NCBI RefSeq assembly: GCF_023370775.1
Contig: NZ_JAMCCQ010000002.1
Location: 186,001 to 250,000 of the forward strand
Direction of reading: 5' to 3'
DNA length: 64,000 nt
From: Marivita sp. GX14005
GTDB taxonomy: Bacteria; Pseudomonadota; Alphaproteobacteria; Rhodobacterales; Rhodobacteraceae
Shown: positions 1 through 64,000 of the stretch, in pieces
Layout of the letters: each line of letters starts with the position of its first letter
Numbering within the stretch: the first letter of the stretch is position 1
The notes under the pieces: generated by a model
Databases searched by the model: none
The model's input: only the letters and a program-made list of their open reading frames with translations
Told to the model about the DNA's origin: nothing
Translations under genes and position numbers: made by a program

Positions 1-2
1 GC

Positions 3-656
3 GTGTCCATTGATGCACAACTGTCCAAGGCGCATGGCCGTATCTTCTGGTTTACGCCGGGGGATGCCTTCGCCGATTGGGCGCTTCCCGATCCCGCCGC
101 GGTCGAGGGCGGCTGGATCACCCAGCCAGGCGTCTTTTCCGCCGATGGGCCGGACCCCGGATCGCAGGCGCTGGTCGCGGCGCTTCCCAAGGCGCTCAAG
201 GGGAAGGGGGCCGATCTGGGTGGTGGCTGGGGGTTCCTCACGGCGCATCTGCTTGATCTGCCGGAGGTCACACATGTCGATCTCGTCGAGGCCGACCGCC
301 GCGCGCTGACCTGCGCGGAGCGGAACGTGACCGACCCGCGTGCCGCGCTGCACTGGGCGGATGCAACGACATGGGGGCAGGCGCGCAGCCTCGATTTCGT
401 GGTGATGAACCCGCCGTTCCACACCAGCCGCACACCCGATGCGTCGCTCGGACAGGCGTTCATCCGCGCCGCCGCGCGGCTGCTCAAGCCCAAGGGGCAG
501 CTTGTCATGGTGGCCAACCGCCATCTGCCCTATGAAACGACACTGGCCGCGCATTTCGCGCAGCATGCGGAGCTTGGCGGGGATACGCGGTTCAAAATCC
601 TGCACGCCGCCTCCCCGAATGCCACTGGCGCGGCCCCCCGGCGCAAGCGCCGCTGA
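3..656 (+). CDS. rsmC: RsmC-type 16S rRNA (guanine-N2)-methyltransferase, 5'-truncated by window edge
   Basis: A class I SAM-dependent methyltransferase. The glycine-rich SAM loop appears as ADLGGGWGFL (about residues 71-80), and the NPPFH motif near residue 137 is the signature of N2-guanine or N6-adenine methyltransferases; with this layout the nearest family is RsmC, which methylates G1207 of 16S rRNA. RsmC proteins are usually near 330 residues and carry an N-terminal pseudo-domain, whereas only 217 residues lie here. The gene therefore probably begins before base 1, and the GTG at 3 is only the first start-like codon visible. The SDR gene follows after 18 bp on the same strand. The exact guanine target cannot be read from sequence alone. 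Confidence 0.75.
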   Translation: MSIDAQLSKAHGRIFWFTPGDAFADWALPDPAAVEGGWITQPGVFSADGPDPGSQALVAALPKALKGKGADLGGGWGFLTAHLLDLPEVTHVDLVEADRRALTCAERNVTDPRAALHWADATTWGQARSLDFVVMNPPFHTSRTPDASLGQAFIRAAARLLKPKGQLVMVANRHLPYETTLAAHFAQHAELGGDTRFKILHAASPNATGAAPRRKRR

Positions 657-674
657 CCGAAAGGATCGCAACAG

Positions 675-1478
675 ATGTCATTTTCCATCGAAGGCAAGAC
701 CGCCATCGTCACCGGCGCTGCGAATGGCGTCGGGCTCGCGGTCGCGCGGCATTTCGTCGATCAGGGCGCGAATGTCATGTTCGCCGATATGGACGAGGCG
801 CGGCTGTCGCATGAATGTGGCGAGATTCCCGAGGATGAGGGCAATATCCGCTACTTCGCAGGCGACCTGCGCGAACGCCTGACGCTCGCCAACCTGCTCT
901 CGGCCACGATAGACGCGTTCGACCGTGTCGATATCCTCGTCAATGGCAGCCGTCAGGTGATGCCATCCGATCCGCTCGATCCCGATGACGACAGTTTCGA
1001 GACATTGATGAAGCAGAACGTCACCAACACGTTCCGCCTGTCGCAGCTTGTCGCCAAGCGCATGATCAAGCAGTCCGAAGGCAAGGACGAGGGGCAGGCG
1101 GGCGCCATCGTCAACCTGTCCTCCATCGCCGCGCGGCGCACGCAGCCGGAGCTGCTCTCCTATTCGGTCTCCACCGCCGCGCTCGACCAGCTCACGCGGT
1201 CGCTGGCAGTGGCCTATGCGCAATACCGCATCCGCGTGAATTCCATCGCGCTCGGCTCCGTCATGTCCGCCAGCCTCAAGGATGCGTTGAAGAAGAACGA
1301 CGACTACCGTGAACAGATCGAGGACATGACCCCGCTCGGCCGCATCGCCGCTCCGCGCGAGCTAGCCGAGGCGGTGCAGTTCCTGTCCTGCGAGGGCGCA
1401 GGATTCGTGACGGGCCAGATCATCACCGTCGATGGCGGGCGCACCTTGCTCGACCCCGTCGGCGCGCCGGCGCATTGA
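675..1478 (+). CDS. SDR-family oxidoreductase with altered YxxxK motif
   Basis: A 267-residue classical short-chain dehydrogenase/reductase. The cofactor loop TGAANGVG spans residues 13-20, the NLSS serine (S150) sits 13 residues before Y163, and the C-terminal FVTGQIITVDGG is typical of the family. The catalytic lysine expected four residues after the tyrosine is threonine (Y163-S-V-S-T167), so hydride-transfer chemistry may be lost or changed. It starts 18 bp after the rsmC-like gene, and hemF follows within 24 bp, suggesting one transcript. The substrate is unknown. The fold is certain; catalytic competence is not. Confidence 0.85.
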   Translation: MSFSIEGKTAIVTGAANGVGLAVARHFVDQGANVMFADMDEARLSHECGEIPEDEGNIRYFAGDLRERLTLANLLSATIDAFDRVDILVNGSRQVMPSDPLDPDDDSFETLMKQNVTNTFRLSQLVAKRMIKQSEGKDEGQAGAIVNLSSIAARRTQPELLSYSVSTAALDQLTRSLAVAYAQYRIRVNSIALGSVMSASLKDALKKNDDYREQIEDMTPLGRIAAPRELAEAVQFLSCEGAGFVTGQIITVDGGRTLLDPVGAPAH

Positions 1479-1501
1479 TCCCGCAACATGCCGAGGAACA
1501 G

Positions 1502-2395
1502 ATGACCGACAGTTTCGACACCGAGAAATCCCGCGCCTCCGCCTGGTTCCGCACCCTGCGCGACGAGATCGTCGCGGCCTTCGAGCGGCTGGAGGACACG
1601 CATGACACCGGCCCGCTGAGCGATGCCGCGCCGGGCCGGTTCGAAGTTACCGAAACCAGTCGCACCTCCGGGGACGGCAGCGATGCGGGCGGCGGTCTGA
1701 TGAGCGTGATGCGCGGTGGCCGGGTCTTCGAGAAGGTGGGCGTCAATGTCTCCACCGTCTACGGCACGCTCGGCGCGCGTGCGCAATCCGCGATGGCGGC
1801 GCGCAAGGGCATCCCCGGCATGGCGGACGATCCGCGTTTCTGGGCCTCGGGCATCAGCCTGGTGGCGCATATGCAGAACCCGCATGTCCCGGCGGTGCAT
1901 ATGAACACCCGCATGTTCTGGACCCCGCATGCCTGGTGGTTCGGCGGCGGGTCGGATCTCAACCCTTGTATCGAGTATGCCGAAGATACCGCGCATTTTC
2001 ACGACACGCAGAAGGCGCATCTCGACCCGCATGGCACCGGGGAATACCCGCGCCTCAAGGCATGGGCTGACGAGTATTTCTATATCCCGCATCGCAAACG
2101 CGCGCGCGGGGTGGGCGGGATCTTCATGGACGATCGAAACAGCGGCGATTGGGAGGCCGATTTCGCGTTGACGCAGGATATCGGCCGCGCCTTCCTGCCG
2201 GCCTTTGTCCCGCTGGTCGAAAAGCGCCGCCTGCAGGACTGGACCGAGGCCGACAAGGACGCGCAGCTCGTGCATCGCGGGATCTATGCGGAATACAACC
2301 TTGTTTACGACCGCGGCACGAAATTCGGCCTCGAGACCGGCCATGACGCCAATGCCGTGCTGATGAGCCTGCCGCCGATGGCGAAATGGGTCTAG
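1502..2395 (+). CDS. hemF: oxygen-dependent coproporphyrinogen III oxidase HemF
   Basis: Catalyses the aerobic decarboxylation of coproporphyrinogen III to protoporphyrinogen IX, in the cytoplasm, in haem synthesis. The 297-residue product carries the family core: VPAVHMNTRMF followed by WFGGGSDLNP and the later YAEDTAHFH and RGVGGIFMDD segments. I chose ATG 1502 over the upstream TTG at 1475 because GAGGAAC lies just before it and the alternative overlaps the SDR stop. The anaerobic isoenzyme gene hemN lies about 9.5 kb away, so the cell can make haem with or without oxygen. Transcription ends facing rluE; a copy of the dispersed GAGTATTT element lies 40 bp after the stop. Confidence 0.96.
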   Translation: MTDSFDTEKSRASAWFRTLRDEIVAAFERLEDTHDTGPLSDAAPGRFEVTETSRTSGDGSDAGGGLMSVMRGGRVFEKVGVNVSTVYGTLGARAQSAMAARKGIPGMADDPRFWASGISLVAHMQNPHVPAVHMNTRMFWTPHAWWFGGGSDLNPCIEYAEDTAHFHDTQKAHLDPHGTGEYPRLKAWADEYFYIPHRKRARGVGGIFMDDRNSGDWEADFALTQDIGRAFLPAFVPLVEKRRLQDWTEADKDAQLVHRGIYAEYNLVYDRGTKFGLETGHDANAVLMSLPPMAKWV

Positions 2396-2435
2396 ATACT
2401 CCGCGCTTCCGGCATGGGATTGACGGCGGGATTTT

Positions 2436-2459
2436 CGAGTATTTATAACGAGAAGAAAG
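2436..2459 (+). repeat. dispersed intergenic motif, copy A
   Basis: The sequence CGAGTATTT, then TATAACGAGAAGAAAG, lies between the convergent hemF and rluE genes. Near-identical stretches occur at 9904, 24385 (divergent), 29050, 48292 and, inverted, 48453, always just 3' of a gene. Here it stands without the GC-rich hairpins seen at the 24.3-kb and 29.0-kb copies. Confidence 0.7.
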
Positions 2460-2474
2460 ACCCGCCACGCGCCC

Positions 2475-3020
2475 TCAGGCCTCGCGCCAGTCTCCGGGGG
2501 CGAGATCACCGAGCGACCATTGGCCGACCGACCACCGCACGAGCCGCAGGCAGGGCAGCCCGACATGCGCCGTCATGCGCCGCACCTGCCGATTGCGCCC
2601 TTCGGTGATGGTCAGGCATAGCCAGGCATCGGGGACCGATTTGCGGAAGCGCACCGGGGGCATGCGCGGCCAGAGCGCCGGCGGCGCGATGAGCTCCGCC
2701 TCTGCCGGGCGGGTCGGTCCGTCCTTGAGCTTGACCCCGGCGCGTAGATGCGCGAGTTGCTCCTCGGATGGCGCGCCTTCGACCTGTGCGAGATAGGTTT
2801 TCGGCGAGCGGAATTTCGGGTTGCTGATCCTCGCCTGCAGCTTGCCATTGTCGGTCAGCACCAGCAGCCCCTCGCTGTCGCGATCGAGCCGTCCGGCGGG
2901 GTAGACGCCGGGGATGGCGATGTAATCCGACAGCGTTGGCCGCGCCGTGCCTTCCGTGCCCTTGTCGGTGAATTGCGACAGCACGCCGAACGGCTTGTTG
3001 AATAGAAGCACCCGCGTCAT
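2475..3020 (-). CDS. rluE: RluE/RsuA-family 23S rRNA pseudouridine synthase
   Basis: A 181-residue pseudouridine synthase without an S4 domain, beginning directly with the [13 protein letters not shown] segment, which is the RluE arrangement (E. coli RluE modifies U2457 of 23S rRNA). The catalytic aspartate lies in [15 protein letters not shown], and the C-terminal [10 protein letters not shown] segment is typical of the RsuA/RluB/RluE/RluF branch. The longer open frame reaching 3233 is rejected because its first 71 residues are arginine-rich shadow of tadA. ATG 3020 overlaps the tadA stop as ATGA, so the two are probably translationally coupled. The RluE assignment rests on size and domain layout. 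Confidence 0.85.
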
Positions 3021-3478
3021 GTGCCACCGCCCCGCCGCTCGGAGAAGAACGCCCTGAGCAGCGCGCTGGCGTCGGCCTCGCCGACGCCATCGTAAATCTC
3101 TGGCGCGTGGTGGCATTGCGGATGCGAGAAGACCCGCGCCCCATGCGCGACGCCGCCCGATTTGGGATCGGGCGCACCATAGTAGACCCGCCGGATCCGC
3201 GCGCTTGATATGGCGCCGGCGCACATCGGGCAAGGCTCCAGCGTGACATAGAGATCATGCCCGGTCAGCCGTTCGCACCCCAGCGCCGCGCAGGCCGAAC
3301 GGATCGCCAGCATCTCCGCATGCGCGGTCGGATCGTGGTCCTGCCGCGTGCGATTGCCAGCGGCGGCGACGATACGCCCCTCAGGAGAGACGACGACCGC
3401 GCCCACCGGCACCTCGCCCCGCGCGGCGGCGGCGCGGGCCTGCTCGAGCGCGTGCGCCATATGAGTTCGAAACACCAT
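3017..3478 (-). CDS. tadA: tRNA-specific adenosine deaminase TadA
   Basis: Deaminates A34 to inosine in the tRNA-Arg(ACG) anticodon, allowing one tRNA to read CGU, CGC and CGA. Zinc ligands and catalytic residues are visible: H53-A-E55 and P-C83-P-M-C86 in the cytidine-deaminase fold. The length, 153 residues, is normal for the family. The likely substrate, tRNA-Arg with anticodon ACG, is encoded in this window at 37531. The gene is divergent from rluB-like (62 bp apart) and overlaps the rluE start by four bases. Confidence 0.95.
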
Positions 3479-3540
3479 GCGCCCCTCTTAGACTGCGCAA
3501 TGCGCTTTCCCAAGCCGGTGATTTCCACTAAGCCGCCCCC

Positions 3541-4374
3541 ATGAGCCAGCAAACGCCCCCCGGCGACCGTATCGCCAAAGTGATCGCCCGCGCCGGGATC
3601 GCCAGCCGCCGCGATGCCGAGAAGCTGATCCTTGCCGGGCGCGTGACCGTGAACGGCAAGAAGATCGACAGCGCCGCGCTGAACGTGACGCCGCAGGACC
3701 GGATCACCGTCGATGGCAAGCCGCTTGCCGCGCCGGATGCGCCGCGGCTCTGGCTCTATCACAAGCCCGCCGGTCTTGTGACGACGAACCGGGATGAGCA
3801 GGGGCGAAAGACGATCTTCGAGCAATTGCCGGACGAGATGCCGCGCGTGATGAGCGTCGGGCGGCTCGATCTGAATTCGGAAGGGCTGCTGCTGTTGACC
3901 AATGACGGCGGCATCAAACGCAAGCTGGAATTGCCCAGCACCGGCTGGCTTCGCAAATACCGCGTGCGCGTCAAGGGCGCGCCGAGCGAGCAAAGCCTTG
4001 AGCCGCTGCGCAAGGGGATCACCGTCGATGGCGAGCGATTCGGCGAGATGAATGTGACGATCGACCGCCAGCAGGGCGCGAATGCATGGCTGACGATCGG
4101 GTTGCGCGAAGGGAAGAACCGCGAAGTGCGCCGCGCCTTGGCAGCAGTTGGGCTGACCGTGAACCGGCTGATCCGCGTGTCCTATGGCCCGTTCCAGCTT
4201 GGCCAGCTCAAGCCCGGTCAGGTCGAGGAGCTGCGCCGCAAGGTCGTGCGCGATCAGCTGGGGCTCGACGAGCCGGGCGAGGCGCGCGCCGGCGGCACGG
4301 GCGGGCGCGACAAGCCGGGCCGCAAGACGCTGCGCCGCAAGCCGCGCCCCGGTTCGGGCAGACGGAGTCCCTGA
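3541..4374 (+). CDS. rluB: RluB-type 23S rRNA pseudouridine synthase
   Basis: A 277-residue enzyme with an N-terminal S4 RNA-binding domain (about residues 6-60, including IAKVIARAGIASRRDAEKLI) followed by the pseudouridine-synthase domain with catalytic aspartate in VGRLDLNSEGLLLLT. The C-terminal 45 residues are rich in Arg, Lys and Gly (RDKPGRKTLRRKPRPGSGRR), as in many RluB proteins, and probably bind rRNA. E. coli RluB modifies U2605 of 23S rRNA. Divergent from tadA. The downstream membrane-protein run starts 53 bp later and has no obvious functional link. Confidence 0.87.
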   Translation: MSQQTPPGDRIAKVIARAGIASRRDAEKLILAGRVTVNGKKIDSAALNVTPQDRITVDGKPLAAPDAPRLWLYHKPAGLVTTNRDEQGRKTIFEQLPDEMPRVMSVGRLDLNSEGLLLLTNDGGIKRKLELPSTGWLRKYRVRVKGAPSEQSLEPLRKGITVDGERFGEMNVTIDRQQGANAWLTIGLREGKNREVRRALAAVGLTVNRLIRVSYGPFQLGQLKPGQVEELRRKVVRDQLGLDEPGEARAGGTGGRDKPGRKTLRRKPRPGSGRRSP

Positions 4375-4427
4375 ACTTTCCCCCTTCGCGCCCATTTTCC
4401 GCCCCGTTTGGCGGCGAATTTGGCGCC

Positions 4428-4625
4428 ATGGTGCTGACCTTCATAACCTCGACGATCCTCGTCATTTCCGTGCTGCTCGTGGTGTCGAACCTCGGCACGG
4501 TCGCGGATGACACGGCGCGCGCGCTGCGCGGGGCGTATTTCCGCATGAGGGCGCATGGTGGTCTGGCATCCTTCGTCGCCTTCGGCGTGCTCTGGATCAC
4601 GATATTCGCACTGGGGTTCCTATGA
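4428..4625 (+). CDS. small two-TM membrane protein (65 aa), first gene of the TelA/XpaC run
   Basis: Sixty-five residues with two hydrophobic stretches, about residues 2-21 and 44-64, separated by a charged loop containing DDTARALRGAYFRMR. I recognise no family. The ATG at 4428 has only a weak ribosome site, but the end overlaps the next gene as ATGA (4622-4625), which argues that it is translated and coupled. It is the first of eight same-strand genes that appear to form an envelope-stress cluster. A longer upstream-extended frame runs through rluB and is rejected. Confidence 0.7.
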   Translation: MVLTFITSTILVISVLLVVSNLGTVADDTARALRGAYFRMRAHGGLASFVAFGVLWITIFALGFL

Positions 4626-5479
4626 TCGAAATGCAAACGGCGAATTTCGTCGATTATGACAGCAGCGCGGCTCTCGGCAAAACCGTCCCGGTGGAAAACG
4701 TGCCTGTCGGTTTCATGGTGCTGGCCTTCTGCCCGCTGATCCTGTGGCTGATGGATGGCACGGTGGCCGGCTTCGCCTCCGCGCTCGTGGTGCTCGCGCT
4801 TTTCGCCATCGGCCTGATCTGCCTGTCGGCGGGGCAAAGGGCGCATGTCGCCTATGACGCGGCCGAGATCGCCGCGCGCCCCCGGCTGCCGCTCAAACTC
4901 ATGGGCAGTTCGATCATCGCGCTTGTCGTCGGCCTTCTGGCGACCGCCAAGATCGGAACGCCGACCGTGCCGATGGTGATCGGCAGCGCAACCTTCATCC
5001 TGTGCCTTGTGTCCTTCGGCCTCGATCCGATGCGCGACAAGGGCATGGACAATCCGCTGGTGCGGCTGCGGCTGGCCAATGAGGACTTGTATCGCGCCTT
5101 CGAAACACGCTTCGATAGGCTTCTTGCGAACCTGTCCACGCTTGGCGATGACGATCTGTTCGAACGCACGCGGCTTGCGGTGGATACGGTCATGGGGCTT
5201 GTCGGAACCATCGATCTCGAATCCCGGACGTTGATGAGGATCGCGCCGACCCTGTCCAAGCTGATCCGCAAGATGGAAGCCGAGGTCGATGCCATGATCG
5301 ACGCGCAGCCGCGCGGTCTGACGGGTTTCGAGCGGCGCAAGTTCCATATCAAGATGCAGACCCTGTCCGACGCGTTCGAAGCGCGGGCGCGCCGCAGCGG
5401 CATCGCCGAGGGTCGCAACAATTTCGAGCTTCAGGCTGATCTGCTTTTCAACAGGATGCAGCGCAACCGCACGGTCTGA
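4622..5479 (+). CDS. four-TM membrane protein with XpaC-like cytoplasmic helical region
   Basis: A 285-residue protein with two hydrophobic hairpins (about residues 28-68 and 90-136), then a long alpha-helical hydrophilic tail. It shares with the protein encoded at 5653 the two connectors AYDA..(I/V)A.RP..P.KL and FG(L/I)DPMRDKG, so the two are diverged paralogues in one operon. The companion resembles XpaC/TelA-associated proteins; this copy is less typical, lacking a recognisable XpaC ending. It is coupled to the 65-aa protein by a 4-bp overlap. It probably resides in the inner membrane and may partner TelA. Function is inferred from context only. Confidence 0.72.
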   Translation: MIEMQTANFVDYDSSAALGKTVPVENVPVGFMVLAFCPLILWLMDGTVAGFASALVVLALFAIGLICLSAGQRAHVAYDAAEIAARPRLPLKLMGSSIIALVVGLLATAKIGTPTVPMVIGSATFILCLVSFGLDPMRDKGMDNPLVRLRLANEDLYRAFETRFDRLLANLSTLGDDDLFERTRLAVDTVMGLVGTIDLESRTLMRIAPTLSKLIRKMEAEVDAMIDAQPRGLTGFERRKFHIKMQTLSDAFEARARRSGIAEGRNNFELQADLLFNRMQRNRTV

Positions 5480-5558
5480 GCGGATCTGTGCCGAGTTCCC
5501 TCTAGCAAGCACTCCGAACATCCCCTAAGTTTCCAATAAGATTGGTAAAGGGGGTTCC

Positions 5559-5648
5559 ATGTCCAGTTCCGGCCTGCGGCGCCTGAGCTACGCGCTGTTG
5601 CTTGCCCTGTTGTTCGGTCTGACCACCGGCCTGTTCGGGGGGCTGTGA
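5559..5648 (+). CDS. 29-aa hydrophobic mini-protein
   Basis: A short frame starting at ATG 5559 and ending at TGA 5646-5648, four bases before the XpaC-like gene. An AAAGGGGG ribosome-binding sequence sits at 5547-5554, at good spacing. The peptide starts MSSSGLRRLSYALLLALLFG and ends LTTGLFGGL: a positively charged N-terminus, then one hydrophobic helix with glycines, as expected of a small single-pass inner-membrane protein. Without it there would be a 173-bp gap in an otherwise tightly packed operon. No family is recognised, and translation is inferred from the ribosome site and spacing. Confidence 0.55.
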   Translation: MSSSGLRRLSYALLLALLFGLTTGLFGGL

Positions 5649-5652
5649 TCCG

Positions 5653-6552
5653 ATGGCCCGGCGCTATGGCGGAAAATACAGCCCGGACGCGCCTTCCGCG
5701 CCGGATGACGAAGCCCTGGCCAAGGGCTATCGCAACGCGGTTGTCGATCCGGTCGGCGCGCGCTCGAACCTGTTGTTCATTCCGCCCGTCATCCTCGCCT
5801 TCACCTCGCTCGACGAGGGCGCGATCGGACTCGCCGCCGGGCTGCTGGGCGCGGCTGCGCTGACACTGGGCGCATGGCTCCTGCGCGACGGGTTGCGGGC
5901 CGAGGCAGCCTATGACGCGCGCAAGGTCGCGCGCCGGCCGGCCTTTCCTCGCAAGCTGGGCGCGGCAGTGTTCACCGGGATCGGGTGCGCGCTTGCGGCC
6001 TGGGTCAACGAGCCGGGATTGCTCGCTCCGGCCATTTTCGGCGGCGCAGGGGCCGCGCTGCATATAGGTGCTTTCGGCATCGACCCGATGCGCGACAAGG
6101 GGTTCGAGGGCGTCGACACGTTCCAGCAGGACCGCGTCGCCCGCGCCGTGGAGGAGGCGGAAAGCCACCTCTCGACCATGCGCGATGCCATCGCGCGGGC
6201 AGGGGACCGCCGATTGATCGCCCGTGTCGAGCAGTTCCAGACCACCGCCCGCGATCTGTTCCGCACGGTCGAGGACGACCCGCGCGATCTGACCGCTGCG
6301 CGCAAATATCTTGTCGTCTATCTGCTGGGTGCACGCGATGCGACCGTCAAGTTCGCCGATGTCTACGCCCGCACCCGCGATCCACAGGCGCGGGCCGATT
6401 ACGAGGCGCTGCTTGACGATCTGGAGCAGAACTTCTCTGCCCGCACGCGCAGGATGCTGCTCGACGACCGATCCGATCTGACGGTCGAAATCGATGTGCT
6501 GCGGGATCGTTTGCAGCGTGAGGGCGTTCACATCGAACGCAAGGGCAATTGA
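5653..6552 (+). CDS. XpaC-like (5-bromo-4-chloroindolyl phosphate hydrolysis) membrane protein
   Basis: A 299-residue protein with two hydrophobic hairpins (about residues 38-75 and 100-140) and a helical C-terminal half resembling XpaC. XpaC proteins are frequently encoded beside TelA, as here with 28 bp between genes. The name comes from an old Bacillus X-phos phenotype; the biochemical role is not established. It shares FGIDPMRDKG and the AYDARKVARRP connector with the protein encoded at 4622. The first 30 residues are polar and rich in Pro, Asp and Ala. It probably sits at the inner membrane and acts with TelA. Confidence 0.82.
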   Translation: MARRYGGKYSPDAPSAPDDEALAKGYRNAVVDPVGARSNLLFIPPVILAFTSLDEGAIGLAAGLLGAAALTLGAWLLRDGLRAEAAYDARKVARRPAFPRKLGAAVFTGIGCALAAWVNEPGLLAPAIFGGAGAALHIGAFGIDPMRDKGFEGVDTFQQDRVARAVEEAESHLSTMRDAIARAGDRRLIARVEQFQTTARDLFRTVEDDPRDLTAARKYLVVYLLGARDATVKFADVYARTRDPQARADYEALLDDLEQNFSARTRRMLLDDRSDLTVEIDVLRDRLQREGVHIERKGN

Positions 6553-6580
6553 CAGCGAAACGGATTTGAAGGGGATAACC

Positions 6581-7780
6581 ATGTCAGAAACAGTGCGCGC
6601 CAAGGCGCAGGAAACGCTTGCGATGGTCGATGAGGTCAATGCCGTGATCCTGCCCGAGCCCAAGGACGCCAAGGCGGTGATCCCGCTCGATCAGGCCGAT
6701 CCCGTTGTCAGCGATGAAATCCGCGCCCGGATGGACGAGATTGACGTGACCGATACGCAATCCATCGTGTCCTTCGGATCGAATGCGCAGGCCGAATTGC
6801 AGGAAATCAGCCAGTCAATGCTGGCCGATGTGCGCAACAAGGATGTGGGCCCTGCGGGCGACAGCCTGCGCGGCATTGTCAGCACCATTCGCGGCTTTTC
6901 GGTCTCCGAGCTCGATGTGCGGCGCGAACGGTCCTGGTGGGAAAAGCTGATCGGCCGCGCGGCGCCCTTCGCCAAGTTCACCGCCCGCTTCGAAGAGGTG
7001 CAGGGCCAGATCGACCGCATCACCGACGATCTACTCAAGCACGAGCATACGCTGCTCAAGGACATCAAATCGCTCGATCTGCTCTACGAAAAGACGCTGC
7101 AATTCTACGATGAACTCGCGCTCTACATCGCCGCCGGCGAAGCCAAGATCGCCGAAATCAACGAGACGGAAATTCCCGCCAAGGAAGCACAGGTCAAGAC
7201 TGCGCCGGAGGGCGAGCAGGTGATGCTGGCGCAGGAATTGCGCGATCTGCGCGCCGCGCGCGACGATCTGGAGCGCCGGGTGCACGACCTCAAGCTGACG
7301 CGGCAGGTCACGATGCAATCGCTTCCGTCGATCCGGCTCGTGCAGGAAAACGACAAGTCGCTGGTCACCAAGATCAACTCCACGCTGGTGAACACCGTGC
7401 CTCTTTGGGAAACCCAACTGGCGCAGGCGGTCACGATCCAGCGCTCTGCCGAAGCGGCCGCCGCCGTGCGCGATGCGAACGATCTGACCAACGAGCTTCT
7501 GACTTCGAACGCGAAGAACCTGCGCGACAGCAACAAGCTGATCCGCGAGGAAATGGAGCGCGGCGTCTTCGATATCGAGGCGGTCAAACAGGCCAATGCC
7601 GATCTGATCGGCACGATCCAGGAAAGCCTGCAGATCGCCGATGAAGGCAAGGCCCGCCGCGCCGCAGCCGAAGAGGAACTTCAAAAGATGGAAGCCGAAT
7701 TGCGCGACACGCTGGCCTCCGCCAAGGCGCGCGCCGACGGCGTTGGCGATACGGCTGCCGGCTCGGTCCCGAAAACCTGA
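6581..7780 (+). CDS. telA: TelA/KlaA-family toxic anion resistance protein
   Basis: A 399-residue, almost wholly alpha-helical cytoplasmic protein. The central block from SWWEKLIGRAAPFAKFTARF through LYEKTLQFYDELALYIAAGE, then LTRQVTMQSLPSIRLVQ and VNTVPLWETQLAQAV, matches the TelA (plasmid RK2 KlaA) family linked with tellurite and cell-envelope stress resistance. Two coiled-coil stretches are evident (about residues 185-250 and 330-385). I chose ATG 6581, preceded by GAAGGGGA; the upstream extension to 6494 lies inside the preceding gene. A DUF2927 lipoprotein gene follows after 6 bp. What TelA does biochemically is unknown. Confidence 0.92.
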   Translation: MSETVRAKAQETLAMVDEVNAVILPEPKDAKAVIPLDQADPVVSDEIRARMDEIDVTDTQSIVSFGSNAQAELQEISQSMLADVRNKDVGPAGDSLRGIVSTIRGFSVSELDVRRERSWWEKLIGRAAPFAKFTARFEEVQGQIDRITDDLLKHEHTLLKDIKSLDLLYEKTLQFYDELALYIAAGEAKIAEINETEIPAKEAQVKTAPEGEQVMLAQELRDLRAARDDLERRVHDLKLTRQVTMQSLPSIRLVQENDKSLVTKINSTLVNTVPLWETQLAQAVTIQRSAEAAAAVRDANDLTNELLTSNAKNLRDSNKLIREEMERGVFDIEAVKQANADLIGTIQESLQIADEGKARRAAAEEELQKMEAELRDTLASAKARADGVGDTAAGSVPKT

Positions 7781-7786
7781 GACGAC

Positions 7787-8752
7787 ATGCGGCGGCATCG
7801 GCATATCCTCTGGGCCGGTCTTTCGGCCCTCGCCTTGGCGGCATGCGACCCGCTGGGCGGTGACGGACCGGCCGGGGTCAAGCCGCAGGCCCGGCCCGAC
7901 AGGCCCGCCGCCGCACCCGCACCCAAGCCGAAATTGCCATCGGACGCCGCCTTGCGCCTTGCGCGCTATTATTCCGAGGTCCAGTCCGATCTGCTGGCGC
8001 GCGGCCTGCTGCGCACCGATGGCGGCGGGCCGGATACGCCCTTCACCGAATCCATGCTGGTGCGCAATTTCGAACGTATCGCGCTGGCCGAGGAATATAC
8101 CCGCGGCGGCGGGCTTGAGCCGTCGAGCGGCGATCTGAACGAGATCAAGAAATGGACCGGCCCGGTGCGGATCGGCGTGATCTTCGGCGACACCGTGCCC
8201 GACAAGGACCGCGCAACAGACCGCCGGGCGCTCGTTTCCTATACCGCCCGTTTGCGCCGGATCACCGGCCATCCGATTTCCTTCGTGCCGCGCGGTGCGA
8301 ATTTTCACGTTCTCGTCATGGGCGAGGACGACAAGGACGAGCTGCGCCGCACGCTCGATCGCATCGCGCCGGGGATGGAGCCGTCGAGCAGGGCGATCTT
8401 CGCCAACCTGCCGCGCGCGATTCATTGCCTCGTAGTGGCCTTCGCCGATAGTGCCGATGGCAGTTCCTACCGGCAGGCCGTCGCACTCGTGCGTGCCGAG
8501 CATCCCGAACTGACCCGCCGCGCCTGCTATCACGAGGAACTGGCGCAGGGGCTGGGCCTCGCCAATGACGATCAGAACGCGCGCCCCTCGATCTTCAACG
8601 ATGACGAGGAATTCGCCCTTCTGACAAGCCACGACGAATTGCTGCTCAAGATGCTTTACGATCCGCGCCTGCGTCCCGGCATGACCGCCGAGGAGGCCGG
8701 CCCCATCATCCGAATCCTAGCAAGCGAGGCTCTGGGCAGCGGCCCGAGCTGA
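7787..8752 (+). CDS. DUF2927 lipoprotein with metzincin-like degenerate motif
   Basis: A 321-residue secreted lipoprotein: signal peptide with Arg/His-rich start, hydrophobic core and lipobox LALAAC (C20 lipidated), followed by a Pro/Ala-rich spacer (about residues 30-55). The C-terminal half has the DUF2927 landmarks CYHEELAQGLGLAND, SIFNDDEEFALLT and LLLKMLYDPRLRPGM. The first lines up with the metzincin HExxHxxGxxH site but reads E250-E251-x-x-Q254-x-x-G257-x-x-N260-D261: the general-base glutamate is kept while the three histidine ligands are gone. It may be an altered or inactive protease exposed to the periplasm. Six bases separate it from telA. Confidence 0.85.
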   Translation: MRRHRHILWAGLSALALAACDPLGGDGPAGVKPQARPDRPAAAPAPKPKLPSDAALRLARYYSEVQSDLLARGLLRTDGGGPDTPFTESMLVRNFERIALAEEYTRGGGLEPSSGDLNEIKKWTGPVRIGVIFGDTVPDKDRATDRRALVSYTARLRRITGHPISFVPRGANFHVLVMGEDDKDELRRTLDRIAPGMEPSSRAIFANLPRAIHCLVVAFADSADGSSYRQAVALVRAEHPELTRRACYHEELAQGLGLANDDQNARPSIFNDDEEFALLTSHDELLLKMLYDPRLRPGMTAEEAGPIIRILASEALGSGPS

Positions 8753-8767
8753 TCCGACGGAGGTTAC

Positions 8768-9886
8768 ATGCCCATTTTCGATTTTCTCAGCGGCCAGTTC
8801 ATCGACGTCATCGAATGGACCGACAACACGCGCGACACCATGGTCTGGCGGTTCGAGCGCGAGGGCCACGAGATCAAATACGGCGCCAAGCTGACGGTGC
8901 GCGAAGGGCAGGCGGCGGTGTTCGTGCATGAGGGACAATTGGCGGATGTGTTCACACCGGGGCTCTACATGCTCGAGACGAACAACATGCCGATCATGAC
9001 CAGCCTTCAGCACTGGGATCACGGCTTCCGCTCGCCGTTCAAATCCGAGATTTACTACGTCAATACGACGCGCTTTCAGGATCTCAAATGGGGCACCAAG
9101 AACCCGGTGATCTGCCGCGACCCCGAATTCGGACCCGTCCGCCTGCGCGCCTTCGGCACCTATTCGGTGCGCGTGACCGATCCGGCGAAATTCCTGGTCG
9201 AGATCGTCGGCACGGATGGCGAATTCACGATGGACGAGATCAGCTTCCAGATCCGCAACATCATCGTGCAGGAATTTTCCCGCACCATCGCCCGCGCCGG
9301 GATTCCGGTTCTCGACATGGCGGCGAACACGCGCGAGCTGGGCCGGCTTCTGGCCAAGGAGATCGCGCCTACGCTGGCCGAATACGGGCTGGAGCTCCCC
9401 GAGCTTTACATCGAGAACATCTCGCTGCCGCCCGCCGTCGAACAGGTGCTCGACAAGCGCTCGTCCATGGGTGTGATCGGAAATCTCAATGAATACATGC
9501 AGTTCCAGGCCGCCGAGGCGCTGGGGCAGGAGGGCGCGGGGGCCGGCGCGATCCAGGCCGGGCTTGGTGCCGGGCTGGGCATGCAGATCGGGCAGGCGGC
9601 CGCGCAATCGGGGCCATGGGGCGCGATCCCGTCCGCTGCCGCCCCCACATCACGCCAGGTGCCGCCGCCCCCGCCGCCGATCGAGCATGTCTGGCACGTT
9701 GCCGAGAACGGCGCGGCACGGGGGCCGTTTTCCAAGGCGGCACTGGGGCGGATGGCGCGCGAGGGCAATCTGAGCCGCGAAACCTATGTCTGGACGCCGG
9801 GCCAGGATGGCTGGATGCGCGCCGAGGATGTGCGCGAGCTGGCGCAGCTTTTCACCGTGCTGCCGCCGCCCCCGCCGGACGCCTAG
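8768..9886 (+). CDS. SPFH-domain (YdjI-like) protein with C-terminal GYF_2 domain
   Basis: A 372-residue protein. Residues about 1-250 form a YdjI-type SPFH/Band-7 region of the kind often misnamed virion core protein, including VRLRAFGTYSVRVTDPAKFL. A glycine/alanine-rich linker (GQEGAGAGAIQAGLGAGLGM) and a PPPPPP stretch lead to a GYF_2 module (WHVAENGAARGPFSKAAL ... TYVWTPGQDGW) that probably binds proline-rich partners; the protein ends in another proline run. SPFH proteins scaffold at membranes. A clear GACGGAGG ribosome site precedes ATG 8768. In Bacillus, ydjI sits with the zinc-ribbon gene ydjG and a PspA-type gene; here the zinc-ribbon gene follows and TelA precedes. Confidence 0.88.
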   Translation: MPIFDFLSGQFIDVIEWTDNTRDTMVWRFEREGHEIKYGAKLTVREGQAAVFVHEGQLADVFTPGLYMLETNNMPIMTSLQHWDHGFRSPFKSEIYYVNTTRFQDLKWGTKNPVICRDPEFGPVRLRAFGTYSVRVTDPAKFLVEIVGTDGEFTMDEISFQIRNIIVQEFSRTIARAGIPVLDMAANTRELGRLLAKEIAPTLAEYGLELPELYIENISLPPAVEQVLDKRSSMGVIGNLNEYMQFQAAEALGQEGAGAGAIQAGLGAGLGMQIGQAAAQSGPWGAIPSAAAPTSRQVPPPPPPIEHVWHVAENGAARGPFSKAALGRMAREGNLSRETYVWTPGQDGWMRAEDVRELAQLFTVLPPPPPDA

Positions 9887-9903
9887 GGCTGGCGCCGCAT
9901 ATT

Positions 9904-9929
9904 CGAGTATTTGAAACGAGAAGAAGCAG
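9904..9929 (+). repeat. dispersed intergenic motif, copy B
   Basis: The motif CGAGTATTTGAAACGAGAAG followed by AAGCAG lies 18 bp after the SPFH stop and 13 bp before the start of the zinc-ribbon gene, so it occupies the only gap in the 3' part of this operon. The bases after it may supply the weak ribosome site of the next gene. Confidence 0.7.
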
Positions 9930-9941
9930 GGGACACGAGAT

Positions 9942-11054
9942 TTGTCCGAGGATGTGCTGACGGCTCCGGTGGAAGAGCATCGTTTTCCCTGCGACAATTG
10001 CGGCGCCGATTTCCGTTACGATCCCGCGCGCGGCCTTCTGCGTTGCGATCACTGCGGCAATACGAGCGAGATCGCCGGGGCGGGACCGTGGGGAAACACG
10101 GCACTGCGCGAAATCTCCTTCGAGGAGGGCATCGCCGGGCGCCTCTCCGAGCAGGAGATGGAGGAAACCCGCGTCTCGCATTGCCCCAACTGCGCCGCGC
10201 AGGTCGAGTTCGAACCGGGCGTTCATGCCGCGGAATGCCCGTTCTGCGCGACGCCGGTGGTTGCCGATACCGGAGTGAGCCGGCATATCAAACCGAAGGG
10301 TCTCCTGCCTTTCGCGCTCGATGAAGCGCGCGCGCGCGATGCGATGAAGGATTGGCTCGGCCGGCTCTGGTTCGCGCCCAACGGGCTCAAGGACTATGCG
10401 CGCAAGGGGCGGCGCATGACCGGCGTTTATGTGCCCTACTGGACCTTCGATGCCGATACCGCATCGAGCTATCGAGGAGAGCGCGGCACGGTCTATTACG
10501 AAACGCGCCGCGTGCAGCGGGGCGGCAAGACCCAGACCGTCCGCGTCGCCAAGGTGCGCTGGCGCCCGGCATCGGGCCGCGTGGCGCGGTTTTTCGATGA
10601 CGTGCTGGTGCTGGCCTCGCGCTCCTTGCCCAAGCGCTATACCGACGCGCTGGAGCCCTGGGATCTGTCTGCGATGGAGCCCTATCATCCCGAGTTCCTC
10701 GCCGGGTTCCGGGCCGAGGCTTACGGCGTCGAGCTCGAAGAGGGATTCGCGGAAGCGCGGGCCTATATGGACCGGATCATCACCCGCGACGTCAAGTTCG
10801 ACATCGGTGGCGACCGCCAGCGCGTTCACGCGATCGACACGCGCGTGTCGGACGTGACCTTCAAGCACATTCTTCTGCCGGTCTGGCTCGCCGCCTACAA
10901 GTATCGCGGCAAGAGCTATCGTTTCGTCGTCAACGGACGCACCGGCGCCGTGCAGGGAGAACGCCCCTGGTCGAAATGGAAACTGGCTTTCGCGATTCTG
11001 ACAGGGTTGATCGCCGCGGCGCTGGTTGGCTATGTCGCGGCGACCACCCAGTGA
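9942..11054 (+). CDS. double zinc-ribbon membrane protein (YdjG/TFIIB-ribbon-like)
   Basis: A 370-residue protein with two N-terminal four-cysteine zinc ribbons, PCDNC...LRCDHC (about residues 16-41) and SHCPNC...AECPFC (about 81-106). A beta-rich middle follows (VYVPYWTFDADTASSYRGERG, then VRWRPASGRVARFFDDVLVLAS), and a single C-terminal transmembrane helix (about 347-366, FAILTGLIAAALVGYVAA). The architecture matches YdjG-type proteins, sometimes mislabelled PriA. TTG 9942 is the start used here; GTG 9954 is an alternative. It closes the TelA/XpaC/SPFH run and converges with fnrL with no intergenic space. Confidence 0.8.
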   Translation: MSEDVLTAPVEEHRFPCDNCGADFRYDPARGLLRCDHCGNTSEIAGAGPWGNTALREISFEEGIAGRLSEQEMEETRVSHCPNCAAQVEFEPGVHAAECPFCATPVVADTGVSRHIKPKGLLPFALDEARARDAMKDWLGRLWFAPNGLKDYARKGRRMTGVYVPYWTFDADTASSYRGERGTVYYETRRVQRGGKTQTVRVAKVRWRPASGRVARFFDDVLVLASRSLPKRYTDALEPWDLSAMEPYHPEFLAGFRAEAYGVELEEGFAEARAYMDRIITRDVKFDIGGDRQRVHAIDTRVSDVTFKHILLPVWLAAYKYRGKSYRFVVNGRTGAVQGERPWSKWKLAFAILTGLIAAALVGYVAATTQ

Positions 11055-11798
11055 TCAGATCAGCATCCCGCCATCGGTGTCGTCTCCCGCTTCTTCGAGC
11101 AGGGCGGTCATGTCCGGCACGGTGATGTGCCGCTTGCCTTCGAGCGAGATGATCCCGTCTTTCTTGAGCGCCGAGACCTGACGCGACACCGTCTCCAGCG
11201 TCAGGCCGAGGTAATCGGCCATCGCCTCGCGCGTAAGCGGCAGGGCGAAGGTGACAGGCCCGCCCAGCCCGGCAAGGTTCAGCGTCGCATCACGCCGCGC
11301 GATGATCGACAGCAGCGACGCGATCTTCTCGCGTGCGGTCTTGCGGCCCAGAACGAGCATCCATTCGCGCGCGGCATCGAGCTCGTCGAGCGTCATCTGC
11401 AGCAGGCGCTGGGCGATATGCGGGGTGCGTTCCATCATCTCCTCGAAGGGCGCCTTGCGGAAACAGCACATCACCATGTCGGTCGTCGCAACCACGTCAT
11501 AGGCCGCCGCCTCGCGGCCCGGCCGGCCGACGAAATCGCTCGGCAGCAGAAGCCCCACCATCTGCGTGCGCCCGTCCTCCATCGTCTGCGTCAGCGTCGC
11601 GATGCCGGAGACCACCGAGCCGACGAAATCCATCCGGTCGCCCGACCAGATCACGGTCTGTCCGGCCTCGAACCGGCGATAATACTTGATGTCTTCCAGA
11701 CGTTCCAATTCATCGGAATCGCAGCGCGCACAGACGGCACGGTGCCGGATGGGGCAATCGCCGCATTGCTGGTTGACGGACAAGTCGATCTGGCTCAC
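11055..11798 (-). CDS. fnrL: FnrL, oxygen-responsive CRP/FNR-family regulator
   Basis: A 247-residue transcription factor. Cysteines C12, C15, C23 and C26 near the N-terminus, with C111/C112 in the effector domain, can supply the four ligands of an oxygen-labile [4Fe-4S] cluster. The C-terminal helix-turn-helix contains LTLETVSRQVSALKKDG, with the E..SR recognition pattern of FNR proteins. I chose GTG 11798, which has AAAGGAA six bases upstream; the longer frame to 12503 runs through hemN. It is divergent from hemN, and the FNR box at 11811-11824 lies 12 bp upstream of its own start, pointing to autoregulation. Confidence 0.95.
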   Translation of the reverse strand: MSQIDLSVNQQCGDCPIRHRAVCARCDSDELERLEDIKYYRRFEAGQTVIWSGDRMDFVGSVVSGIATLTQTMEDGRTQMVGLLLPSDFVGRPGREAAAYDVVATTDMVMCCFRKAPFEEMMERTPHIAQRLLQMTLDELDAAREWMLVLGRKTAREKIASLLSIIARRDATLNLAGLGGPVTFALPLTREAMADYLGLTLETVSRQVSALKKDGIISLEGKRHITVPDMTALLEEAGDDTDGGMLI

Positions 11799-11810
11799 GG
11801 GAAGTTCCTT

Positions 11811-11824
11811 TTGATCTGGGTCAA
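11811..11824. promoter_or_regulatory. FNR/FnrL box TTGATCTGGGTCAA
   Basis: TTGAT-CTGG-GTCAA matches the FNR consensus TTGAT-N4-ATCAA at 9 of 10 positions. It lies between divergent fnrL and hemN. Its centre (11817.5) is about 40 bp upstream of the predicted hemN transcription start, the class II activating position, and only 19 bp from the fnrL start codon. Confidence 0.85.
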
Positions 11825-11844
11825 GGCTCTGCCTTGCAGACGCC

Positions 11845-11850
11845 GATAAT
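11845..11850 (+). promoter_or_regulatory. candidate -10 element of hemN
   Basis: GATAAT at 11845-11850 lies 20 bp after the FNR box. Normal geometry would put the transcript start at about 11857-11859, at the hemN ATG, so the message would be leaderless or nearly so. No good Shine-Dalgarno sequence precedes that ATG. Confidence 0.5.
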
Positions 11851-11858
11851 GTAGGTCC

Positions 11859-13214
11859 ATGGCAGACAGAACACAACTTTCCCGCTTGGGACTTTTCGAC
11901 GCGAAGGTGCCTCGTTACACGAGCTATCCGACGTCTCCGCATTTCAAGAACGATGTGACGCCGGGCGATTTCCGGAACTGGATCGAGGCGATTCCCGAAG
12001 GCTCGGAAATCTCGCTTTATCTGCATGTTCCGTTCTGCCGGCGGCTGTGCTGGTTCTGCGCCTGCCGCACGCAGGGCACCTCCAGCGATGCACCCGTTAC
12101 CGCCTATGTCGAGACGCTGAAGGACGAGCTTGCCATGCTCAAGCGGCACCTGCCGCGTGGCGTGCGCCTCTCGCGTCTGCATTGGGGCGGCGGCACGCCG
12201 ACGCTTCTGTCCCCCGATAACATGCGCGATCTGTCCGCCACCGTCCGTGAGGTGGCCGATTTCGCCGATCATTACGAATTTTCCGTCGAAATCGATCCGA
12301 ACGAGATCGACGAGGCGAGGCTCGACGCGCTCTTTCAGGGCGGAATGAACCGCGCCTCCATCGGGGTGCAGGATTTCGATCCCGAGATTCAAAAGACCAT
12401 CGGGCGCGAGCAAAGCTTCGAGATCACCAAGCGCGCGGTCGACATGATTCGCGATCGCGGCATCCAGTCGCTCAATGCCGATATCCTCTACGGCCTGCCG
12501 CACCAGACGCAGGAAAAGATCGTCGATTCGGTGCAGAAGCTTCTGTCGCTTTCGCCAGACCGCGTCGCCCTATACGGCTATGCGCATGTGCCGTGGATGG
12601 CCAAGCGCCAGCAGCTGATTCCCTCCGACGCGCTGCCGCGCCCCGACGACCGGCTCGATCTGTTCGAGGCGGCGCGCAAGCTCTTCGTCTGGGACAATTA
12701 CCAGGAGATCGGCATCGACCATTTCGCGGTAAAGGATGACGGCCTGTCCATCGCCGCGCGCAACGGCACGCTGCGACGGAATTTCCAAGGCTATACCGAC
12801 GATCAGGCAGAGGTTCTCATCGGGATCGGCGCCTCCTCGATCTCGCGTTTCCCGCAGGGCTACGCGCAGAACGCGCCGGCAACGTCCGTCCATACAAAGG
12901 CGATTCGCGCGAACGCGTTTTCCACCGTGCGCGGCCATGCTTTCACCGCCGAGGACAAGCTGCGCGGGCGGATGATCGAGATGGTCATGTGCGATTTCCG
13001 CGTCGATCTGCCCGAACTGGTGCGCGATCACGGCGTCACCGAAGCCGAGGTGCAGGCCATCTTCAAACGCGTGAATTCCGAGTTCGAGAACCTGCTCGCG
13101 GTGGAGGAGGACTGTCTTTATGTTCCGGTCGAAGCGCGACCGCTCACCCGCCTGATCGCCCGCAGCTTCGATGCCTACGAGCTGTCCAAGGCGGGGCACA
13201 GCTCGGCGATCTAA
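11859..13214 (+). CDS. hemN: oxygen-independent coproporphyrinogen III oxidase HemN
   Basis: A radical SAM enzyme that decarboxylates coproporphyrinogen III without oxygen. The 451-residue product has the cluster motif C60-x3-C64-x2-C67-x-C69 (CRRLCWFCAC), exactly the HemN pattern, and HWGGGTPTLLSPDNM for SAM binding. The length matches genuine HemN rather than the shorter HemW. It is divergent from fnrL and lies behind an FNR box, so it is very probably induced by FnrL under low oxygen, complementing hemF near 2 kb. Its stop overlaps the converging yejF stop by four bases. Confidence 0.96.
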   Translation: MADRTQLSRLGLFDAKVPRYTSYPTSPHFKNDVTPGDFRNWIEAIPEGSEISLYLHVPFCRRLCWFCACRTQGTSSDAPVTAYVETLKDELAMLKRHLPRGVRLSRLHWGGGTPTLLSPDNMRDLSATVREVADFADHYEFSVEIDPNEIDEARLDALFQGGMNRASIGVQDFDPEIQKTIGREQSFEITKRAVDMIRDRGIQSLNADILYGLPHQTQEKIVDSVQKLLSLSPDRVALYGYAHVPWMAKRQQLIPSDALPRPDDRLDLFEAARKLFVWDNYQEIGIDHFAVKDDGLSIAARNGTLRRNFQGYTDDQAEVLIGIGASSISRFPQGYAQNAPATSVHTKAIRANAFSTVRGHAFTAEDKLRGRMIEMVMCDFRVDLPELVRDHGVTEAEVQAIFKRVNSEFENLLAVEEDCLYVPVEARPLTRLIARSFDAYELSKAGHSSAI

Positions 13215-14803
13215 CCCGCCAGATCGAAGGCGGCGGCCATCAGCGTTCTGGTATATTCCGTGGACGGGGCATCGAACACCTCGTCCGCGGTGCCATATTC
13301 CACCACGTCGCCCGCCTTCATCACGATCACCTTGTGCGACATCGCGCGCACGACTTTCAGATCGTGGCTGATGAAAAGATAGGCCAGATCGTATTTCCGT
13401 TGCAGATCGCGCAGCAGGTTCACGATCTGCACCTGCACCGTCATGTCGAGCGCCGATGTCGGCTCGTCCAGGACCACCAGTTTCGGGCGCAGCACCATGG
13501 CGCGCGCAATCGCGATGCGTTGCCGCTGCCCGCCTGAAAACTCGTGCGGGTAGCGATGCATCATCGCCGGATCGAGCCCGACCTCGATCATCACCTCCCG
13601 CACCACCTCTTGCTTTGACCGCCCATCCGGCACGCCATGCACGCCCAGCCCCTCCGCGATGATCTGCTCGCAGGTCATGCGCGGGCTGAGGCTGCCATAG
13701 GGATCCTGGAACACGATCTGCATCTCGCTGCGCAGGCGTCGCAGCTGCCGCGTGGACCAATCCCGCACGTTCTGCCCGCGATAGGTGATGCCGCCCTCGG
13801 ACTGGATCAGCCGCATGATCGCCAGCGCCAGCGTCGTCTTGCCCGAACCGGATTCGCCCACGATGCCGATGGTTTCCCCCGAACGCACCGCGATGGAGGC
13901 ATCGTTCACGGCCTTCACATGGCCGACCGTGCGTTTCAGGAACCCCTTATGGATCGGAAACCAGATCTTGAGATTCTCGGTCCGCGCGATTTCCTCGGCT
14001 GCGGGATCAACCGGGTTCGGCACGCCCGTGGATTCCGCGCGCAGCAGCATCTGCGTATAGGGATGCTGCGGATTGGCGAAAATCTCGGCGGTCGGCCCCG
14101 TCTCCACGATCTCGCCATCCTTCATCACGCACACGCGATCGGCGATCTTGCGCACGATGCCCAGATCATGCGTGATGAACAGAAGGCTCATGTCCTCGGC
14201 CTCTTTCAGATCGGCCAGAAGCCCGAGGATCTGTGCCTGGATCGTCACGTCGAGCGCGGTCGTCGGCTCATCCGCGATCAGCAGTTCCGGCCCGTTCGCC
14301 AGCGCCATCGCGATCATCACGCGCTGTCGCTGCCCGCCGGAAAGCTGATGCGGATAGGCGCCAAGACGGCTCTCGGCATCGCGGATGCCCACCTTCTGCA
14401 ACAGCTCGATGATCCGCGCCCGCGCCGCTGCGCCGGTCAGCCCCTGATGCAGTGCGATGGATTCCTCAAGCTGCCGTTCCAGCGTGTGCAGCGGGTTCAG
14501 CGATGTCATCGGTTCCTGGAAAATGAAGCTGATGTCATTGCCCCGGATGCGCCGAAGCTGCGCCAGATCCGCGCCCACCATCTCCTCGCCATTGTAAAGC
14601 ACCGATCCGTCAACGATGGCCGAGTCGCCCAGCAGGGACACGGTGGAGAGCGCCGTGACCGATTTGCCCGAGCCCGATTCGCCCACCAACGCCACGGTCT
14701 CGCCGCGTTCGATGGCAAAGGACACGCCGCGCACCGCCTGCACGGTTTGCCCGTCCTGCCGGAACCCGACGCGCAGATCGTTCACTTCGAGGATTTTTGT
14801 CAT
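13211..14803 (-). CDS. yejF: peptide ABC transporter, fused ATP-binding protein YejF
   Basis: A 530-residue protein with two ABC ATPase domains in one chain. The first has Walker A GESGSGKS (41-48) and signature LSGGQRQR; the second has GESGSGKT and FSGGQRQR with LDEPTSALD. This fused form is typical of YejF and related microcin C/oligopeptide importers. It powers uptake through the YejB-YejE permeases encoded just upstream (yejE ends 31 bp before). Last gene of the yejABEF operon; converges with hemN. Confidence 0.93.
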
Positions 14804-14834
14804 GTCTCAGCCCCCACCGGCGCGGCTTGCCTTA

Positions 14835-16025
14835 TCATGAAAACGTCTTCCTCGGATCGAACGCATCGCGCACGCCTTCGAAGATGAAGACCAGAAGCGA
14901 CAACATCAGCGCAAAGACGAAGAACGCCGTAAAGCCGAGCCACGGCGCTTGCAGATTCTGCTTGGCCTGCAATGTCAGCTCCCCCAGCGACGGCGCCGAG
15001 GAGGGCAGGCCAAAGCCAAGGAAATCCAGCCCTGCAAGCGTGGAAATCGTGCCCGTCACGATGAACGGCAGCATCGTGAGCGTCGCCACCATCGCGTTGG
15101 GCAGCATGTGGCGAAACATGATGACCGTGTTCGACACGCCCAGCGCCTTGGCCGCGCGCACATATTCGAGGTTGCGCGCCCGCAGGAATTCGGCCCGGAC
15201 CACGCCCACAAGCGCCGTCCAGCCGAACAGAACCGTCAGGAACACCAGCAGCCAGAAACTTCGCCCCAATATCGCGAAAAGGATGATGATGATGTAAAGC
15301 GCCGGGGTGGAGGACCAGATCTCGATGATCCGCTGGAAGATGAGGTCGAGCCAGCCGCCGAAATAGCCCTGAAGCGCGCCCGCCACGATGCCGACGACGC
15401 TGGCCAGCACCGTGACGATCAGCGTGAAGAGTATCGACAGCCGGAACCCGTAGATCACCCGTGCCATCACATCGCGCTTGGTATCGTCCGTGCCGAGCCA
15501 GTTCTGTTCGTTCGGCGGCAGGGGGGCCGCGCCGGGGCGATCCACTGGTGTCTGGTAATCATAGGGAATGGGCGGCCAAAGCGCCCAGCCTTTTTGGAAA
15601 TCCCCCTCCGGAACGCCGCCGGCCTCGACCGTCTCGATCAGCCCCTCCGGATCGTCGAAACACGCCTCCAGCCCGCCCGTGGCGATCAGGCATTGCACCT
15701 CCGGATCGCGATAGGCCGCTTCGGTGCGGAAATCGCCGCCGAACTCCGTCTCGGCGTAGAAATTGAAGATCGGCGTGTAATATTCTCCGCGATATTGGAC
15801 GAGGATCGGCTTGTCATTGGCGATGAACTCGGCAAAGAGCGACAGCCCGAACAGCACGCTGAACAGGATCAGCGACCAAAAGGCCCGCCGGTTGCGTTTG
15901 AAATTGTTCCAGCGGCGCTGGTTCAGCGGCGACAGAGCACCCCGCCTGCGCTGCGGCGCGACAGGCACCGCCGGGCTGGGTTCGGTGACGATGCCGCGCT
16001 CTTCGGGTTCGGGATTGGCCGCCAT
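14835..16025 (-). CDS. yejE: peptide ABC transporter permease YejE
   Basis: Inner-membrane permease of 396 residues. It has one N-terminal transmembrane helix (FWSLILFSVLFGLSLFAEFI), then a long periplasmic segment of about 160 residues (QYRGEYYTPIFNFY...), a YejE hallmark, then the permease core with the EYVRAAKALGVSN coupling loop that contacts the ATPase. ATG 16025 was chosen because the 17 extra residues upstream fall inside yejB. The start lies four bases after the yejB stop. It pairs with YejB to form the pore. Confidence 0.92.
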   Translation of the reverse strand: MAANPEPEERGIVTEPSPAVPVAPQRRRGALSPLNQRRWNNFKRNRRAFWSLILFSVLFGLSLFAEFIANDKPILVQYRGEYYTPIFNFYAETEFGGDFRTEAAYRDPEVQCLIATGGLEACFDDPEGLIETVEAGGVPEGDFQKGWALWPPIPYDYQTPVDRPGAAPLPPNEQNWLGTDDTKRDVMARVIYGFRLSILFTLIVTVLASVVGIVAGALQGYFGGWLDLIFQRIIEIWSSTPALYIIIILFAILGRSFWLLVFLTVLFGWTALVGVVRAEFLRARNLEYVRAAKALGVSNTVIMFRHMLPNAMVATLTMLPFIVTGTISTLAGLDFLGFGLPSSAPSLGELTLQAKQNLQAPWLGFTAFFVFALMLSLLVFIFEGVRDAFDPRKTFS

Positions 16026-16029
16026 GCGC

Positions 16030-17184
16030 TCAGCCCTCCCGTTTCTCGAAATCGATGCGCGGATCGACCAGAACATACATCAGGTCCGACAGGATGCCCA
16101 CCAGCAGCCCGATCAGTCCGAACACGAACAGCGTGCCGAAGATCACCGGATAATCCCGCGCCACCGCCGCTTCGAAACCGAGCCGGCCCAGACCGTCGAG
16201 CGAAAAGATCGTCTCGATGATGAGCGAGCCGGAAAAGAACACGCCGATGAACACCGCCGGAAACCCCGCGATCACGATCAGCATCGCGTTGCGGAACACA
16301 TGCCCGTAAAGCACCTTGCGCTCGCTCAGCCCCTTTGCGCGCGCGGTGATGACATATTGCTTCTTGATCTCGTCGAGAAAGCTGTTCTTAGTCAGCAGCG
16401 TCAGCGTCGCGAAGGCCGCGATGGTCGAGGCGAGCACCGGCAGCGTGATATGCCAGAAGTAATCCGCCACCTTGCCGATCAGGCTCAGGTCCTCCCAATT
16501 GTCCGATGTCAGCCCGCGCAGGGGGAATATCTGAAAATACGACCCGCCCGCGAACAGAACCAACAGCAGGATCGCGAACAGAAAGCCGGGGATCGCATAG
16601 GCCACGATGATCGCGCCGCTTGTCCAGGTGTCGAAGGACGATCCGTCCTTGACCGCCTTGCGGATGCCGAGCGGGATCGACACCATATAGGCGATCAGCG
16701 TTGACCAAAGCCCCAGCGAGATCGACACCGGCATCTTCTCCAGCACCAACTCCATCACCCCGATGGAGCGAAAATAGCTTTCCCCAAAATCGAGCCGCAG
16801 ATAATTCCACATCATCATGCCGAACCGTTCGAGCCCGCCGATCATCTCCTTCTCGCAGGCCGGATCGTCAACGCTCGGCACCCCGGTGAACCCGTCCTCG
16901 CAGACGATGCGGGCAAACCCGAATTCCACCTCCATCTGTTCGATGAACTCCTTGGGCAGCCCCCGTGCGCCGACATAATCGCTGTCGGAGCCGAAGGTCT
17001 CCTCCGCCCCCATATCCTGACCGCCCGAAAAGCCCGCGAAAACATCGCCTTCGCCCTGCATCCGGGCGAGCATCTGCTCGATTGGCCCGCCCGGCACGAA
17101 TTGCACCAGCGTGAAGTTGATGATCATGATCCCGAGCAATGTCGGAATGATGAGCAACAAACGTCTGAGGATATAGGCGCCCAA
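16030..17184 (-). CDS. yejB: peptide ABC transporter permease YejB
   Basis: A 384-residue DppB-type permease with N-terminal helix [20 protein letters not shown], an extended periplasmic insert (about residues 40-140) and five further transmembrane segments; the coupling loop is [19 protein letters not shown]. The start is TTG 17184, with AAGGGG upstream; no better ATG is in frame. It lies 13 bp after yejA and 4 bp before yejE, in a typical yejABE(F) order. Confidence 0.92.
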
Positions 17185-17197
17185 AATCCGTTGCCCC

Positions 17198-19144
17198 TTA
17201 CAGCACGCCGGACGCCTTCAGCGCCGCCAGCTTTTCCTCGTTCAGCCACCAGAAATCCAACACGCCGAGCCCGTAGGGCGGCAGCTCGTCCGGGCGCTCG
17301 AAAATATCGTAATAGGCGACCCAGTATTCCGCCACATATCCCGCCGGCGCCATGATCCGCTCGTAGCGCAGCGCGCGGTCCAATGCCGTGAGCGCCGTGA
17401 TCTCTTCCTCGCGCGATCCGGCCGCCAGCGCCGCCTCGATGATCGCGTCCACCATCGGGCTGCGCAGCGCAGAGGGGTTCCACGACGACACTTCCGCCGT
17501 TTCCGAACCGAAGAGCTGTTTCAGGCCCGTTCCGACGGTCGCAAAGGTCTGGATGTTCGTGTAGATCAGATCGTAATCCTTATCGAGAAACCGCTGCTGG
17601 CCCTGCGCACTGTCCACGGCGTTGGCGTTCACCCGGATCCCCCAGTTGCGCAGCGTGTTCACATAGGTCTCGATCGTCGCCTTGCGCGTGTCGTCCCAGG
17701 TGGACAGCACGAGGAAATCCAGCACCATCTGTTCTCCGTCCGCGTTCACCAGACGGCCCTGATCGTCCACCGTCCAGCCCGCATCGGCGAGAATGCGCAG
17801 CGCCTTGCGCTTGTTGCGCCGGTCCACCGGGGTTGCGGGATCCGAGCTATGTGGCATCACCGCCGGTTCGGTCAGCATCTCGGCCGGCACCACATCGCCC
17901 AGCGATTGCAGAAACGCCAGCTCCGCCCCTTCCGGCACGCCCTGCGCCTGCCAATCCTGCCCCTGCGCGAAGGATTCGCGCTGCGATGTCAGATCGAATT
18001 GCAGCGATTCCCGCGTCCATTCGAAATTGAAGGCCAGCGCCAGAGCCTCGCGGATCTGCCGGTCATCGACCGGTTCGCGCAGCGTGTTGAAGATGATCCC
18101 CGCGTTGAGCGGCGCTGTCTGGTCGGGGATCTCTTCCGTTTTCGCCGCACCGCTGTCCAGCGCCGGAAAGTCGTAGCCCGTCGCCCAACGCTTGCTCGAT
18201 CCTTCGCTGCGGAAGGTATAGACCCCGGCCTTGAACGCCTCGAACTCGGCGGTGTCGTCGGCGAAATACTCGATCCGGATGCGGTCGAAATTATGCCGGC
18301 CCACATTGACCGGATGATCCCAGCCCCAGTAATTCGGATTCCGTTCGTAAACGACGTAGCGGTTGAACTCGTAATCACCCACCTGGTAAGGCCCTGACCC
18401 CATCGGCGACAGGACCGACGGCTCGTCGAGCCGCTCGCCGGTTTCCTTATACCATTCCTCCGACAGCACGGGCATCCCGCCCACCTGGCTGATGAGCGAC
18501 CGACGCGAGATACCATCCACGAAATCATAGCGCAGCGTCAGATCGTCGATCACTTCGACGCCCTTTATCCGCTCCTTGACCGACCGCGAGAAGGAGCGGA
18601 TGCCCTGTTCCAGAAAGAGGTTGAAGGTGAACGCCGCGTCCTGCGCCCTGAGCGGCGCGCCGTTGCGGAACACCACGTCGTCGCGCAGATGGAACACGCA
18701 CCATTCCTTGGATGCCGGATATTCGACCTCGCGCGCGATCAGGCAATACATCTCGGTCAGCGAATCCGCCGGAACGGGGGTGCCGAACACCTCCGTCGCG
18801 AATAACGATTCCCCGACCACGCCCGCGTTGGATTGCGGATTGCCCCGCCAGGCCCAGCGGTTGAACCCGTCAAACGTACCGCGCGCACTCAGCACGATCT
18901 CGCCGCCACGCGGCGCGTTCGGGTTCACATAGTTGAAATGCTCGAAATCCGGGGAGTACTGAAGATCGCCGAAGAAGGAATAACCATGCGCGCGGATGAT
19001 CTCGGTCTCGGCATTGCCCGATTGCGCGATCACGCGCGTTCCGAACCCGCCCGCTGCGGCGGACATCGCCGTCCCGCCCAGCAGCTGCAATGTCCTGCGG
19101 CGGTCGATCTCTGCCTCAAGGGGCAGGCGGGGGCGTGTGGGCAT
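17198..19144 (-). CDS. yejA: periplasmic peptide-binding protein YejA
   Basis: A 648-residue family 5 extracellular solute-binding protein, at the long end of the family as expected for YejA. The N-terminus has a twin-arginine-like signal ([23 protein letters not shown]), suggesting folded export. Binding-domain landmarks include [26 protein letters not shown] and [31 protein letters not shown]. YejA homologues bind oligopeptides, including peptide-nucleotide antibiotics such as microcin C and some defence peptides. First gene of yejABEF; a candidate sigma-70 promoter lies at 19193-19221. Confidence 0.93.
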
Positions 19145-19192
19145 CTGGAACTCTCCTCTCCTCGCGGCAGGGCGGCCTGCCTCTGGAGCCTA

Positions 19193-19221
19193 AGCTAAAA
19201 AGCGTTGCTTGGCATGTTCAA
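19193..19221 (-). promoter_or_regulatory. candidate sigma-70 promoter of yejABEF
   Basis: On the minus strand TTGAAC (19216-19221) and TTAGCT (19193-19198) are separated by 17 bp and lie 48 bp upstream of yejA. The -35 is good and the -10 moderate. No other match is as good in the yejA-to-cytochrome gap. Confidence 0.4.
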
Positions 19222-19272
19222 GTTGAGAATACGTGAAGATGCGTGAAACGGTGCGCTTCGACAGAAATGTGA

Positions 19273-19301
19273 AAAGCCGCCATCCCGGGGATAGCGGCTT
19301 T
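19273..19301 (-). terminator. intrinsic terminator of the cytochrome c gene
   Basis: Perfect 8-bp stem AAAGCCGC/GCGGCTTT with a 13-nt loop. On the minus strand it is followed by a TTTT run, 24 bp after the cytochrome gene stop, and it ends before the yejA promoter. Confidence 0.75.
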
Positions 19302-19324
19302 AGAACACTCCGTCAGGCCCGATC

Positions 19325-19843
19325 TCAGTCCGCGAACGTGGCCAGATAGGCGATCAGGTTGACGCGGTCTTCCGATTTATTGAGCCCGGCAAAGCCCATC
19401 GACGTGCCCGGCGCATAGCCGCGCGGATCTTCGAGGAAACCGTAAAGATGCTCGGGCGTCCAGACATCGACAACCTCTTCGAGCGCGCCGGAATAGTTGA
19501 ACCCCTCGGCAGTATCCACAGGACGCCCGACCACGCCATAAAGATACGGCCCCGCTGCATTGGCACCCGCTTCGAGCTTGTGGCAGGCCCGGCACTTGCC
19601 GAAGACCTTTTCGCCCTTGCTCGCATCCGCGGCGGCAAACAACGTTTCGAAATCAGCAGCGCCTTCCTCTTCAGCGACCTCTTCCTCGCCCTCGCCGGTA
19701 TCGATCACATAGACCGCGACTTCCTCGCCATGCGCGCCACCCACATGATAAAGCGTCTCCGCCGCCCAGTTGCCCAGAAGAAAAACCAGCAATGCACCGC
19801 AAAGCGCGCCAACGGTTTTCGTTAAGGTCATCGTGTCAAACAT
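19325..19843 (-). CDS. cycM: membrane-anchored cytochrome c (CycM/cytochrome c552-like)
   Basis: A 172-residue protein with an uncleaved N-terminal anchor (about residues 9-28, VGALCGALLVFLLGNWAAET), an acidic linker (GEGEEEVAEEEG), then a class I cytochrome c domain with haem site CRACH and methionine ligand in GTSMGF. It resembles the cytochrome c-y/CycM type that carries electrons from the bc1 complex to a terminal oxidase while tethered to the membrane. ATG 19843 is preferred to the frame start at 19960, which would add 39 polar residues before the anchor. Divergent from pheA, with its own terminator. Confidence 0.88.
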   Translation of the reverse strand: MFDTMTLTKTVGALCGALLVFLLGNWAAETLYHVGGAHGEEVAVYVIDTGEGEEEVAEEEGAADFETLFAAADASKGEKVFGKCRACHKLEAGANAAGPYLYGVVGRPVDTAEGFNYSGALEEVVDVWTPEHLYGFLEDPRGYAPGTSMGFAGLNKSEDRVNLIAYLATFAD

Positions 19844-19887
19844 CTTGTGGGTATCCGTCCGCTGATTTCGAGTGCGTATGGCGCGGG

Positions 19888-19916
19888 TATCTATTGCGTC
19901 CCTCCGCGCAAGGCAA
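19888..19916 (-). promoter_or_regulatory. candidate promoter of the cytochrome c gene
   Basis: Minus strand TTGCCT (19911-19916), 17-bp spacer, TAGATA (19888-19893), 44 bp upstream of the start codon in the cycM-pheA divergent region. A weaker plus-strand pair, TTGCGT (19894) and GATAAA (19917), could serve pheA, so the two promoters would overlap. Confidence 0.42.
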
Positions 19917-19958
19917 GATAAAGAAACCGCGACGAAACGCCCGCCTGCCGGAGACTCC

Positions 19959-20792
19959 ATGCCCGAAACAATCGCCTTTCAGGGCGAGCTTGGTGCCTAT
20001 TCGCACGAAGCCTGCCTCAACGCCCGCCCGGACATGGAGCCGCTGCCCTGCCGCACCTTCGAGGATGTCATCGACGCCGTGCGCTCGGAAAAGGCCGATC
20101 TTGCGATGCTCCCGGTGGAAAACACGATCTATGGCCGCGTTGCCGACATTCACCGCCTGTTGCCCAATAGCGGGCTGAAGATCGTCGATGAGGCTTTCGT
20201 GCGGGTGCATATCAACCTGCTCGCCGTGCCCGGCGCGCAATTGTCCGACATCACCGAAGCACATTCGCATGTTGTGCTTTTGCCGCAATGCGCCAAATTC
20301 CTTGCCGCTCACGGCATTCGCGGCCGCGTCAACGCCGACAACGCCCGCGCCGCCCGCGAAGTGGCCGAACGCGGCGAAAAACACGCCGCTGCGCTGGCCA
20401 GCGAACTGGCAGGAGAAATCCACGGCCTGAAGGTGCTCGCCCGCCATATCGAGGATACCGACAGCAACACCACCCGCTTCCTGCTGATGGCCCGCGAGGG
20501 CGACAACACCCGCCGGGGCGAGCACGGCATGATGACCACCTTCGTCTTCCAGGTCCGCAATATCCCCGCCGCGCTCTACAAGGGGATGGGCGGTTTCGCC
20601 ACCAACGGCGTGAACATGACCAAGCTGGAATCCTACATGGTCGATGGCTCCTTCACCGCAACACAGTTCTACGCCGATATCGAAGGCCACCCCGACGATG
20701 CCCCCGTCGCCCGCGCGCTCGAAGAGCTGGATTACTTTACCGACATGCTGAACATCCTCGGCACCTACCCCCGCGATCCCCGCCGGGACTGA
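19959..20792 (+). CDS. pheA: prephenate dehydratase (monofunctional, ACT domain)
   Basis: Converts prephenate to phenylpyruvate in phenylalanine synthesis. The 277-residue product starts with the dehydratase fold (IAFQGELGAYSHEAC), carries the TRF motif in SNTTRFLLM, and ends with an ACT domain (about residues 195-270, including LESYMVDGSFTATQFYADIEG) through which phenylalanine normally inhibits. There is no chorismate-mutase domain. ATG 19959 is chosen because the 29 residues upstream are Arg-rich and unlike the family. It is divergent from cycM. The duplicated palindrome element follows 17 bp after the stop. Confidence 0.94.
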   Translation: MPETIAFQGELGAYSHEACLNARPDMEPLPCRTFEDVIDAVRSEKADLAMLPVENTIYGRVADIHRLLPNSGLKIVDEAFVRVHINLLAVPGAQLSDITEAHSHVVLLPQCAKFLAAHGIRGRVNADNARAAREVAERGEKHAAALASELAGEIHGLKVLARHIEDTDSNTTRFLLMAREGDNTRRGEHGMMTTFVFQVRNIPAALYKGMGGFATNGVNMTKLESYMVDGSFTATQFYADIEGHPDDAPVARALEELDYFTDMLNILGTYPRDPRRD

Positions 20793-20808
20793 CCCGGCGT
20801 TTCACACC

Positions 20809-20909
20809 CGACCGCGTGAAAGCGTTCGCGGTTTTCGGTCAACCGAAAGCCCCGCAGAACCGCACCCGAACGCGTCAACGCGTTCGTGGCTTTCGATCGA
20901 TCGAAAGCC
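20809..20909. repeat. duplicated double-palindrome element after pheA
   Basis: Two 43-bp copies (20809-20851 and 20867-20909, period 58 bp), each holding two adjacent dyads. In copy 2 both are perfect: CGAACGCGT/ACGCGTTCG with a 2-nt centre (20867-20886), then GGCTTTCGATC/GATCGAAAGCC with none (20888-20909). Copy 1 keeps the plan with two mismatches in the first dyad and one in the second. It lies between convergent pheA and the DUF3253 gene and overlaps the end of the latter. Confidence 0.75.
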
Positions 20910-21147
20910 GGCCTTCGTCCAGCCCGAGCCGGATTGGCCCGCTGGCCCTGCCGGCATCCACCGGCGCGCCTTTCTGTGTCGCGACAAGCGGCAGCCCGCG
21001 GGCCACGCGCCTCACCTCCGGCATCAAGGCACGCCAATCCTCCGCCAGCCGCCGCGCCGCTTCGGAGGGGCAGAACGTCTTGTCCGGCCCCCGCTGCCGC
21101 GCGAGGGCCATCAACACATCCGCGATCTCGCTATCCGAGGGCCGCAT
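20875..21147 (-). CDS. DUF3253 small protein
   Basis: Ninety residues. The segment EIADVLMALARQRGPDKTFCPSEAARRLAEDWRALMPEVRRVARGL is a DUF3253 domain, a small winged-helix-like fold of unknown function. ATG 21147 overlaps the 3' end of ileS by 17 bp, so translation may be coupled. The last dozen residues (EGRLSIDRKPRTR) are encoded by copy 2 of the palindrome element, suggesting that insertion of the repeat rewrote the natural C-terminus. Confidence 0.7.
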   Translation of the reverse strand: MRPSDSEIADVLMALARQRGPDKTFCPSEAARRLAEDWRALMPEVRRVARGLPLVATQKGAPVDAGRASGPIRLGLDEGRLSIDRKPRTR

Positions 21148-24121
21148 CACAGCGCGCACAGGTGCCGGGATGCTCGTGCGTGCCGACATCGGGCAGGATC
21201 TTCCAGCAGCGCTGGCATTTCTGCCCCTCGGCCTTCTCGAAGACGACGCCGATCCCATCGACTTCCGGCATGCGAAACGCCTCGGCAGGGGAGGGATCGC
21301 CGGTCAGATGGATCGCCGAAGTGATGCACAGATCGTCGAAATTCACCGATTTGAGCGCCTCCAGCGTTTCTGCATCGCGCACATGCACCACCGGCGCGGC
21401 CTCCAGCGACGCGCCGATCACCTTGTCCGTCCGCTGCACTTCCAGCGCCGCCGTCACCACACGCCGCGCGCGCCGGATCCTGGCCCATTTCTCCGCCAGC
21501 GCATCGTCGCGCCAGTCCCCCGGCGTTTCGGGAATGTCTTGCAAATGCACCGAGGATTCCTCTCCGGGGAAACGGTCGAGCCACACATCTTCCATCGTGA
21601 ACACCAGAACCGGCGCGAGCCACGTCGTCAGCCGGTGGAACAGCAAGTCCATCACCGTCCGCGCCGCGCGCCGCCGCGCCGTATCGCCATCGCAATAAAG
21701 CGCATCCTTGCGCACGTCGAAATAGAAGGCCGAAAGCTCCACCGTGCAGAAGTTGAACAGTTGCTGGAACACGCCCTGGAAATCATAGGCGTCATAGCCC
21801 TTGCGCACGACCTCATCGAGCTCCGCCAGACGGTGCAGCACATAGCGCTCCAGCTCCGGCATCTCCGCCGGCGCAACCCGGTCGCTCTCCTCGAAATGGC
21901 TGAGCGCCCCCAGCATGAAGCGCATCGTGTTGCGCAAGCGCCGGTAGCTGTCGGCGACGCCCTTGAGGATCTCCGGCCCAATGCGCTGGTCATTGGTGAA
22001 ATCGACCTGCGCCACCCAGAGCCGCAGCACGTCGGCGCCGTATTGTCTGACCACCTCCTCGGGCACGATGGTGTTGCCCAGGGACTTGGACATCTTGTTG
22101 CCCTTCTGGTCGAGCGTGAAGCCATGCGTCAGCACGCCCCGGTAAGGCGCCCGGCCCATCGTGCCGCAGGCTTGCAGCATCGAGGAGTGAAACCACCCGC
22201 GATGCTGGTCCGTCCCTTCGAGATAGAGATCGGCCAGACCGTCCTCCGAGCCGTCCTCGCGGTCGCGCAAAACGAAGGCATGGGTCGAGCCGGAATCGAA
22301 CCACACGTCCAGAATGTCGAACACCTGTTCCCACTCGCCGGGATCGTAGTCGTTGCCGAGGAACCGCTCTTTCGCGCCGTCCTTATACCAGGCATCCGCG
22401 CCCTCGACTTCGAACGCCTCCAGGATACGCGCGTTCACCGCCTCGTCCTGCAGCAGATAGCCCTCATCGGTGGGCTTTGCGCCCTTCTTCACGAAACAGG
22501 TCAGCGGCACGCCCCAAGCGCGCTGGCGCGAAAGCACCCAATCGGGCCGTGCCTCGATCATCGAATAGAGCCGGTTGCGCCCGGTCGGCGGCGTCCATTT
22601 GACCAGCTGGTCGATCGATTTCAGTGCCCGCTCGCGGATCGTGGTGCCGTAGGTGTCCTTCCCGTCGCCGACCGGCTTGTCGATGGCGGCGAACCATTGC
22701 GGCGTGTTGCGGAAGATCACCGGCGCCTTGGAGCGCCAGCTATGCGGGTAGCTGTGCTTGATCTTGCCGCGCGCCAGCAGGCCGCCCACCTCGACCAGCT
22801 TGTCGATCACCGCCTTGTTGGCATCGCCCTCCTTGCCGTTCGGCTTGAGGATGCGCGTGCCGCCGAAAAGCGGCAGGTCGGGGCGGAAGCTGCCATCGTC
22901 CATGACGTTATAGGTGATGACCTCGCCCAGCATGCCCAGATCGCGGTAAAGCTCGTATTCATCCATCCCGTGGCTCGGCGCACAATGCACGAAACCCGTG
23001 CCTTCCTCGTCGGTCACGAAATCGGCGGCCCGGAAATCGCGCGGCGCATCCCATTCGCCCTGCGCGCCTTCGGCCCCCTTGAGCGGATGGGAGATCGTCA
23101 TGCCGTCCATCTGCGCCGGTGTCACGCTGCGGACGCGGCGCCACTGATCCTCGGACAGCCGCGCGCGCGTCAGCGTCTGCGCCGCCAGCTTGTCGGCCAG
23201 GATGAAACGATCCCCGACCTCGGCCCAACTTTCCTCCGGCGTGCCGGTCACTTCGTAAAGCCCGTAATCGAAATCCGCGCCGTAAACGACCGCCTTGTTC
23301 GACGGGATCGTCCAGGGGGTCGTCGTCCAGATCACCACATAAGCGCCCGTCAGGTCATCATGCGCTTGCGCGATCTCGGCCATCACGGCCTCGCGGTCTG
23401 CATCGGTGGCTTCCTCATCGGAAAGCTCCACATCCGGCAGATCGAAGCTTTCGACACGGAATTTCACCCAGATGGTGAAGCTTTCCTTGTCGTGGTACTC
23501 CACTTCCGCCTCGGCCAGCGCGGTTTCCTCGACGGGCGACCACATCACCGGCTTGGAGCCCTGATAGAGCGTGCCGTTCATCAGGAATTTCTGGAACTCT
23601 TCGGCGATGATCCGCTCCGCGCGGTAGTCCATCGTGAGATAGGGATTGTCCCACTTTCCGGTGATCCCGAGCCGCTTGAACTCATCGCGCTGCACGTCGA
23701 TCCAGCCATCGGCGAAATCGCGGCATTCCTGCCGGAACTCGATGACGTCCACATCGTCCTTGTTCTTGCCCCTGGCGCGGTATTTCTCCTCGATTTTCCA
23801 TTCGATGGGTAGCCCGTGGCAATCCCAGCCGGGGATATAGCGTGCGTCGCGGCCCATCATCTGCTGGGAGCGCACCACCATGTCCTTGAGGATCTTGTTG
23901 AGCGCGTGGCCGATATGCAGATGCCCGTTGGCATAGGGCGGGCCATCATGCAGGGTGAAGGGCTTTCTGCCGTTGGCCTTGTCGCGCAGGCGTTCGTAGA
24001 TCCCGATCTTCTCCCATTTCTCCAGCCATTCCGGCTCGCGCTTGGGCAATCCCGCGCGCATCGGAAAATCGGTTTTTGGCAGGTTCAGCGTGTCTTTGTA
24101 GTCAGGGCTTTCGGCGCTCAT
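21131..24121 (-). CDS. ileS: isoleucyl-tRNA synthetase
   Basis: Class I aminoacyl-tRNA synthetase of 996 residues that charges tRNA-Ile and edits valine. The HIGH motif is in NGHLHIGHALNK and KMSKS in KGNKMSKSLGN. The C-terminal zinc finger is present: CQRCWKILPDVGTHEHPGTCARC. The length is slightly above the E. coli enzyme because of an acidic insert (LSDEEATDADREAVMAEIA). Its upstream region holds the 24.3-kb copy of the dispersed hairpin element. The 1174-codon plus-strand open frame across it is a shadow. Confidence 0.97.
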   Translation of the reverse strand: MSAESPDYKDTLNLPKTDFPMRAGLPKREPEWLEKWEKIGIYERLRDKANGRKPFTLHDGPPYANGHLHIGHALNKILKDMVVRSQQMMGRDARYIPGWDCHGLPIEWKIEEKYRARGKNKDDVDVIEFRQECRDFADGWIDVQRDEFKRLGITGKWDNPYLTMDYRAERIIAEEFQKFLMNGTLYQGSKPVMWSPVEETALAEAEVEYHDKESFTIWVKFRVESFDLPDVELSDEEATDADREAVMAEIAQAHDDLTGAYVVIWTTTPWTIPSNKAVVYGADFDYGLYEVTGTPEESWAEVGDRFILADKLAAQTLTRARLSEDQWRRVRSVTPAQMDGMTISHPLKGAEGAQGEWDAPRDFRAADFVTDEEGTGFVHCAPSHGMDEYELYRDLGMLGEVITYNVMDDGSFRPDLPLFGGTRILKPNGKEGDANKAVIDKLVEVGGLLARGKIKHSYPHSWRSKAPVIFRNTPQWFAAIDKPVGDGKDTYGTTIRERALKSIDQLVKWTPPTGRNRLYSMIEARPDWVLSRQRAWGVPLTCFVKKGAKPTDEGYLLQDEAVNARILEAFEVEGADAWYKDGAKERFLGNDYDPGEWEQVFDILDVWFDSGSTHAFVLRDREDGSEDGLADLYLEGTDQHRGWFHSSMLQACGTMGRAPYRGVLTHGFTLDQKGNKMSKSLGNTIVPEEVVRQYGADVLRLWVAQVDFTNDQRIGPEILKGVADSYRRLRNTMRFMLGALSHFEESDRVAPAEMPELERYVLHRLAELDEVVRKGYDAYDFQGVFQQLFNFCTVELSAFYFDVRKDALYCDGDTARRRAARTVMDLLFHRLTTWLAPVLVFTMEDVWLDRFPGEESSVHLQDIPETPGDWRDDALAEKWARIRRARRVVTAALEVQRTDKVIGASLEAAPVVHVRDAETLEALKSVNFDDLCITSAIHLTGDPSPAEAFRMPEVDGIGVVFEKAEGQKCQRCWKILPDVGTHEHPGTCARCDAALG

Positions 24122-24301
24122 GTCAGGCGGTCCCGTATGATCTTGATCTGGATATGAAAGGGTCGGCGCGATTATCCATACGCCTTGTCCCGGCGGCTCG
24201 TGAGATCAGAGCGCCGGGCCCGTAATTCGGAAGATGAACGCGGGCCTCGTTGTCATGGCGGCGTTATAGGTCGGCGGTTTCGCGGCGTCCAGACGGTGTT
24301 T

Positions 24302-24410
24302 CCCATCGCTTGCGCGATGGGACCGCTTGGGGGGCCAGCCCCCCAAGCCGCCGATTCATTGGGGGGCCAGCCCCCCAAGCCCCCCGGGATATTTCAGGCA
24401 AGAAGAAAGG
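24302..24410. repeat. composite hairpin plus dispersed motif, copy C
   Basis: Hairpin CCCATCGC/GCGATGGG (24302-24321) is followed by two nearly identical GC hairpins, CTTGGGGGG-CCAG-CCCCCCAAG (24326-24347) and TTGGGGGG-CCAG-CCCCCCAA (24359-24378), then GGGATATTTCAGGCAAGAAGAAAGG (split here as GGGATATTTC + AGGCAAGAAG + AAAGG). The motif end touches the VIT gene stop. The overall order matches the 29.0-kb copy. It lies in the ileS upstream region and may terminate VIT transcription. Confidence 0.7.
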
Positions 24411-24411
24411 A

Positions 24412-25134
24412 TCAGAGGTTGAAAAGCGTACCGACCGCATAGGCAATCCCCGCGGCGGTGCCGCCGATGGCGAGCGTCTCCAGCCCCGAGCGCCACCAGG
24501 GTGCCAGCGACCATTTCGCCTTGTAGGCGCCGATGCCGAAGAAGGTGGCCAGCGTGGCGATGGTCGAAAGGGTGAAGGCGTTCGGCAGGCCGAAGAGGAA
24601 GGGCAGAAGGGGGATCAGCCCGGCGCCGAGAAAGGCTGCGAAGGTTGCCCAGGCTGCCTTGAGCGGATGCGGGTCGACCGACGCGAGCCCGTATTCGCCT
24701 TCGAGCATGAGCGCGATCCATTGCTCCTCGTTGCGGGTGATCTGCTCGACCGCGCTGTCCAGCGCATCGCCGGTCAGACCCTTGAGCCGCAGGATTTCGC
24801 GCAGCTCGCGGCGCTCGCCTTCGGGGTGCAGACGGATGTGGCGCTGTTCGATCTTGCGCAGGCGTTTGGCGTCATCGAGTTCCGCCTTGGTGCCCGAGTA
24901 GTTCCCCGCCGCCATCGAGAAGCCGTCAGCGAGCACATTCGCGACGCCGAGCGCGATGATCACCCAGGTCGAAAGCCCGGCCCCCGCGACGCCTGCGACG
25001 ATGGCGAAGGTGGTGACCGATCCGTCGATCCCGCCATAGACGATGTCGCGCAGGTAGCCGCGCCCGGCGGGCTGCCCGATTCTCGTTTCGATCTCGGCTT
25101 GCGAATGACCGTGTTCGCTGGCGTGAGTCTCCAT
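24412..25134 (-). CDS. VIT1/CCC1-family iron/manganese transporter
   Basis: A 240-residue integral membrane protein. The N-terminus DIVYGGIDGSVTTFAIVAGVAGAGL and VLADGFSMAAGNYSGTKAE are VIT/CCC1 signatures; a helical acidic cytoplasmic region with LHPEGERRELREILRLKGL matches the metal-binding insert of the family; then come three more transmembrane helices (about 163-236). Members move Fe2+ or Mn2+ out of the cytosol. There is no clear Shine-Dalgarno before ATG 25134. The upstream region carries an FNR-like site and an inverted repeat at 25170-25206. Confidence 0.87.
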   Translation of the reverse strand: METHASEHGHSQAEIETRIGQPAGRGYLRDIVYGGIDGSVTTFAIVAGVAGAGLSTWVIIALGVANVLADGFSMAAGNYSGTKAELDDAKRLRKIEQRHIRLHPEGERRELREILRLKGLTGDALDSAVEQITRNEEQWIALMLEGEYGLASVDPHPLKAAWATFAAFLGAGLIPLLPFLFGLPNAFTLSTIATLATFFGIGAYKAKWSLAPWWRSGLETLAIGGTAAGIAYAVGTLFNL

Positions 25135-25169
25135 GACGGGAAATTTTGCAAAGCTTTGGCTGCGGCGCT

Positions 25170-25206
25170 TTGCTCCAGATCAAATGTCTGTACGGAGTTT
25201 CCGTAC
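25170..25206 (-). promoter_or_regulatory. candidate operator region of the VIT transporter gene
   Basis: Two overlapping-scale signals lie 36-72 bp upstream of the VIT start. TTGCTCCAGATCAA (25170-25183) reads TTGAT-CTGG-AGCAA on the minus strand, one base off the FNR consensus. GTACGGA-GTT-TCCGTAC (25190-25206) is a perfect 7-bp inverted repeat of operator size. Which regulator binds is unknown. Confidence 0.4.
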
Positions 25207-25237
25207 GGCGCGCGGGGACGGGCTGTACGGCTGCGCC

Positions 25238-26248
25238 TCAGTCGCCGCCCTTGCCCGGGACCAGCCCGCCGAGCGCCGATTTGATGATCGAGCGCACCGA
25301 GGGCCGTTTCGTGCCGGTGAAGGGAAGCGGACGGCAGACCTCGATCGCGGCCACCCCGACCCGCGCGGTCAGCGCGCCGTTGACCAGCCCTTCGCCGAAG
25401 CGGCGTGACAGGCGGCTGAGGATGCTGCCGCCGAGGATCGGCTCGATCAGATCGTCCCCGACCGCCACCGCGCCCGTCGCGACGAGATGCGACAGCACAG
25501 CGCGGGTCAGCCGCCAGCTGCCCAAAGTGCCTGATCTTCCGCCATAAATTTCCGCGATGCGGCGGATCATGCGCAGGTTCGAGCCGAGCGCGGCCGCGAC
25601 ATCGGCCAGCGCAAGCGGCACTAGGGCCGTCACCGTTGCGACCTGACGCGCGGCGGCCTCGACCTCGCGCCGTGCGGCCTTGTCGAGCGGGGCGAGAAGA
25701 TCGGACTCCGCCAGGGCGAGCAGGGCAGCGGCGTCGAACATATCGCCTTCCCGTTCGGCCAGCCGTTCGCGCCCCCAGCGCGTGTCGTCCCGCGCAGCGT
25801 AAAGCGCCGTCAGGTCGGCGGTGACCTTGCGCGCGCTGCTCAGATCGTCGGCCAGCAGAGCCGCATCGGCGGCATGCTGGATCCTGTCGATCCGGGTGAG
25901 CCGTGCGAAGGCGGATAACTCCTTGATAACGATTAGTAATACAACCAGAAGAAACAGCCCGAAAAGGGCTGCCACGGCAAAGCCGAGATAGGGGGTGCGG
26001 TTGACGAGATCGGTCACGAAGCCCCATGCGGCAACGGAGATGACCGTTGTGAGCAGCGCCGCCAACAACCCCCAGAACCATCGCGCAAGCCGCGAGACGG
26101 GACGTGCGGCGAGGGCGGCAGCGGTGGTCATCGCTTTGCCCTGCGGGATCGGATCGCCAATGTCGGGCACGGGCGGGGCTTCGGACGGAGTGGCGCTGTG
26201 CGTCTCGTTCTCGAGATCGAAAAGAACCGGCCCTTTGGCTTTGGTCAT
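25238..26248 (-). CDS. ycjF: YcjF-like DUF697/TIGR01620 membrane protein
   Basis: A 336-residue protein with a Pro/Glu-rich N-terminus, two transmembrane helices (about 58-82 and 92-112) and a C-terminal DUF697-type region (LVPLALADVAAALGSNLRMIRRIAEIYGGRSG). It corresponds to E. coli YcjF, encoded beside the GTPase-like YcjX in the phage-shock (PspF) regulon. ATG 26248 overlaps the GNAT stop as ATGA, which is why I prefer it to ATG 26266. The role is unknown; an envelope-stress link is inferred from the E. coli setting. Confidence 0.82.
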   Translation of the reverse strand: MTKAKGPVLFDLENETHSATPSEAPPVPDIGDPIPQGKAMTTAAALAARPVSRLARWFWGLLAALLTTVISVAAWGFVTDLVNRTPYLGFAVAALFGLFLLVVLLIVIKELSAFARLTRIDRIQHAADAALLADDLSSARKVTADLTALYAARDDTRWGRERLAEREGDMFDAAALLALAESDLLAPLDKAARREVEAAARQVATVTALVPLALADVAAALGSNLRMIRRIAEIYGGRSGTLGSWRLTRAVLSHLVATGAVAVGDDLIEPILGGSILSRLSRRFGEGLVNGALTARVGVAAIEVCRPLPFTGTKRPSVRSIIKSALGGLVPGKGGD

Positions 26249-26688
26249 GTCGTTTCCCTTTGCCATTCCAAACGGATATCCGGCAGACCCTCGTCATTGC
26301 CGGCGCCATCGCCGCGTTCGAATTCGCGGAACCCAAGCCGGCGATAGAACCGCCGGGCGCCGCTGTTTTCGACGAAGCTCCAGAGCTGAAGGCCCGATCG
26401 CTCCTTCATGCAGCGCTGCAGGAGCCGCGCGCCGAGTCCCTGTCCACGGGCGGCTGTGTCGATATAGAGCGCATGGACCGTGCCATCGCCTTGCGCGATG
26501 AAGCCCATCACGTCCTCGCCGGTCTCTGCCACGATGACCCAACCGCGATCGATCATCGCCCCGGCGCCGGCGATCTCTTCGGCGCGGCTTCGCACGCGGG
26601 GCACCCAATGGGTCGCGTCGATCCAGTCTGACAGGATCGTCCCGACGCGGCCCGCATCGAGTGGCGATGCCGGGCGCAGCAAGGTCAT
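26245..26688 (-). CDS. GNAT-family N-acetyltransferase
   Basis: A 147-residue acetyltransferase with the acetyl-CoA loop in AARGQGLGARLLQRC (the Q/RxxGxG/A motif) and the following NSGARRFYRRLGFREFERG typical of the GNAT fold. ATG 26688 overlaps the ycjX stop and its own stop overlaps the ycjF start, so it is translationally embedded between ycjX and ycjF, an insertion not present in E. coli. The substrate is unknown. Confidence 0.85.
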   Translation of the reverse strand: MTLLRPASPLDAGRVGTILSDWIDATHWVPRVRSRAEEIAGAGAMIDRGWVIVAETGEDVMGFIAQGDGTVHALYIDTAARGQGLGARLLQRCMKERSGLQLWSFVENSGARRFYRRLGFREFERGDGAGNDEGLPDIRLEWQRETT

Positions 26689-28100
26689 AGCCGGTCTCCG
26701 ATCAGGAACTGCGCCGCGCGGTCGAGCCGGATGTGCGGCGGGCCCATGCCGGGCTTGAGGCTCAGTTGCGCAGGCGCGAAGCGCATGATCTGATACTCGT
26801 CGTCGAGCCATCTTTCGGCCCCTGCGCGAGCCGCGCCCAGGAGGTCGGCAGGATTTTCGGGCAATTCGCCAGGGTAGAATGCAGCCTGTTTGCCGCTGCC
26901 CAGCAAAGTGCCGCGCACGCAGGGCAGATCGGCGCCGTGATGCGGGCGCATTTCCTCGACCGTGGCACGCAGGCTGGCGATGGACATGGCCGCCGTTTGC
27001 GCGCCGGCGAATTGGGCGCGATCGCTTGCATCGCGGGTGAGCGCCTGCATGATCGCGGTCAGGCGGGCGTGTTGCAGGTGGTGCAAATGGTCGGCCTTGG
27101 TGGCGGCAAAAAGGATCTTTTCGACCCGCCTGCCGCGCCAGAGCTGTGACAGAAAGGCGTTCTGACCGGGGCGGAATGCGCCGAGGATATCAGCCATCGC
27201 CTGCCGCATATCCTCGACCGCGCGAGGACCGGCATGGATCGCGCCGAGCGCATCGACCAGCACGACCTGCCGGTCCACTTTTGCAAAATGGTCGCGGAAG
27301 AAGGGTTTGACGACCTGCGACTTATAGGCCTCGAACCGGCGCTCGAATTCCCGCCAGAGCGATTTGCGCGGGACGTCCGGCTGCGGCGGCAGGGGCGCAA
27401 AGGTCAGCACCGGGCTGCCTTCGAGATCGCCGGGAAGCAGGAAACGCCCCGGCGTGCAATCCGAATATCCGTCCTGTCGCGCGGCGCCCAGATACTGCGT
27501 GAAGCTTTGCGCCAATGCCTGCGCGCGCGGCTCTTCGAGAGGCTGGCGCGCATCTTCGGATCGCATGAGCGACAGAAATTTCGACGCGCTGTCGCGTTTT
27601 TCGATCCGCTTAAGGGTTTCTTCAGACCACCCACTGTAGCTTTTGTTCAACAGACCCAGATCGAGCAGCCATTCACCGGGGTAGTCCACGATATCCAGAT
27701 GCACCGTTCGCGGCCCTTGAATGCCCGACAGAAGACCGGATGGCCGCACCTTGAGGGACAGGCGCAGTTCGCTGATCGCGCGTGTGCTTTCCGGCCAGTG
27801 CGGATTTCGCGCCGTGAGCGCGGCAAGATGGGACTCGTAGGCGAAGCGCGGCAGCGTGTCATCGGGTTGCGGTTGCAGATAGGCCGACAGGATGCGGCCT
27901 TCGCTTTGCGCCAGAAGGCCCGGCATGCGCCCGCGATCCATGAGGTTCGCCACAAGCGAGGTGATGAAGACGGTCTTTCCCGACCGCGCGAGCCCGGTGA
28001 CGCCGAGACGGATCACGGGCTCGAGAAACGCGCCCGATACCGTGTCGGTGACGTTTTCGAAGCCGCGGGTCAGCGTGTCGGCGAGGGATGAGATGACCAA
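26685..28100 (-). CDS. ycjX: YcjX-family P-loop protein
   Basis: A GTPase-like protein of 471 residues with Walker A GLARSGKTVF near the N-terminus and the DYPGEWLLDLGLL segment (Walker B-like DxPG) characteristic of YcjX. In E. coli, ycjX and ycjF are controlled by PspF under envelope stress. I place the start at TTG 28100, which has AAAAGGG eight bases upstream and gives MVISSLADTLTRGFEN; ATG 28157 is an alternative adding 19 basic residues. First gene of ycjX-GNAT-ycjF; divergent from truA. Confidence 0.87.
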   Translation of the reverse strand: MVISSLADTLTRGFENVTDTVSGAFLEPVIRLGVTGLARSGKTVFITSLVANLMDRGRMPGLLAQSEGRILSAYLQPQPDDTLPRFAYESHLAALTARNPHWPESTRAISELRLSLKVRPSGLLSGIQGPRTVHLDIVDYPGEWLLDLGLLNKSYSGWSEETLKRIEKRDSASKFLSLMRSEDARQPLEEPRAQALAQSFTQYLGAARQDGYSDCTPGRFLLPGDLEGSPVLTFAPLPPQPDVPRKSLWREFERRFEAYKSQVVKPFFRDHFAKVDRQVVLVDALGAIHAGPRAVEDMRQAMADILGAFRPGQNAFLSQLWRGRRVEKILFAATKADHLHHLQHARLTAIMQALTRDASDRAQFAGAQTAAMSIASLRATVEEMRPHHGADLPCVRGTLLGSGKQAAFYPGELPENPADLLGAARAGAERWLDDEYQIMRFAPAQLSLKPGMGPPHIRLDRAAQFLIGDRL

Positions 28101-28210
28101 AACGGCGGCCCTTTTCTTGCGTGTCGCCCTCACAGATAAAGCCGCGCGGCCCGACATGCCAGTGGGACGAGGGGATTGTCCGAGCCCCCGCAGCAAGTTA
28201 AGGGGCCCGC

Positions 28211-28981
28211 ATGGCTCGATATGCTTTGAAGGTCGAATATGACGGGGCGCCCTTTGCCGGCTGGCAGCGGCAGGCCGATCAGCCGTCCGTGCAGGGCGCT
28301 ATCGAGGCGGCGCTGGCGCGGCTCGAGCCGGGCCCGCATACCATTGCCGCAGCGGGTCGCACCGACGCCGGCGTTCACGCGCGGGGGCAGGTGTGCCATT
28401 GCGATCTTTCGAAGGACTGGACGCCTTTCCGGCTGTCTGAAGCACTCAACCATCATCTCAGGCCCGCGCCGGTCGCGATCGTGGCGGCGGCGCGTGTGGC
28501 AGAGGATTGGCATGCGCGATTCTCGGCCCGCGAGCGGAGATATCTCTTTCGGCTGGCTGTGCGCCGCGCCCCCATGACGCTGGAGGCGGGGCAGGTCTGG
28601 CAGGTGCGCCACGAGCTTGCGGTCGGGCCGATGCGCGAGGCGGCGGAGCATCTGGTGGGGCGGCATGACTTCACCACCTTCCGGTCGAGCATGTGTCAGG
28701 CAGCTTCGCCCATCAAAACGCTGGACGCATTGGAGATCGAAAAGCTGGAAACCGATTGGGGGATGGAGATCCGGTTTCACCTGCGCGCAAGGTCGTTTTT
28801 GCACAACCAGGTGCGCAGTATCGTCGGAACGCTGGAACGGGTCGGGGCGGGCGCCTGGGCGCCGCAGGATGTGCGCAAGGCGCTATCGGCGTGCGATCGC
28901 GCGGCGTGCGGACCGGTTTGCCCGCCGCAGGGGCTCTATCTCATGGAGGCGGTCTACCCGGCCGATCCTTTCGGGGCGTAG
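28211..28981 (+). CDS. truA: tRNA pseudouridine(38-40) synthase TruA
   Basis: Modifies U38-U40 in the anticodon arm of many tRNAs. The 256-residue product has the catalytic aspartate D52 in [15 protein letters not shown] and the HDFTTFRSS and [13 protein letters not shown] segments of the TruA family. AAGGGG precedes ATG 28211. Divergent from ycjX by 110 bp. Its stop is followed by the 29.0-kb composite repeat. Confidence 0.95.
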
Positions 28982-29005
28982 GCCAGTTGCGCTGGGACGC
29001 GGGGG

Positions 29006-29074
29006 GCGGATTTTCGGAGAAAATCCGCTTGGGGCGCTGCCCCAAACCCCGGAGTATTTCGAACGAGAAGAAAT
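29006..29074 (+). repeat. composite hairpin plus dispersed motif, copy D
   Basis: A perfect 10-bp hairpin GCGGATTTTC-GGA-GAAAATCCGC (29006-29028) is followed by TTGGGG-CGCTG-CCCCAA (29029-29045), then CGGAGTATTTCGAACGAGAA GAAA (29050-29073). The order matches copy C at 24.3 kb. It begins 24 bp after the truA stop and could work as a factor-independent or Rho-assisted terminator, although there is no T run. Confidence 0.7.
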
Positions 29075-29268
29075 TGGGGATTGCGTCTCATGCGGCTTGG
29101 GCGATACACCGCCCGCATGGTAATCGCGACGGATATCCGACGAGGCGTTTGATCTCTTTCCTCGCCCCGCTGTGGGCGTTCCGTCACCCTTTTGCCAAAT
29201 TCTCCATCCTTTCCGTTGACTTGGCCCGCGCCGCTTGGCACGGCTTGGGCTTCCGAAATCGAGGCTCG

Positions 29269-30453
29269 ATGATGATCCCCTCCGTTCTTCCGACCTATAA
29301 CCGTGCGCCGCTTCATTTCGTGAAGGGCGAAGGCTCATGGCTGATCGAAGCCGACGGGCGACGTTTTCTGGATTTCGGAGCGGGCATTGCCGTCAATGCG
29401 CTGGGCCATGCGCATCCGGCGCTGGTGAGTGCGCTTGATGAGCAGGCGCGGAAATTGTGGCATGTCTCGAACCTTTACGAGATACCGCAGCAGCAGGCGC
29501 TTGCCGACAGGCTGGTCGAGAAGAGCTTTGCCGATACGGTGTTCTTCACCAATTCGGGAACGGAATCCTGCGAACTCGCGGTCAAGATGGCGCGCAGATA
29601 CTGGCATGAGAGCGGCAGGCCCGACCGGACCACCATCGTCACATTCGGCGGGTCGTTCCACGGGCGATCCTCGGCCGGGATCGCGGCGGCGGGGTCGGAG
29701 AAGATGACGCAAGGGTTCGGCCCGCTTCTGCCGGGGTTCCGCCACGTGCCCTGGGGAGATCATGACGCGCTGCATGCGGCCATCGACGAGACGGTCGGCG
29801 CGATCCTCATCGAGCCGGTTCAGGGCGAAGGCGGGATCCGTGTCTTGCCGGATCGGTGCCTGCGCGGATTGCGTGCGCTTGGCGACGAGCGGGATATCCT
29901 GCTCATTCTCGACGAGGTGCAATGCGGGATCGGACGCACCGGGCGGCTGTTCGCGCATGAATGGGCGGGTGTGACGCCCGATATCATGATGGTCGCCAAG
30001 GGTATCGGCGGCGGTTTCCCGCTGGGGGCGGTTCTGGCGACGGAACGGGCCGCCGCCTGCATGACGGCGGGCACGCATGGATCGACCTACGGCGGCAATC
30101 CGCTGGCCTGCGCGGTGGGCTGCGCGGTGCTGGATATCGTGGCCGAGCCTGATTTTCTCGAGGATGTGCGTCGCCGGGCCGGGTATCTTCGCCAGAAGCT
30201 GGAGGGGCTGGTCGGCGCGCATCCCGATCTCTTCGAGGAGGTGCGCGGCAGCGGGCTGATGCTGGGCCTCAAATGCCGGATCGCGCCGGGGGATCTGGTG
30301 CAGGCAGGCTATGGCTGCGGCGTGATCACCGTGCCGGCGGCGGATAATGTGGTACGGCTTTTGCCGGCGCTCAACATGACCGAAGACGAGATCTCCGAAG
30401 GGGTGAATCGTCTGGATTTCGCGGCGGACGCTGTCCGTGACGCGCTGAGCTGA
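29269..30453 (+). CDS. argD: acetylornithine/succinyldiaminopimelate aminotransferase ArgD
   Basis: A PLP-dependent class III aminotransferase of 394 residues acting in arginine synthesis, and possibly lysine. The PLP lysine is K244 in [19 protein letters not shown]; upstream motifs are [19 protein letters not shown] and [17 protein letters not shown] 29269 was chosen because the frame upstream to 28693 runs through truA and the repeat; a second ATG at 29272 is equally possible. argF follows after 14 bp. Confidence 0.94.
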
Positions 30454-30467
30454 GGATTCTTTCGACG

Positions 30468-31394
30468 ATGACGCATTTTCTGGATATTCACAAGACCGGC
30501 AAGGCCGAACTACGCGGCATCATCGATGCGGCGCTGCGGATGAAGCAGGCGCGCGGCAATCGCACGAAAGGCGCGGCGGATGACGAGTTGCCGCTGGCGG
30601 GCCGAATGGTTGCGCTGATCTTCGAAAAACCTTCGACCCGCACGCGCGTGTCCTTCGATGTGGGCGTGCGGCAGATGGGCGGTCAGACGATGGTTCTGTC
30701 GGGCGCCGATATGCAGCTCGGGCATGGCGAAACGATTGCCGACACAGCCCGCGTGCTCAGCCGGTATGTCGATCTGATCATGATCCGAACCTTCGACGAG
30801 AGTGTGCTGGAGGAGATGGCCCAATATGCTTCGGTTCCGGTGATCAACGGGCTGACCGACCGGAGCCATCCGTGCCAGATCATGGCCGATGTGATGACCT
30901 ATGAGGAGCATCGCGGCCCGATCAAGGGCCGGAAGGTGGTTTGGTGCGGCGACGGGAACAACGTTTGTACGTCCTTCCTGCACGCCGCAGCGCAGTTCGG
31001 GTTCGATTTCACTTTCACCGGGCCGGTGCAGCTCGATCCGGAAATGGAATTCGTCGGACTGGCCCGCAATGCGGGCGTATCCGTCACCATCGAGCGCGAT
31101 CCCGTTCGGGCGGTCGAGGGGGCGGATCTCGTTCTGGCCGATACATGGGTGTCGATGCACGACGCGCAATCGGCGCGCGAACGGCGGCACAACATGCTGC
31201 GCCCCTATCAGGTCAACGAGGCGTTGATGACCCATGCCAAGCCCGATGCGCTGTTCATGCATTGTCTGCCGGCGCATCGCGGCGAAGAGGTGACGTCGGA
31301 GGTCATGGACGGGCCGCAATCGGTGATCTTCGACGAGGCGGAAAACCGGCTCCATGCGCAAAAGGCGATCATGCGCTATTGCCTGGGCGTGTGA
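30468..31394 (+). CDS. argF: ornithine carbamoyltransferase ArgF
   Basis: Joins ornithine and carbamoyl phosphate to citrulline. The 308-residue product shows the carbamoyl-phosphate loop [11 protein letters not shown], the ornithine-loop region [11 protein letters not shown] and [14 protein letters not shown]. Co-transcribed with argD, giving two consecutive arginine-pathway genes. It converges with the aldehyde dehydrogenase gene; a GC hairpin at 31400-31419 separates them. Confidence 0.96.
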
Positions 31395-31399
31395 TGCAG

Positions 31400-31419
31400 G
31401 CGGGCCCCGCGTGGCCCGC
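31400..31419. terminator. GC hairpin between convergent argF and the aldehyde dehydrogenase gene
   Basis: Perfect 7-bp stem GCGGGCC/GGCCCGC with a 6-nt loop, five bases after the argF stop and eight before the other stop. No T run on either side, so it may block readthrough only partly or need Rho. Confidence 0.4.
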
Positions 31420-31427
31420 CGCTTGGG

Positions 31428-32807
31428 TTACGAAGGCAGGAAGATCGCCTTTGCGTTGACGAATTCCTTCATCCCGAAGCCACCATGTTCGCGGCCATAG
31501 CCTGAATCCTTGACGCCGCCGAAGGGCATGTTCGGATCGGCCGCGCCGAAGGAATTGATGCGCACCATGCCGGTGTCGAACTTGTCGCGGGCCAGTTTGA
31601 GAGCGCGATCCTCGTTCGTCGAGAAGATGCCCCCGCCAAGCCCGTAGCGGCTGTCATTGGCGATGCGCATCGCGTCCTCGTCATCTTTTGCGCGAATGAT
31701 GGATGCGACGGGGCCGAAAATCTCGTCGTCATAGGCCGGCATTCCGGGCGCGACGTCGCCGAGAACCGTCGCTGGGTAGAAGGCGCCGTCACGGTCAGGG
31801 ACGTTGCCGCCGCACAGGATTTTCGCCCCTTTTTCCACGCTTTTCTCGACCTGTTCCTTCACGCGCTTGAATTGCTCATCGCTGGAAAGCGGGCCGAGTT
31901 TCACCTCGTCATCCATCGGATCACCGAGCGTGATCTTTTCCATCTCCGCGACATAGGCCTTGACGAAATCATCATAGACCTTGTCGGTGACGATGAACCG
32001 TTTTGCGTTCACGCATGTTTCGCCATTGTTGTATATGCGGCCCATGACGGACCATTTTACCGCCGTTTCGATATCGGCGTCCTCCAGCACGAGATAGGCG
32101 TCGTTCGAACCCAGTTCGAGAACCGTTTTCTTGAGCGCCTTGGCGGCGACAGAGCCGATATGGGCGCCCGCGCCGTCGCTACCCGTCATGGTGACGCCGC
32201 GCACCTTGGGATGTTCGATGATCTTGTCGCTCGTATCGTGATCGATCAAGATGACCTGGAACAGATCCTCGGGCAGGCCGGCTTCAATACAGATCTCACG
32301 CAGGCGCAGCGCCGAGCCGGTGCAGATTTCGGCATGTTTGAGCACGCAACCATTGCCTGCCATCAGGTTGGCGGCCAGCACGCGGATGGGCTGATACATC
32401 GGGAAATTCCATGGCTGGATGGAATAGATTACGCCGATCGGCTGATAGGTGACAACGCCGCGTTTGTCGCCGCCTTCATAGGTGCGTTCCTCGTCGGCAA
32501 GCTCATCCGGACCGGATTCGGCGGTGAATTCGAGGATGGCAGCGCAAAGCTCGACCTCCTCCTTGCCGTCGCGGAGGAGTTTTCCGACCTCGCGGGTCAT
32601 CAGCTGTGCAATGTCATCGGCGTGTTCGCGCAGCTTTTCGGCGATCTTCTTGAGATAGGGCGCGCGATCCGATGGGGATTTCTCGCGCCAGTCCAGAAAG
32701 GCGCGGTGGCACGCTTCGACCTTGTCGAACGCCTCCTGTTGGCTCATCCGGTCGTAGCTTTGCAGTTCCTCGCCGGTGGCGGGATTGGTTGTCGTGATCT
32801 TCGACAT
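31428..32807 (-). CDS. NAD(P)-dependent succinate-semialdehyde dehydrogenase-type aldehyde dehydrogenase
   Basis: A 459-residue aldehyde dehydrogenase. The catalytic cysteine lies in NNGETCVNAKRF and the general-base glutamate in VLELGSNDAYLV; the cofactor-binding TMTGSDGAGAHIG is normal. Closest in layout to the SSADH/GabD branch (YneI/Sad-like, which are about 460 residues), oxidising succinate semialdehyde to succinate, but the substrate is not certain. ATG 32807 has AAGGAG eight bases before it; that sequence lies partly within the hairpin at 32818-32853. It follows yidD, where yidC is usual in many genomes. Confidence 0.85.
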   Translation of the reverse strand: MSKITTTNPATGEELQSYDRMSQQEAFDKVEACHRAFLDWREKSPSDRAPYLKKIAEKLREHADDIAQLMTREVGKLLRDGKEEVELCAAILEFTAESGPDELADEERTYEGGDKRGVVTYQPIGVIYSIQPWNFPMYQPIRVLAANLMAGNGCVLKHAEICTGSALRLREICIEAGLPEDLFQVILIDHDTSDKIIEHPKVRGVTMTGSDGAGAHIGSVAAKALKKTVLELGSNDAYLVLEDADIETAVKWSVMGRIYNNGETCVNAKRFIVTDKVYDDFVKAYVAEMEKITLGDPMDDEVKLGPLSSDEQFKRVKEQVEKSVEKGAKILCGGNVPDRDGAFYPATVLGDVAPGMPAYDDEIFGPVASIIRAKDDEDAMRIANDSRYGLGGGIFSTNEDRALKLARDKFDTGMVRINSFGAADPNMPFGGVKDSGYGREHGGFGMKEFVNAKAIFLPS

Positions 32808-32817
32808 GGGGATTGCT

Positions 32818-32853
32818 CCTTTTCGGTCTCTCGGGATCAACCAACCGAAAAGG
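32818..32853 (-). promoter_or_regulatory. hairpin overlapping the ribosome-binding site of the aldehyde dehydrogenase gene
   Basis: Perfect 10-bp stem CCTTTTCGGT/ACCGAAAAGG with a 16-nt loop. On the minus strand the 3' arm contains the first part of the AAGGAG ribosome site (spacing 8 to ATG). The hairpin starts 17 bp after the yidD stop. It could act as a weak terminator for rpmH-rnpA-yidD or hide the ribosome site. Confidence 0.55.
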
Positions 32854-32869
32854 GCAACCGTTCCATCGC

Positions 32870-33094
32870 TCAGGGATCGGGCACGTTGTCGATGCCCGAA
32901 CCGCCCCAGGGGTGGCACCGCGCGAGGCGGCGCGCGGCGAGCCAGCTTCCCTTCAGGCCGCCATGTTTTTCAAGCGCTTCGAGCGCATAGGCGGAGCAGG
33001 TGGGGTGGTAGCGGCAGCCATGACCGACCCATGGGCTGAAGAGAAGACGGTAGGCCTTGACCGGGAGCGCCAGAAGTCGGGCGAGGGGGCTCAT
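32870..33094 (-). CDS. yidD: membrane protein insertion efficiency factor YidD
   Basis: A 74-residue small protein with the family pattern LFSPWVGHGCRYHPTCSAYALEAL and the downstream RLARCHPWGGSGIDNVP. It assists YidC-mediated membrane insertion. Its ATG overlaps the rnpA stop as ATGA. The order rpmH-rnpA-yidD is highly conserved in bacteria; yidC, often next, is absent here. Confidence 0.95.
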   Translation of the reverse strand: MSPLARLLALPVKAYRLLFSPWVGHGCRYHPTCSAYALEALEKHGGLKGSWLAARRLARCHPWGGSGIDNVPDP

Positions 33095-33510
33095 CGATCG
33101 GCGTGCAGCTTGCGCAGCGCGTAGGACAGATCGCCCTTGAGCGCATCGAAAGGCCGATCCACTGTCACGCCGGGGCGGCCGATCAGGACGTAATCCCAGC
33201 CGGGTTTGGCCTGCCCGGCCAGAACCTCGTGTGCGACGGCGCGCAAGCGTCGCTTGGCCCGGTTGCGGGCGACAGCATTTCCGATCTTCTTGGAGCAGGT
33301 GTAGCCGATGCGGATCACCGGATCGTCGTCATGGCGATTGCGCGCCTGCACCAGCATCCCGTTCGTGCCGCGCCGGAGCGCGCGGGCGGCACGCAAGAAA
33401 TCGGCACGCTTGCGCAGCGTGGTGATTTGCGGGGCGGACGGGTTTGAACATGACGATGCCGCCGGAAGCTCTGTCTCCCTCGTTTCCGAAGGGGCTTCCG
33501 GCGGTGTCAT
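33091..33510 (-). CDS. rnpA: ribonuclease P protein component
   Basis: Protein cofactor of RNase P, which trims tRNA 5' ends. The RNR signature appears in IGNAVARNRAKRRLRAVAHEV. The 139 residues include an unusually long, Glu/Pro/Ser-rich N-terminus of about 30 residues before the conserved LRKRADFLRAARA, so a later start is possible, but ATG 33510 lies 25 bp from rpmH as expected. Confidence 0.93.
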   Translation of the reverse strand: MTPPEAPSETRETELPAASSCSNPSAPQITTLRKRADFLRAARALRRGTNGMLVQARNRHDDDPVIRIGYTCSKKIGNAVARNRAKRRLRAVAHEVLAGQAKPGWDYVLIGRPGVTVDRPFDALKGDLSYALRKLHADR

Positions 33511-33535
33511 GTCGTGTAACCCGAAACTGCTGCGC

Positions 33536-33670
33536 TTACGCGCTGAGCGCCTTGCGGCCGCGTGCGCGACGTGCGTTCAGGATCTTGCGGCCGGCCTTGG
33601 TGGCCATGCGCGCGCGGAAACCGTGGCGCCGCTTGCGCACGAGGTTCGAGGGTTGAAAGGTGCGTTTCAT
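33536..33670 (-). CDS. rpmH: 50S ribosomal protein L34
   Basis: Forty-four residues starting [20 protein letters not shown] and ending [12 protein letters not shown], the invariant L34 sequence. It is too short for most gene callers' length cut-off. It heads the rpmH-rnpA-yidD operon and has a strong sigma-70 promoter 68-96 bp upstream of the start. Confidence 0.97.
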
Positions 33671-33737
33671 CGCGTCCTACTCCGTCTTGTCGGTCCGGGG
33701 GCACGGATTCGACCGCCGGTTCTATTCGAAGCCCGTG

Positions 33738-33766
33738 CTATAGGCAGGAGGGGCAGGCTTGTCAAA
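33738..33766 (-). promoter_or_regulatory. sigma-70 promoter of rpmH
   Basis: Minus-strand TTGACA (33761-33766), 17-bp spacer, TATAGC (33738-33743). A perfect -35 and near-consensus -10, 67 bp before the rpmH ATG: the best promoter match in the window, as fits a ribosomal operon. Confidence 0.75.
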
Positions 33767-33899
33767 CGGTAAGCCACGCTTTTTCGGGGCTTCACCGCAG
33801 ATCAAGCACGCGTGATCCGGGTAGGCAGGAAGCATCCTTCGGGGCATGTTCGCAGGGTGCGCCGATCCGGCAAGCGACATCCTGCAAAAAGGGGCGAGA

Positions 33900-34625
33900 A
33901 TGGCAGAAACGAGCAAGAAACCGCGCTTGATGCGCCTCGCACCCATCCTCGGGATCGGTCTTGTCGCGCTGATTGGCGCGATCCTGTTACGTGATACGCT
34001 GAGTTTCGACGCGCTGGCCGAGAACCGCGAGGCACTGACCGCATTCCGCGATGCGCATTACGTCGTGACGGCAGCGGCATTCATGCTCGCCTACACCGCC
34101 ATTGTCGGCTTCTCCTTGCCGGGTGCCACAATCGCGACCCTGACCGGCGGGTTCCTTTTCGGCATCTTTCCCGGCGCTCTGTTCAACGTGCTGGCCGCGA
34201 CGCTGGGCGCAACTCTGATCTTTCTGGCGGCGCGCTACGGGCTGGGCGACCGGCTCTCGCGGCGGATGGATGCGAGCGAAGGTATGGTGCGCAAAATCAA
34301 AACCGGGATCGACGAGAACCAATGGTCGATGCTCTTTCTCATCCGCCTCGTTCCGGCGGTGCCGTTCTTCGTCGCCAATCTGGTGCCGGCACTGGTGAAT
34401 GTGCCGCTCTATCGCTTTTTCGTCAGCACCGCCTTGGGCATCGTTCCGGGCGCAGTGGTTTATACGTCTGTCGGCGCGGGTCTGGGCGAGGTTTTCGCAA
34501 AGGGCGAGACCCCGAATCTTGGCATCATCTTCGAGCCGCATATCCTGCTGCCGATCCTGGGGCTTTGCGCTCTGGCGATCCTGCCGGTCATATTGAACGC
34601 CGTGCGCGGCAAGAAAGGGATTTGA
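33900..34625 (+). CDS. TVP38/TMEM64 (VTT/DedA-like) membrane protein
   Basis: A 241-residue membrane protein with about six hydrophobic segments. The VTT core is seen in GFSLPGATIATLTGGFLFGIFPGALFNVLAATLGATLIF and RLVPAVPFFVANLVPALVNVPLYRF. ATG 33900 has AAAGGGG nine bases upstream; the in-frame start at 33846 is less likely. The flavin oxidoreductase gene begins 3 bp after its stop. The two are fused into one chain in some bacteria, supporting a shared role at the membrane. The transported or processed substrate is unknown. Confidence 0.87.
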   Translation: MAETSKKPRLMRLAPILGIGLVALIGAILLRDTLSFDALAENREALTAFRDAHYVVTAAAFMLAYTAIVGFSLPGATIATLTGGFLFGIFPGALFNVLAATLGATLIFLAARYGLGDRLSRRMDASEGMVRKIKTGIDENQWSMLFLIRLVPAVPFFVANLVPALVNVPLYRFFVSTALGIVPGAVVYTSVGAGLGEVFAKGETPNLGIIFEPHILLPILGLCALAILPVILNAVRGKKGI

Positions 34626-34628
34626 CAC

Positions 34629-36047
34629 ATGGAGCGGATCGAGACCGACATTCTGGTGATCGGGGCCGGTTCTGCCGGCTTGTCGGTTGCCGCCGGAGCC
34701 GTGCAGATGGGTGCGAAGGCCGTCCTGCTCGAAGCGCATAAAATGGGCGGAGATTGTCTGAATTACGGCTGCGTTCCCTCCAAGGCGTTGATCGCCAGCG
34801 CAAAGAAGGCTCATGGGATGGCCCATGCAGCGCCCTTCGGCATTGCCAATACCGCGCCGAAAATCGACTACGCCGCAGCGCAGGGCCATGTTGCGGACGT
34901 GATCGCGCGGATCGCGCCCGTTGACAGCCAGGAACGATTCGAAGGTCTGGGCGTCCGCGTGATCCGCGAACACGGCCGGTTCGTCTCGGACAGGGAGGTG
35001 GAGGCCGGAGCCTATCGCATCACCGCGCGGCGCATCGTGATCGCCGCCGGATCCTCGCCCTTCGTTCCGCCCATTCCGGGGCTGAACAAGGTGTCCTATC
35101 TGACGAACGAAACGCTGTGGGATCTGCGGCAGGTGCCCGAACATCTTCTGGTGATCGGCGGTGGCCCCATCGGGATGGAGATGGCGCAGGCCCATCGGCG
35201 GCTTGGCGCGCGGGTTACGGTCATCGAAGGCGCGGTCGCGCTGGGCAAGGACGATCCGGAACTGACCCAAATCGTGCTGGATACGCTGCGCTCCGAAGGT
35301 ATCGAGATCGCGGAGCACGCGAAGGCCAAGGAAGTGCGCGGTGTAGGCGGCGCGGTAGAAGTGGAAACCGAGGATGGCCGCGTTTTCAAAGGCTCGCACA
35401 TCCTAGTTGCCGTCGGGCGGCGCGCGAACACCGACAGGCTGAACCTGGACGCTGCCGGGATCGAGACCACCCGCGCGGGCATCAAGACCGATGACAGTCT
35501 GCGCACTACGAACCGGCGCGTCTATGCCATCGGCGATATCGCGGGCGGGCTGCAATTCACGCATGTCGCGGGGTATCACGCCGGTATCGTCATTCGTTCG
35601 ATCCTGTTCGGCCTGCCGTCGAAGGCGAAGACAGGGCACATTCCCTGGGTGACCTACACCCAGCCGGAATTGGCACAGGTCGGCCTGACCGAAGCGCAGG
35701 CGCGCGAGGCGCATGGCGATAAATTGGAGGTGGTGCGCTTCGACTACGCCGAGAACGACCGCGCCATCGCGGAGCGCGAAACGCAAGGTTTCATCAAGGT
35801 CACGATCGTCCGGGGCCGGCCCGTGGGCGCATCCATCGTCGGGGCTCAGGCGGGCGAGTTGATCAATCTCTGGGCGCTCGCCATCGCCAACCGGCTCAAG
35901 ATGAGCCAGATCGCGAACATGGTTGCCCCCTATCCGACGATGGGCGAACTTAACAAACGCGTTGCCGGCGCTTACTTTTCGCCGCGACTGTTCGAAAGCG
36001 ATGTCGTGAAGAAAGTGGTGCGGTTTGTTCAGAGATGGTTTCCATAA
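34629..36047 (+). CDS. flavin disulfide oxidoreductase (dihydrolipoamide dehydrogenase/mercuric reductase family)
   Basis: A 472-residue pyridine-nucleotide disulfide oxidoreductase. FAD loop GAGSAG (residues 12-17), redox-active C43-LNYG-C48 in GGDCLNYGCVPSK, NAD(P) loop VIGGGPIGMEMA and the C-terminal dimerisation domain are present; an HxxxxE-type catalytic His is not obvious at the C-terminus (ANMVAPYPTMGELNKR), so it is not a standard lipoamide dehydrogenase. There is no N-terminal HMA domain or C-terminal vicinal cysteine pair of MerA. Encoded with a VTT membrane protein and a histidine kinase; the substrate is unknown. Confidence 0.87.
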   Translation: MERIETDILVIGAGSAGLSVAAGAVQMGAKAVLLEAHKMGGDCLNYGCVPSKALIASAKKAHGMAHAAPFGIANTAPKIDYAAAQGHVADVIARIAPVDSQERFEGLGVRVIREHGRFVSDREVEAGAYRITARRIVIAAGSSPFVPPIPGLNKVSYLTNETLWDLRQVPEHLLVIGGGPIGMEMAQAHRRLGARVTVIEGAVALGKDDPELTQIVLDTLRSEGIEIAEHAKAKEVRGVGGAVEVETEDGRVFKGSHILVAVGRRANTDRLNLDAAGIETTRAGIKTDDSLRTTNRRVYAIGDIAGGLQFTHVAGYHAGIVIRSILFGLPSKAKTGHIPWVTYTQPELAQVGLTEAQAREAHGDKLEVVRFDYAENDRAIAERETQGFIKVTIVRGRPVGASIVGAQAGELINLWALAIANRLKMSQIANMVAPYPTMGELNKRVAGAYFSPRLFESDVVKKVVRFVQRWFP

Positions 36048-36071
36048 TCCGGCGGGGCAGGGCGGGCACAT

Positions 36072-37454
36072 ATGCTGAACTCGCTCTCCGGTCGCTTTCT
36101 GATCCTGACCGTCATCTTCGTGATGCTGGCGGAGGTCTTGATCTTCCTGCCCTCCGTCGCCCGGTTTCGAGAGGATTTCCTGCTCAACCGGCTTGAACGC
36201 GCCCAGCTTGCCTCGCTGGCGCTTCTGGCCGATGACATGATCGATTCCGAACTCGAAGAAGAGCTGTTGCTGAACGCAGGCGTGTTCAACGTCGTGCTCC
36301 GTCGGGACGAGGTGCGGCAGCTCGTCCTGTCCTCCCCCATTCCGGGAGAGGTTTCGGCCACGTTCGATCTGCGGGACGCCACTTCCGTCGATCTGATAAC
36401 AGACGCCATCAAACGCCTCGCGTCGCCCCGCCCCGAGGTGATCAGGGTGATCGGCCATCCCTTCCGCGAAGGCGGGGAACTGATCGAGATCACCCTCGAT
36501 AGCGCCGATCTGCGTGCGGCAATGGTCGATTACGGGCTGCGCATCCTGCTTCTTTCCGCAGTCATCTCCATCGTGACGGCCGGGCTGCTCTTTCTTGCGG
36601 TGCGGGGGCTTCTCGTCAAACCGATCAAACGGGTGGTCAACCATATCCAGAGCTACGCGCAGGCACCCGAAGACGCGCGCCGGGTGATCCAGCCCTCGGC
36701 CAGCGTCACCGAGCTGCGCGAAGCCGAAGAGGCGCTGCAATCGCTGCAGACGCAGTTGACGCAGGCTCTCAAGCAAAAGGAACGCATGGCGCAGCTTGGC
36801 GGTGCCGTGGCGCGGGTCAGCCACGATCTGCGCAACATCCTCACCTCCGCGCAGCTGTTCACCGACCGGATCGAAACAAGTCAGGATCCGGCCGTTCAGC
36901 GCATGGCGCCGAAATTGGTCGGTTCGATCCGCCGGGCGGTGTCGCTTTGCGAAAGCACACTGGCCTTCGGCCGCGCGGAGGAACCCGCGCCGACGCTCCT
37001 GCAGATCAACCTGGCCGAACTCGTGAGCGACGTGCTGGACAGTGAACGTCTGGCGATCGGCGACTACGATCTGAGCCTGAGCGAGGATGTGCCCGGCGCC
37101 ATGATGGTGCGCGCCGATCCCGAGCAGATGTATCGCGTCCTGTCCAACCTGGTGCGCAATGCCCGGCAGGCGATTACCGGATCGGGCCGGGCCGGGGAGA
37201 TCAATATCTCGGCCACAGCTTCGGACGAGGCGGTTTGCATCGATGTGATCGACACCGGGCCCGGCTTGCCTGCCAAGGCGCGCGAGCATCTTTTTCAACC
37301 CTTTCAGGGCGGTGCGCGCAAGGGCGGTTCGGGGCTTGGCCTTGCTATCGCCGAAGAACTGATCCGCGGTCACGGCGGAACGCTGGAGCTCCTGAGAACC
37401 GACGAGACTGGCACCGCATTCCGCATACGCCTCCCTGTCGGCGATCTGGGCTGA
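36072..37454 (+). CDS. membrane sensor histidine kinase
   Basis: A 460-residue kinase. An N-terminal TM helix (about 6-27), a periplasmic sensor region of about 130 residues, a second TM helix (about 157-180), a HAMP-like linker, then H251 in ARVSHDLRNILTSAQLF. The HDLRN H-box differs from the HExxxP form. ATP-binding boxes follow: NLVRNARQAI (N), DTGPGLPAK (G1) and GSGLGLAIAEEL (G2). No response-regulator gene is adjacent. It starts 24 bp after the flavoprotein gene, so it may sense a redox or membrane signal linked to that pair. Confidence 0.9.
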   Translation: MLNSLSGRFLILTVIFVMLAEVLIFLPSVARFREDFLLNRLERAQLASLALLADDMIDSELEEELLLNAGVFNVVLRRDEVRQLVLSSPIPGEVSATFDLRDATSVDLITDAIKRLASPRPEVIRVIGHPFREGGELIEITLDSADLRAAMVDYGLRILLLSAVISIVTAGLLFLAVRGLLVKPIKRVVNHIQSYAQAPEDARRVIQPSASVTELREAEEALQSLQTQLTQALKQKERMAQLGGAVARVSHDLRNILTSAQLFTDRIETSQDPAVQRMAPKLVGSIRRAVSLCESTLAFGRAEEPAPTLLQINLAELVSDVLDSERLAIGDYDLSLSEDVPGAMMVRADPEQMYRVLSNLVRNARQAITGSGRAGEINISATASDEAVCIDVIDTGPGLPAKAREHLFQPFQGGARKGGSGLGLAIAEELIRGHGGTLELLRTDETGTAFRIRLPVGDLG

Positions 37455-37530
37455 GCCGTTTCGCTATGCCCGAAACAATTCGAATTTTGCCCTTGCATCA
37501 CCCGCGCGCTGCGTCTATCCCACGCCTCGT

Positions 37531-37607
37531 GGACCGATAGCTCAGCTGGATAGAGTACTTGACTACGAATCAAGGGGTCGGGGGTTCGAATCCTCCTCGG
37601 TCCGCCA
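37531..37607 (+). tRNA. tRNA-Arg(ACG)
   Basis: Full cloverleaf of 77 nt including encoded CCA. The acceptor stem GGACCGA pairs with TCGGTCC; the D arm is GCTCAGCTGGATAGAGC-like (GCTCAGCTGGATAGAGTACT); the anticodon stem-loop CTTGA-CTACGAA-TCAAG gives anticodon ACG; the T loop is GGTTCGAATCC. ACG is converted to ICG by TadA, encoded at 3017-3478. It lies downstream of the histidine kinase gene by 76 bp. Confidence 0.98.
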
Positions 37608-37874
37608 CTTTCTCAACATCAAATGACAGACAGAACTGGCTTTCGTGACAGATCGCCGAATCAAGAGGTGAAGCCGTTCTACGTAAGTGTGGCGCTGCCC
37701 CGAGTGATTTTGCGACCTCAAGGTCAGGCTCGTCTTGTCTTCGTCAAATCGTGGAAGCCCCGTTTGGCCAAGCGCCTTCCTGCCACCCGCTGAACCGTCG
37801 CTCCGCAGTGTGACTGTTTCCCTTGTCGGGACTCGCTCGATCTCAGGCGGGACATGCGAAACGGAACTTGAATC
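37608..37874. other. gene-free stretch after tRNA-Arg
   Basis: About 270 bp with no ORF that I would defend, no promoter match and base composition slightly below that of the neighbours. The position, directly 3' of a tRNA, is a common attachment site for mobile DNA, but no integrase, duplicated tRNA end or inverted repeats are seen inside the window. I cannot say what it does. Confidence 0.4.
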
Positions 37875-37909
37875 AAGGGTGCGCCGACTGGCGAACGGCG
37901 CACCCTTTT
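37875..37909. terminator. strong hairpin terminator before the mdh 3' end
   Basis: Perfect 12-bp stem AAGGGTGCGCCG/CGGCGCACCCTT with a 9-nt loop. On the plus strand it runs into TTTT, so it can end transcripts from the tRNA side; on the minus strand it lies 20 bp after the mdh stop, with a shorter T tract. Probably bidirectional. Confidence 0.75.
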
Positions 37910-37928
37910 GACGATTGTAGAGTTTATA

Positions 37929-38955
<1,027 letters not shown>

Positions 38956-39323
38956 GTGCGGCGCAGCGAAGCAAGCTGCGCGGTCGGAGTGTCGAAAGCA
39001 GGGAAGCGCGGGCATTCTAGGAGCTTAGGCGATCAACCGCAGGGAAATTGGGGGCCACGGTTGTCCCGTTTTCAGCGGTGTGCTTGCCGGCCCGGATAGG
39101 TTGATCCGGCGCGTCGTTCAACCGATATCCGGGCGATTCTCCCGTGAGGTCGATTGCAAGCCGTCCCGAACTCGCCCGCCGGTCATTGAACGCCGTGCCG
39201 CTTGACTGATGCAAGTTTGCCGAAATTTCGGTTTCTGCGCCGCGGCGAGAAATCACTTGAAGTATTCAGAGGAAAATGTAGCTCTTGGCGCAACAATATT
39301 TCCCTGCCGCATCAGGAGGACCC
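38956..39323. other. mdh-mcl2 intergenic region
   Basis: About 370 bp without a convincing gene; the 79-codon minus-strand frame at 39017-39256 has no ribosome site or recognisable sequence. It holds the palindrome CCGAAATTTCGG (39220-39231) preceded by TTGACT at 39202, and AGGAGGA right before the mcl2-like start. Regulatory sequences for the mcl2 to sdh run are probably here, but I cannot assign a factor. Confidence 0.4.
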
Positions 39324-40181
39324 ATGGACCTGCGACGCCGACCTTATCGTTCCGTTCTCTATATCCCCGGATCGAAGCAGCGGGCACTCGAAAAAGCGCG
39401 TTCGCTTCCCGTCGATGCCATCATCTTCGATCTTGAGGATGCAGTTGCCGTGGACGAAAAAGACGCCGCGCGCGAGACGCTTTCCGAAGCGCTCGGCGAT
39501 GGCGGATACGGGCCGCGGATCCGCATCGTACGGATAAACGGGCTCGATACCGGATGGGGCCCCGCCGATGCCGAGGCGGTCACGAAGATGGAATGTGACG
39601 CGGTTCTGCTTCCGAAGGTGGAAAGCTCCGCGCAACTCGACGCGCTCGCGGAACGCACCGGCAGCGTGCCGATCTGGGCGATGATGGAAACGCCGCGCGG
39701 CATGCTCAACGCGGTGGAGATCGCCACGCATCCCAAACTTGCGGGCATGGTCATGGGCACGAACGATCTGGCCAAGGAGCTGCAGTCGCGCCCGCGCGCG
39801 GATCGTTTGCCGATGCTGACATCGCTGTCGCTTTGCCTGCTGGCCGCCAAGGCCGAAAAACGGGTGATCGTCGACGGTGTCTACAATGCGTTCAAGGACG
39901 ACGAAGGGTTGCGCGCCGAATGTGTGCAGGGGCGCGATATGGGTTTCGACGGCAAGACGCTGATTCATCCTGCGCAGATCGATATCGCCAACGAGGTGTT
40001 CGCGCCGACCGATGAGGAGATCGACCTCGCCCGCCGACAGATCGCCGCGTTCGAGGACGCGCAGGCCAAGGGGCAGGGCGTTGCCGTGGTTGACGGCAGG
40101 ATCGTCGAGAATCTTCATGTTGCCACCGCACGCGAGATACTGGCAAAAGCCGATGCGATAGAGATGCTCGAAGCGGGGTAG
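39324..40181 (+). CDS. mcl2: CoA-ester lyase family, probable (3S)-malyl-CoA thioesterase Mcl2
   Basis: A 285-residue HpcH/HpaI/CitE-type TIM-barrel protein: RSVLYIPGSKQRALEKA, DLEDAVAVDEKDAAR (acidic metal-binding motif), MMETPRGMLNAVEIA and GKTLIHPAQIDIANEVFAP. In Rhodobacter sphaeroides a paralogue of malyl-CoA lyase, Mcl2, hydrolyses malyl-CoA to malate in the ethylmalonyl-CoA pathway, and its gene lies near mch and sdh; size and neighbourhood match. ATG 39324 has AGGAGGA four bases upstream; the in-frame start at 39285 is less likely. A plain citrate-lyase-like activity cannot be excluded. Confidence 0.78.
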   Translation: MDLRRRPYRSVLYIPGSKQRALEKARSLPVDAIIFDLEDAVAVDEKDAARETLSEALGDGGYGPRIRIVRINGLDTGWGPADAEAVTKMECDAVLLPKVESSAQLDALAERTGSVPIWAMMETPRGMLNAVEIATHPKLAGMVMGTNDLAKELQSRPRADRLPMLTSLSLCLLAAKAEKRVIVDGVYNAFKDDEGLRAECVQGRDMGFDGKTLIHPAQIDIANEVFAPTDEEIDLARRQIAAFEDAQAKGQGVAVVDGRIVENLHVATAREILAKADAIEMLEAG

Positions 40182-40184
40182 GCC

Positions 40185-40736
40185 ATGATCTGGGTGCTTG
40201 TTGCGGGGGTGGCCATCTGGTCGCTCGCACATTTTTTCAAACGCATGATGCCGCAGCGCCGGGCCGGTATGGGTAATGCCGGCAAGGGGATCGTTGCGAT
40301 CGGCATTCTTGTCGGGCTGGGTCTGATGATCTGGGGCTATCGCGGGGCGGCGTTCGTGCCGCTTTGGTATCCGCCGGATTACATGGTCCATATCAACAAC
40401 CTTCTGATGCTGATCGCCGTATTCGTCTACGGAATGAGCGCCACGACAGGCCGGCTGAGGGGCAAGATGCGGCATCCTCAACTGACTGCCGTGGTGATAT
40501 GGGCGGTCGCGCATCTGCTGGTGAACGGGGATGTCGCGGCGTTGGTTCTGTTCGGCGGGTTGCTTCTCTGGGCGGTCGCCGAGATGATCGTCATCAACCG
40601 GGCCGAGCCGGTCTGGGACCGGCCGCCGCCGGGCAATCCGAAAAAGGATATTCTGCTGGTCGTGATCACCATCGTGATGTTCGGCGTCATCACTGCCATT
40701 CACGCCTGGTTGGGCGTGTGGCCTTTCCCGAGGTAA
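40185..40736 (+). CDS. NnrU-like membrane protein
   Basis: A 183-residue membrane protein with five hydrophobic segments and the NnrU pattern (WSLAHFFKRMMP at the start, NNLLMLIAVFVYG and LTAVVIWAVAHLLVNGD later). NnrU was first noted in denitrification clusters but related proteins occur widely. It starts 3 bp after the mcl2-like stop, so it is co-transcribed with carbon-metabolism genes rather than nitrite or nitric oxide reductases; none of the latter are in the window. The function here is unknown. Confidence 0.8.
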   Translation: MIWVLVAGVAIWSLAHFFKRMMPQRRAGMGNAGKGIVAIGILVGLGLMIWGYRGAAFVPLWYPPDYMVHINNLLMLIAVFVYGMSATTGRLRGKMRHPQLTAVVIWAVAHLLVNGDVAALVLFGGLLLWAVAEMIVINRAEPVWDRPPPGNPKKDILLVVITIVMFGVITAIHAWLGVWPFPR

Positions 40737-40740
40737 AAGC

Positions 40741-40944
40741 ATGAAGATCTATCGTTTCCTGACCGAAGACGACACATCGGCCTTCTGTCACAAGGTGTCC
40801 GAAGCGCTGAGCAAGGGGTGGGTGCTTTACGGCACGCCGACCTATGCCTTCGATCAGGCCAACGGGGTGATGCGCTGCGGACAGGCCGTAACCAAGGACA
40901 TCGATACGCCCTACAGCCCGGACATGAAGCTGGGTGCGCAGTAA
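40741..40944 (+). CDS. DUF1737 small protein
   Basis: Sixty-seven residues, starting MKIYRFLTEDDTSAFCHKVS; the KVSEALSKGWVLYGTPTYAFD core with a later MRCGQAVTK segment matches DUF1737, a small protein of unknown function. It lies 4 bp after the NnrU-like gene and 19 bp before mch. Two cysteines (C16 and C46) have no clear role. Confidence 0.8.
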   Translation: MKIYRFLTEDDTSAFCHKVSEALSKGWVLYGTPTYAFDQANGVMRCGQAVTKDIDTPYSPDMKLGAQ

Positions 40945-40963
40945 CTTTGCAGGGGAAAGTGCA

Positions 40964-41995
40964 ATGACCAAGACCGATGCGGGGCGTTTTTTCGAGGATT
41001 ATTCCCTGGGCGAGGTCATCCGGCATGCCGTGCCGCGCACGGTGACGAGCGGGGAGCGCGCACTTTATCACGCACTCTATCCGGCGCGGCATGCGCTTTA
41101 TTCCTCGAACCTGTTCGCGCAATCCTGCGGCCTGCCGTCCAGCCCGCTGGACGATCTGATCGCGTTTCATGTCGTGTTCGGCAAGACGGTGCCGGACGTG
41201 TCGCTCAACGCGGTGGCCAATCTCGGCTATGCCCAAGGTCGGTGGATCACGCCGGTATGGCCGGGCGATACTCTGCGGTCGGAATCCGAGGTGATCGGGC
41301 TCAAGCAGAATTCGAACGGCAAGACCGGCGTGGTCTGGGTGCGGACGCGCGGCCTGAACCAGCGCGGCGAGCTGGTCATGGAATACGTGCGCTGGGTCAT
41401 GGTGCGCAAGCGCGATGAGAATGCACCGGCCCCGGAAACCGTGGTGCCGGAGCTGGCGGGTGCGGTGGCGCCGGGCGATCTGGTTATCCCGGACGGCCTG
41501 ACCTTTGCGGATTACGATTTCGATCTTGCCGGAGAGCCGCACCGCTGGGGCGATTACGAGATCGGCGAAACCATCGATCATGTGGATGGCGTGACCATCG
41601 AGGAAGCCGAACACATGATGGCCACACGGCTCTGGCAGAACACGGCGAAGGTTCACTTCGACGCCACGTTCCGCCCGGACGGTCAGCGCCTGATCTATGG
41701 CGGCCACGTTATCAGCATGGCGCGCGCGCTGTCGTTCAACGGCCTTGCGAATGCGCAGATGATCGTGGGGTTGAATGGCGGCGCGCATGCCAATCCGTGT
41801 TTCAGCGGCGATACCGTGCGGGCATGGTCCGAAGTTCTGGACAAGGCGCAGACCGGCGCGCCGGGTGTCGGAGCGATCCGGTTGAGGCTCGTCGCGGTGA
41901 AAGAGCAGGAGGCGTTCACGCTCAGGAGCGATGACGGGAAATATCTGCCGCATGTGCTGCTCGATCTCGACTACTGGGCGCTGATGCCGCTGTGA
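40964..41995 (+). CDS. mch: mesaconyl-CoA hydratase
   Basis: A 343-residue double hot-dog MaoC-like dehydratase; the length equals that of known Mch. It hydrates mesaconyl-C1-CoA to beta-methylmalyl-CoA in the ethylmalonyl-CoA pathway. Landmarks are RFFEDYSLGEVIRHAVPRTVTSGERALYHALYP and the second half YGGHVISMARALSFNGLANA. ATG 40964 follows AGGGGAAAG. ccr, ecm and an mcl2-like gene, all in the same pathway, are in this window. Its stop overlaps the start of the DUF4344 gene by four bases (GTGA). Confidence 0.92.
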   Translation: MTKTDAGRFFEDYSLGEVIRHAVPRTVTSGERALYHALYPARHALYSSNLFAQSCGLPSSPLDDLIAFHVVFGKTVPDVSLNAVANLGYAQGRWITPVWPGDTLRSESEVIGLKQNSNGKTGVVWVRTRGLNQRGELVMEYVRWVMVRKRDENAPAPETVVPELAGAVAPGDLVIPDGLTFADYDFDLAGEPHRWGDYEIGETIDHVDGVTIEEAEHMMATRLWQNTAKVHFDATFRPDGQRLIYGGHVISMARALSFNGLANAQMIVGLNGGAHANPCFSGDTVRAWSEVLDKAQTGAPGVGAIRLRLVAVKEQEAFTLRSDDGKYLPHVLLDLDYWALMPL

Positions 41996-42705
41996 AGCGC
42001 TTTGCCCTCTGCGCGACGCTCATCGCGTCTGCCGCGGCGGCGGGCGGTGAGGAGGACGCTTTCGTCGAGGCGAATGTGCTCGGCATATTTTTCCACGAAC
42101 TTGCCCATGCAATTATCGACGTGATGCATGTCCCGATCTATGCGCGCGAGGAGGATGCGGCCGATGTCGCGTCGGTCGTTCTGATCGAAGAGATTTTCAA
42201 GCCTGATATAGCGCTCGATCTGGCCTATCACATCGCCGAAGGGTTTCGGGCGGAGGCACAGCGCAACGCCGGGCGCGATCTGCCTGTTTGGGGCGTGCAT
42301 GGCCTGGATGCCCAGCGGTTCTACAACATGGTATGCTTGTTTTACGGCGCTGAACCCGAAGCGCGCGCCGGTTTTGCGCGTGATATGGGGCTGCCATCGG
42401 AACGCGCGGAAAGCTGTGCGGAGGAATACGATCTGGCTTTTGCATCTTGGGCTGCGGTGCTGGACGATCTGAACGCGGGACAGCGCATCGAATTGCAGTC
42501 CGAGCCGCCGAACGGGCTTTTCGCACAGGTACTTGTAAACGAGATCGAGGCTCTGACTGATGAGTTCACGTTTCCGGGGGCGATTACGGTGAATATCACC
42601 CGATGCGGCAATGCGGATGCGTTTTATGATCCGGAAGACCGGACCATCACCATTTGCACGGAACTCGATGCCGATCTTCGCGAGCTATATCGCCATCTCG
42701 ACTGA
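41992..42705 (+). CDS. DUF4344 putative metallopeptidase, exported
   Basis: A 237-residue protein with a short signal-like N-terminus (MKRFALCATLIASAAAAGG) and a zinc site H35-E-L-A-H39, followed by acidic residues in REEDAADVASVVLI as in DUF4344/gluzincin proteins. Four cysteines later could form disulfides, consistent with export. The start is GTG 41992, overlapping the mch stop, so translation is coupled to a CoA hydratase with no evident functional connection. The substrate is unknown. Confidence 0.78.
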   Translation: MKRFALCATLIASAAAAGGEEDAFVEANVLGIFFHELAHAIIDVMHVPIYAREEDAADVASVVLIEEIFKPDIALDLAYHIAEGFRAEAQRNAGRDLPVWGVHGLDAQRFYNMVCLFYGAEPEARAGFARDMGLPSERAESCAEEYDLAFASWAAVLDDLNAGQRIELQSEPPNGLFAQVLVNEIEALTDEFTFPGAITVNITRCGNADAFYDPEDRTITICTELDADLRELYRHLD

Positions 42706-42748
42706 CGTATAACCTTATCAAAGCAGTCGGATTCTATAAATGCTAACC

Positions 42749-42780
42749 CTGTGATCACGCGTTTCCAAACTGTGATCACG
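42749..42780. promoter_or_regulatory. tandem CTGTGATCACG operator pair upstream of sdhC
   Basis: CTGTGATCACG occurs at 42749-42759 and 42770-42780. Each holds the 8-bp palindrome GTGATCAC, and the copies are 21 bp apart, two helical turns, so two dimers could bind on one face. They lie about 120-150 bp before the sdhC start. No regulator is assigned. Confidence 0.6.
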
Positions 42781-42896
42781 AAGCGGGAAAATATCGGCAA
42801 TTTGTCCGAAAAACCCGGCCGCTGCGCGGTCCTGTCTCGTGACATGGGATCAAAAAGGAATAAAACAGGCCCGAGAGATACGAAAGGACTCAGATC

Positions 42897-43283
42897 ATGG
42901 CTGACGTCAATCGGGGCAATCGCCCGCTTTCACCGCATCTGCAGGTGTATCGACCGCAACTGACCTCCATCACGTCCATCCTGACACGGATCACCGGTAA
43001 TGCGCTCATCGTCGCGGCGCTAATGATCGTATGGTGGCTGATCGCGGCCGCGACCGGACCGGAGGCTTTCGCCGTGGCGGATGGGTTCGTCACAAGCTGG
43101 TTCGGCGATCTGGTCATGCTGCTGTCGGTCTGGGCGTTGTGGTATCACACGCTCGCCGGCGTTCGGCACCTGATTTGGGACAATGCCAAGATGCTGGAGA
43201 TCGACAATGCCGAAACGCTCGGCTGGATCGTTGTCATCGGCTCCTTCGTTCTGACCGTCCTGACGGTCGTGGTTGTGTGGTGA
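42897..43283 (+). CDS. sdhC: succinate dehydrogenase cytochrome b556 subunit
   Basis: A 128-residue membrane anchor of complex II with three hydrophobic segments and H84 (in LWYHTLAGVRHLIWD), the probable haem b ligand. The N-terminus RPLSPHLQVYRPQLTSITSILTRITG is the SdhC signature. First gene of sdhC-D-A-lipoprotein-B. SDs and short gaps indicate a single operon. Confidence 0.95.
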   Translation: MADVNRGNRPLSPHLQVYRPQLTSITSILTRITGNALIVAALMIVWWLIAAATGPEAFAVADGFVTSWFGDLVMLLSVWALWYHTLAGVRHLIWDNAKMLEIDNAETLGWIVVIGSFVLTVLTVVVVW

Positions 43284-43293
43284 GGAGGCAGAC

Positions 43294-43665
43294 ATGAGCT
43301 TTATGACCGACCGCAAGCGTGCCATCGGATGGGGCGCCGCGAAATCCGGGACCGAGCATTTCTGGTCGATGAAGAAATCCTCGATTGCCCTGCTCATCCT
43401 TATTCCGCTGTTCGTTTTCACCTTCGGAGGCATCCTCGGCGCGTCCTATGAAGAGGTGCTGATCTATTACGCGCGTCCCTTCCCGGCCATCGTTGCCGCA
43501 TTGACGCTCATCGTCGGGTTCAAGCACTTCAATGACGGTTTCCAGGTCCTGATCGAAGACTACGTTCACGGCGTCTGGGAAAAAATCATCATCCTCGGCA
43601 TGACTTGCGTCAGCTACGGCGCGGCGGCGATCGGCGTTTTCGCCATCGCTCGGCTCGCCCTCTAA
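43294..43665 (+). CDS. sdhD: succinate dehydrogenase membrane anchor subunit
   Basis: A 123-residue second anchor with three hydrophobic helices. The segment GFKHFNDGFQVLIEDYVHG includes the conserved D-Y region that lines the quinone site. ATG 43294 follows GAGGAGG and is preferred to the in-frame codon at 43273, which lies inside sdhC. Confidence 0.93.
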   Translation: MSFMTDRKRAIGWGAAKSGTEHFWSMKKSSIALLILIPLFVFTFGGILGASYEEVLIYYARPFPAIVAALTLIVGFKHFNDGFQVLIEDYVHGVWEKIIILGMTCVSYGAAAIGVFAIARLAL

Positions 43666-43686
43666 GATATCGGAGTTTCAAGCACT

Positions 43687-45489
43687 ATGGCTGCATACGA
43701 ATACGAGACGCATGATTATGACGTCGTGGTCGTCGGTGCGGGCGGCGCAGGTTTGCGCGCCACGCTGGGCATGGCCGAACAGGGATTGCGCACCGCTTGT
43801 GTGACCAAAGTGTTCCCAACGCGCTCGCACACGGTTGCCGCACAGGGCGGCATCGCCGCGTCGCTGTCGAACATGGGACCGGACCACTGGCAATGGCATA
43901 TGTATGACACCGTCAAGGGCTCGGACTGGCTGGGCGATACGGACGCGATGGAATATCTGGCCCGCGAGGCGCCGAAAGCGGTCTATGAGCTGGAACATTA
44001 CGGCGTGCCGTTCTCGCGCACCGAAGAGGGCAAGATCTATCAACGTCCCTTCGGTGGCCATACCACCGAGTTCGGCGAAGGCCCGCCCGTGCAGCGGACT
44101 TGTGCGGCGGCCGACCGGACCGGCCACGCGATCCTGCACACGCTTTACGGCCAGTCGCTCAAGAACAATGCGGAGTTCTACATCGAGTATTTCGCCATCG
44201 ACCTGATCATGACCGATGGCGCCTGCACCGGCGTCGTCTGCTGGAAGCTCGATGACGGCACGATGCATGTCTTCAATGCCAAGATGGTTGTGCTGGCGAC
44301 GGGCGGTTACGGCCGCGCCTATTTCAGCGCGACAAGTGCCCACACCTGCACCGGTGACGGGGGCGGCATGGTGGCGCGCGCGGGCCTGCCGCTGCAGGAT
44401 ATGGAATTCGTGCAGTTCCACCCGACCGGCATCTATGGTTCCGGCTGCCTCATCACCGAAGGCGCGCGCGGAGAAGGCGGATACCTGACCAACTCCGAAG
44501 GCGAGCGGTTCATGGAACGCTATGCGCCCAACTACAAGGACCTTGCGCCGCGCGACTATGTCAGCCGCTCCATGACGATGGAGATCCGCGAGGGCCGCGG
44601 CGTTGGCGAGGAGGGGGATCATATCCACCTGAACCTGTCGCACCTGCCGAAAGAAGCGCTGGCGGAGCGTCTGCCCGGCATCTCGGAAAGCGCCAAGATT
44701 TTCGCGGGCGTCGATGTCACCAAGGAACCGATCCCTGTGCTGCCGACCGTGCATTACAACATGGGCGGCATTCCGACGAATTACTGGGGCGAGGTTCTGA
44801 ACCCGACCGAGGACGATCCGAACGCCGTCGTGCCGGGTCTGATGGCCGTGGGCGAGGCTGGTTGCGCATCCGTCCATGGCGCCAACCGCCTCGGCTCGAA
44901 CTCCCTGATCGATCTGGTGGTGTTCGGTCGTGCGGCCGCGATCCGCGCCGGAAAGGTCGTCGATCCCGAAAGCGCGACGCCGGCCACCAATACAGCGTCG
45001 GTCGACAAGGCGTTCGACCGTTTCGACGCGCTACGCAACGCCAAGGGCTCTGTCCCGACCGCCGAGCTGCGTCTCGAGATGCAAAAGACGATGCAAGCCG
45101 ATGCCGCGGTTTTCCGCACGGCAAAGACGATGAAGGAAGGTCTCGACAAGATGACGGCGATCGCCGCCAAGCTCGACGACTTGCAGGTCACGGATCGCAG
45201 CCTCGTGTGGAATTCCGATCTAATGGAAACGCTGGAACTGACCAATCTGATGCCCAATGCACTTGCGACGATCGCCGGGGCGGAAGCGCGTAAGGAAAGC
45301 CGGGGCGCCCATGCGCACGAGGATTATTCCGAGCGTGACGATGAGAACTGGCGCGTGCATACGATCGCGCGGGTCGAGGGCAATTCCATTGACCTGAGCT
45401 ATCGTCCGGTTGTCGTCGATCCCCTCACCACTGAAGACGAGGGCGGTATCGCATTGAAGAAGATCGCCCCCAAGGAACGGACGTTCTGA
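43687..45489 (+). CDS. sdhA: succinate dehydrogenase flavoprotein subunit
   Basis: A 600-residue catalytic subunit that oxidises succinate to fumarate with covalent FAD. FAD loop GAGGAGLRA near residue 16; the FAD-histidine region [18 protein letters not shown]; the active-site loop [21 protein letters not shown]; and R-rich [17 protein letters not shown]. The length is standard. It is followed by a lipoprotein gene whose start overlaps this stop by one base. Confidence 0.97.
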
Positions 45490-45797
45490 TGCGGGGCGCG
45501 CTGCTCCTGATCCTGGGCCTTGCCGCCTGCACCCCGCAGGCGCAGGACCGGATCGCCCGCGACGCAGCGCGTTCCGCCATCGCCCCGGTTCTGGTCGACC
45601 GGTTCCCGGGCGTTCCTCTGGAACCCACTCTCGACTGCATGATCGAAAACGCGAGCGCCGCGCAAATACAGGCGCTTGCGGTCGACAGTCTGGCCGGCAC
45701 GACGCAAAGCACGGTGCAGATTGTGACGGATATCATCTCGCAACCCGAGACATTGACTTGCCTGGCTGCCGAAGGTCTGCCGGCGCTGCTTCGTTAG
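45489..45797 (+). CDS. small lipoprotein encoded inside the sdh operon
   Basis: A 102-residue protein with a signal sequence and lipobox LGLAAC (C14), two more cysteines (C50 and C90) and no recognised domain; an alanine-rich helical region fills the rest. The ATG overlaps the sdhA stop by one base and sdhB starts 9 bp after its stop, so it is translated with complex II. Not part of known SdhABCD. It could be a periplasmic assembly or envelope-linked protein, but this is inference. Confidence 0.78.
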   Translation: MRGALLLILGLAACTPQAQDRIARDAARSAIAPVLVDRFPGVPLEPTLDCMIENASAAQIQALAVDSLAGTTQSTVQIVTDIISQPETLTCLAAEGLPALLR

Positions 45798-45806
45798 GAG
45801 AAAGAC

Positions 45807-46586
45807 ATGGTTCAACTGACGCTCCCCAAGAACTCGAAAATCCGTACAGGCAAAACGTGGCCGAAACCCGAAGGCGCAACGAATGTCCGCAAGTTCAGCA
45901 TCTATCGCTGGAACCCGGACGATGGCGACAATCCCCGTGTGGATACTTATTTCATCGACATGGACAAGTGCGGGCCGATGGTTCTGGACGCGCTCATCAA
46001 GATCAAGAACGAAATCGATCCCACGCTGACCTTCCGTCGCTCCTGCCGTGAAGGGATTTGCGGATCCTGCGCGATGAATATCGACGGCATCAATACGCTG
46101 GCCTGCATCTACGGGCTGGATGAAATCGAGGGCGAGGTGAAGATCTATCCGCTGCCGCATATGCCGGTGGTCAAGGATTTGATCCCGGATCTCACACATT
46201 TCTACGCGCAGCACGCTTCCATCATGCCTTGGCTGGAGACCAAGACGAACCGCCCGGCGAAAGAATGGAAGCAATCCATCGAGGATCGCAAGAAGTTGGA
46301 TGGGCTGTATGAATGTGTGATGTGCGCGTCATGTTCGACGGCCTGCCCGTCCTATTGGTGGAACGGCGATCGTTATCTCGGGCCGGCCGCGCTGCTTCAT
46401 GCCTATCGCTGGATCATCGACAGCCGCGATGAAGCCACCGGTGAGCGGCTCGATCAGCTGGAAGATCCGTTCAAGCTCTATCGCTGCCATACGATCATGA
46501 ACTGCACCAAGACGTGCCCGAAGGGTTTGAACCCCGCCAAGGCGATTGCCGAAATCAAGAAGATGATGGTCGAGCGGCGCATCTGA
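45807..46586 (+). CDS. sdhB: succinate dehydrogenase iron-sulfur subunit
   Basis: A 259-residue subunit with the [2Fe-2S] motif [16 protein letters not shown], and the [4Fe-4S] and [3Fe-4S] ligands in [16 protein letters not shown] and [18 protein letters not shown]. It passes electrons from SdhA to the quinone site. Its stop codon lies in a 7-bp hairpin (46574-46595) that lacks a T run. Confidence 0.97.
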
Positions 46587-46595
46587 GAGCGCCGC
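46574..46595 (+). terminator. hairpin at the end of the sdh operon
   Basis: Perfect stem GCGGCGC/GCGCCGC with an 8-nt loop, overlapping the sdhB stop. No T run follows. It may stabilise the transcript end or act with Rho. Confidence 0.35.
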
Positions 46596-46680
46596 ACTGT
46601 CGCATCCTTCATCGCCGGGCGCGCCGGAACATAGCTTTCCGCCGCCCGTTGGTCCCGTGACCACACGGCTGGAGGAGAGT

Positions 46681-46887
46681 TTGCCCATTTTTCTGATTGT
46701 TCTTTTGATCGGGGTTTTGGCGTATCTGTATTGGCAGCATAAAACCACGACGCTTCGGCGCGAATGTCGGTGGCGGCGAATACAGCCCGGCGCGTGGAGA
46801 TGCGCCTATTGCGGCGCCGAATTGGCCGCGGAAGCGAGCCCGAAACGCTGCCTGCGCGACGCGACAGACGCTGCCAAAAAAGACTGA
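46681..46887 (+). CDS. small single-TM protein with four cysteines
   Basis: Sixty-eight residues: one helix (about 2-17, PIFLIVLLIGVLAYLY), then a basic region with CRW....WRCAYCGAE and a later C, a rubredoxin- or zinc-knuckle-like spacing. I chose TTG 46681, which has GGAGG five bases upstream; the open frame starting at GTG 46657 would place the ribosome site inside the gene. No family is recognised. It lies between sdhB and the decarboxylase leader. Confidence 0.6.
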   Translation: MPIFLIVLLIGVLAYLYWQHKTTTLRRECRWRRIQPGAWRCAYCGAELAAEASPKRCLRDATDAAKKD

Positions 46888-47085
46888 GCGCATCATTATT
46901 TCTATTGCGCCGAATCCTGTTCGGCGCCATATGCGCGTTTATAGACGCCAACGCACGCACCTCTGGCGGGGTGGGGAAGGCAAAGATGCCTCCCACGTGG
47001 TTACGTAGCGACGGTAACGTCTCTGATTGGAATGAGCGGTCTGTGCCGGAAAAACCGGAATGGCCGGGTCTGTTGGAGATGACCA
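46888..47085 (+). promoter_or_regulatory. structured leader before the ornithine decarboxylase gene (speF-motif candidate)
   Basis: Holds hairpin GCGCCGAA/TTCGGCGC (46907-46927); a longer one at 46971-46996 with arms GTGGG..AGGC and GCCT-CCCAC around AAAGAT; GTTAC/GTAAC (47000-47018); and CCGG-AAAAA-CCGG (47046-47058). A conserved speF RNA is known upstream of ornithine decarboxylase genes in alphaproteobacteria; position and dense pairing fit, but I cannot align it to the model here. Confidence 0.45.
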
Positions 47086-48255
47086 ATGAACGCACACGTA
47101 ACCGGGCTCATCGCCCGCGACGACGCAACTGTGTCCCGCGCAGAGGCATTTATCCTTGCCCGCAAATTCGACCGGCCGACGCTGGTGATCGATACACAGG
47201 CGGTCGCCCGCCAATATGCCGCGCTCGCGCAAGGCCTGGGTCGCGCCAGGATTCATTACGCGGTCAAGGCAAACCCGATGCCGGAGATTCTGCAAACCCT
47301 GGTTCGGCTCGGAAGCAGTTTCGATGCGGCGTCGCGTGCGGAAATCGAGATGTGCCTCGCCGCTGGCGCCGATGCCGCCCGTATCTCTTTCGGCAACACC
47401 GTCAAACGCGCCTCGGACATCGCTTGGGCCTATCGGCAGGGCATTTCTCATTTCGCCGCCGATTCCGAAGAGGAGCTTCGCAAGCTCGCGTCGAATGCCC
47501 CCGGCGCGAACGTTTACATCCGTTTGATCGTTGGTTCGCTGCAGGCCGATTGGCCATTGTCGCGCAAGTTCGGATGCGATCTTTCGAAAGCTCCTGCGCT
47601 TTTCCGCCTTGCCGCCGATCTGGGCCTGAACCCGGTTGGCCTGTCCTTCCATGTCGGCTCGCAAACCCGTGAAGCTTGGATGTGGGCTGAAACGCTGGAT
47701 CAGGTTGCAGAGGTCTGGCATGAGCTGATCGCGCAGGGCTTCGATCCGTCGCTGTTGAATATCGGCGGCGGTTTTCCGGCCTTCTATGGCCAAACGGTCG
47801 AGGCACCGCAGGATTATGCCGCCGACGTGATGCGGCAGGTCCATGACCGTTTCGGTGACGTGCGGCAAATCATGGCCGAACCGGGGCGCGGGTTGGTTGC
47901 CGAAGCGGGCGCGATCTCGGCCGAAGTGCTGCTTGTCTCGCGCAAATGCGACAGCGATCTTCATCGCTGGGTTTATCTGGATATCGGCAAGTTCTCGGGG
48001 CTGGCTGAAACGATGGAGGAGGCCATTCGATATCAGTTCCTCACCGATCGCGATCACGAGCCGACAGGAGCGTGCATCCTCGCTGGCCCCTCATGCGACA
48101 GCGCCGATGTGCTTTACGAGAAACAGCCGGTACAGTTGCCACTAGGCTTGCAAAGCGGTGACCGGATCGTGATCCGCAACTGCGGAGCATATACGTCGAC
48201 CTATGCATCGGTCGGGTTCAACGGTTTTCCGCCTCTGGACGTGATTGCAATCTAG
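47086..48255 (+). CDS. ornithine decarboxylase-type PLP enzyme (fold type III)
   Basis: Makes putrescine from ornithine, in the polyamine route. The 389-residue alanine-racemase-fold enzyme has PLP lysine K61 in HYAVKANPMPEIL and catalytic C337-D338 in GPSCDSADVLYE. Eukaryotic-type ODC and lysine/ornithine decarboxylases of alphaproteobacteria share these features, so lysine may also be accepted. The glycine loop GGGFP is present. A structured leader precedes it, and a long hairpin and the motif copies follow. Confidence 0.92.
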   Translation: MNAHVTGLIARDDATVSRAEAFILARKFDRPTLVIDTQAVARQYAALAQGLGRARIHYAVKANPMPEILQTLVRLGSSFDAASRAEIEMCLAAGADAARISFGNTVKRASDIAWAYRQGISHFAADSEEELRKLASNAPGANVYIRLIVGSLQADWPLSRKFGCDLSKAPALFRLAADLGLNPVGLSFHVGSQTREAWMWAETLDQVAEVWHELIAQGFDPSLLNIGGGFPAFYGQTVEAPQDYAADVMRQVHDRFGDVRQIMAEPGRGLVAEAGAISAEVLLVSRKCDSDLHRWVYLDIGKFSGLAETMEEAIRYQFLTDRDHEPTGACILAGPSCDSADVLYEKQPVQLPLGLQSGDRIVIRNCGAYTSTYASVGFNGFPPLDVIAI

Positions 48256-48291
48256 ATGCGTCAGGCGTCATGCTGGAAACTGGCCGGGTCG

Positions 48292-48474
48292 TGAGTATTT
48301 GGAACGAGAAGAAGCAGGTAACTCTTTTTCAACAAACTTGGGTTTCACTGTCTTCGCGGTACAGGCTGGAGAGCCAATGGCCGTAAGAGGAGACGCCCCG
48401 CCATGTTCTTTGTGAGCCGATCACGGCCGGAACACGGCGGGGTGGACCCAACTCTTCTCTTCAAAAATACTCAT
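48292..48474. repeat. inverted copies of the dispersed motif enclosing a long hairpin (MITE-like)
   Basis: Copy E, TGAGTATTTGGAACGAGAAG AAGC at 48292-48315, and an inverted copy at 48453-48474 (ATGAGTATTTTTGAAGAGAAG on the minus strand) enclose a hairpin with 13-nt arms CCCCGCCATGTTC (48396-48408) and GAACACGGCGGGG (48430-48442), one mismatch. A further CGAGTATTTGATCG copy follows at 48497. The whole 305-bp gap between the decarboxylase and deoD genes holds no credible ORF. Confidence 0.6.
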
Positions 48475-48560
48475 GACCCAGCCTGATCCGGGGGTCCGAG
48501 TATTTGATCGAACGATACGGCCGATGCCGGTCTCTATTTCGGACCCGGCGCGGCGCGACG

Positions 48561-49265
48561 TCACGCGAAGGCGGAATGAAGCGCGATTTCCACCATGTCG
48601 CCGAAGCTGCGCTCTCTTTCTTCGGACGGGAGCGCTTCACCGGTTAGCAAATGGTCCGATACCGTCAGCACAGCGAGGGCGCGCACCGAATGGCGGGCCG
48701 CGAGATTGTAGAGTTCGGCAGCCTCCATCTCGACCCCGAGTATCCCGTGGCGCGTCATCTGTTCGTTCAGGTCGGGGCGTTCGTCATAGAACACATCGGA
48801 CGAATAGATGCCGCCGATATGTGTGGTCACGCCCTTTGCCTCCGCGGCTTCGGCGGCGGCGCTCAGCAAGCCCCAGTCCGCGCAGGGCGCGAAGTTCAAT
48901 TCCTTGAAGATCCCGCGCGACGGGGTCGAAAGCGTCGATGCCGTCATGGCCAAAACGACGTCTCTGATCCCGACATACGGTTGCATTCCACCGCATGACC
49001 CGATGCGGATCAGGGTTTTTGCCCCGTAATCGCGAATGAGTTCATTCGCGTAGATCGACAAAGACGGCATTCCCATGCCCGAGCCCTGAATAGTGACCGG
49101 ATTGCCGTTCCACGTGCCGGTAAAACCGAGCATCCCGCGCGTTTCGTTGACAAGGCGGGCGTCCTGCAGAAACGTCTCGGCTGCCCATTTCGCGCGATAG
49201 GGGTCGCCCGGCATCAATACGGTCTGAGCGATTTCGCCGTCCTTTGCTCCAATATGAACTGTCAT
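48561..49265 (-). CDS. deoD: DeoD-type purine nucleoside phosphorylase
   Basis: Cleaves purine nucleosides with phosphate for salvage. The 234-residue product carries the hexameric PNP pattern: [14 protein letters not shown], the phosphate-binding [21 protein letters not shown] and the catalytic D in [12 protein letters not shown] 49265 is chosen because the frame to 49502 runs into hns. It begins one base after the hns stop and so is translationally coupled to it. Confidence 0.93.
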
Positions 49266-49266
49266 T

Positions 49267-49581
49267 TTAGATCGCCAGATCGTCCAGGGATTGCCCCTGC
49301 GCCAAAGCATCATTGATCCAACGCGGTTTGCGTCCTTTTCCCGTCCAGGTCTGTTCGGGATCGGCCGGGTTGCGATATTTGGGAACGCCCTTGGAGCCTT
49401 TCTTGCCGGATGCTGCCCCCAGCAATTCGTCGAGTGAGAAACCGTATTCCTTCGCGGCGCTTTCAGCGGCCTTTTTCGCTTCAGCCTTGCGACGGGTTTC
49501 AAGCGTTTTCAGGGCCTTTTCGGCATCCGCGATGAGCTTTTGCAACTCGTCCCGGGACATGCTCTCGACATCGATCGTCAT
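49267..49581 (-). CDS. H-NS/HvrA-family nucleoid protein
   Basis: A 104-residue H-NS-like protein: an N-terminal coiled coil (about 5-50) and a C-terminal DNA-binding segment [22 protein letters not shown], the alphaproteobacterial HvrA/Spb version. Such proteins compact DNA and tune expression, including photosynthesis genes in Rhodobacter; no such genes are here. A sigma-70 promoter lies just upstream. It is coupled to deoD. Confidence 0.93.
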
Positions 49582-49613
49582 TCAAATCTCCAATTCCCAT
49601 GCATTTCTGTACG

Positions 49614-49641
49614 GGAATAGAGATGTTTCGCCGCATGTCAA
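49614..49641 (-). promoter_or_regulatory. candidate sigma-70 promoter of hns
   Basis: Minus strand TTGACA (49636-49641), 16-bp spacer, TATTCC (49614-49619), 32 bp before the start codon. The -35 is perfect. Confidence 0.6.
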
Positions 49642-49715
49642 TTCGCGCGCGCAATTTGCGCATTAATTCGGTGTGCAGTGCAATTCACGGTTGCCCGCTT
49701 CGCTGCGGTGTATCG

Positions 49716-49740
49716 CGAATAGCGACAGCATCGCTATTCG
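49716..49740 (-). terminator. hairpin overlapping the ecm stop
   Basis: Perfect 10-bp stem CGAATAGCGA/TCGCTATTCG with a 5-nt loop. The ecm stop codon (49734-49736) is in the stem. No T run follows on the minus strand, so intrinsic termination is uncertain. Confidence 0.4.
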
Positions 49741-51701
49741 GCGGCCACTGCCTGCGGATCGGCGAGCGTCACGATATCCATCATGATCGTGTTCAAAGCG
49801 AAGTCCTTTGGCGTATAGACGCGGGCAACGCCCATTCGGCGCAGCCTGTCTGCATCGTCCTCGGGAATGATACCACCCACGATGACGGGAATATGGGAAA
49901 GTCCGGCATCGCGCATCTTTTGCATCAAATCCTCAACCAAGGGGATATGGCTGCCCGAAAGAATAGACAGACCCACAACATGCGCTTCGCTTTCATGTGC
50001 GGCGGTCACGATTTGCTCGGGCGTGAGGCGGATGCCCTCGTAATCGATATCCATACCGCAATCGCGGGCGCGAAAGGCGATCTGTTCGGCGCCATTCGAA
50101 TGACCGTCAAGACCCGGCTTGCCGACGAGGAATTTCAGGCGGCGGCCCAATCGGTCGCTGACGGCATTGACGGCGTCGCGAATGTCGTCCAGCCCTTCGG
50201 TCTTGTTCGACATCGCCTTCGACACGCCCGTCGGGGCGCGATATTCGCCGAAGACGCTGCGCATCTGTTGAGCCCATTCGCCGGTCGTCACACCGGATTT
50301 CGCGCAGGCGATGGAGGCGGGCATCACGTTCCGCCCCTCGCGGGCCGCCTCCCGAAGATCGGTCAGGGCCTGCTCGGCAGCCGCGGCATCGCGTTCGCTG
50401 CGCCATTGGTTCAGGCGGTCGATCTGATCCTGTTCGACAGCCGGATCGACGACCATGATCCCGCCGTCTTCGGTCTGTAGCGGCGAAGGTTCGCCCTCGG
50501 TCCATTTGTTGACGCCGACAACGATGGTCTCGTTGCGCTCGATCCGGTTGAGCCGCTCGGCGTTGGAATCGACAAGCCGGCCTTTCATGTATTCGATCGC
50601 GCCGATCGCCCCGCCCATGCTGTCGAGATTGGCAAGCTCGGCGCGCGCGCCTTCCTTGAGCGCTTCGACCTTGGCATCCACTGCCGGGTTGCCATCGAAG
50701 AGATCGTCGTATTCCAGCAAATCCGTCTCATAGGCCAGGATCTGCTGCATCCGCATCGACCATTGCTGATCCCAAGGGCGCGGCAGGCCGAGTGCCTCGT
50801 TCCATGCCGGCAATTGCACCGCGCGGGCGCGCGCCTTTTTCGACAGCGTGACCGCCAGCATTTCGATCAATATACGATAGACGTTGTTTTCGGGCTGCTG
50901 TTCGGTCAGGCCGAGGGAATTGACCTGAACGCCATATCGGAAGCGACGGTATTTCGGTTCTTCCACGCCATATCGTGACTCAAGAATTTCGTCCCAAAGA
51001 TCGACGAAGGCGCGCATCTTGCACATTTCGGTGACGAAACGGATGCCCGCATTGACGAAAAAGGAGATGCGTCCGCAAAGCGCGGGAAAATCCTCGGGCG
51101 CGACGCGCGGCTTCAATTCGTCCAGAACCGCGATTGCGGTTGCGAGGGCAAAGGACAATTCCTGTTCCGGCGTCGCGCCCGCTTCCTGCAGGTGATAGGA
51201 ACACACGTTCATCGGGTTCCATTTGGGAATATGCGTATAGCAGTATTCCGCCACATCGCCGATCATTTTCAGCGAAGGTTTCGGCGGGCAGATATAGGTG
51301 CCGCGCGACAGGTATTCCTTGATCAGATCGTTTTGCACCGTGCCTTGAAGTTTCGACACATCGGCGCCCTGTTCCTCTGCCACCGCGATATAGAGCGCCA
51401 GAAGCCAGGGCGCCGTCGCATTGATCGTCATGGAAGTGTTCATCTGTTCGAGCGGTATCTGGTCGAACAGCGTGCGCATATCGCCCAGATGGCAGATCGG
51501 CACACCGACCTTGCCCACCTCGCCGCGCGCGAGAACATGATCGCTGTCATACCCTGTTTGCGTCGGCAGGTCGAAGGCGACAGAAAGGCCGGTCTGGCCC
51601 TTGGACAGGTTCGAGCGGTAAAGCGCGTTCGAAGCCTTGGCGGTGGAATGACCGGCATAGGTGCGGATCAGCCAAGGGCGGTCTTTGGGTCGGTCTGTCA
51701 T
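49734..51701 (-). CDS. ecm: ethylmalonyl-CoA mutase (B12-dependent)
   Basis: A 655-residue single-chain acyl-CoA mutase. The N-terminal barrel has LPTQTGYDSDH and the active-site stretch around NTSMTINATAPW; the C-terminal B12 domain has the base-on signature D-G-H-S-N-G in KPGLDGHSNGAEQ, then LSILSGSHIPL and GGIIP. The size and the MeaA-like layout fit Ecm, which rearranges (2R)-ethylmalonyl-CoA to methylsuccinyl-CoA. Its substrate is the epimerised product of Ccr, encoded 1.7 kb away. ATG 51701 is chosen over the long upstream extension. Ordinary MCM and ICM enzymes are the alternatives. Confidence 0.92.
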   Translation of the reverse strand: MTDRPKDRPWLIRTYAGHSTAKASNALYRSNLSKGQTGLSVAFDLPTQTGYDSDHVLARGEVGKVGVPICHLGDMRTLFDQIPLEQMNTSMTINATAPWLLALYIAVAEEQGADVSKLQGTVQNDLIKEYLSRGTYICPPKPSLKMIGDVAEYCYTHIPKWNPMNVCSYHLQEAGATPEQELSFALATAIAVLDELKPRVAPEDFPALCGRISFFVNAGIRFVTEMCKMRAFVDLWDEILESRYGVEEPKYRRFRYGVQVNSLGLTEQQPENNVYRILIEMLAVTLSKKARARAVQLPAWNEALGLPRPWDQQWSMRMQQILAYETDLLEYDDLFDGNPAVDAKVEALKEGARAELANLDSMGGAIGAIEYMKGRLVDSNAERLNRIERNETIVVGVNKWTEGEPSPLQTEDGGIMVVDPAVEQDQIDRLNQWRSERDAAAAEQALTDLREAAREGRNVMPASIACAKSGVTTGEWAQQMRSVFGEYRAPTGVSKAMSNKTEGLDDIRDAVNAVSDRLGRRLKFLVGKPGLDGHSNGAEQIAFRARDCGMDIDYEGIRLTPEQIVTAAHESEAHVVGLSILSGSHIPLVEDLMQKMRDAGLSHIPVIVGGIIPEDDADRLRRMGVARVYTPKDFALNTIMMDIVTLADPQAVAAE

Positions 51702-51746
51702 GACGGTCTCGCTCTGGATGCTGCGAAATATTATTTCTCTTGGCTT

Positions 51747-51776
51747 TGAATATGGAGAATTTCCCGCAAGTGTCAA
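51747..51776 (-). promoter_or_regulatory. candidate sigma-70 promoter of ecm
   Basis: Minus strand TTGACA (51771-51776), 18-bp spacer, TATTCA (51747-51752), 45 bp upstream of the ecm ATG. The surroundings are AT-rich. Confidence 0.6.
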
Positions 51777-51878
51777 TTCGCTGCAATGCGGCAATCGCGG
51801 GTGCCGAGTTTGAAGGGAGGGAGGCATCAGGGGCAAAATAGAGTTGTCCTCCTGCTCACGCGCTGCAAAGGTCGCCCC

Positions 51879-53222
51879 ATGGGATCGACCGTCGAACTGC
51901 CGCTTTGGTTATTCGTCCTGATCGTGCTTTTCGCGGCGGTGACATTCGCGTCGCATTTCCTATTCCCCTCCGTCCGGTGGTTCTTTCGTCGCCGTATGGA
52001 GCGTGCGGTCAAGCGGCTGAACGCGAGGCTCGAACGCCCAATCCAGCCGTTCAAGCTCCTGCGGCGTCACGACATGATCCAGAGGCTGGTCTACGATCCA
52101 GAGGTCACGCAGGCGATCGTCGAACATGCGGAGGCGATGGGCGTGCGCGAGGATGTGGCCTTCGAGCGCGCGAGACGCTATGCGCGGGAGATTGTTCCTT
52201 CCTTCTCGGCATGGGCGTATTTCGGCTTTGCGATCCGCGCGGCGCGGTGGCTCAGCACGTCGCTCTATGATGTGCGGATGGTTCATCAGGATGTGCGTCT
52301 GTCGGATATCGATCCGCAAGCGACTGTTGTTTTCGTGATGAACCATCGCTCGAACATGGATTACGTTCTCGTCACCTATCTGGCGGCGGAGCGATCCGCC
52401 CTGTCCTACGCAGTCGGGGAATGGGCGCGGGTCTGGCCCTTGTCGCGCCTGATACGCACCATGGGTGCTTACTTCATTCGCCGCAAATCCCGGAACGATC
52501 TTTATCGCAAGGTTCTTGCCCGCTATGTCCAGCAGGCGACGGCGGCGGGCGTGACGCAGGCGGTATTCCCGGAAGGCGGGCTCAGTCTTGATGGCAGTTT
52601 GGGGGCGCCGAAGGTCGGGATCCTGAAATACATCCTCGAAGGGGCCGGCGCGGCGGATCGGGACGTCGTATTCGTTCCGGTCGCGCTGAACTACGACCGC
52701 GTTCTCGAAGACACGATATTGATCGCAGCGAATAGGTCGGGCTCGCGCCGGTTTCGTGCGCGGATCAGCGTCGTTTTCAAGGCCGTGCTGCGCCAGCTCT
52801 GGCTGCGGTTGCGCGGGCGCGCGACACGTTTCGGCAGCGCGGCGGTGAGTTTCGGCGCTCCGATGCTGCTCGACGAACTAAGCGAGGAGGCGCGGGATCC
52901 CGACCTTCTGTCGGGTTTGATCATGGGGCGTATCGCCGATGCGGTCCCGGTGCTGCCCGTGCCTTTGGTTGCCCGTCTGGTTTTGAACGGCGTGACATCC
53001 CGGGCAGCGCTGAAAGACACGTTTTCGAGATGTGCCGGAGCGTCCAGTATCGAAGAGCCGGAAGCGGCTTTCGACAAGGCGCTGGAAAGGCTGCAAAAAC
53101 GGCAGATACTGACGCGTTCGTGCGATTGCGTCACGATCAATCCAGATCGCGAGGCTTTGCTGACATTCTACGCCAATTCGATCAAGCACCTACCGATCGA
53201 TCATGCTGCAATTGCGAAGTAA
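51879..53222 (+). CDS. PlsB-like glycerol-3-phosphate acyltransferase
   Basis: A 447-residue membrane acyltransferase. One N-terminal helix (about 8-29) precedes the catalytic block I NHRSNMDYV (the HX4D motif), block II around RTMGAYFIRRKSRN and block III FPEGGLSLDG. The order and length suggest a PlsB/GPAT-type enzyme that starts phospholipid synthesis, larger than PlsC. ATG 51879 chosen. Divergent from ecm and followed by ccr on the same strand, 136 bp away. The acyl donor is unknown. Confidence 0.85.
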   Translation: MGSTVELPLWLFVLIVLFAAVTFASHFLFPSVRWFFRRRMERAVKRLNARLERPIQPFKLLRRHDMIQRLVYDPEVTQAIVEHAEAMGVREDVAFERARRYAREIVPSFSAWAYFGFAIRAARWLSTSLYDVRMVHQDVRLSDIDPQATVVFVMNHRSNMDYVLVTYLAAERSALSYAVGEWARVWPLSRLIRTMGAYFIRRKSRNDLYRKVLARYVQQATAAGVTQAVFPEGGLSLDGSLGAPKVGILKYILEGAGAADRDVVFVPVALNYDRVLEDTILIAANRSGSRRFRARISVVFKAVLRQLWLRLRGRATRFGSAAVSFGAPMLLDELSEEARDPDLLSGLIMGRIADAVPVLPVPLVARLVLNGVTSRAALKDTFSRCAGASSIEEPEAAFDKALERLQKRQILTRSCDCVTINPDREALLTFYANSIKHLPIDHAAIAK

Positions 53223-53271
53223 ATTCTGCGGTTGCTCGGTTATATAATTACAAAAGCCGTATCCAGATCAT

Positions 53272-53300
53272 TGCATAATTTCAAAACTGCGCATATCTCA
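53272..53300 (+). promoter_or_regulatory. candidate promoter of ccr
   Basis: TTGCAT (53272-53277), 17-bp spacer, TATCTC (53295-53300), in an AT-rich gap 58 bp before the ccr ATG. Moderate match. Confidence 0.4.
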
Positions 53301-53358
53301 TGGTCATCTGCCATGATTCTGCATCGCGGCACCTGACGTCCAACTTATGGAGGCTTCA

Positions 53359-54645
53359 ATGGCTCTGGATCAGCAAACCGGCATCGCGGCATATGACGCA
53401 CCGGAGAAAGACCTGTACGAGATCGGGGAGATGCCGCCGCTCGGTTATGTCCCGCAAAAGATGTATGCCTGGGCGATCCGCCGGGAACGGCACGGCGAGC
53501 CCGAAAAGGCTTTCGAGGTCGAAGTGGTCGATACCTGGGAGATCGACAGCCACGAAGTCCTTGTTCTGGTGATGGCCGCGGGCGTGAATTACAACGGCGT
53601 CTGGGCCGGGCTCGGCCAGCCGATCAGCCCGTTTGACGGGCACAAGCAACCTTATCACATCGCCGGTTCCGATGCGTCCGGGATCGTCTGGAAGGTCGGT
53701 GACAAGGTAAAGCGCTGGAAAGTGGGCGATGAGGTCGTCATCCATTGCAACCAGGATGACGGCGATGACGAGGAATGCAACGGCGGCGATCCGATGTTCA
53801 GCCCCACGCAGCGCATCTGGGGATACGAGACGCATGACGGCTCCTTCGCACAGTTCACCCGCGTGCAGGCGCAGCAACTCATGCCGCGCCCCAAGCATCT
53901 GACCTGGGAAGAAAGCGCGTGCTATACGCTCACGCTCGCTACCGCCTACCGGATGCTGTTCGGGCATCACCCGCACGAGCTCAAGCCCGGCCAGAACGTG
54001 CTGGTCTGGGGGGCGTCGGGCGGTCTGGGCTCCTATGCGATCCAGCTTGCGAACACCGCGGGCGCGAATGCCATCGGCGTGATCTCGGACGAGGACAAGC
54101 GAGATTTCGTCATGTCGATGGGGGCAAAGGGTGTCATCAATCGCAAGGATTTCAACTGTTGGGGGCAGTTGCCCACGGTCAATACCCCCGAATACAAGGA
54201 GTGGTTCGCCGAAGCGCGCAAGTTCGGCAAGGCGATCTGGGACATCACCGGCAAGGGCAAGAATGTCGACATGGTGTTCGAACATCCCGGCGAGGCGACA
54301 TTTCCTGTCTCGACACTGGTCGTCAAGAAGGGCGGCATGGTGGTGATCTGCGCCGGCACGAGCGGTTTCAACTGCACTTTTGATGTGCGCTATATGTGGA
54401 TGCACCAGAAGCGCCTGCAAGGCTCGCATTTCGCCCATCTCAAGCAGGCGGCTTCGGCGAACCAGCTTATGGTCGAACGCCGGCTCGATCCGTGCATGTC
54501 CGAGGTGTTCCCGTGGGACGAGATCCCGCAGGCACACACCAAGATGATGCGCAACGAACATAAGCCGGGAAATATGGCGGTGCTCGTGCAATCCCCCAAG
54601 ACCGGACTGCGCACATTCGAGGATGCATTGGCTGCCAGATCGTAA
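53359..54645 (+). CDS. ccr: crotonyl-CoA carboxylase/reductase
   Basis: The key enzyme of the ethylmalonyl-CoA pathway: reductively carboxylates crotonyl-CoA to (2S)-ethylmalonyl-CoA with NADPH and CO2. The 428-residue MDR-type protein has the NADPH loop VWGASGGLGSYAIQL, the CO2-pocket region around FNCTFDVRYMWMHQKRLQGSHFAHL and a long N-terminal part AWAIRRERHGEPEKAFEVEVVDTWEI. The length is normal. ATG 53359 follows GGAGG. Its terminator is at 54676-54705. Confidence 0.95.
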   Translation: MALDQQTGIAAYDAPEKDLYEIGEMPPLGYVPQKMYAWAIRRERHGEPEKAFEVEVVDTWEIDSHEVLVLVMAAGVNYNGVWAGLGQPISPFDGHKQPYHIAGSDASGIVWKVGDKVKRWKVGDEVVIHCNQDDGDDEECNGGDPMFSPTQRIWGYETHDGSFAQFTRVQAQQLMPRPKHLTWEESACYTLTLATAYRMLFGHHPHELKPGQNVLVWGASGGLGSYAIQLANTAGANAIGVISDEDKRDFVMSMGAKGVINRKDFNCWGQLPTVNTPEYKEWFAEARKFGKAIWDITGKGKNVDMVFEHPGEATFPVSTLVVKKGGMVVICAGTSGFNCTFDVRYMWMHQKRLQGSHFAHLKQAASANQLMVERRLDPCMSEVFPWDEIPQAHTKMMRNEHKPGNMAVLVQSPKTGLRTFEDALAARS

Positions 54646-54675
54646 CGAAACGGTTACAAGTTGCCGCTATGCATG

Positions 54676-54705
54676 AACCCGCGGGCCTCAAGCTCGCGGG
54701 TTTTT
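54676..54705 (+). terminator. intrinsic terminator of ccr
   Basis: Stem AACCCGCG/CGCGGGTT, 11-nt loop, followed by TTTTT (54701-54705), 30 bp after the ccr stop. A classical Rho-independent terminator. Confidence 0.88.
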
Positions 54706-54809
54706 CGTTGAGGGAAGCGGTTTCAGTGTGATGCAAACGACAACATCCCCATTTTTGGGGAGTGGAAATCAGGGAATTTAACGATTTTTGACCACATGCT
54801 AAGGTTGTG

Positions 54810-54824
54810 TTAACGATCTATTAA
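54810..54824. promoter_or_regulatory. CtrA-type box TTAA-N7-TTAA upstream of the luxRI genes
   Basis: TTAA (54810-54813), CGATCTA, TTAA (54821-54824): a perfect match to the CtrA consensus, flanked by G and C so that GTTAA/TTAAC is a dyad. It lies 21 bp before the small ORF and about 165 bp before luxR. A second partial site, TTAACGATTTTTGA, is at 54778-54791. Confidence 0.6.
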
Positions 54825-54845
54825 CTATCTGGAGGTGACGGTGCG

Positions 54846-55061
54846 ATGGGACATGATTGGATCATAGACGTGTTGACGGATCTCAGGACGTTTGCCGCGG
54901 CAAACGATCTCGAAGCGCTGGCAGAGAAACTGGGAGACACCCAGTCCTTCGCGCAGGCGGAGCTTTCGTCGCACGGTAAGGGGACGAACCGTGGGATATT
55001 TGGAGAAACTGCCGCAATTGGACGGGGTGATTGCCCGGCTGGAGTGCGCCGAGCATCTTGA
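54846..55061 (+). CDS. small helical protein overlapping the luxR start
   Basis: A 71-residue frame beginning MGHDWIIDVLTDLRTFAAAN, then DLEALAEKLGDTQSFAQAEL. GGAGGT lies nine bases before ATG 54846. The first 45 residues look like a real amphipathic helical protein; the remaining 26, which share 71 bp with luxR in another frame, are of less natural composition. I recall similar short ORFs before luxR genes in related bacteria, but cannot verify this. Confidence 0.5.
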   Translation: MGHDWIIDVLTDLRTFAAANDLEALAEKLGDTQSFAQAELSSHGKGTNRGIFGETAAIGRGDCPAGVRRAS

Positions 55062-55719
55062 AGATCTGCAATCGGCGATAGAGTGGTTGCGCGATCATTA
55101 TCGCGTCGACCACATGGTCTATCACTGGGTGTCGGCCAATGGGGAACAATATGGCTGTGGCACCTACGATCCTGCCTGGGTGCAGCGTTATATCGATCAG
55201 GGCTATCTGCGCATCGATCCGGTCGTGCTCGGATGTTATCAGAATTTTCATCCCGTGGATTGGAAGCGGCTCGACTGGTCGAGCAAGTCTGCCCGCAGTT
55301 TCCGCAGGGACGCTATGGCGCACGGGATCGGCAACCAGGGTTTTTCCATTCCCATCCGCGGCCCGAACGGGCAGTTCGCGCTGTTCACCGTGAGCCATGA
55401 TTGCGACGATGAGGAATGGGCCGGTTTCGCCGAACTGAACCGCCGCGATCTCATCCTTCTGGCGCATTATTTCAACCAGACCGCGCTCAAACTCGCGCCG
55501 GGCCGGGCGCCGGAGCCGACGCAGCCCCTGTCGCCGCGCGAGGTGGAAACGATGACGCTTCTGGCTGTCGGATACAGCCGCGCGCAGGTGGCCGATACGC
55601 TGTCCATATCGGAACACACGCTGCGCGTTTATATCGAAAGCGCCCGGTTCAAACTGGGGGCGCTCAACACCACCCATGCGGTCGCCCGTGCCATGGCGCG
55701 GGGCCAGATCGTTGTGTAA
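54991..55719 (+). CDS. luxR: LuxR-family autoinducer-binding transcription regulator
   Basis: A 242-residue quorum-sensing regulator. The N-terminal autoinducer domain has the conserved W, Y and D in DHMVYHWVSANGEQYG and YIDQGYLRIDPVV; the C-terminal helix-turn-helix is LSPREVETMTLLAVGYSRAQVADTLSISEHTLRVYIESARFKL. GTG 54991 is preceded by AAGGGGA at 7-bp spacing; the frame to 54892 adds Arg-rich sequence. The cognate luxI follows 112 bp later. Confidence 0.92.
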   Translation: MGYLEKLPQLDGVIARLECAEHLEDLQSAIEWLRDHYRVDHMVYHWVSANGEQYGCGTYDPAWVQRYIDQGYLRIDPVVLGCYQNFHPVDWKRLDWSSKSARSFRRDAMAHGIGNQGFSIPIRGPNGQFALFTVSHDCDDEEWAGFAELNRRDLILLAHYFNQTALKLAPGRAPEPTQPLSPREVETMTLLAVGYSRAQVADTLSISEHTLRVYIESARFKLGALNTTHAVARAMARGQIVV

Positions 55720-55734
55720 TAGCGGTTTTCCGAT

Positions 55735-55750
55735 CGGCGATAATTCGCCG
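55735..55750. promoter_or_regulatory. dyad CGGCGA-TAAT-TCGCCG between luxR and luxI
   Basis: A perfect 6-bp inverted repeat with a 4-bp centre, about 90 bp before the luxI start. Its size is near that of lux boxes, although its sequence differs from the Vibrio consensus. Either a LuxR site or a weak terminator of luxR, without T run. Confidence 0.4.
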
Positions 55751-55831
55751 CGCAACGGGCAGCGCGCGGTGCGGAAAGAAACAATTCACCTTTGATCCTC
55801 AGCCTCTCCTCAACTCACGGAGGATTTGCTG

Positions 55832-56470
55832 ATGATTCGCTACCTGTATGCCAACGATCTCGCGCGCTATCCCAGACTGGCACGCACCATGTTCGAGGAT
55901 CGCGCCGATCAATTCGCCACCCGCCTCGGCTGGGAGGTCAGCGTCGATGCGCGGGGGCAGGAGCGTGACGAGTATGACACGCTGAACCCGCTCTACGTGA
56001 TTTGGGAAAAGGCGAATGGCGCGCATGGCGGTTCGATGCGGTTTCTGCCCACGACCGGGCGCACGATGGTGAACGAACACTTCCTGAACCTGACCCAAGG
56101 CGTCCCGTTCCAAAGCCCGTTCATCTGGGAATGCACGCGGTTTTGCCTCTCGCGCGACACCGAACAGGGTACCGCCGCCGCGCTGATGCTGGCGGGCGGA
56201 GAGATCATGCAGAATTTCCACATCCGGCATTTCGTCGGCGTGTTCGATGCGCGCATGGTCCGCATCTACAATCGCATCGGCGCTGCGCCGGAGGTTCTTG
56301 GCACGTCCGGGCAGGGGCGCCAGGCGATCAGCGTCGGGCTATGGGAATTCTCCGACGCGGCGCAAAAACAGGTCTCGCGCGTGGCTGGCGTTCCGCTCGA
56401 TGCCTCGCGCGCGTGGTTCGATGCCGCGTTCGGCGGCGTTGAGGATCAGCCGGCGATTTCCGCCGCCTGA
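55832..56470 (+). CDS. luxI: acyl-homoserine-lactone synthase (LuxI family)
   Basis: A 212-residue AHL synthase. The key residues of the family are at standard places: R24, F28, W34, D46, D49, R70 (in GGSMRFLPTTGRTM), E100 and R103 (WECTRF). It makes an N-acyl-homoserine lactone from acyl-ACP and SAM; chain length cannot be told. ATG 55832 has GGAGG eight bases upstream, better than TTG 55826. It forms a pair with luxR just before it. Confidence 0.94.
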   Translation: MIRYLYANDLARYPRLARTMFEDRADQFATRLGWEVSVDARGQERDEYDTLNPLYVIWEKANGAHGGSMRFLPTTGRTMVNEHFLNLTQGVPFQSPFIWECTRFCLSRDTEQGTAAALMLAGGEIMQNFHIRHFVGVFDARMVRIYNRIGAAPEVLGTSGQGRQAISVGLWEFSDAAQKQVSRVAGVPLDASRAWFDAAFGGVEDQPAISAA

Positions 56471-56477
56471 CGCTGGT

Positions 56478-56508
56478 GCCCGGACCCGGGGGGATATAGG
56501 GTCCGGGC
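56478..56508 (+). terminator. hairpin directly before the helicase ATG
   Basis: Perfect 10-bp stem GCCCGGACCC/GGGTCCGGGC with an 11-nt loop. The 3' arm ends on the base before ATG 56509. It may terminate luxI transcription, but no T run follows, and it leaves no room for a ribosome site for the helicase gene. Confidence 0.45.
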
Positions 56509-58041
56509 ATGACGCTTCCCGCCCTGACCTATTCCGACGACCAAGCCGCCGCGCATGACAAGGTGGCCGAACTTCTGCGCGGCGCAGGGGTCGATCTGGA
56601 GGGCGGGATTCTGCGCCCTCCAAAGGATGGAAAAACGCCGATCATGGCGATCACCGGCAAGGCCGGATCGGGCAAGACGCTGCTACTGGCGGAGCTGTGC
56701 AAGGCCTTGCAAGACGCCGGGGTCGAGGTCGTTTCCGGCGATTACGAAAGCCGGCGCAGCAAGGACAGGCGCACGCTTGCCGTGCTTGCCCCGACGAACA
56801 AGGCCGCCAGCGTGCTGCGCATGCGCGGCGTTCCGGCAACGACCATTCACCGCATCCTTTATACGCCCGTCTACGATCCAGAATACGAGCGGATCGCCGA
56901 ATGGCTGATGGGCAACGACGAACGGCCCGAGATCGCGGATCTGACCGACGAGGCTCTGGCGCGCGCGCAACTGTCCTATGAGACACATAAATCCATTCCC
57001 GCCGCACTGGCCGCCGCCGGGCTCCGCGGATCGGATTTCATCACAGGTTGGAAACGCCGCGAGGATCCGCTCGATATCGGGTTCGTCGATGAAGCCTCCA
57101 TGCTGGATGAGCGCCAGATGGAGGATTTGCGCGAGATTTTTCCCACATTGCTCCTTTTCGGAGACCCGGCTCAGCTGGCGCCCGTCAATCAATCCGGCAA
57201 GATGGTATTCGATACGCTCGCCCCCGAACAGGTTCTGACCCTCAAGCGCATCCACCGGCAGGATGCGGACAATCCGATCCTCGATCTGGCTCATGCGCTC
57301 GCCGATCCGCAGATGGATTTCTGGGCGTTCGAGCGGATGGTCGAAGATCTGGCGCAGCGCGATGACAGGATCGTCTGGGGCCAGCGCGTCGAATCCGATC
57401 TCGTGGCGCGCTCGCCCGTGCTGGTCTGGCGCAACGCGACGCGCATCCGACTGATCCAGGCGTTTCGCGCCGTCTATGACGCACCGCAGGATTCCCTGCT
57501 CGAAGGTGAGCCGCTTATTTGCGACGGGCTGGAACTGCCGCTCAAACACCGCAAGAAACGCCTCGATCTAGAAGCGCGCGGTCTGATCAAGGGGGCGCAG
57601 GTCGTCTATCTCGGCCCTGGGCGCAAACCCGGCTTTTCGCGGCTGCACGTCATGGGCGCGCTCGATCCGCAGGTCTCTGCCGCGTCCATCGTCAAGATCG
57701 AAAAGCCCGGCGAGGAAGAGCCGTTCATCCCCTTCGCCGCACGCATGGGCGCGACCTTCCTGCACGGCGCGGCGGTGACGATCCACAAGGCGCAGGGCTC
57801 ACAATGGGACGCGGTGCAGGTCTTCGCGCCCGACCTCGAAGTCGCGGCCAGGATGGGCCGGATGGAAGCGGGCCAGCCGCTCTGGAAACGGCTGGCCTAT
57901 GTCGCGATCACGCGTGCTGCCACGCGTCTGCATTGGGTGGTGCGCGCAAGGCTTTCGAAACCCTCGGCGCCGCTCCGCATCGATGATCTCAAGGCGGCTC
58001 CGGCGGCGCCGCTCGAGCTTGAAGCGCAAGCCGACGCGTGA
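56509..58041 (+). CDS. RecD-like ATP-dependent DNA helicase
   Basis: A 510-residue superfamily 1 helicase. Walker A TGKAGSGKT (49-57), Walker B FVDEASML, motif III LLLFGDPAQLAPV, motif IV/V GAAVTIHKAQGSQWDAVQVF, motif VI AYVAITRAATRLH. It resembles stand-alone RecD2-like enzymes lacking the RecBCD partners, and UvrD_C_2 at the end. The 33 bp before it are a hairpin, with no ribosome site visible. It ends one base before the converging oxidoreductase gene. Confidence 0.88.
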   Translation: MTLPALTYSDDQAAAHDKVAELLRGAGVDLEGGILRPPKDGKTPIMAITGKAGSGKTLLLAELCKALQDAGVEVVSGDYESRRSKDRRTLAVLAPTNKAASVLRMRGVPATTIHRILYTPVYDPEYERIAEWLMGNDERPEIADLTDEALARAQLSYETHKSIPAALAAAGLRGSDFITGWKRREDPLDIGFVDEASMLDERQMEDLREIFPTLLLFGDPAQLAPVNQSGKMVFDTLAPEQVLTLKRIHRQDADNPILDLAHALADPQMDFWAFERMVEDLAQRDDRIVWGQRVESDLVARSPVLVWRNATRIRLIQAFRAVYDAPQDSLLEGEPLICDGLELPLKHRKKRLDLEARGLIKGAQVVYLGPGRKPGFSRLHVMGALDPQVSAASIVKIEKPGEEEPFIPFAARMGATFLHGAAVTIHKAQGSQWDAVQVFAPDLEVAARMGRMEAGQPLWKRLAYVAITRAATRLHWVVRARLSKPSAPLRIDDLKAAPAAPLELEAQADA

Positions 58042-59061
58042 TCAGAGCTTTACGATCTGCTTACCGGTATTGCCGCCCTTGAGCATCGCGATGAACGCCT
58101 CGGGTGCGTTCTTCAGCCCCTCGGCCACGTCTTCGAGATAGGCAATCTCGCCATTGGCGACCTTCGGGCCGACCTCTTCGTGGAATTCGTCCATCCGGTC
58201 GAAATGATCGAAGCTGATAAACCCGGTAACCTGAAGGCGGTTCACCAGAATCGCGCGCCAGACCGAAGGCAGCTGGTTCGTGTCCTTGATATTCTTGCCG
58301 TCATACCAGGCGACCATGCCGCAAAGCGGGATGCGCCCGTGCTGGTTCATCAGCGGAAGCACCGCCTCCAGAAGCGGCCCGGCGACGTTCTCCCAATAGA
58401 TATCCACCCCGTCCGGCGCGGCCTCGGAAACAGCGTCTCGCAGGCTTTCGGCGCTGTCATGGGCATGGTGATCGATGGCGGCATCGAAGCCGAATTTCTC
58501 GGTCGCGATCCGGCATTTCTCCTCGCCGCCCGCGATGGCGACGGTGCGCAGCCCTTCCGCCTTGGCCAGCTGGCCCACCATGGAGCCGACCGGCCCGGTC
58601 GCCGCACCGACGACAAGCGTTTCGCCTTTCTTGGGCTTGCCGTAAAGCTTCAGCCCGGCCCATCCAGTGAGCCCCGGCATCCCGAGCACACCGAGCGCGG
58701 TCGAGGGCGGCAACCTGTCGTCAAGCTTGCGCGCCTCCCCGCCGGACAGGATCGCATGGCTTGCCCAGCCGGTCATGCCGGTCACGGTGTCGCCTTTCGA
58801 GAACCCGTCTGCCTTGCTTTCCAGCACCCGGCCGACACCCTGGCCGGTCATCGTCTCACCAAGCTCGACCGAGGCGGCGTAGCTTTCTGAATCGTCCATT
58901 CGCCCGCGCATATAGGGATCGAGCGATAGATGCGTGACCTCGATCAGCACCTCGCCATCGCCGGGGCTGGGAATGTCGCAGGTTTCGAATTTGAAATCGT
59001 CCGGAACCGGCGCGCCCTCGGGGCGGCGGGCCAGCGTGATGCGGGACATTTGATCGGACAT
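58042..59061 (-). CDS. NADP-dependent MDR oxidoreductase (CurA/leukotriene B4 dehydrogenase-like)
   Basis: A 339-residue zinc-free medium-chain reductase: THLSLDPYMRGRM near the start, GMPGLTGWAGL, and the NADPH loop VVGAATGPVGSMVGQLAKAEG. These match the YncB/CurA and alkenal reductase group that reduces alpha,beta-unsaturated carbonyls. ATG 59061 used; the frame to 59973 passes through rpe and is rejected. rpe lies 53 bp upstream on the same strand. Confidence 0.88.
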   Translation of the reverse strand: MSDQMSRITLARRPEGAPVPDDFKFETCDIPSPGDGEVLIEVTHLSLDPYMRGRMDDSESYAASVELGETMTGQGVGRVLESKADGFSKGDTVTGMTGWASHAILSGGEARKLDDRLPPSTALGVLGMPGLTGWAGLKLYGKPKKGETLVVGAATGPVGSMVGQLAKAEGLRTVAIAGGEEKCRIATEKFGFDAAIDHHAHDSAESLRDAVSEAAPDGVDIYWENVAGPLLEAVLPLMNQHGRIPLCGMVAWYDGKNIKDTNQLPSVWRAILVNRLQVTGFISFDHFDRMDEFHEEVGPKVANGEIAYLEDVAEGLKNAPEAFIAMLKGGNTGKQIVKL

Positions 59062-59114
59062 GAAAGCCTCCTGAGATTGTCTTCTCAGGACCAATGCCCC
59101 AGATTGCCGAAAGT

Positions 59115-59795
59115 TCAGGCGGCGGCGCTGCGAATGGCGCGCATATTGTCGCCGTAGGGGGCCGGGTTCTGAACCGATCCGCCCTTGAAGACCGCCGATC
59201 CGGCGACAAGCACATCCGCCCCCGCTGCCGTGACGATCGGTGCGGTCCGGGGATCGACGCCGCCGTCGATCTCGATATGCACCTCCCGGTCGCCGATCAT
59301 CTCGCGCAGTTCGGTCACCTTCTGCACGCAAGAGTGGATGAAGCTTTGCCCGCCGAAACCGGGATTTACCGTCATCACGCAGATCATATCCACCAGATCG
59401 AGCAATGGCGCTGCCGCCTCGGCCGGCGTGCCGGGGTTGAGTGCAAGACCGGCCTTTGCCCCCGACGCACGGATCGCCTGCAACGTGCGGTGGATATGCG
59501 GGCCGGCTTCGACATGGGCGGTGATGATGTCTGCCCCGGCCTTGGCGAAGGCCTCGATATAGGGATCGACGGGAGAGATCATCAGGTGAACGTCCATCAC
59601 AGTCTTGATATGCGGGCGGATGGCGGCGCACATCGCCGGGCCGAAGGTGAGGTTCGGCACGAAATGCCCGTCCATCACATCGACATGGATCCAATCCGCG
59701 CCCTGTGCTTCGACCGCCTCGATCTCCGCACCGAAATTGGCGAAATCGGCAGCGAGGATGGAGGGGGCGATCTTCACCGAGCGGTCGAATGTCAT
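59115..59795 (-). CDS. rpe: ribulose-phosphate 3-epimerase
   Basis: Interconverts ribulose 5-phosphate and xylulose 5-phosphate. A 226-residue TIM barrel with metal-binding and catalytic parts IAPSILAADFANFG, HVDVMDGHFVPN, VMTVNPGFGGQSF and EIDGGVDPRTAP. Same strand as ghrA (30-bp gap) and the oxidoreductase. Links to the pentose phosphate route. Confidence 0.96.
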   Translation of the reverse strand: MTFDRSVKIAPSILAADFANFGAEIEAVEAQGADWIHVDVMDGHFVPNLTFGPAMCAAIRPHIKTVMDVHLMISPVDPYIEAFAKAGADIITAHVEAGPHIHRTLQAIRASGAKAGLALNPGTPAEAAAPLLDLVDMICVMTVNPGFGGQSFIHSCVQKVTELREMIGDREVHIEIDGGVDPRTAPIVTAAGADVLVAGSAVFKGGSVQNPAPYGDNMRAIRSAAA

Positions 59796-59825
59796 GGCGC
59801 GTGTTCCTATGGGGATGGTCTGGAG

Positions 59826-60761
59826 TTAATACCCGGCGTCGCGATCCACAAGGTGCAGCATCGGCTCGCCGGTTTCGTTGCGCCGGATGTTCCTTGCGAT
59901 GGCGCGGGCGGCGCTGGGCGGACGGGTTTCGGATGCGATATGCGGGGTGACGGTCACTTGCGGATGATCCCAATAGGGGTGATCGCGTGGCAGCGGTTCG
60001 GTGCGAAACACGTCCAGAGTCGCATGGGCGATCTGCCCGCTATCGAGCGCTGCCAAAAGCGCGTCATCGTCGATCAGCGGCCCGCGCCCCGGATTCAGGA
60101 TGAACGCCCCGTACGGCAGCATCGCCAGCGTTTCGGCGTTCAGCGTGTTTTGCGTGACGGGTGTGTCGGGCAGGAGCAGGATCAGGATTTGCGCGTTGCT
60201 CAAAGTCTCATGCAGCCCGTCCCGTCCATTCAGGCAAGTGATTCCATCAACCGTTTTCTCACTCCGCGACCAGCCTGTGACCGGAAAGCCGAGCCGCGTC
60301 AGAGCCAGCCCGCAAGCCGTGCCCAACTCTCCCAGTCCGAGGATGCCGACAGGGCGATCGGCCGAAACCGGCGGCGCAACGTGGCGCCATTCGTGATCCG
60401 GATTCACGATATGGGCATCCATGCCCAGATGATGGCGCAACGTGTGGCCCGTCACCCATTCGACCATGCCCTGCGTCAGCCCTTCGTCATCGACCATGCG
60501 CGCGAAGGGAACGGTCAGCGTCGGGTTGTCGACCGCGTCCTCGACCCCGGCCCACAGGTTGAGCACCGCCTTGAGCCGCGTATAGGGCCGGAAATCCTGC
60601 ACTTCGGAATTGGGCGCGTAGATGATGTAATCCACGCTTTCGGGCGCCAGATCGGTGCCGAGCGTGACATCCAGCCCTTCCTCCGCAAACGCGGCGCGCA
60701 AGGGCGCTTCGTATCTCGCCCAGCCTTCGCCGCTGGCCGCAAACAGGATCGTGAGGGGCAT
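59826..60761 (-). CDS. ghrA: glyoxylate/hydroxypyruvate reductase A
   Basis: A 311-residue D-2-hydroxyacid dehydrogenase. Rossmann loop VGILGLGELGTACGL, LPDTPVTQNTLNAE and FILNPGRGPLIDD match GhrA; the arginine, glutamate and histidine of the catalytic triad lie in ASE and YWDHPQVTVTPHIA. It reduces glyoxylate or hydroxypyruvate, a likely need of cells that make glyoxylate in the ethylmalonyl-CoA pathway. It starts 3 bp after rodA, at the end of the cell-shape operon. Confidence 0.9.
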   Translation of the reverse strand: MPLTILFAASGEGWARYEAPLRAAFAEEGLDVTLGTDLAPESVDYIIYAPNSEVQDFRPYTRLKAVLNLWAGVEDAVDNPTLTVPFARMVDDEGLTQGMVEWVTGHTLRHHLGMDAHIVNPDHEWRHVAPPVSADRPVGILGLGELGTACGLALTRLGFPVTGWSRSEKTVDGITCLNGRDGLHETLSNAQILILLLPDTPVTQNTLNAETLAMLPYGAFILNPGRGPLIDDDALLAALDSGQIAHATLDVFRTEPLPRDHPYWDHPQVTVTPHIASETRPPSAARAIARNIRRNETGEPMLHLVDRDAGY

Positions 60762-60764
60762 GGA

Positions 60765-61904
60765 TTACCTCGCGCGGTGGATATGGGCGCTTTGTACAAG
60801 CCCGAACGCGATCATCAAGACCAACATCGCCGACCCGCCATAGCTCACAAGCGGCAGCGGCACCCCGACCACCGGCGCGAGCCCCATCACCATCGACATG
60901 TTAACGGCGAAGAACAAAAAGAACGTCGCTCCGATACCGAGGATAAGCAGCGCGGAATACCGATCCCGGTTCTGCAACGCGGAGGTGATACAGAAGACCA
61001 GCACCAGCACATAAAGGGCAAGCAGGGAAAAGCCCCCGATGAAACCGAATTCCTCTGCCAGCGTGTTGAAGATGAAATCGGTGTGTTTTTCGGGCAGGAA
61101 GTTGAGTCGCGATTGCGTGCCTTGCATGAAGCCTCGGCCCGTCCAACCGCCCGAACCCATTGCGATTTTCGCCTGCGTGATGTGATAGCCTGCGCCCAGC
61201 GGATCGGTGCTCGGATCGAGGAACGTGTCGATCCGGCGGAACTGGTAATCCTTGAGAAGCTGCCAATCGGTGCCGCGGCTGAGGAAAACGGTATAGATCC
61301 CGGCGACGCCGCCGGCAATCAGGGTCACGAAATAGGCCCAGTGCACGCCCGCCAGAAACATCATCAGCCCGCCGCCGGCGACGAGCAATATCGCGGTGCC
61401 GAGATCGGGTTGCGTCAGCACCAGCCCGGTGGGCAGCAGGATGATGAACACCGGCAGGATCACCCAGAAGGGATGGGACGTCTTGCGCATCGGCAGCCAG
61501 TCGTAATAGGCCGCCAGCATCATCACCATCGCGATCTTCATCAGCTCCGAAGGTTGCAGGCGCATGAACCCGAGATCGATCCAGCGTTGTGCTCCCATTC
61601 CGACGGTGCCGAAGAATTCGACCGCGACCAGAAGCGCCAGCGCGATCAGATAGGCCATCACCGACATGTTGCGCCAGAACCAGATCGGCACCATCGCCAC
61701 CACGAACATCAGCGCGAGCCCCAGCGCGTAGCGCTTGAGTTGCGGCTCCGCCCAGGGCGCCATCGATCCGCCGGCAACGGAGTAGAGCATCAGGAACCCG
61801 ACGCCCGCCAAAGCGGTGAGCAGCACCACCAGCGGCCAGTTGATGAAGAGCATCTTGCGCCAGCCGGCCGGCACGGTCTTGACGGTGTATTCGAGATAAC
61901 TCAT
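60765..61904 (-). CDS. rodA: peptidoglycan glycosyltransferase RodA
   Basis: A 379-residue SEDS-family membrane protein with about ten helices. Family landmarks: GAQRWIDLGFMRLQPSELMKIAMV, LTQPDLGTAILL and FIFNTLAEEFGFIGG. It polymerises lateral-wall glycan with PBP2 (MrdA). Its ATG overlaps the mrdA stop by four bases. Confidence 0.96.
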   Translation of the reverse strand: MSYLEYTVKTVPAGWRKMLFINWPLVVLLTALAGVGFLMLYSVAGGSMAPWAEPQLKRYALGLALMFVVAMVPIWFWRNMSVMAYLIALALLVAVEFFGTVGMGAQRWIDLGFMRLQPSELMKIAMVMMLAAYYDWLPMRKTSHPFWVILPVFIILLPTGLVLTQPDLGTAILLVAGGGLMMFLAGVHWAYFVTLIAGGVAGIYTVFLSRGTDWQLLKDYQFRRIDTFLDPSTDPLGAGYHITQAKIAMGSGGWTGRGFMQGTQSRLNFLPEKHTDFIFNTLAEEFGFIGGFSLLALYVLVLVFCITSALQNRDRYSALLILGIGATFFLFFAVNMSMVMGLAPVVGVPLPLVSYGGSAMLVLMIAFGLVQSAHIHRAR

Positions 61905-63844
61905 GCGCGGCTCGATGCCTCGGGGCTGCTCTCTTCGATCAGCTTTTGCAGCCGTTCCTGCTGTGCCGCGATATGCGCGCGATCCCCGGACGGGTAGGCA
62001 TCGAGCGGCGGCGGGCCGCCGAAAAGCGCCTGCAGCGTCACGTCGCGCCCTATGGGGGCGGCTGCCTTCGACCCGCCCCCGCCATGCTCCACGACGACCG
62101 AAACGGCGATCTTCGGATTGTCGTAGGGCGCGTAATTGACGAAAAGCGCATGATCGCGGCGTTTCCAGGGCAGGTCCTCGTTGCGCGTCACACCGCGCGC
62201 GCGCTCGGCGGCGGTGATGTTGCGCACCTGGCTGGTGCCGGTCTTGCCCGCCATGCGGTAAGCGTCTTCGATGATGCGCGAGCGATAGGCGGTGCCGCGC
62301 CGGTTGTTGCTGACCGCGAACATCGCGCGTCGGATCTGGCGCAGGTGATTTTCGTTGAAGTTCATATCCGCGGCTTCAGAGATCGCCTGCTCCGTATCTC
62401 CGATATGACGCACCAGTCGCGGCGCAACCGATCGTCCCGTCGCCAGCCGTGCCGTCATCACCGCCTGTTGCAGCGGCGAGCACAGAACGAAGCCCTGGCC
62501 GATGGACGAGTTGACCGTATCGCCGATCACCCAGCTTTTGCCGCGTTCGCGCAGCTTCCATTCCTTGTCGGGGATCAGGCCGTCGGTCACGGCGGACATG
62601 CCGATGCTGAACGCATGCCCGAGGCCGAGCCGCTTGGCCGTTTCCGCGATCCGCTCGATCCCGACCTTCAGCGCGAGATCGTAGTAATAGACATCGCAGC
62701 TTTCGCGCAGCGATTGTTCGAGGTTCATATGGCCGTGGCCCGCCCGTTTCCAGCAATGGAACCGGCGGCCGCCGACCTTGAGATGGCCGGGGCACCACAC
62801 GGTTTCATCGGGCGCCACGACACCCGCATCGAGCGCCGCCAGGGCTGTGACCATCTTGAAGGTCGAGCCGGGCGGATAGGCGTCCTGAACCGTCTTGGAG
62901 GCCAAGGGCCGGTGATCGTTCTCGCGCAGCGTGCTGTAATCGGCGACCGAGATTCCGCGAACGAACTTGTTCGGATCGTAGGAGGGCGAAGACGCGATCC
63001 CCAGAAGATCGCCGTTGTTCACGTCCATCACGACGACCGAGGCGCTTTCCGTGCCGAGCCGCGCTTGAATATAACTTTGCAGCCCGGCATCGACGGTGAG
63101 TTGCAGATCCGCGCCCGGCGTGCCCTCGCGGCGGTCGAGCTCGCGCATGACGCGGCCCACCGCGTTCACCTCGACGCGTTTCGCACCCGCGCGGCCGCGT
63201 AGCTGTTCCTCGTGCCGCGCCTCGATCCCGACCTTGCCGATCTGGAAACGCGGGATTCGCAGGACCGGATCGGGCTGCTCGTATCTCGCCAGATCGCGTT
63301 CGCTGACCGGGCCGACATAGCCGACGACATGCGCGAAATCGCCCTTGCGGGGATAGACGCGCGACAGCCCCACCTCGGGCGTGACGCCGGGCAGGGCAGG
63401 GGCGTTGACGGCGACCCGGCTGATATCCTCCCACGAAACACGCTCGGCCACGGTGACGGGCAAAAACGGCGCGCTGCGCTGCATCTCGGCGACCGCGCGG
63501 CCCAGCTCGTCCTCATCGAGCTGAACGAGCGCGGACAGCCGGGCGATGGTGTCGTCCACATCGCCGGCATCCTCGCGCACGATGGTGATGCGGTAGGACG
63601 GCTCATTGCCGGCGAGGATGACGCCGTTGCGGTCGAAGATCTGGCCCCGGCTCGGCGGAATCAGACGGATATTGATCCGGTTCTCCTCGGCCAGCAGGCG
63701 GAACTCGTCGGCCTGATCGACCTGCAGATGCCGCATCCTGAGCGCCAGCGCCCCGGCGAAGGCAAGCTGCGCACCGCCGAGCAGCACGCCGCGCCGGGAA
63801 ATCCGGCGCATGCTTTCGGCGGAATCCTTAGGTGCGCGTCTCAT
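61901..63844 (-). CDS. mrdA: penicillin-binding protein 2 (MrdA)
   Basis: A 647-residue peptidoglycan transpeptidase: an N-terminal helix (about 19-36), a dimerisation/pedestal region, then the transpeptidase domain with the active serine in PPGSTFKMV, SSIGQG as the SxN-region and KTGTS. It works with RodA in cell elongation. ATG 63844 overlaps the mreD stop as ATGA. Confidence 0.95.
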   Translation of the reverse strand: MRRAPKDSAESMRRISRRGVLLGGAQLAFAGALALRMRHLQVDQADEFRLLAEENRINIRLIPPSRGQIFDRNGVILAGNEPSYRITIVREDAGDVDDTIARLSALVQLDEDELGRAVAEMQRSAPFLPVTVAERVSWEDISRVAVNAPALPGVTPEVGLSRVYPRKGDFAHVVGYVGPVSERDLARYEQPDPVLRIPRFQIGKVGIEARHEEQLRGRAGAKRVEVNAVGRVMRELDRREGTPGADLQLTVDAGLQSYIQARLGTESASVVVMDVNNGDLLGIASSPSYDPNKFVRGISVADYSTLRENDHRPLASKTVQDAYPPGSTFKMVTALAALDAGVVAPDETVWCPGHLKVGGRRFHCWKRAGHGHMNLEQSLRESCDVYYYDLALKVGIERIAETAKRLGLGHAFSIGMSAVTDGLIPDKEWKLRERGKSWVIGDTVNSSIGQGFVLCSPLQQAVMTARLATGRSVAPRLVRHIGDTEQAISEAADMNFNENHLRQIRRAMFAVSNNRRGTAYRSRIIEDAYRMAGKTGTSQVRNITAAERARGVTRNEDLPWKRRDHALFVNYAPYDNPKIAVSVVVEHGGGGSKAAAPIGRDVTLQALFGGPPPLDAYPSGDRAHIAAQQERLQKLIEESSPEASSRA

Positions 63845-64000
63845 ATCGTCCGTCCCAAACGGTCCACTTCCCCCGGCCCGGCCCGCCGCACGCCGAAGAG
63901 CAAGTAGGACATTCCCACGACGAGCGGATAGGCCAATATCGTCATCGCCACCTGAACCGAGGCGAGCGCCAGCGTGCCCGGTGCCACGATAAGCACCATG
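63841..64000 (-). CDS. mreD: rod shape-determining protein MreD, 3' part only
   Basis: The last 52 residues before the window edge, reading (from the edge) MVLIVAPGTLALASVQVAMT and ILAYPLVVGMSYLLFGVRR and ending GRTI. Two hydrophobic helices, the position before mrdA and the four-base overlap indicate MreD, an inner-membrane protein of the elongasome. The 5' part of the gene, and presumably mreB and mreC, lie beyond base 64000. Confidence 0.8.
   Translation of the reverse strand, partial: MVLIVAPGTLALASVQVAMTILAYPLVVGMSYLLFGVRRAGPGEVDRLGRTI

Follow-up and report, generated by a model that had tools for sequence, protein, structure and literature searches.

In Bacillus subtilis, the sigma-W response comprises xpaC-yaaN as core genes, with pspA-ydjGHI and yceC-H as secondary genes, in the account of PMC3498285. 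The proteins YdjI, YdjG and YdjH are described as interdependent and as recruiting PspA to the membrane, and the membrane localisation of YdjI requires YdjG/YdjH (PMC8581546). Two ribbons and a transmembrane (TM) segment are described for YdjG, and a TPM domain for YdjH, in PMC11237479. The direct succession of XpaC and TelA, found in B. subtilis as xpaC-yaaN, recurs as lmo1966-lmo1967 in Listeria and llmg_1115-telA1 in L. lactis, and these hosts are reported to keep the genes under sigma-W or envelope-stress control (PMC3498285, PMC12791056, PMC3139573). The L. lactis XpaC/TelA proteins increase upon membrane-protein overproduction, according to PMC3139573; xpaC is up in a liaR mutant of E. 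faecium, according to PMC10269926; and a Listeria telA-like mutant is reported as 4-fold more susceptible to nisin and 2-fold more to tellurite (PMC12791056, citing Collins 2010). The telA gene of R. sphaeroides appears in a review's list of tellurite determinants on chromosomes (PMC6955997), TelA is assigned to the sub-membrane structures of Ter systems in a review-type paper (PMC7824862), and B. subtilis TerC proteins are reported to metalate exoenzymes during secretion (PMC10550928).

The locus described here lies in a 64,000-nucleotide stretch of Marivita sp. GX14005 (3.45 Mb genome), positions 186,001-250,000 of contig NZ_JAMCCQ010000002.1, called the window. Like pspA-ydjG-ydjH-ydjI, whose setting in B. 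subtilis is envelope stress (PMC3498285), it encodes a YdjI-type SPFH protein (Band_7_1) and a two-ribbon, one-TM partner, as these are described in PMC8581546 and PMC11237479. In contrast, the Marivita run lacks PspA and a TPM (YdjH) protein, its SPFH protein ends in GYF_2 and not in a zinc ribbon, and XpaC, TelA, a DUF2927 lipoprotein and a micropeptide are added. It shares the XpaC-TelA succession with the three pairs named above; unlike those two-gene units, it adds the SPFH-ribbon proteins, a pseudo-matrixin lipoprotein and a TM peptide. With yceCDEFGH and other Ter clusters it has TelA in common and, in some relatives, a TerC alongside; unlike them, the Marivita run includes neither a TerD-type protein nor TerC. 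The tellurite locus of R. sphaeroides shares gene family and bacterial family with the Marivita TelA, and the passages of PMC6955997 on telA present it as a tellurite determinant and do not discuss the operon as a unit. No description of a combined TelA/XpaC/SPFH/zinc-ribbon operon has been found in the open-access papers searched.

Layout and components of the gene run

The preliminary description had reported eight same-strand genes with mostly short gaps, and the ORF coordinates agree: the eight ORFs at 4428-11054 are joined successively by a 4-bp overlap and by gaps of 79, 4, 28, 6, 15 and 55 bp (Table 1). Five of the seven longer proteins are named by Pfam; among these seven, the proteins of the run scanned with Pfam, there is no TerD-type protein, no TerC and no TPM-domain (YdjH) protein. 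An Rfam scan of 3400-12000 gave nothing at the gathering threshold. The run is flanked upstream by RsuA and downstream, on the opposite strand, by an Fnr/Crp-like regulator, named by eye from its sequence.

Table 1. Features of the gene run, in window coordinates
Feature	Position	Strand	Evidence
sp1, 65-aa, two hydrophobic segments; lineage-specific addition	4428..4625	+	3/70 family loci, 16 of best 80 named loci
XL1, 285-aa XpaC-like paralogue, 4 predicted TM segments; lineage-specific addition	4622..5479	+	26% identity to XpaC protein
Conserved promoter-like cis-element	5496..5531	+	motif searches; function putative
29-aa single-TM micropeptide MSSSGLRRLSYALLLALLFGLTTGLFGGL, first gene of conserved unit	5559..5648	+	143/148 loci
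XpaC (PF10112) membrane protein	5653..6552	+	Pfam Halogen_Hydrol/XpaC 4e-29; 68/70 family loci
TelA (PF05816), cytosolic, long-helix protein	6581..7780	+	Pfam 1e-106; 147/149 family genomes
DUF2927 lipoprotein, lipobox Cys20, predicted matrixin fold	7787..8752	+	Pfam 5e-62
SPFH (Band_7_1, PF13421) with C-terminal GYF_2 between two polyproline runs	8768..9886	+	Pfam 7e-102; GYF_2 6e-20
Two CxxC-CxxC zinc ribbons + C-terminal TM; TTG start; YdjG-like layout	9942..11054	+	62/70 family loci

The earlier proposal that an XpaC/TelA module is combined here with an SPFH/zinc-ribbon module is supported. The PF10112 protein is followed directly by the PF05816 protein, as characterises the XpaC-TelA module. 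XL1, which has no Pfam match, is a divergent paralogue of this XpaC (pairwise E 5e-15), and its profile is matched by XpaC of other Alphaproteobacteria. The earlier suggestion that TelA could stand in for PspA as membrane effector draws no support from the predicted structure of TelA, a model of middling confidence whose matches to known folds are not significant; an ESCRT-III helical fold is hypothetical for it. The SPFH protein is of the Band_7_1 type, and a Band_7_1 search also matches B. subtilis; a GYF-like C-terminal domain is present in 69 of 71 SPFH homologues and proline pairs in the tail of all 71. It is this conserved presence that the alignment shows; binding of proline runs by the GYF domain, suggested in the preliminary description, is hypothetical. 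For the zinc-ribbon protein the Pfam zinc-ribbon matches are sub-threshold only; all eight ribbon cysteines and the C-terminal hydrophobic segment are retained in 67/67 aligned homologues. The resulting arrangement, two ribbons and a TM segment, is the YdjG layout, the comparison being with the description of YdjG in PMC11237479 only. The membrane placements of the unit's proteins are predicted throughout.

The lipoprotein had been credited with a degenerate protease motif, which is confirmed and can now be placed by its predicted fold. The site reads E250-E251-x-x-Q254-x-x-G257-x-x-N260 where the zinc ligands of a matrixin would be; EExxQ occurs in all 67 operon DUF2927 proteins and HExxH in none of them, and the HExxHxxGxxH zinc site of active matrixins is absent. 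In the operon branch of DUF2927, E-Q-N thus stands in place of the H-H-H ligands of matrixins (matrix metalloproteases, karilysin). DUF2927 acquires a predicted matrixin fold, and its ancestors were likely metalloproteases; with Foldseek alone, no match to DUF2927 fell below E 0.001. DUF2927 is mentioned in none of the open-access papers searched.

Conservation of the unit, its micropeptide and its cis-element

The family sample consisted of about 19 kb around TelA from one genome per genus and covered 70 of 72 genera, the other two being g11 (without TelA) and g16 (TelA near a contig end). Of these 70 loci, 68 have XpaC ahead of TelA and 66 have DUF2927 behind it; SPFH is present around TelA in 66, the zinc ribbon in 62 and RsuA in 59, as detected with profile models built from the same loci; sp1 and XL1 are present in three each. 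A second set, 80 named loci, represents the best 80 of a longer list and therefore close relatives: TelA and DUF2927 occur in 80, XpaC and SPFH in 79, the downstream ribbon in 73 and sp1/XL1 in 16, some absences being contig ends. The gene order is kept across both sets. The relatives of the window are Rhodobacteraceae, e.g. Marivita, Roseivivax and Sulfitobacter.

The preliminary description had made its one-system reading depend on the adjacency of homologues in other genomes, and this adjacency is near-universal in the family. Its eight-gene set has been narrowed: the opening pair (4428-5479) is lineage-specific, and the conserved unit begins in the 79-bp gap before 5559. Similarly, of the two small membrane proteins, the 65-aa one is a lineage addition, whereas the 29-aa peptide, left unnamed in the earlier gene list, joins the conserved core. 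RsuA, which has no evident link to the unit, adjoins it in 59/70 loci, so part of the synteny may reflect family-wide conservation of gene order.

A set of 30 stretches around TelA from outside the family contains XpaC-TelA-SPFH-ribbon without DUF2927 in four loci (L074, L075, L076, L084); ten further loci pair TelA with XpaC and lack SPFH. DUF2927 is also missing in two family loci that keep the remaining genes (L010, L017); the lipoprotein is therefore not indispensable.

TelA (PF05816) is found in 147/149 family genomes versus 19/190 of the class sample (E 0.001). Tellurite resistance has been the annotation of genes in the operon for decades, without a mechanism. That the operon serves oxyanion (tellurite) resistance, as implied by the name TelA, is very improbable. 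The reading draws on the TelA family itself, including the R. sphaeroides determinant listed in PMC6955997, on a TerC gene adjoining xpaC in some loci, and on the 2-fold loss of tellurite tolerance in the Listeria mutant, where the reported effect is however bigger for nisin (PMC12791056). Retention in nearly every genome of a largely marine family is not what a special resistance trait would predict. Moreover, we know of no part played by the lipoprotein, SPFH or ribbon proteins in tellurite reduction or export.

The TerC gene (PF03741; 4.6e-36 for one tested) lies between RsuA and xpaC in 13 of the 70 loci, and the presence of this Mn/metal protein is also in line with a metal or secretion role of the locus, which speaks against a membrane-stress complex. 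On such a reading, the locus would help exported proteins through secretion or metalation at the Sec translocon, some genera adding a TerC-type metal supply. The exoenzyme metalation by TerC in B. subtilis (PMC10550928) and the response of the L. lactis pair to membrane-protein overproduction (PMC3139573) are in keeping with this, and a matrixin-fold lipoprotein could hold an unfolded polypeptide. We regard such a role as quite improbable: most genera, Marivita included, have no TerC in the run, and no translocon gene is found among the conserved neighbours.

At 143 of 148 XpaC loci, a TM-like ORF of 20-45 aa ends within a few bases of xpaC; candidates were picked by hydrophobicity, and the loci without one are L055, L142, L145, L165 and L195. 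Its consensus is about MSxTGLQKxAYVLLIVLLFGVTTGWLGGL. A profile built from 67 family loci scores 76 held-out micropeptides at 25.7 to 62.1 bits and the 379 hydrophobic short ORFs of those loci at no more than 22.2 bits. Between nearest pairs, changes number 394, 201 and 811 at codon positions 1, 2 and 3, the mark of a translated gene; the micropeptide is a coding gene. Outside the family the best profile scores, 5.7 bits (L075) and 4.3 bits (L074), fall inside the decoy range, and these candidates were rejected.

The promoter-like element ahead of the micropeptide follows the pattern TTCCC(C/T)CTAG(C/T)AA...CYTARnTT and reads in full TTCCCCCTAGCAAG then CCTAAGTTT. It contains a -10-like TAAGTT at 5526-5531, with TAGCAA 17 nt upstream. 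Within 200 nt ahead of the micropeptide, 49 of 133 non-redundant loci have the dyad CTAG-N18-CCTA, whereas shuffled sequences reach no more than 14. The element usually lies about 57-63 nt before the start codon, or near 190-215 nt if a further small gene lies between. In a matrix scan with 2,959 control segments, 92/143 loci scored beyond the controls' 99th percentile, and 76 beyond the best control; the matrix having been trained on 54 non-redundant sites from the same loci, the figure of 92/143 is partly circular, and the exact genome-wide search is fairer. This search of 149 whole genomes gave 17 matches, one per genome and always 1.2-1.3 kb before TelA, compared with one for the reversed control; a slightly looser pattern has one exact match in each of 17 same-genus genomes, the genome under study included. 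With a single exact match per genome, ahead of TelA, the element looks private to the TelA operon. Since it separates sp1 and XL1 from the conserved unit, that pair is probably driven by a different promoter.

RpoH-, RpoE-, sigma-70- and general-stress-like patterns occur in the 200 nt upstream only at shuffle level, and scanning for the sigma-70 consensus gave no match at the element. With up to one mismatch allowed (61 genomes), a second site appears in 12/17 same-genus genomes; reversed-pattern controls give similarly many, which leaves a wider regulon as a lead only.

Co-occurrence, loss and a proposed membrane complex

Genome-wide searches for TelA, XpaC, SPFH and the ribbon were used to follow gene loss. 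Strong SPFH matches are present in 145/149 family genomes. G011 and G106 lack TelA, XpaC, the ribbon and a strong SPFH; G085 lacks XpaC, SPFH and the ribbon, with a short divergent TelA-like ORF remaining beside RsuA (locus L046). XpaC, SPFH and the ribbon are thus jointly absent in three genomes of three genera. In G081 both SPFH and the ribbon are gone and XpaC-TelA-DUF2927 is kept. The unit is split in G110, where XpaC-TelA lies 14 kb from SPFH-ribbon, and in G124, where the two parts are on different contigs, the seam (XpaC-TelA | SPFH-ribbon) being identical. Among 187 class genomes outside the family, TelA is found in 13 (E <1e-30) and SPFH in six (E <1e-70); TelA accompanies the strong SPFH in all six (P 3e-8, hypergeometric, for a sample drawn evenly and not phylogenetically independent). 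The two genes are adjacent in four of the six and apart in G295 and G160.

These observations bear on whether XpaC-TelA-DUF2927 and SPFH-ribbon are two separate modules, neighbours by inherited order only and acting independently. The visible seam, the loss of one part alone in G081, the adjacency of RsuA as an unrelated gene and the separate xpaC-yaaN and pspA-ydjGHI operons of B. subtilis, as given in PMC3498285, all favour independence, and the dispensable DUF2927 and the separated genes of G295 and G160 likewise speak against a single complex. Independent action is nevertheless unlikely in view of the joint loss in three genera, with RsuA staying in G085, of the 6/6 SPFH-TelA association outside the family even where the genes are non-adjacent, and of the 6-55 bp gaps with a single cis-element ahead of the whole unit. 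Joint loss, including that of SPFH with the ribbon in G081, the 6/6 association and the conserved order support a single complex, as do, by analogy, the sigma-W membership of both modules in Bacillus (PMC3498285), the responses and phenotypes reported for XpaC/TelA genes in L. lactis (PMC3139573), E. faecium (PMC10269926) and Listeria (PMC12791056), and the reliance of YdjI on YdjG/YdjH (PMC8581546). The genes of the unit very probably form one functional unit. In the most economical account, two envelope-stress modules that are separate but co-regulated in Bacillus (xpaC-yaaN; pspA-ydjGHI) have merged into one operon.

PspA (PF04012) has not been found in the Marivita genome or in 101 of the 149 family genomes, and where a match exists (48 genomes) PspA never comes within 20 kb of TelA, the shortest distance being about 20.6 kb (G073). 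The absence of PspA noted in the preliminary description thus extends from the run to the entire genome.

We lean towards the conserved unit working as a PspA-free membrane-stress complex, for which we infer the sensing and anchor roles, the binding partners and the stress answered. The cis-element, micropeptide, XpaC, TelA, DUF2927, SPFH-GYF and ribbon would together provide one envelope-surveillance, membrane-stabilising complex without PspA. The DUF2927 lipoprotein would be its outer-surface part, binding periplasmic polypeptide exposed by envelope damage; with its zinc ligands lost, it would bind and not cut. XpaC and the single-TM micropeptide would constitute the inner-membrane anchor for TelA, whose long helical rods may extend beneath the membrane. 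SPFH would form oligomers at the membrane, where the TM ribbon protein would tether it in the way that YdjG/YdjH tether YdjI in Bacillus, and the GYF domain and proline runs could cross-link SPFH to itself or to partners. Such a complex may protect the membrane from pore-forming peptides, alkali or oxyanions. A more specific version is offered tentatively, as a possibility for the Rhodobacteraceae: a PspA-independent surveillance machine with a catalytically dead matrixin-fold lipoprotein as periplasmic sensor, an essential 29-residue TM peptide as coupling subunit of XpaC-TelA, an SPFH-GYF membrane scaffold and a private cis-element with a dedicated regulator. The operon, nearly universal in a large and ecologically weighty family, bears on how alphaproteobacteria that lack PspA maintain their inner membrane.

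Further variation of the locus concerns single genes. The ribbon gene is relocated in G021 and G007 and XpaC in G006, and a b561-like gene (1.4e-9 for one tested) is located between SPFH and the ribbon in 15/70 loci.

Members of the DUF2927 family outside the operon

DUF2927 is a Pfam family of unknown function, which, judged from sequence, seems to include active metalloproteases, since the HExxH zinc site is apparently intact in four distant members (L260, L262, L265 and L271). The genome of Marivita sp. GX14005 encodes a second DUF2927 protein, located outside the operon (locus L268), in which the motif is degenerate, as in the operon protein (EELAQALGPLND). In one other genome, G306, a local expansion of the family is present, with seven DUF2927 matches arranged within about 20 kb.

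Elements and peptides related to the micropeptide region

A relative of the conserved promoter-like element preceding the 29-aa micropeptide, differing by one mismatch (TACCCCCTAGnCG...CCTAGGTT), has been found in 12 of the 17 same-genus genomes; a search at up to one mismatch revealed no second site of this type in the Marivita sp. GX14005 genome itself. A gene for a 222-aa outer-membrane-protein-like product lies about 128 nt downstream of the site in five of the six translated loci. In several genera, a further small membrane peptide, with a start resembling M.RLILFLLLF, is encoded ahead of the 29-aa micropeptide; five loci were grouped by clustering, and additional cases were recognized by eye.

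A 21-base repeat in the window

Positions of the additional features
Feature	Position	Locus or genome
Second DUF2927 protein	G000:C4:746428-747027	L268 (own genome)
Seven DUF2927 matches	G306:C1:46652-66787	G306
TACCCCCTAGnCG...CCTAGGTT site	~1500 of each locus	L235-L240 (same-genus genomes)
M.RLILFLLLF-like peptide	upstream of 29-aa micropeptide	L016, L031, L037, L045, L068 and others
21-base repeat, copy 1	window 2434-2454	
21-base repeat, copy 2	window 9902-9922	

The 21-base sequence TTCGAGTATTTNNAACGAGAA occurs twice in the window, whereas shuffled sequences give an expectation of 0. Each copy is located in a short intergenic stretch of its own, close to a gene end.
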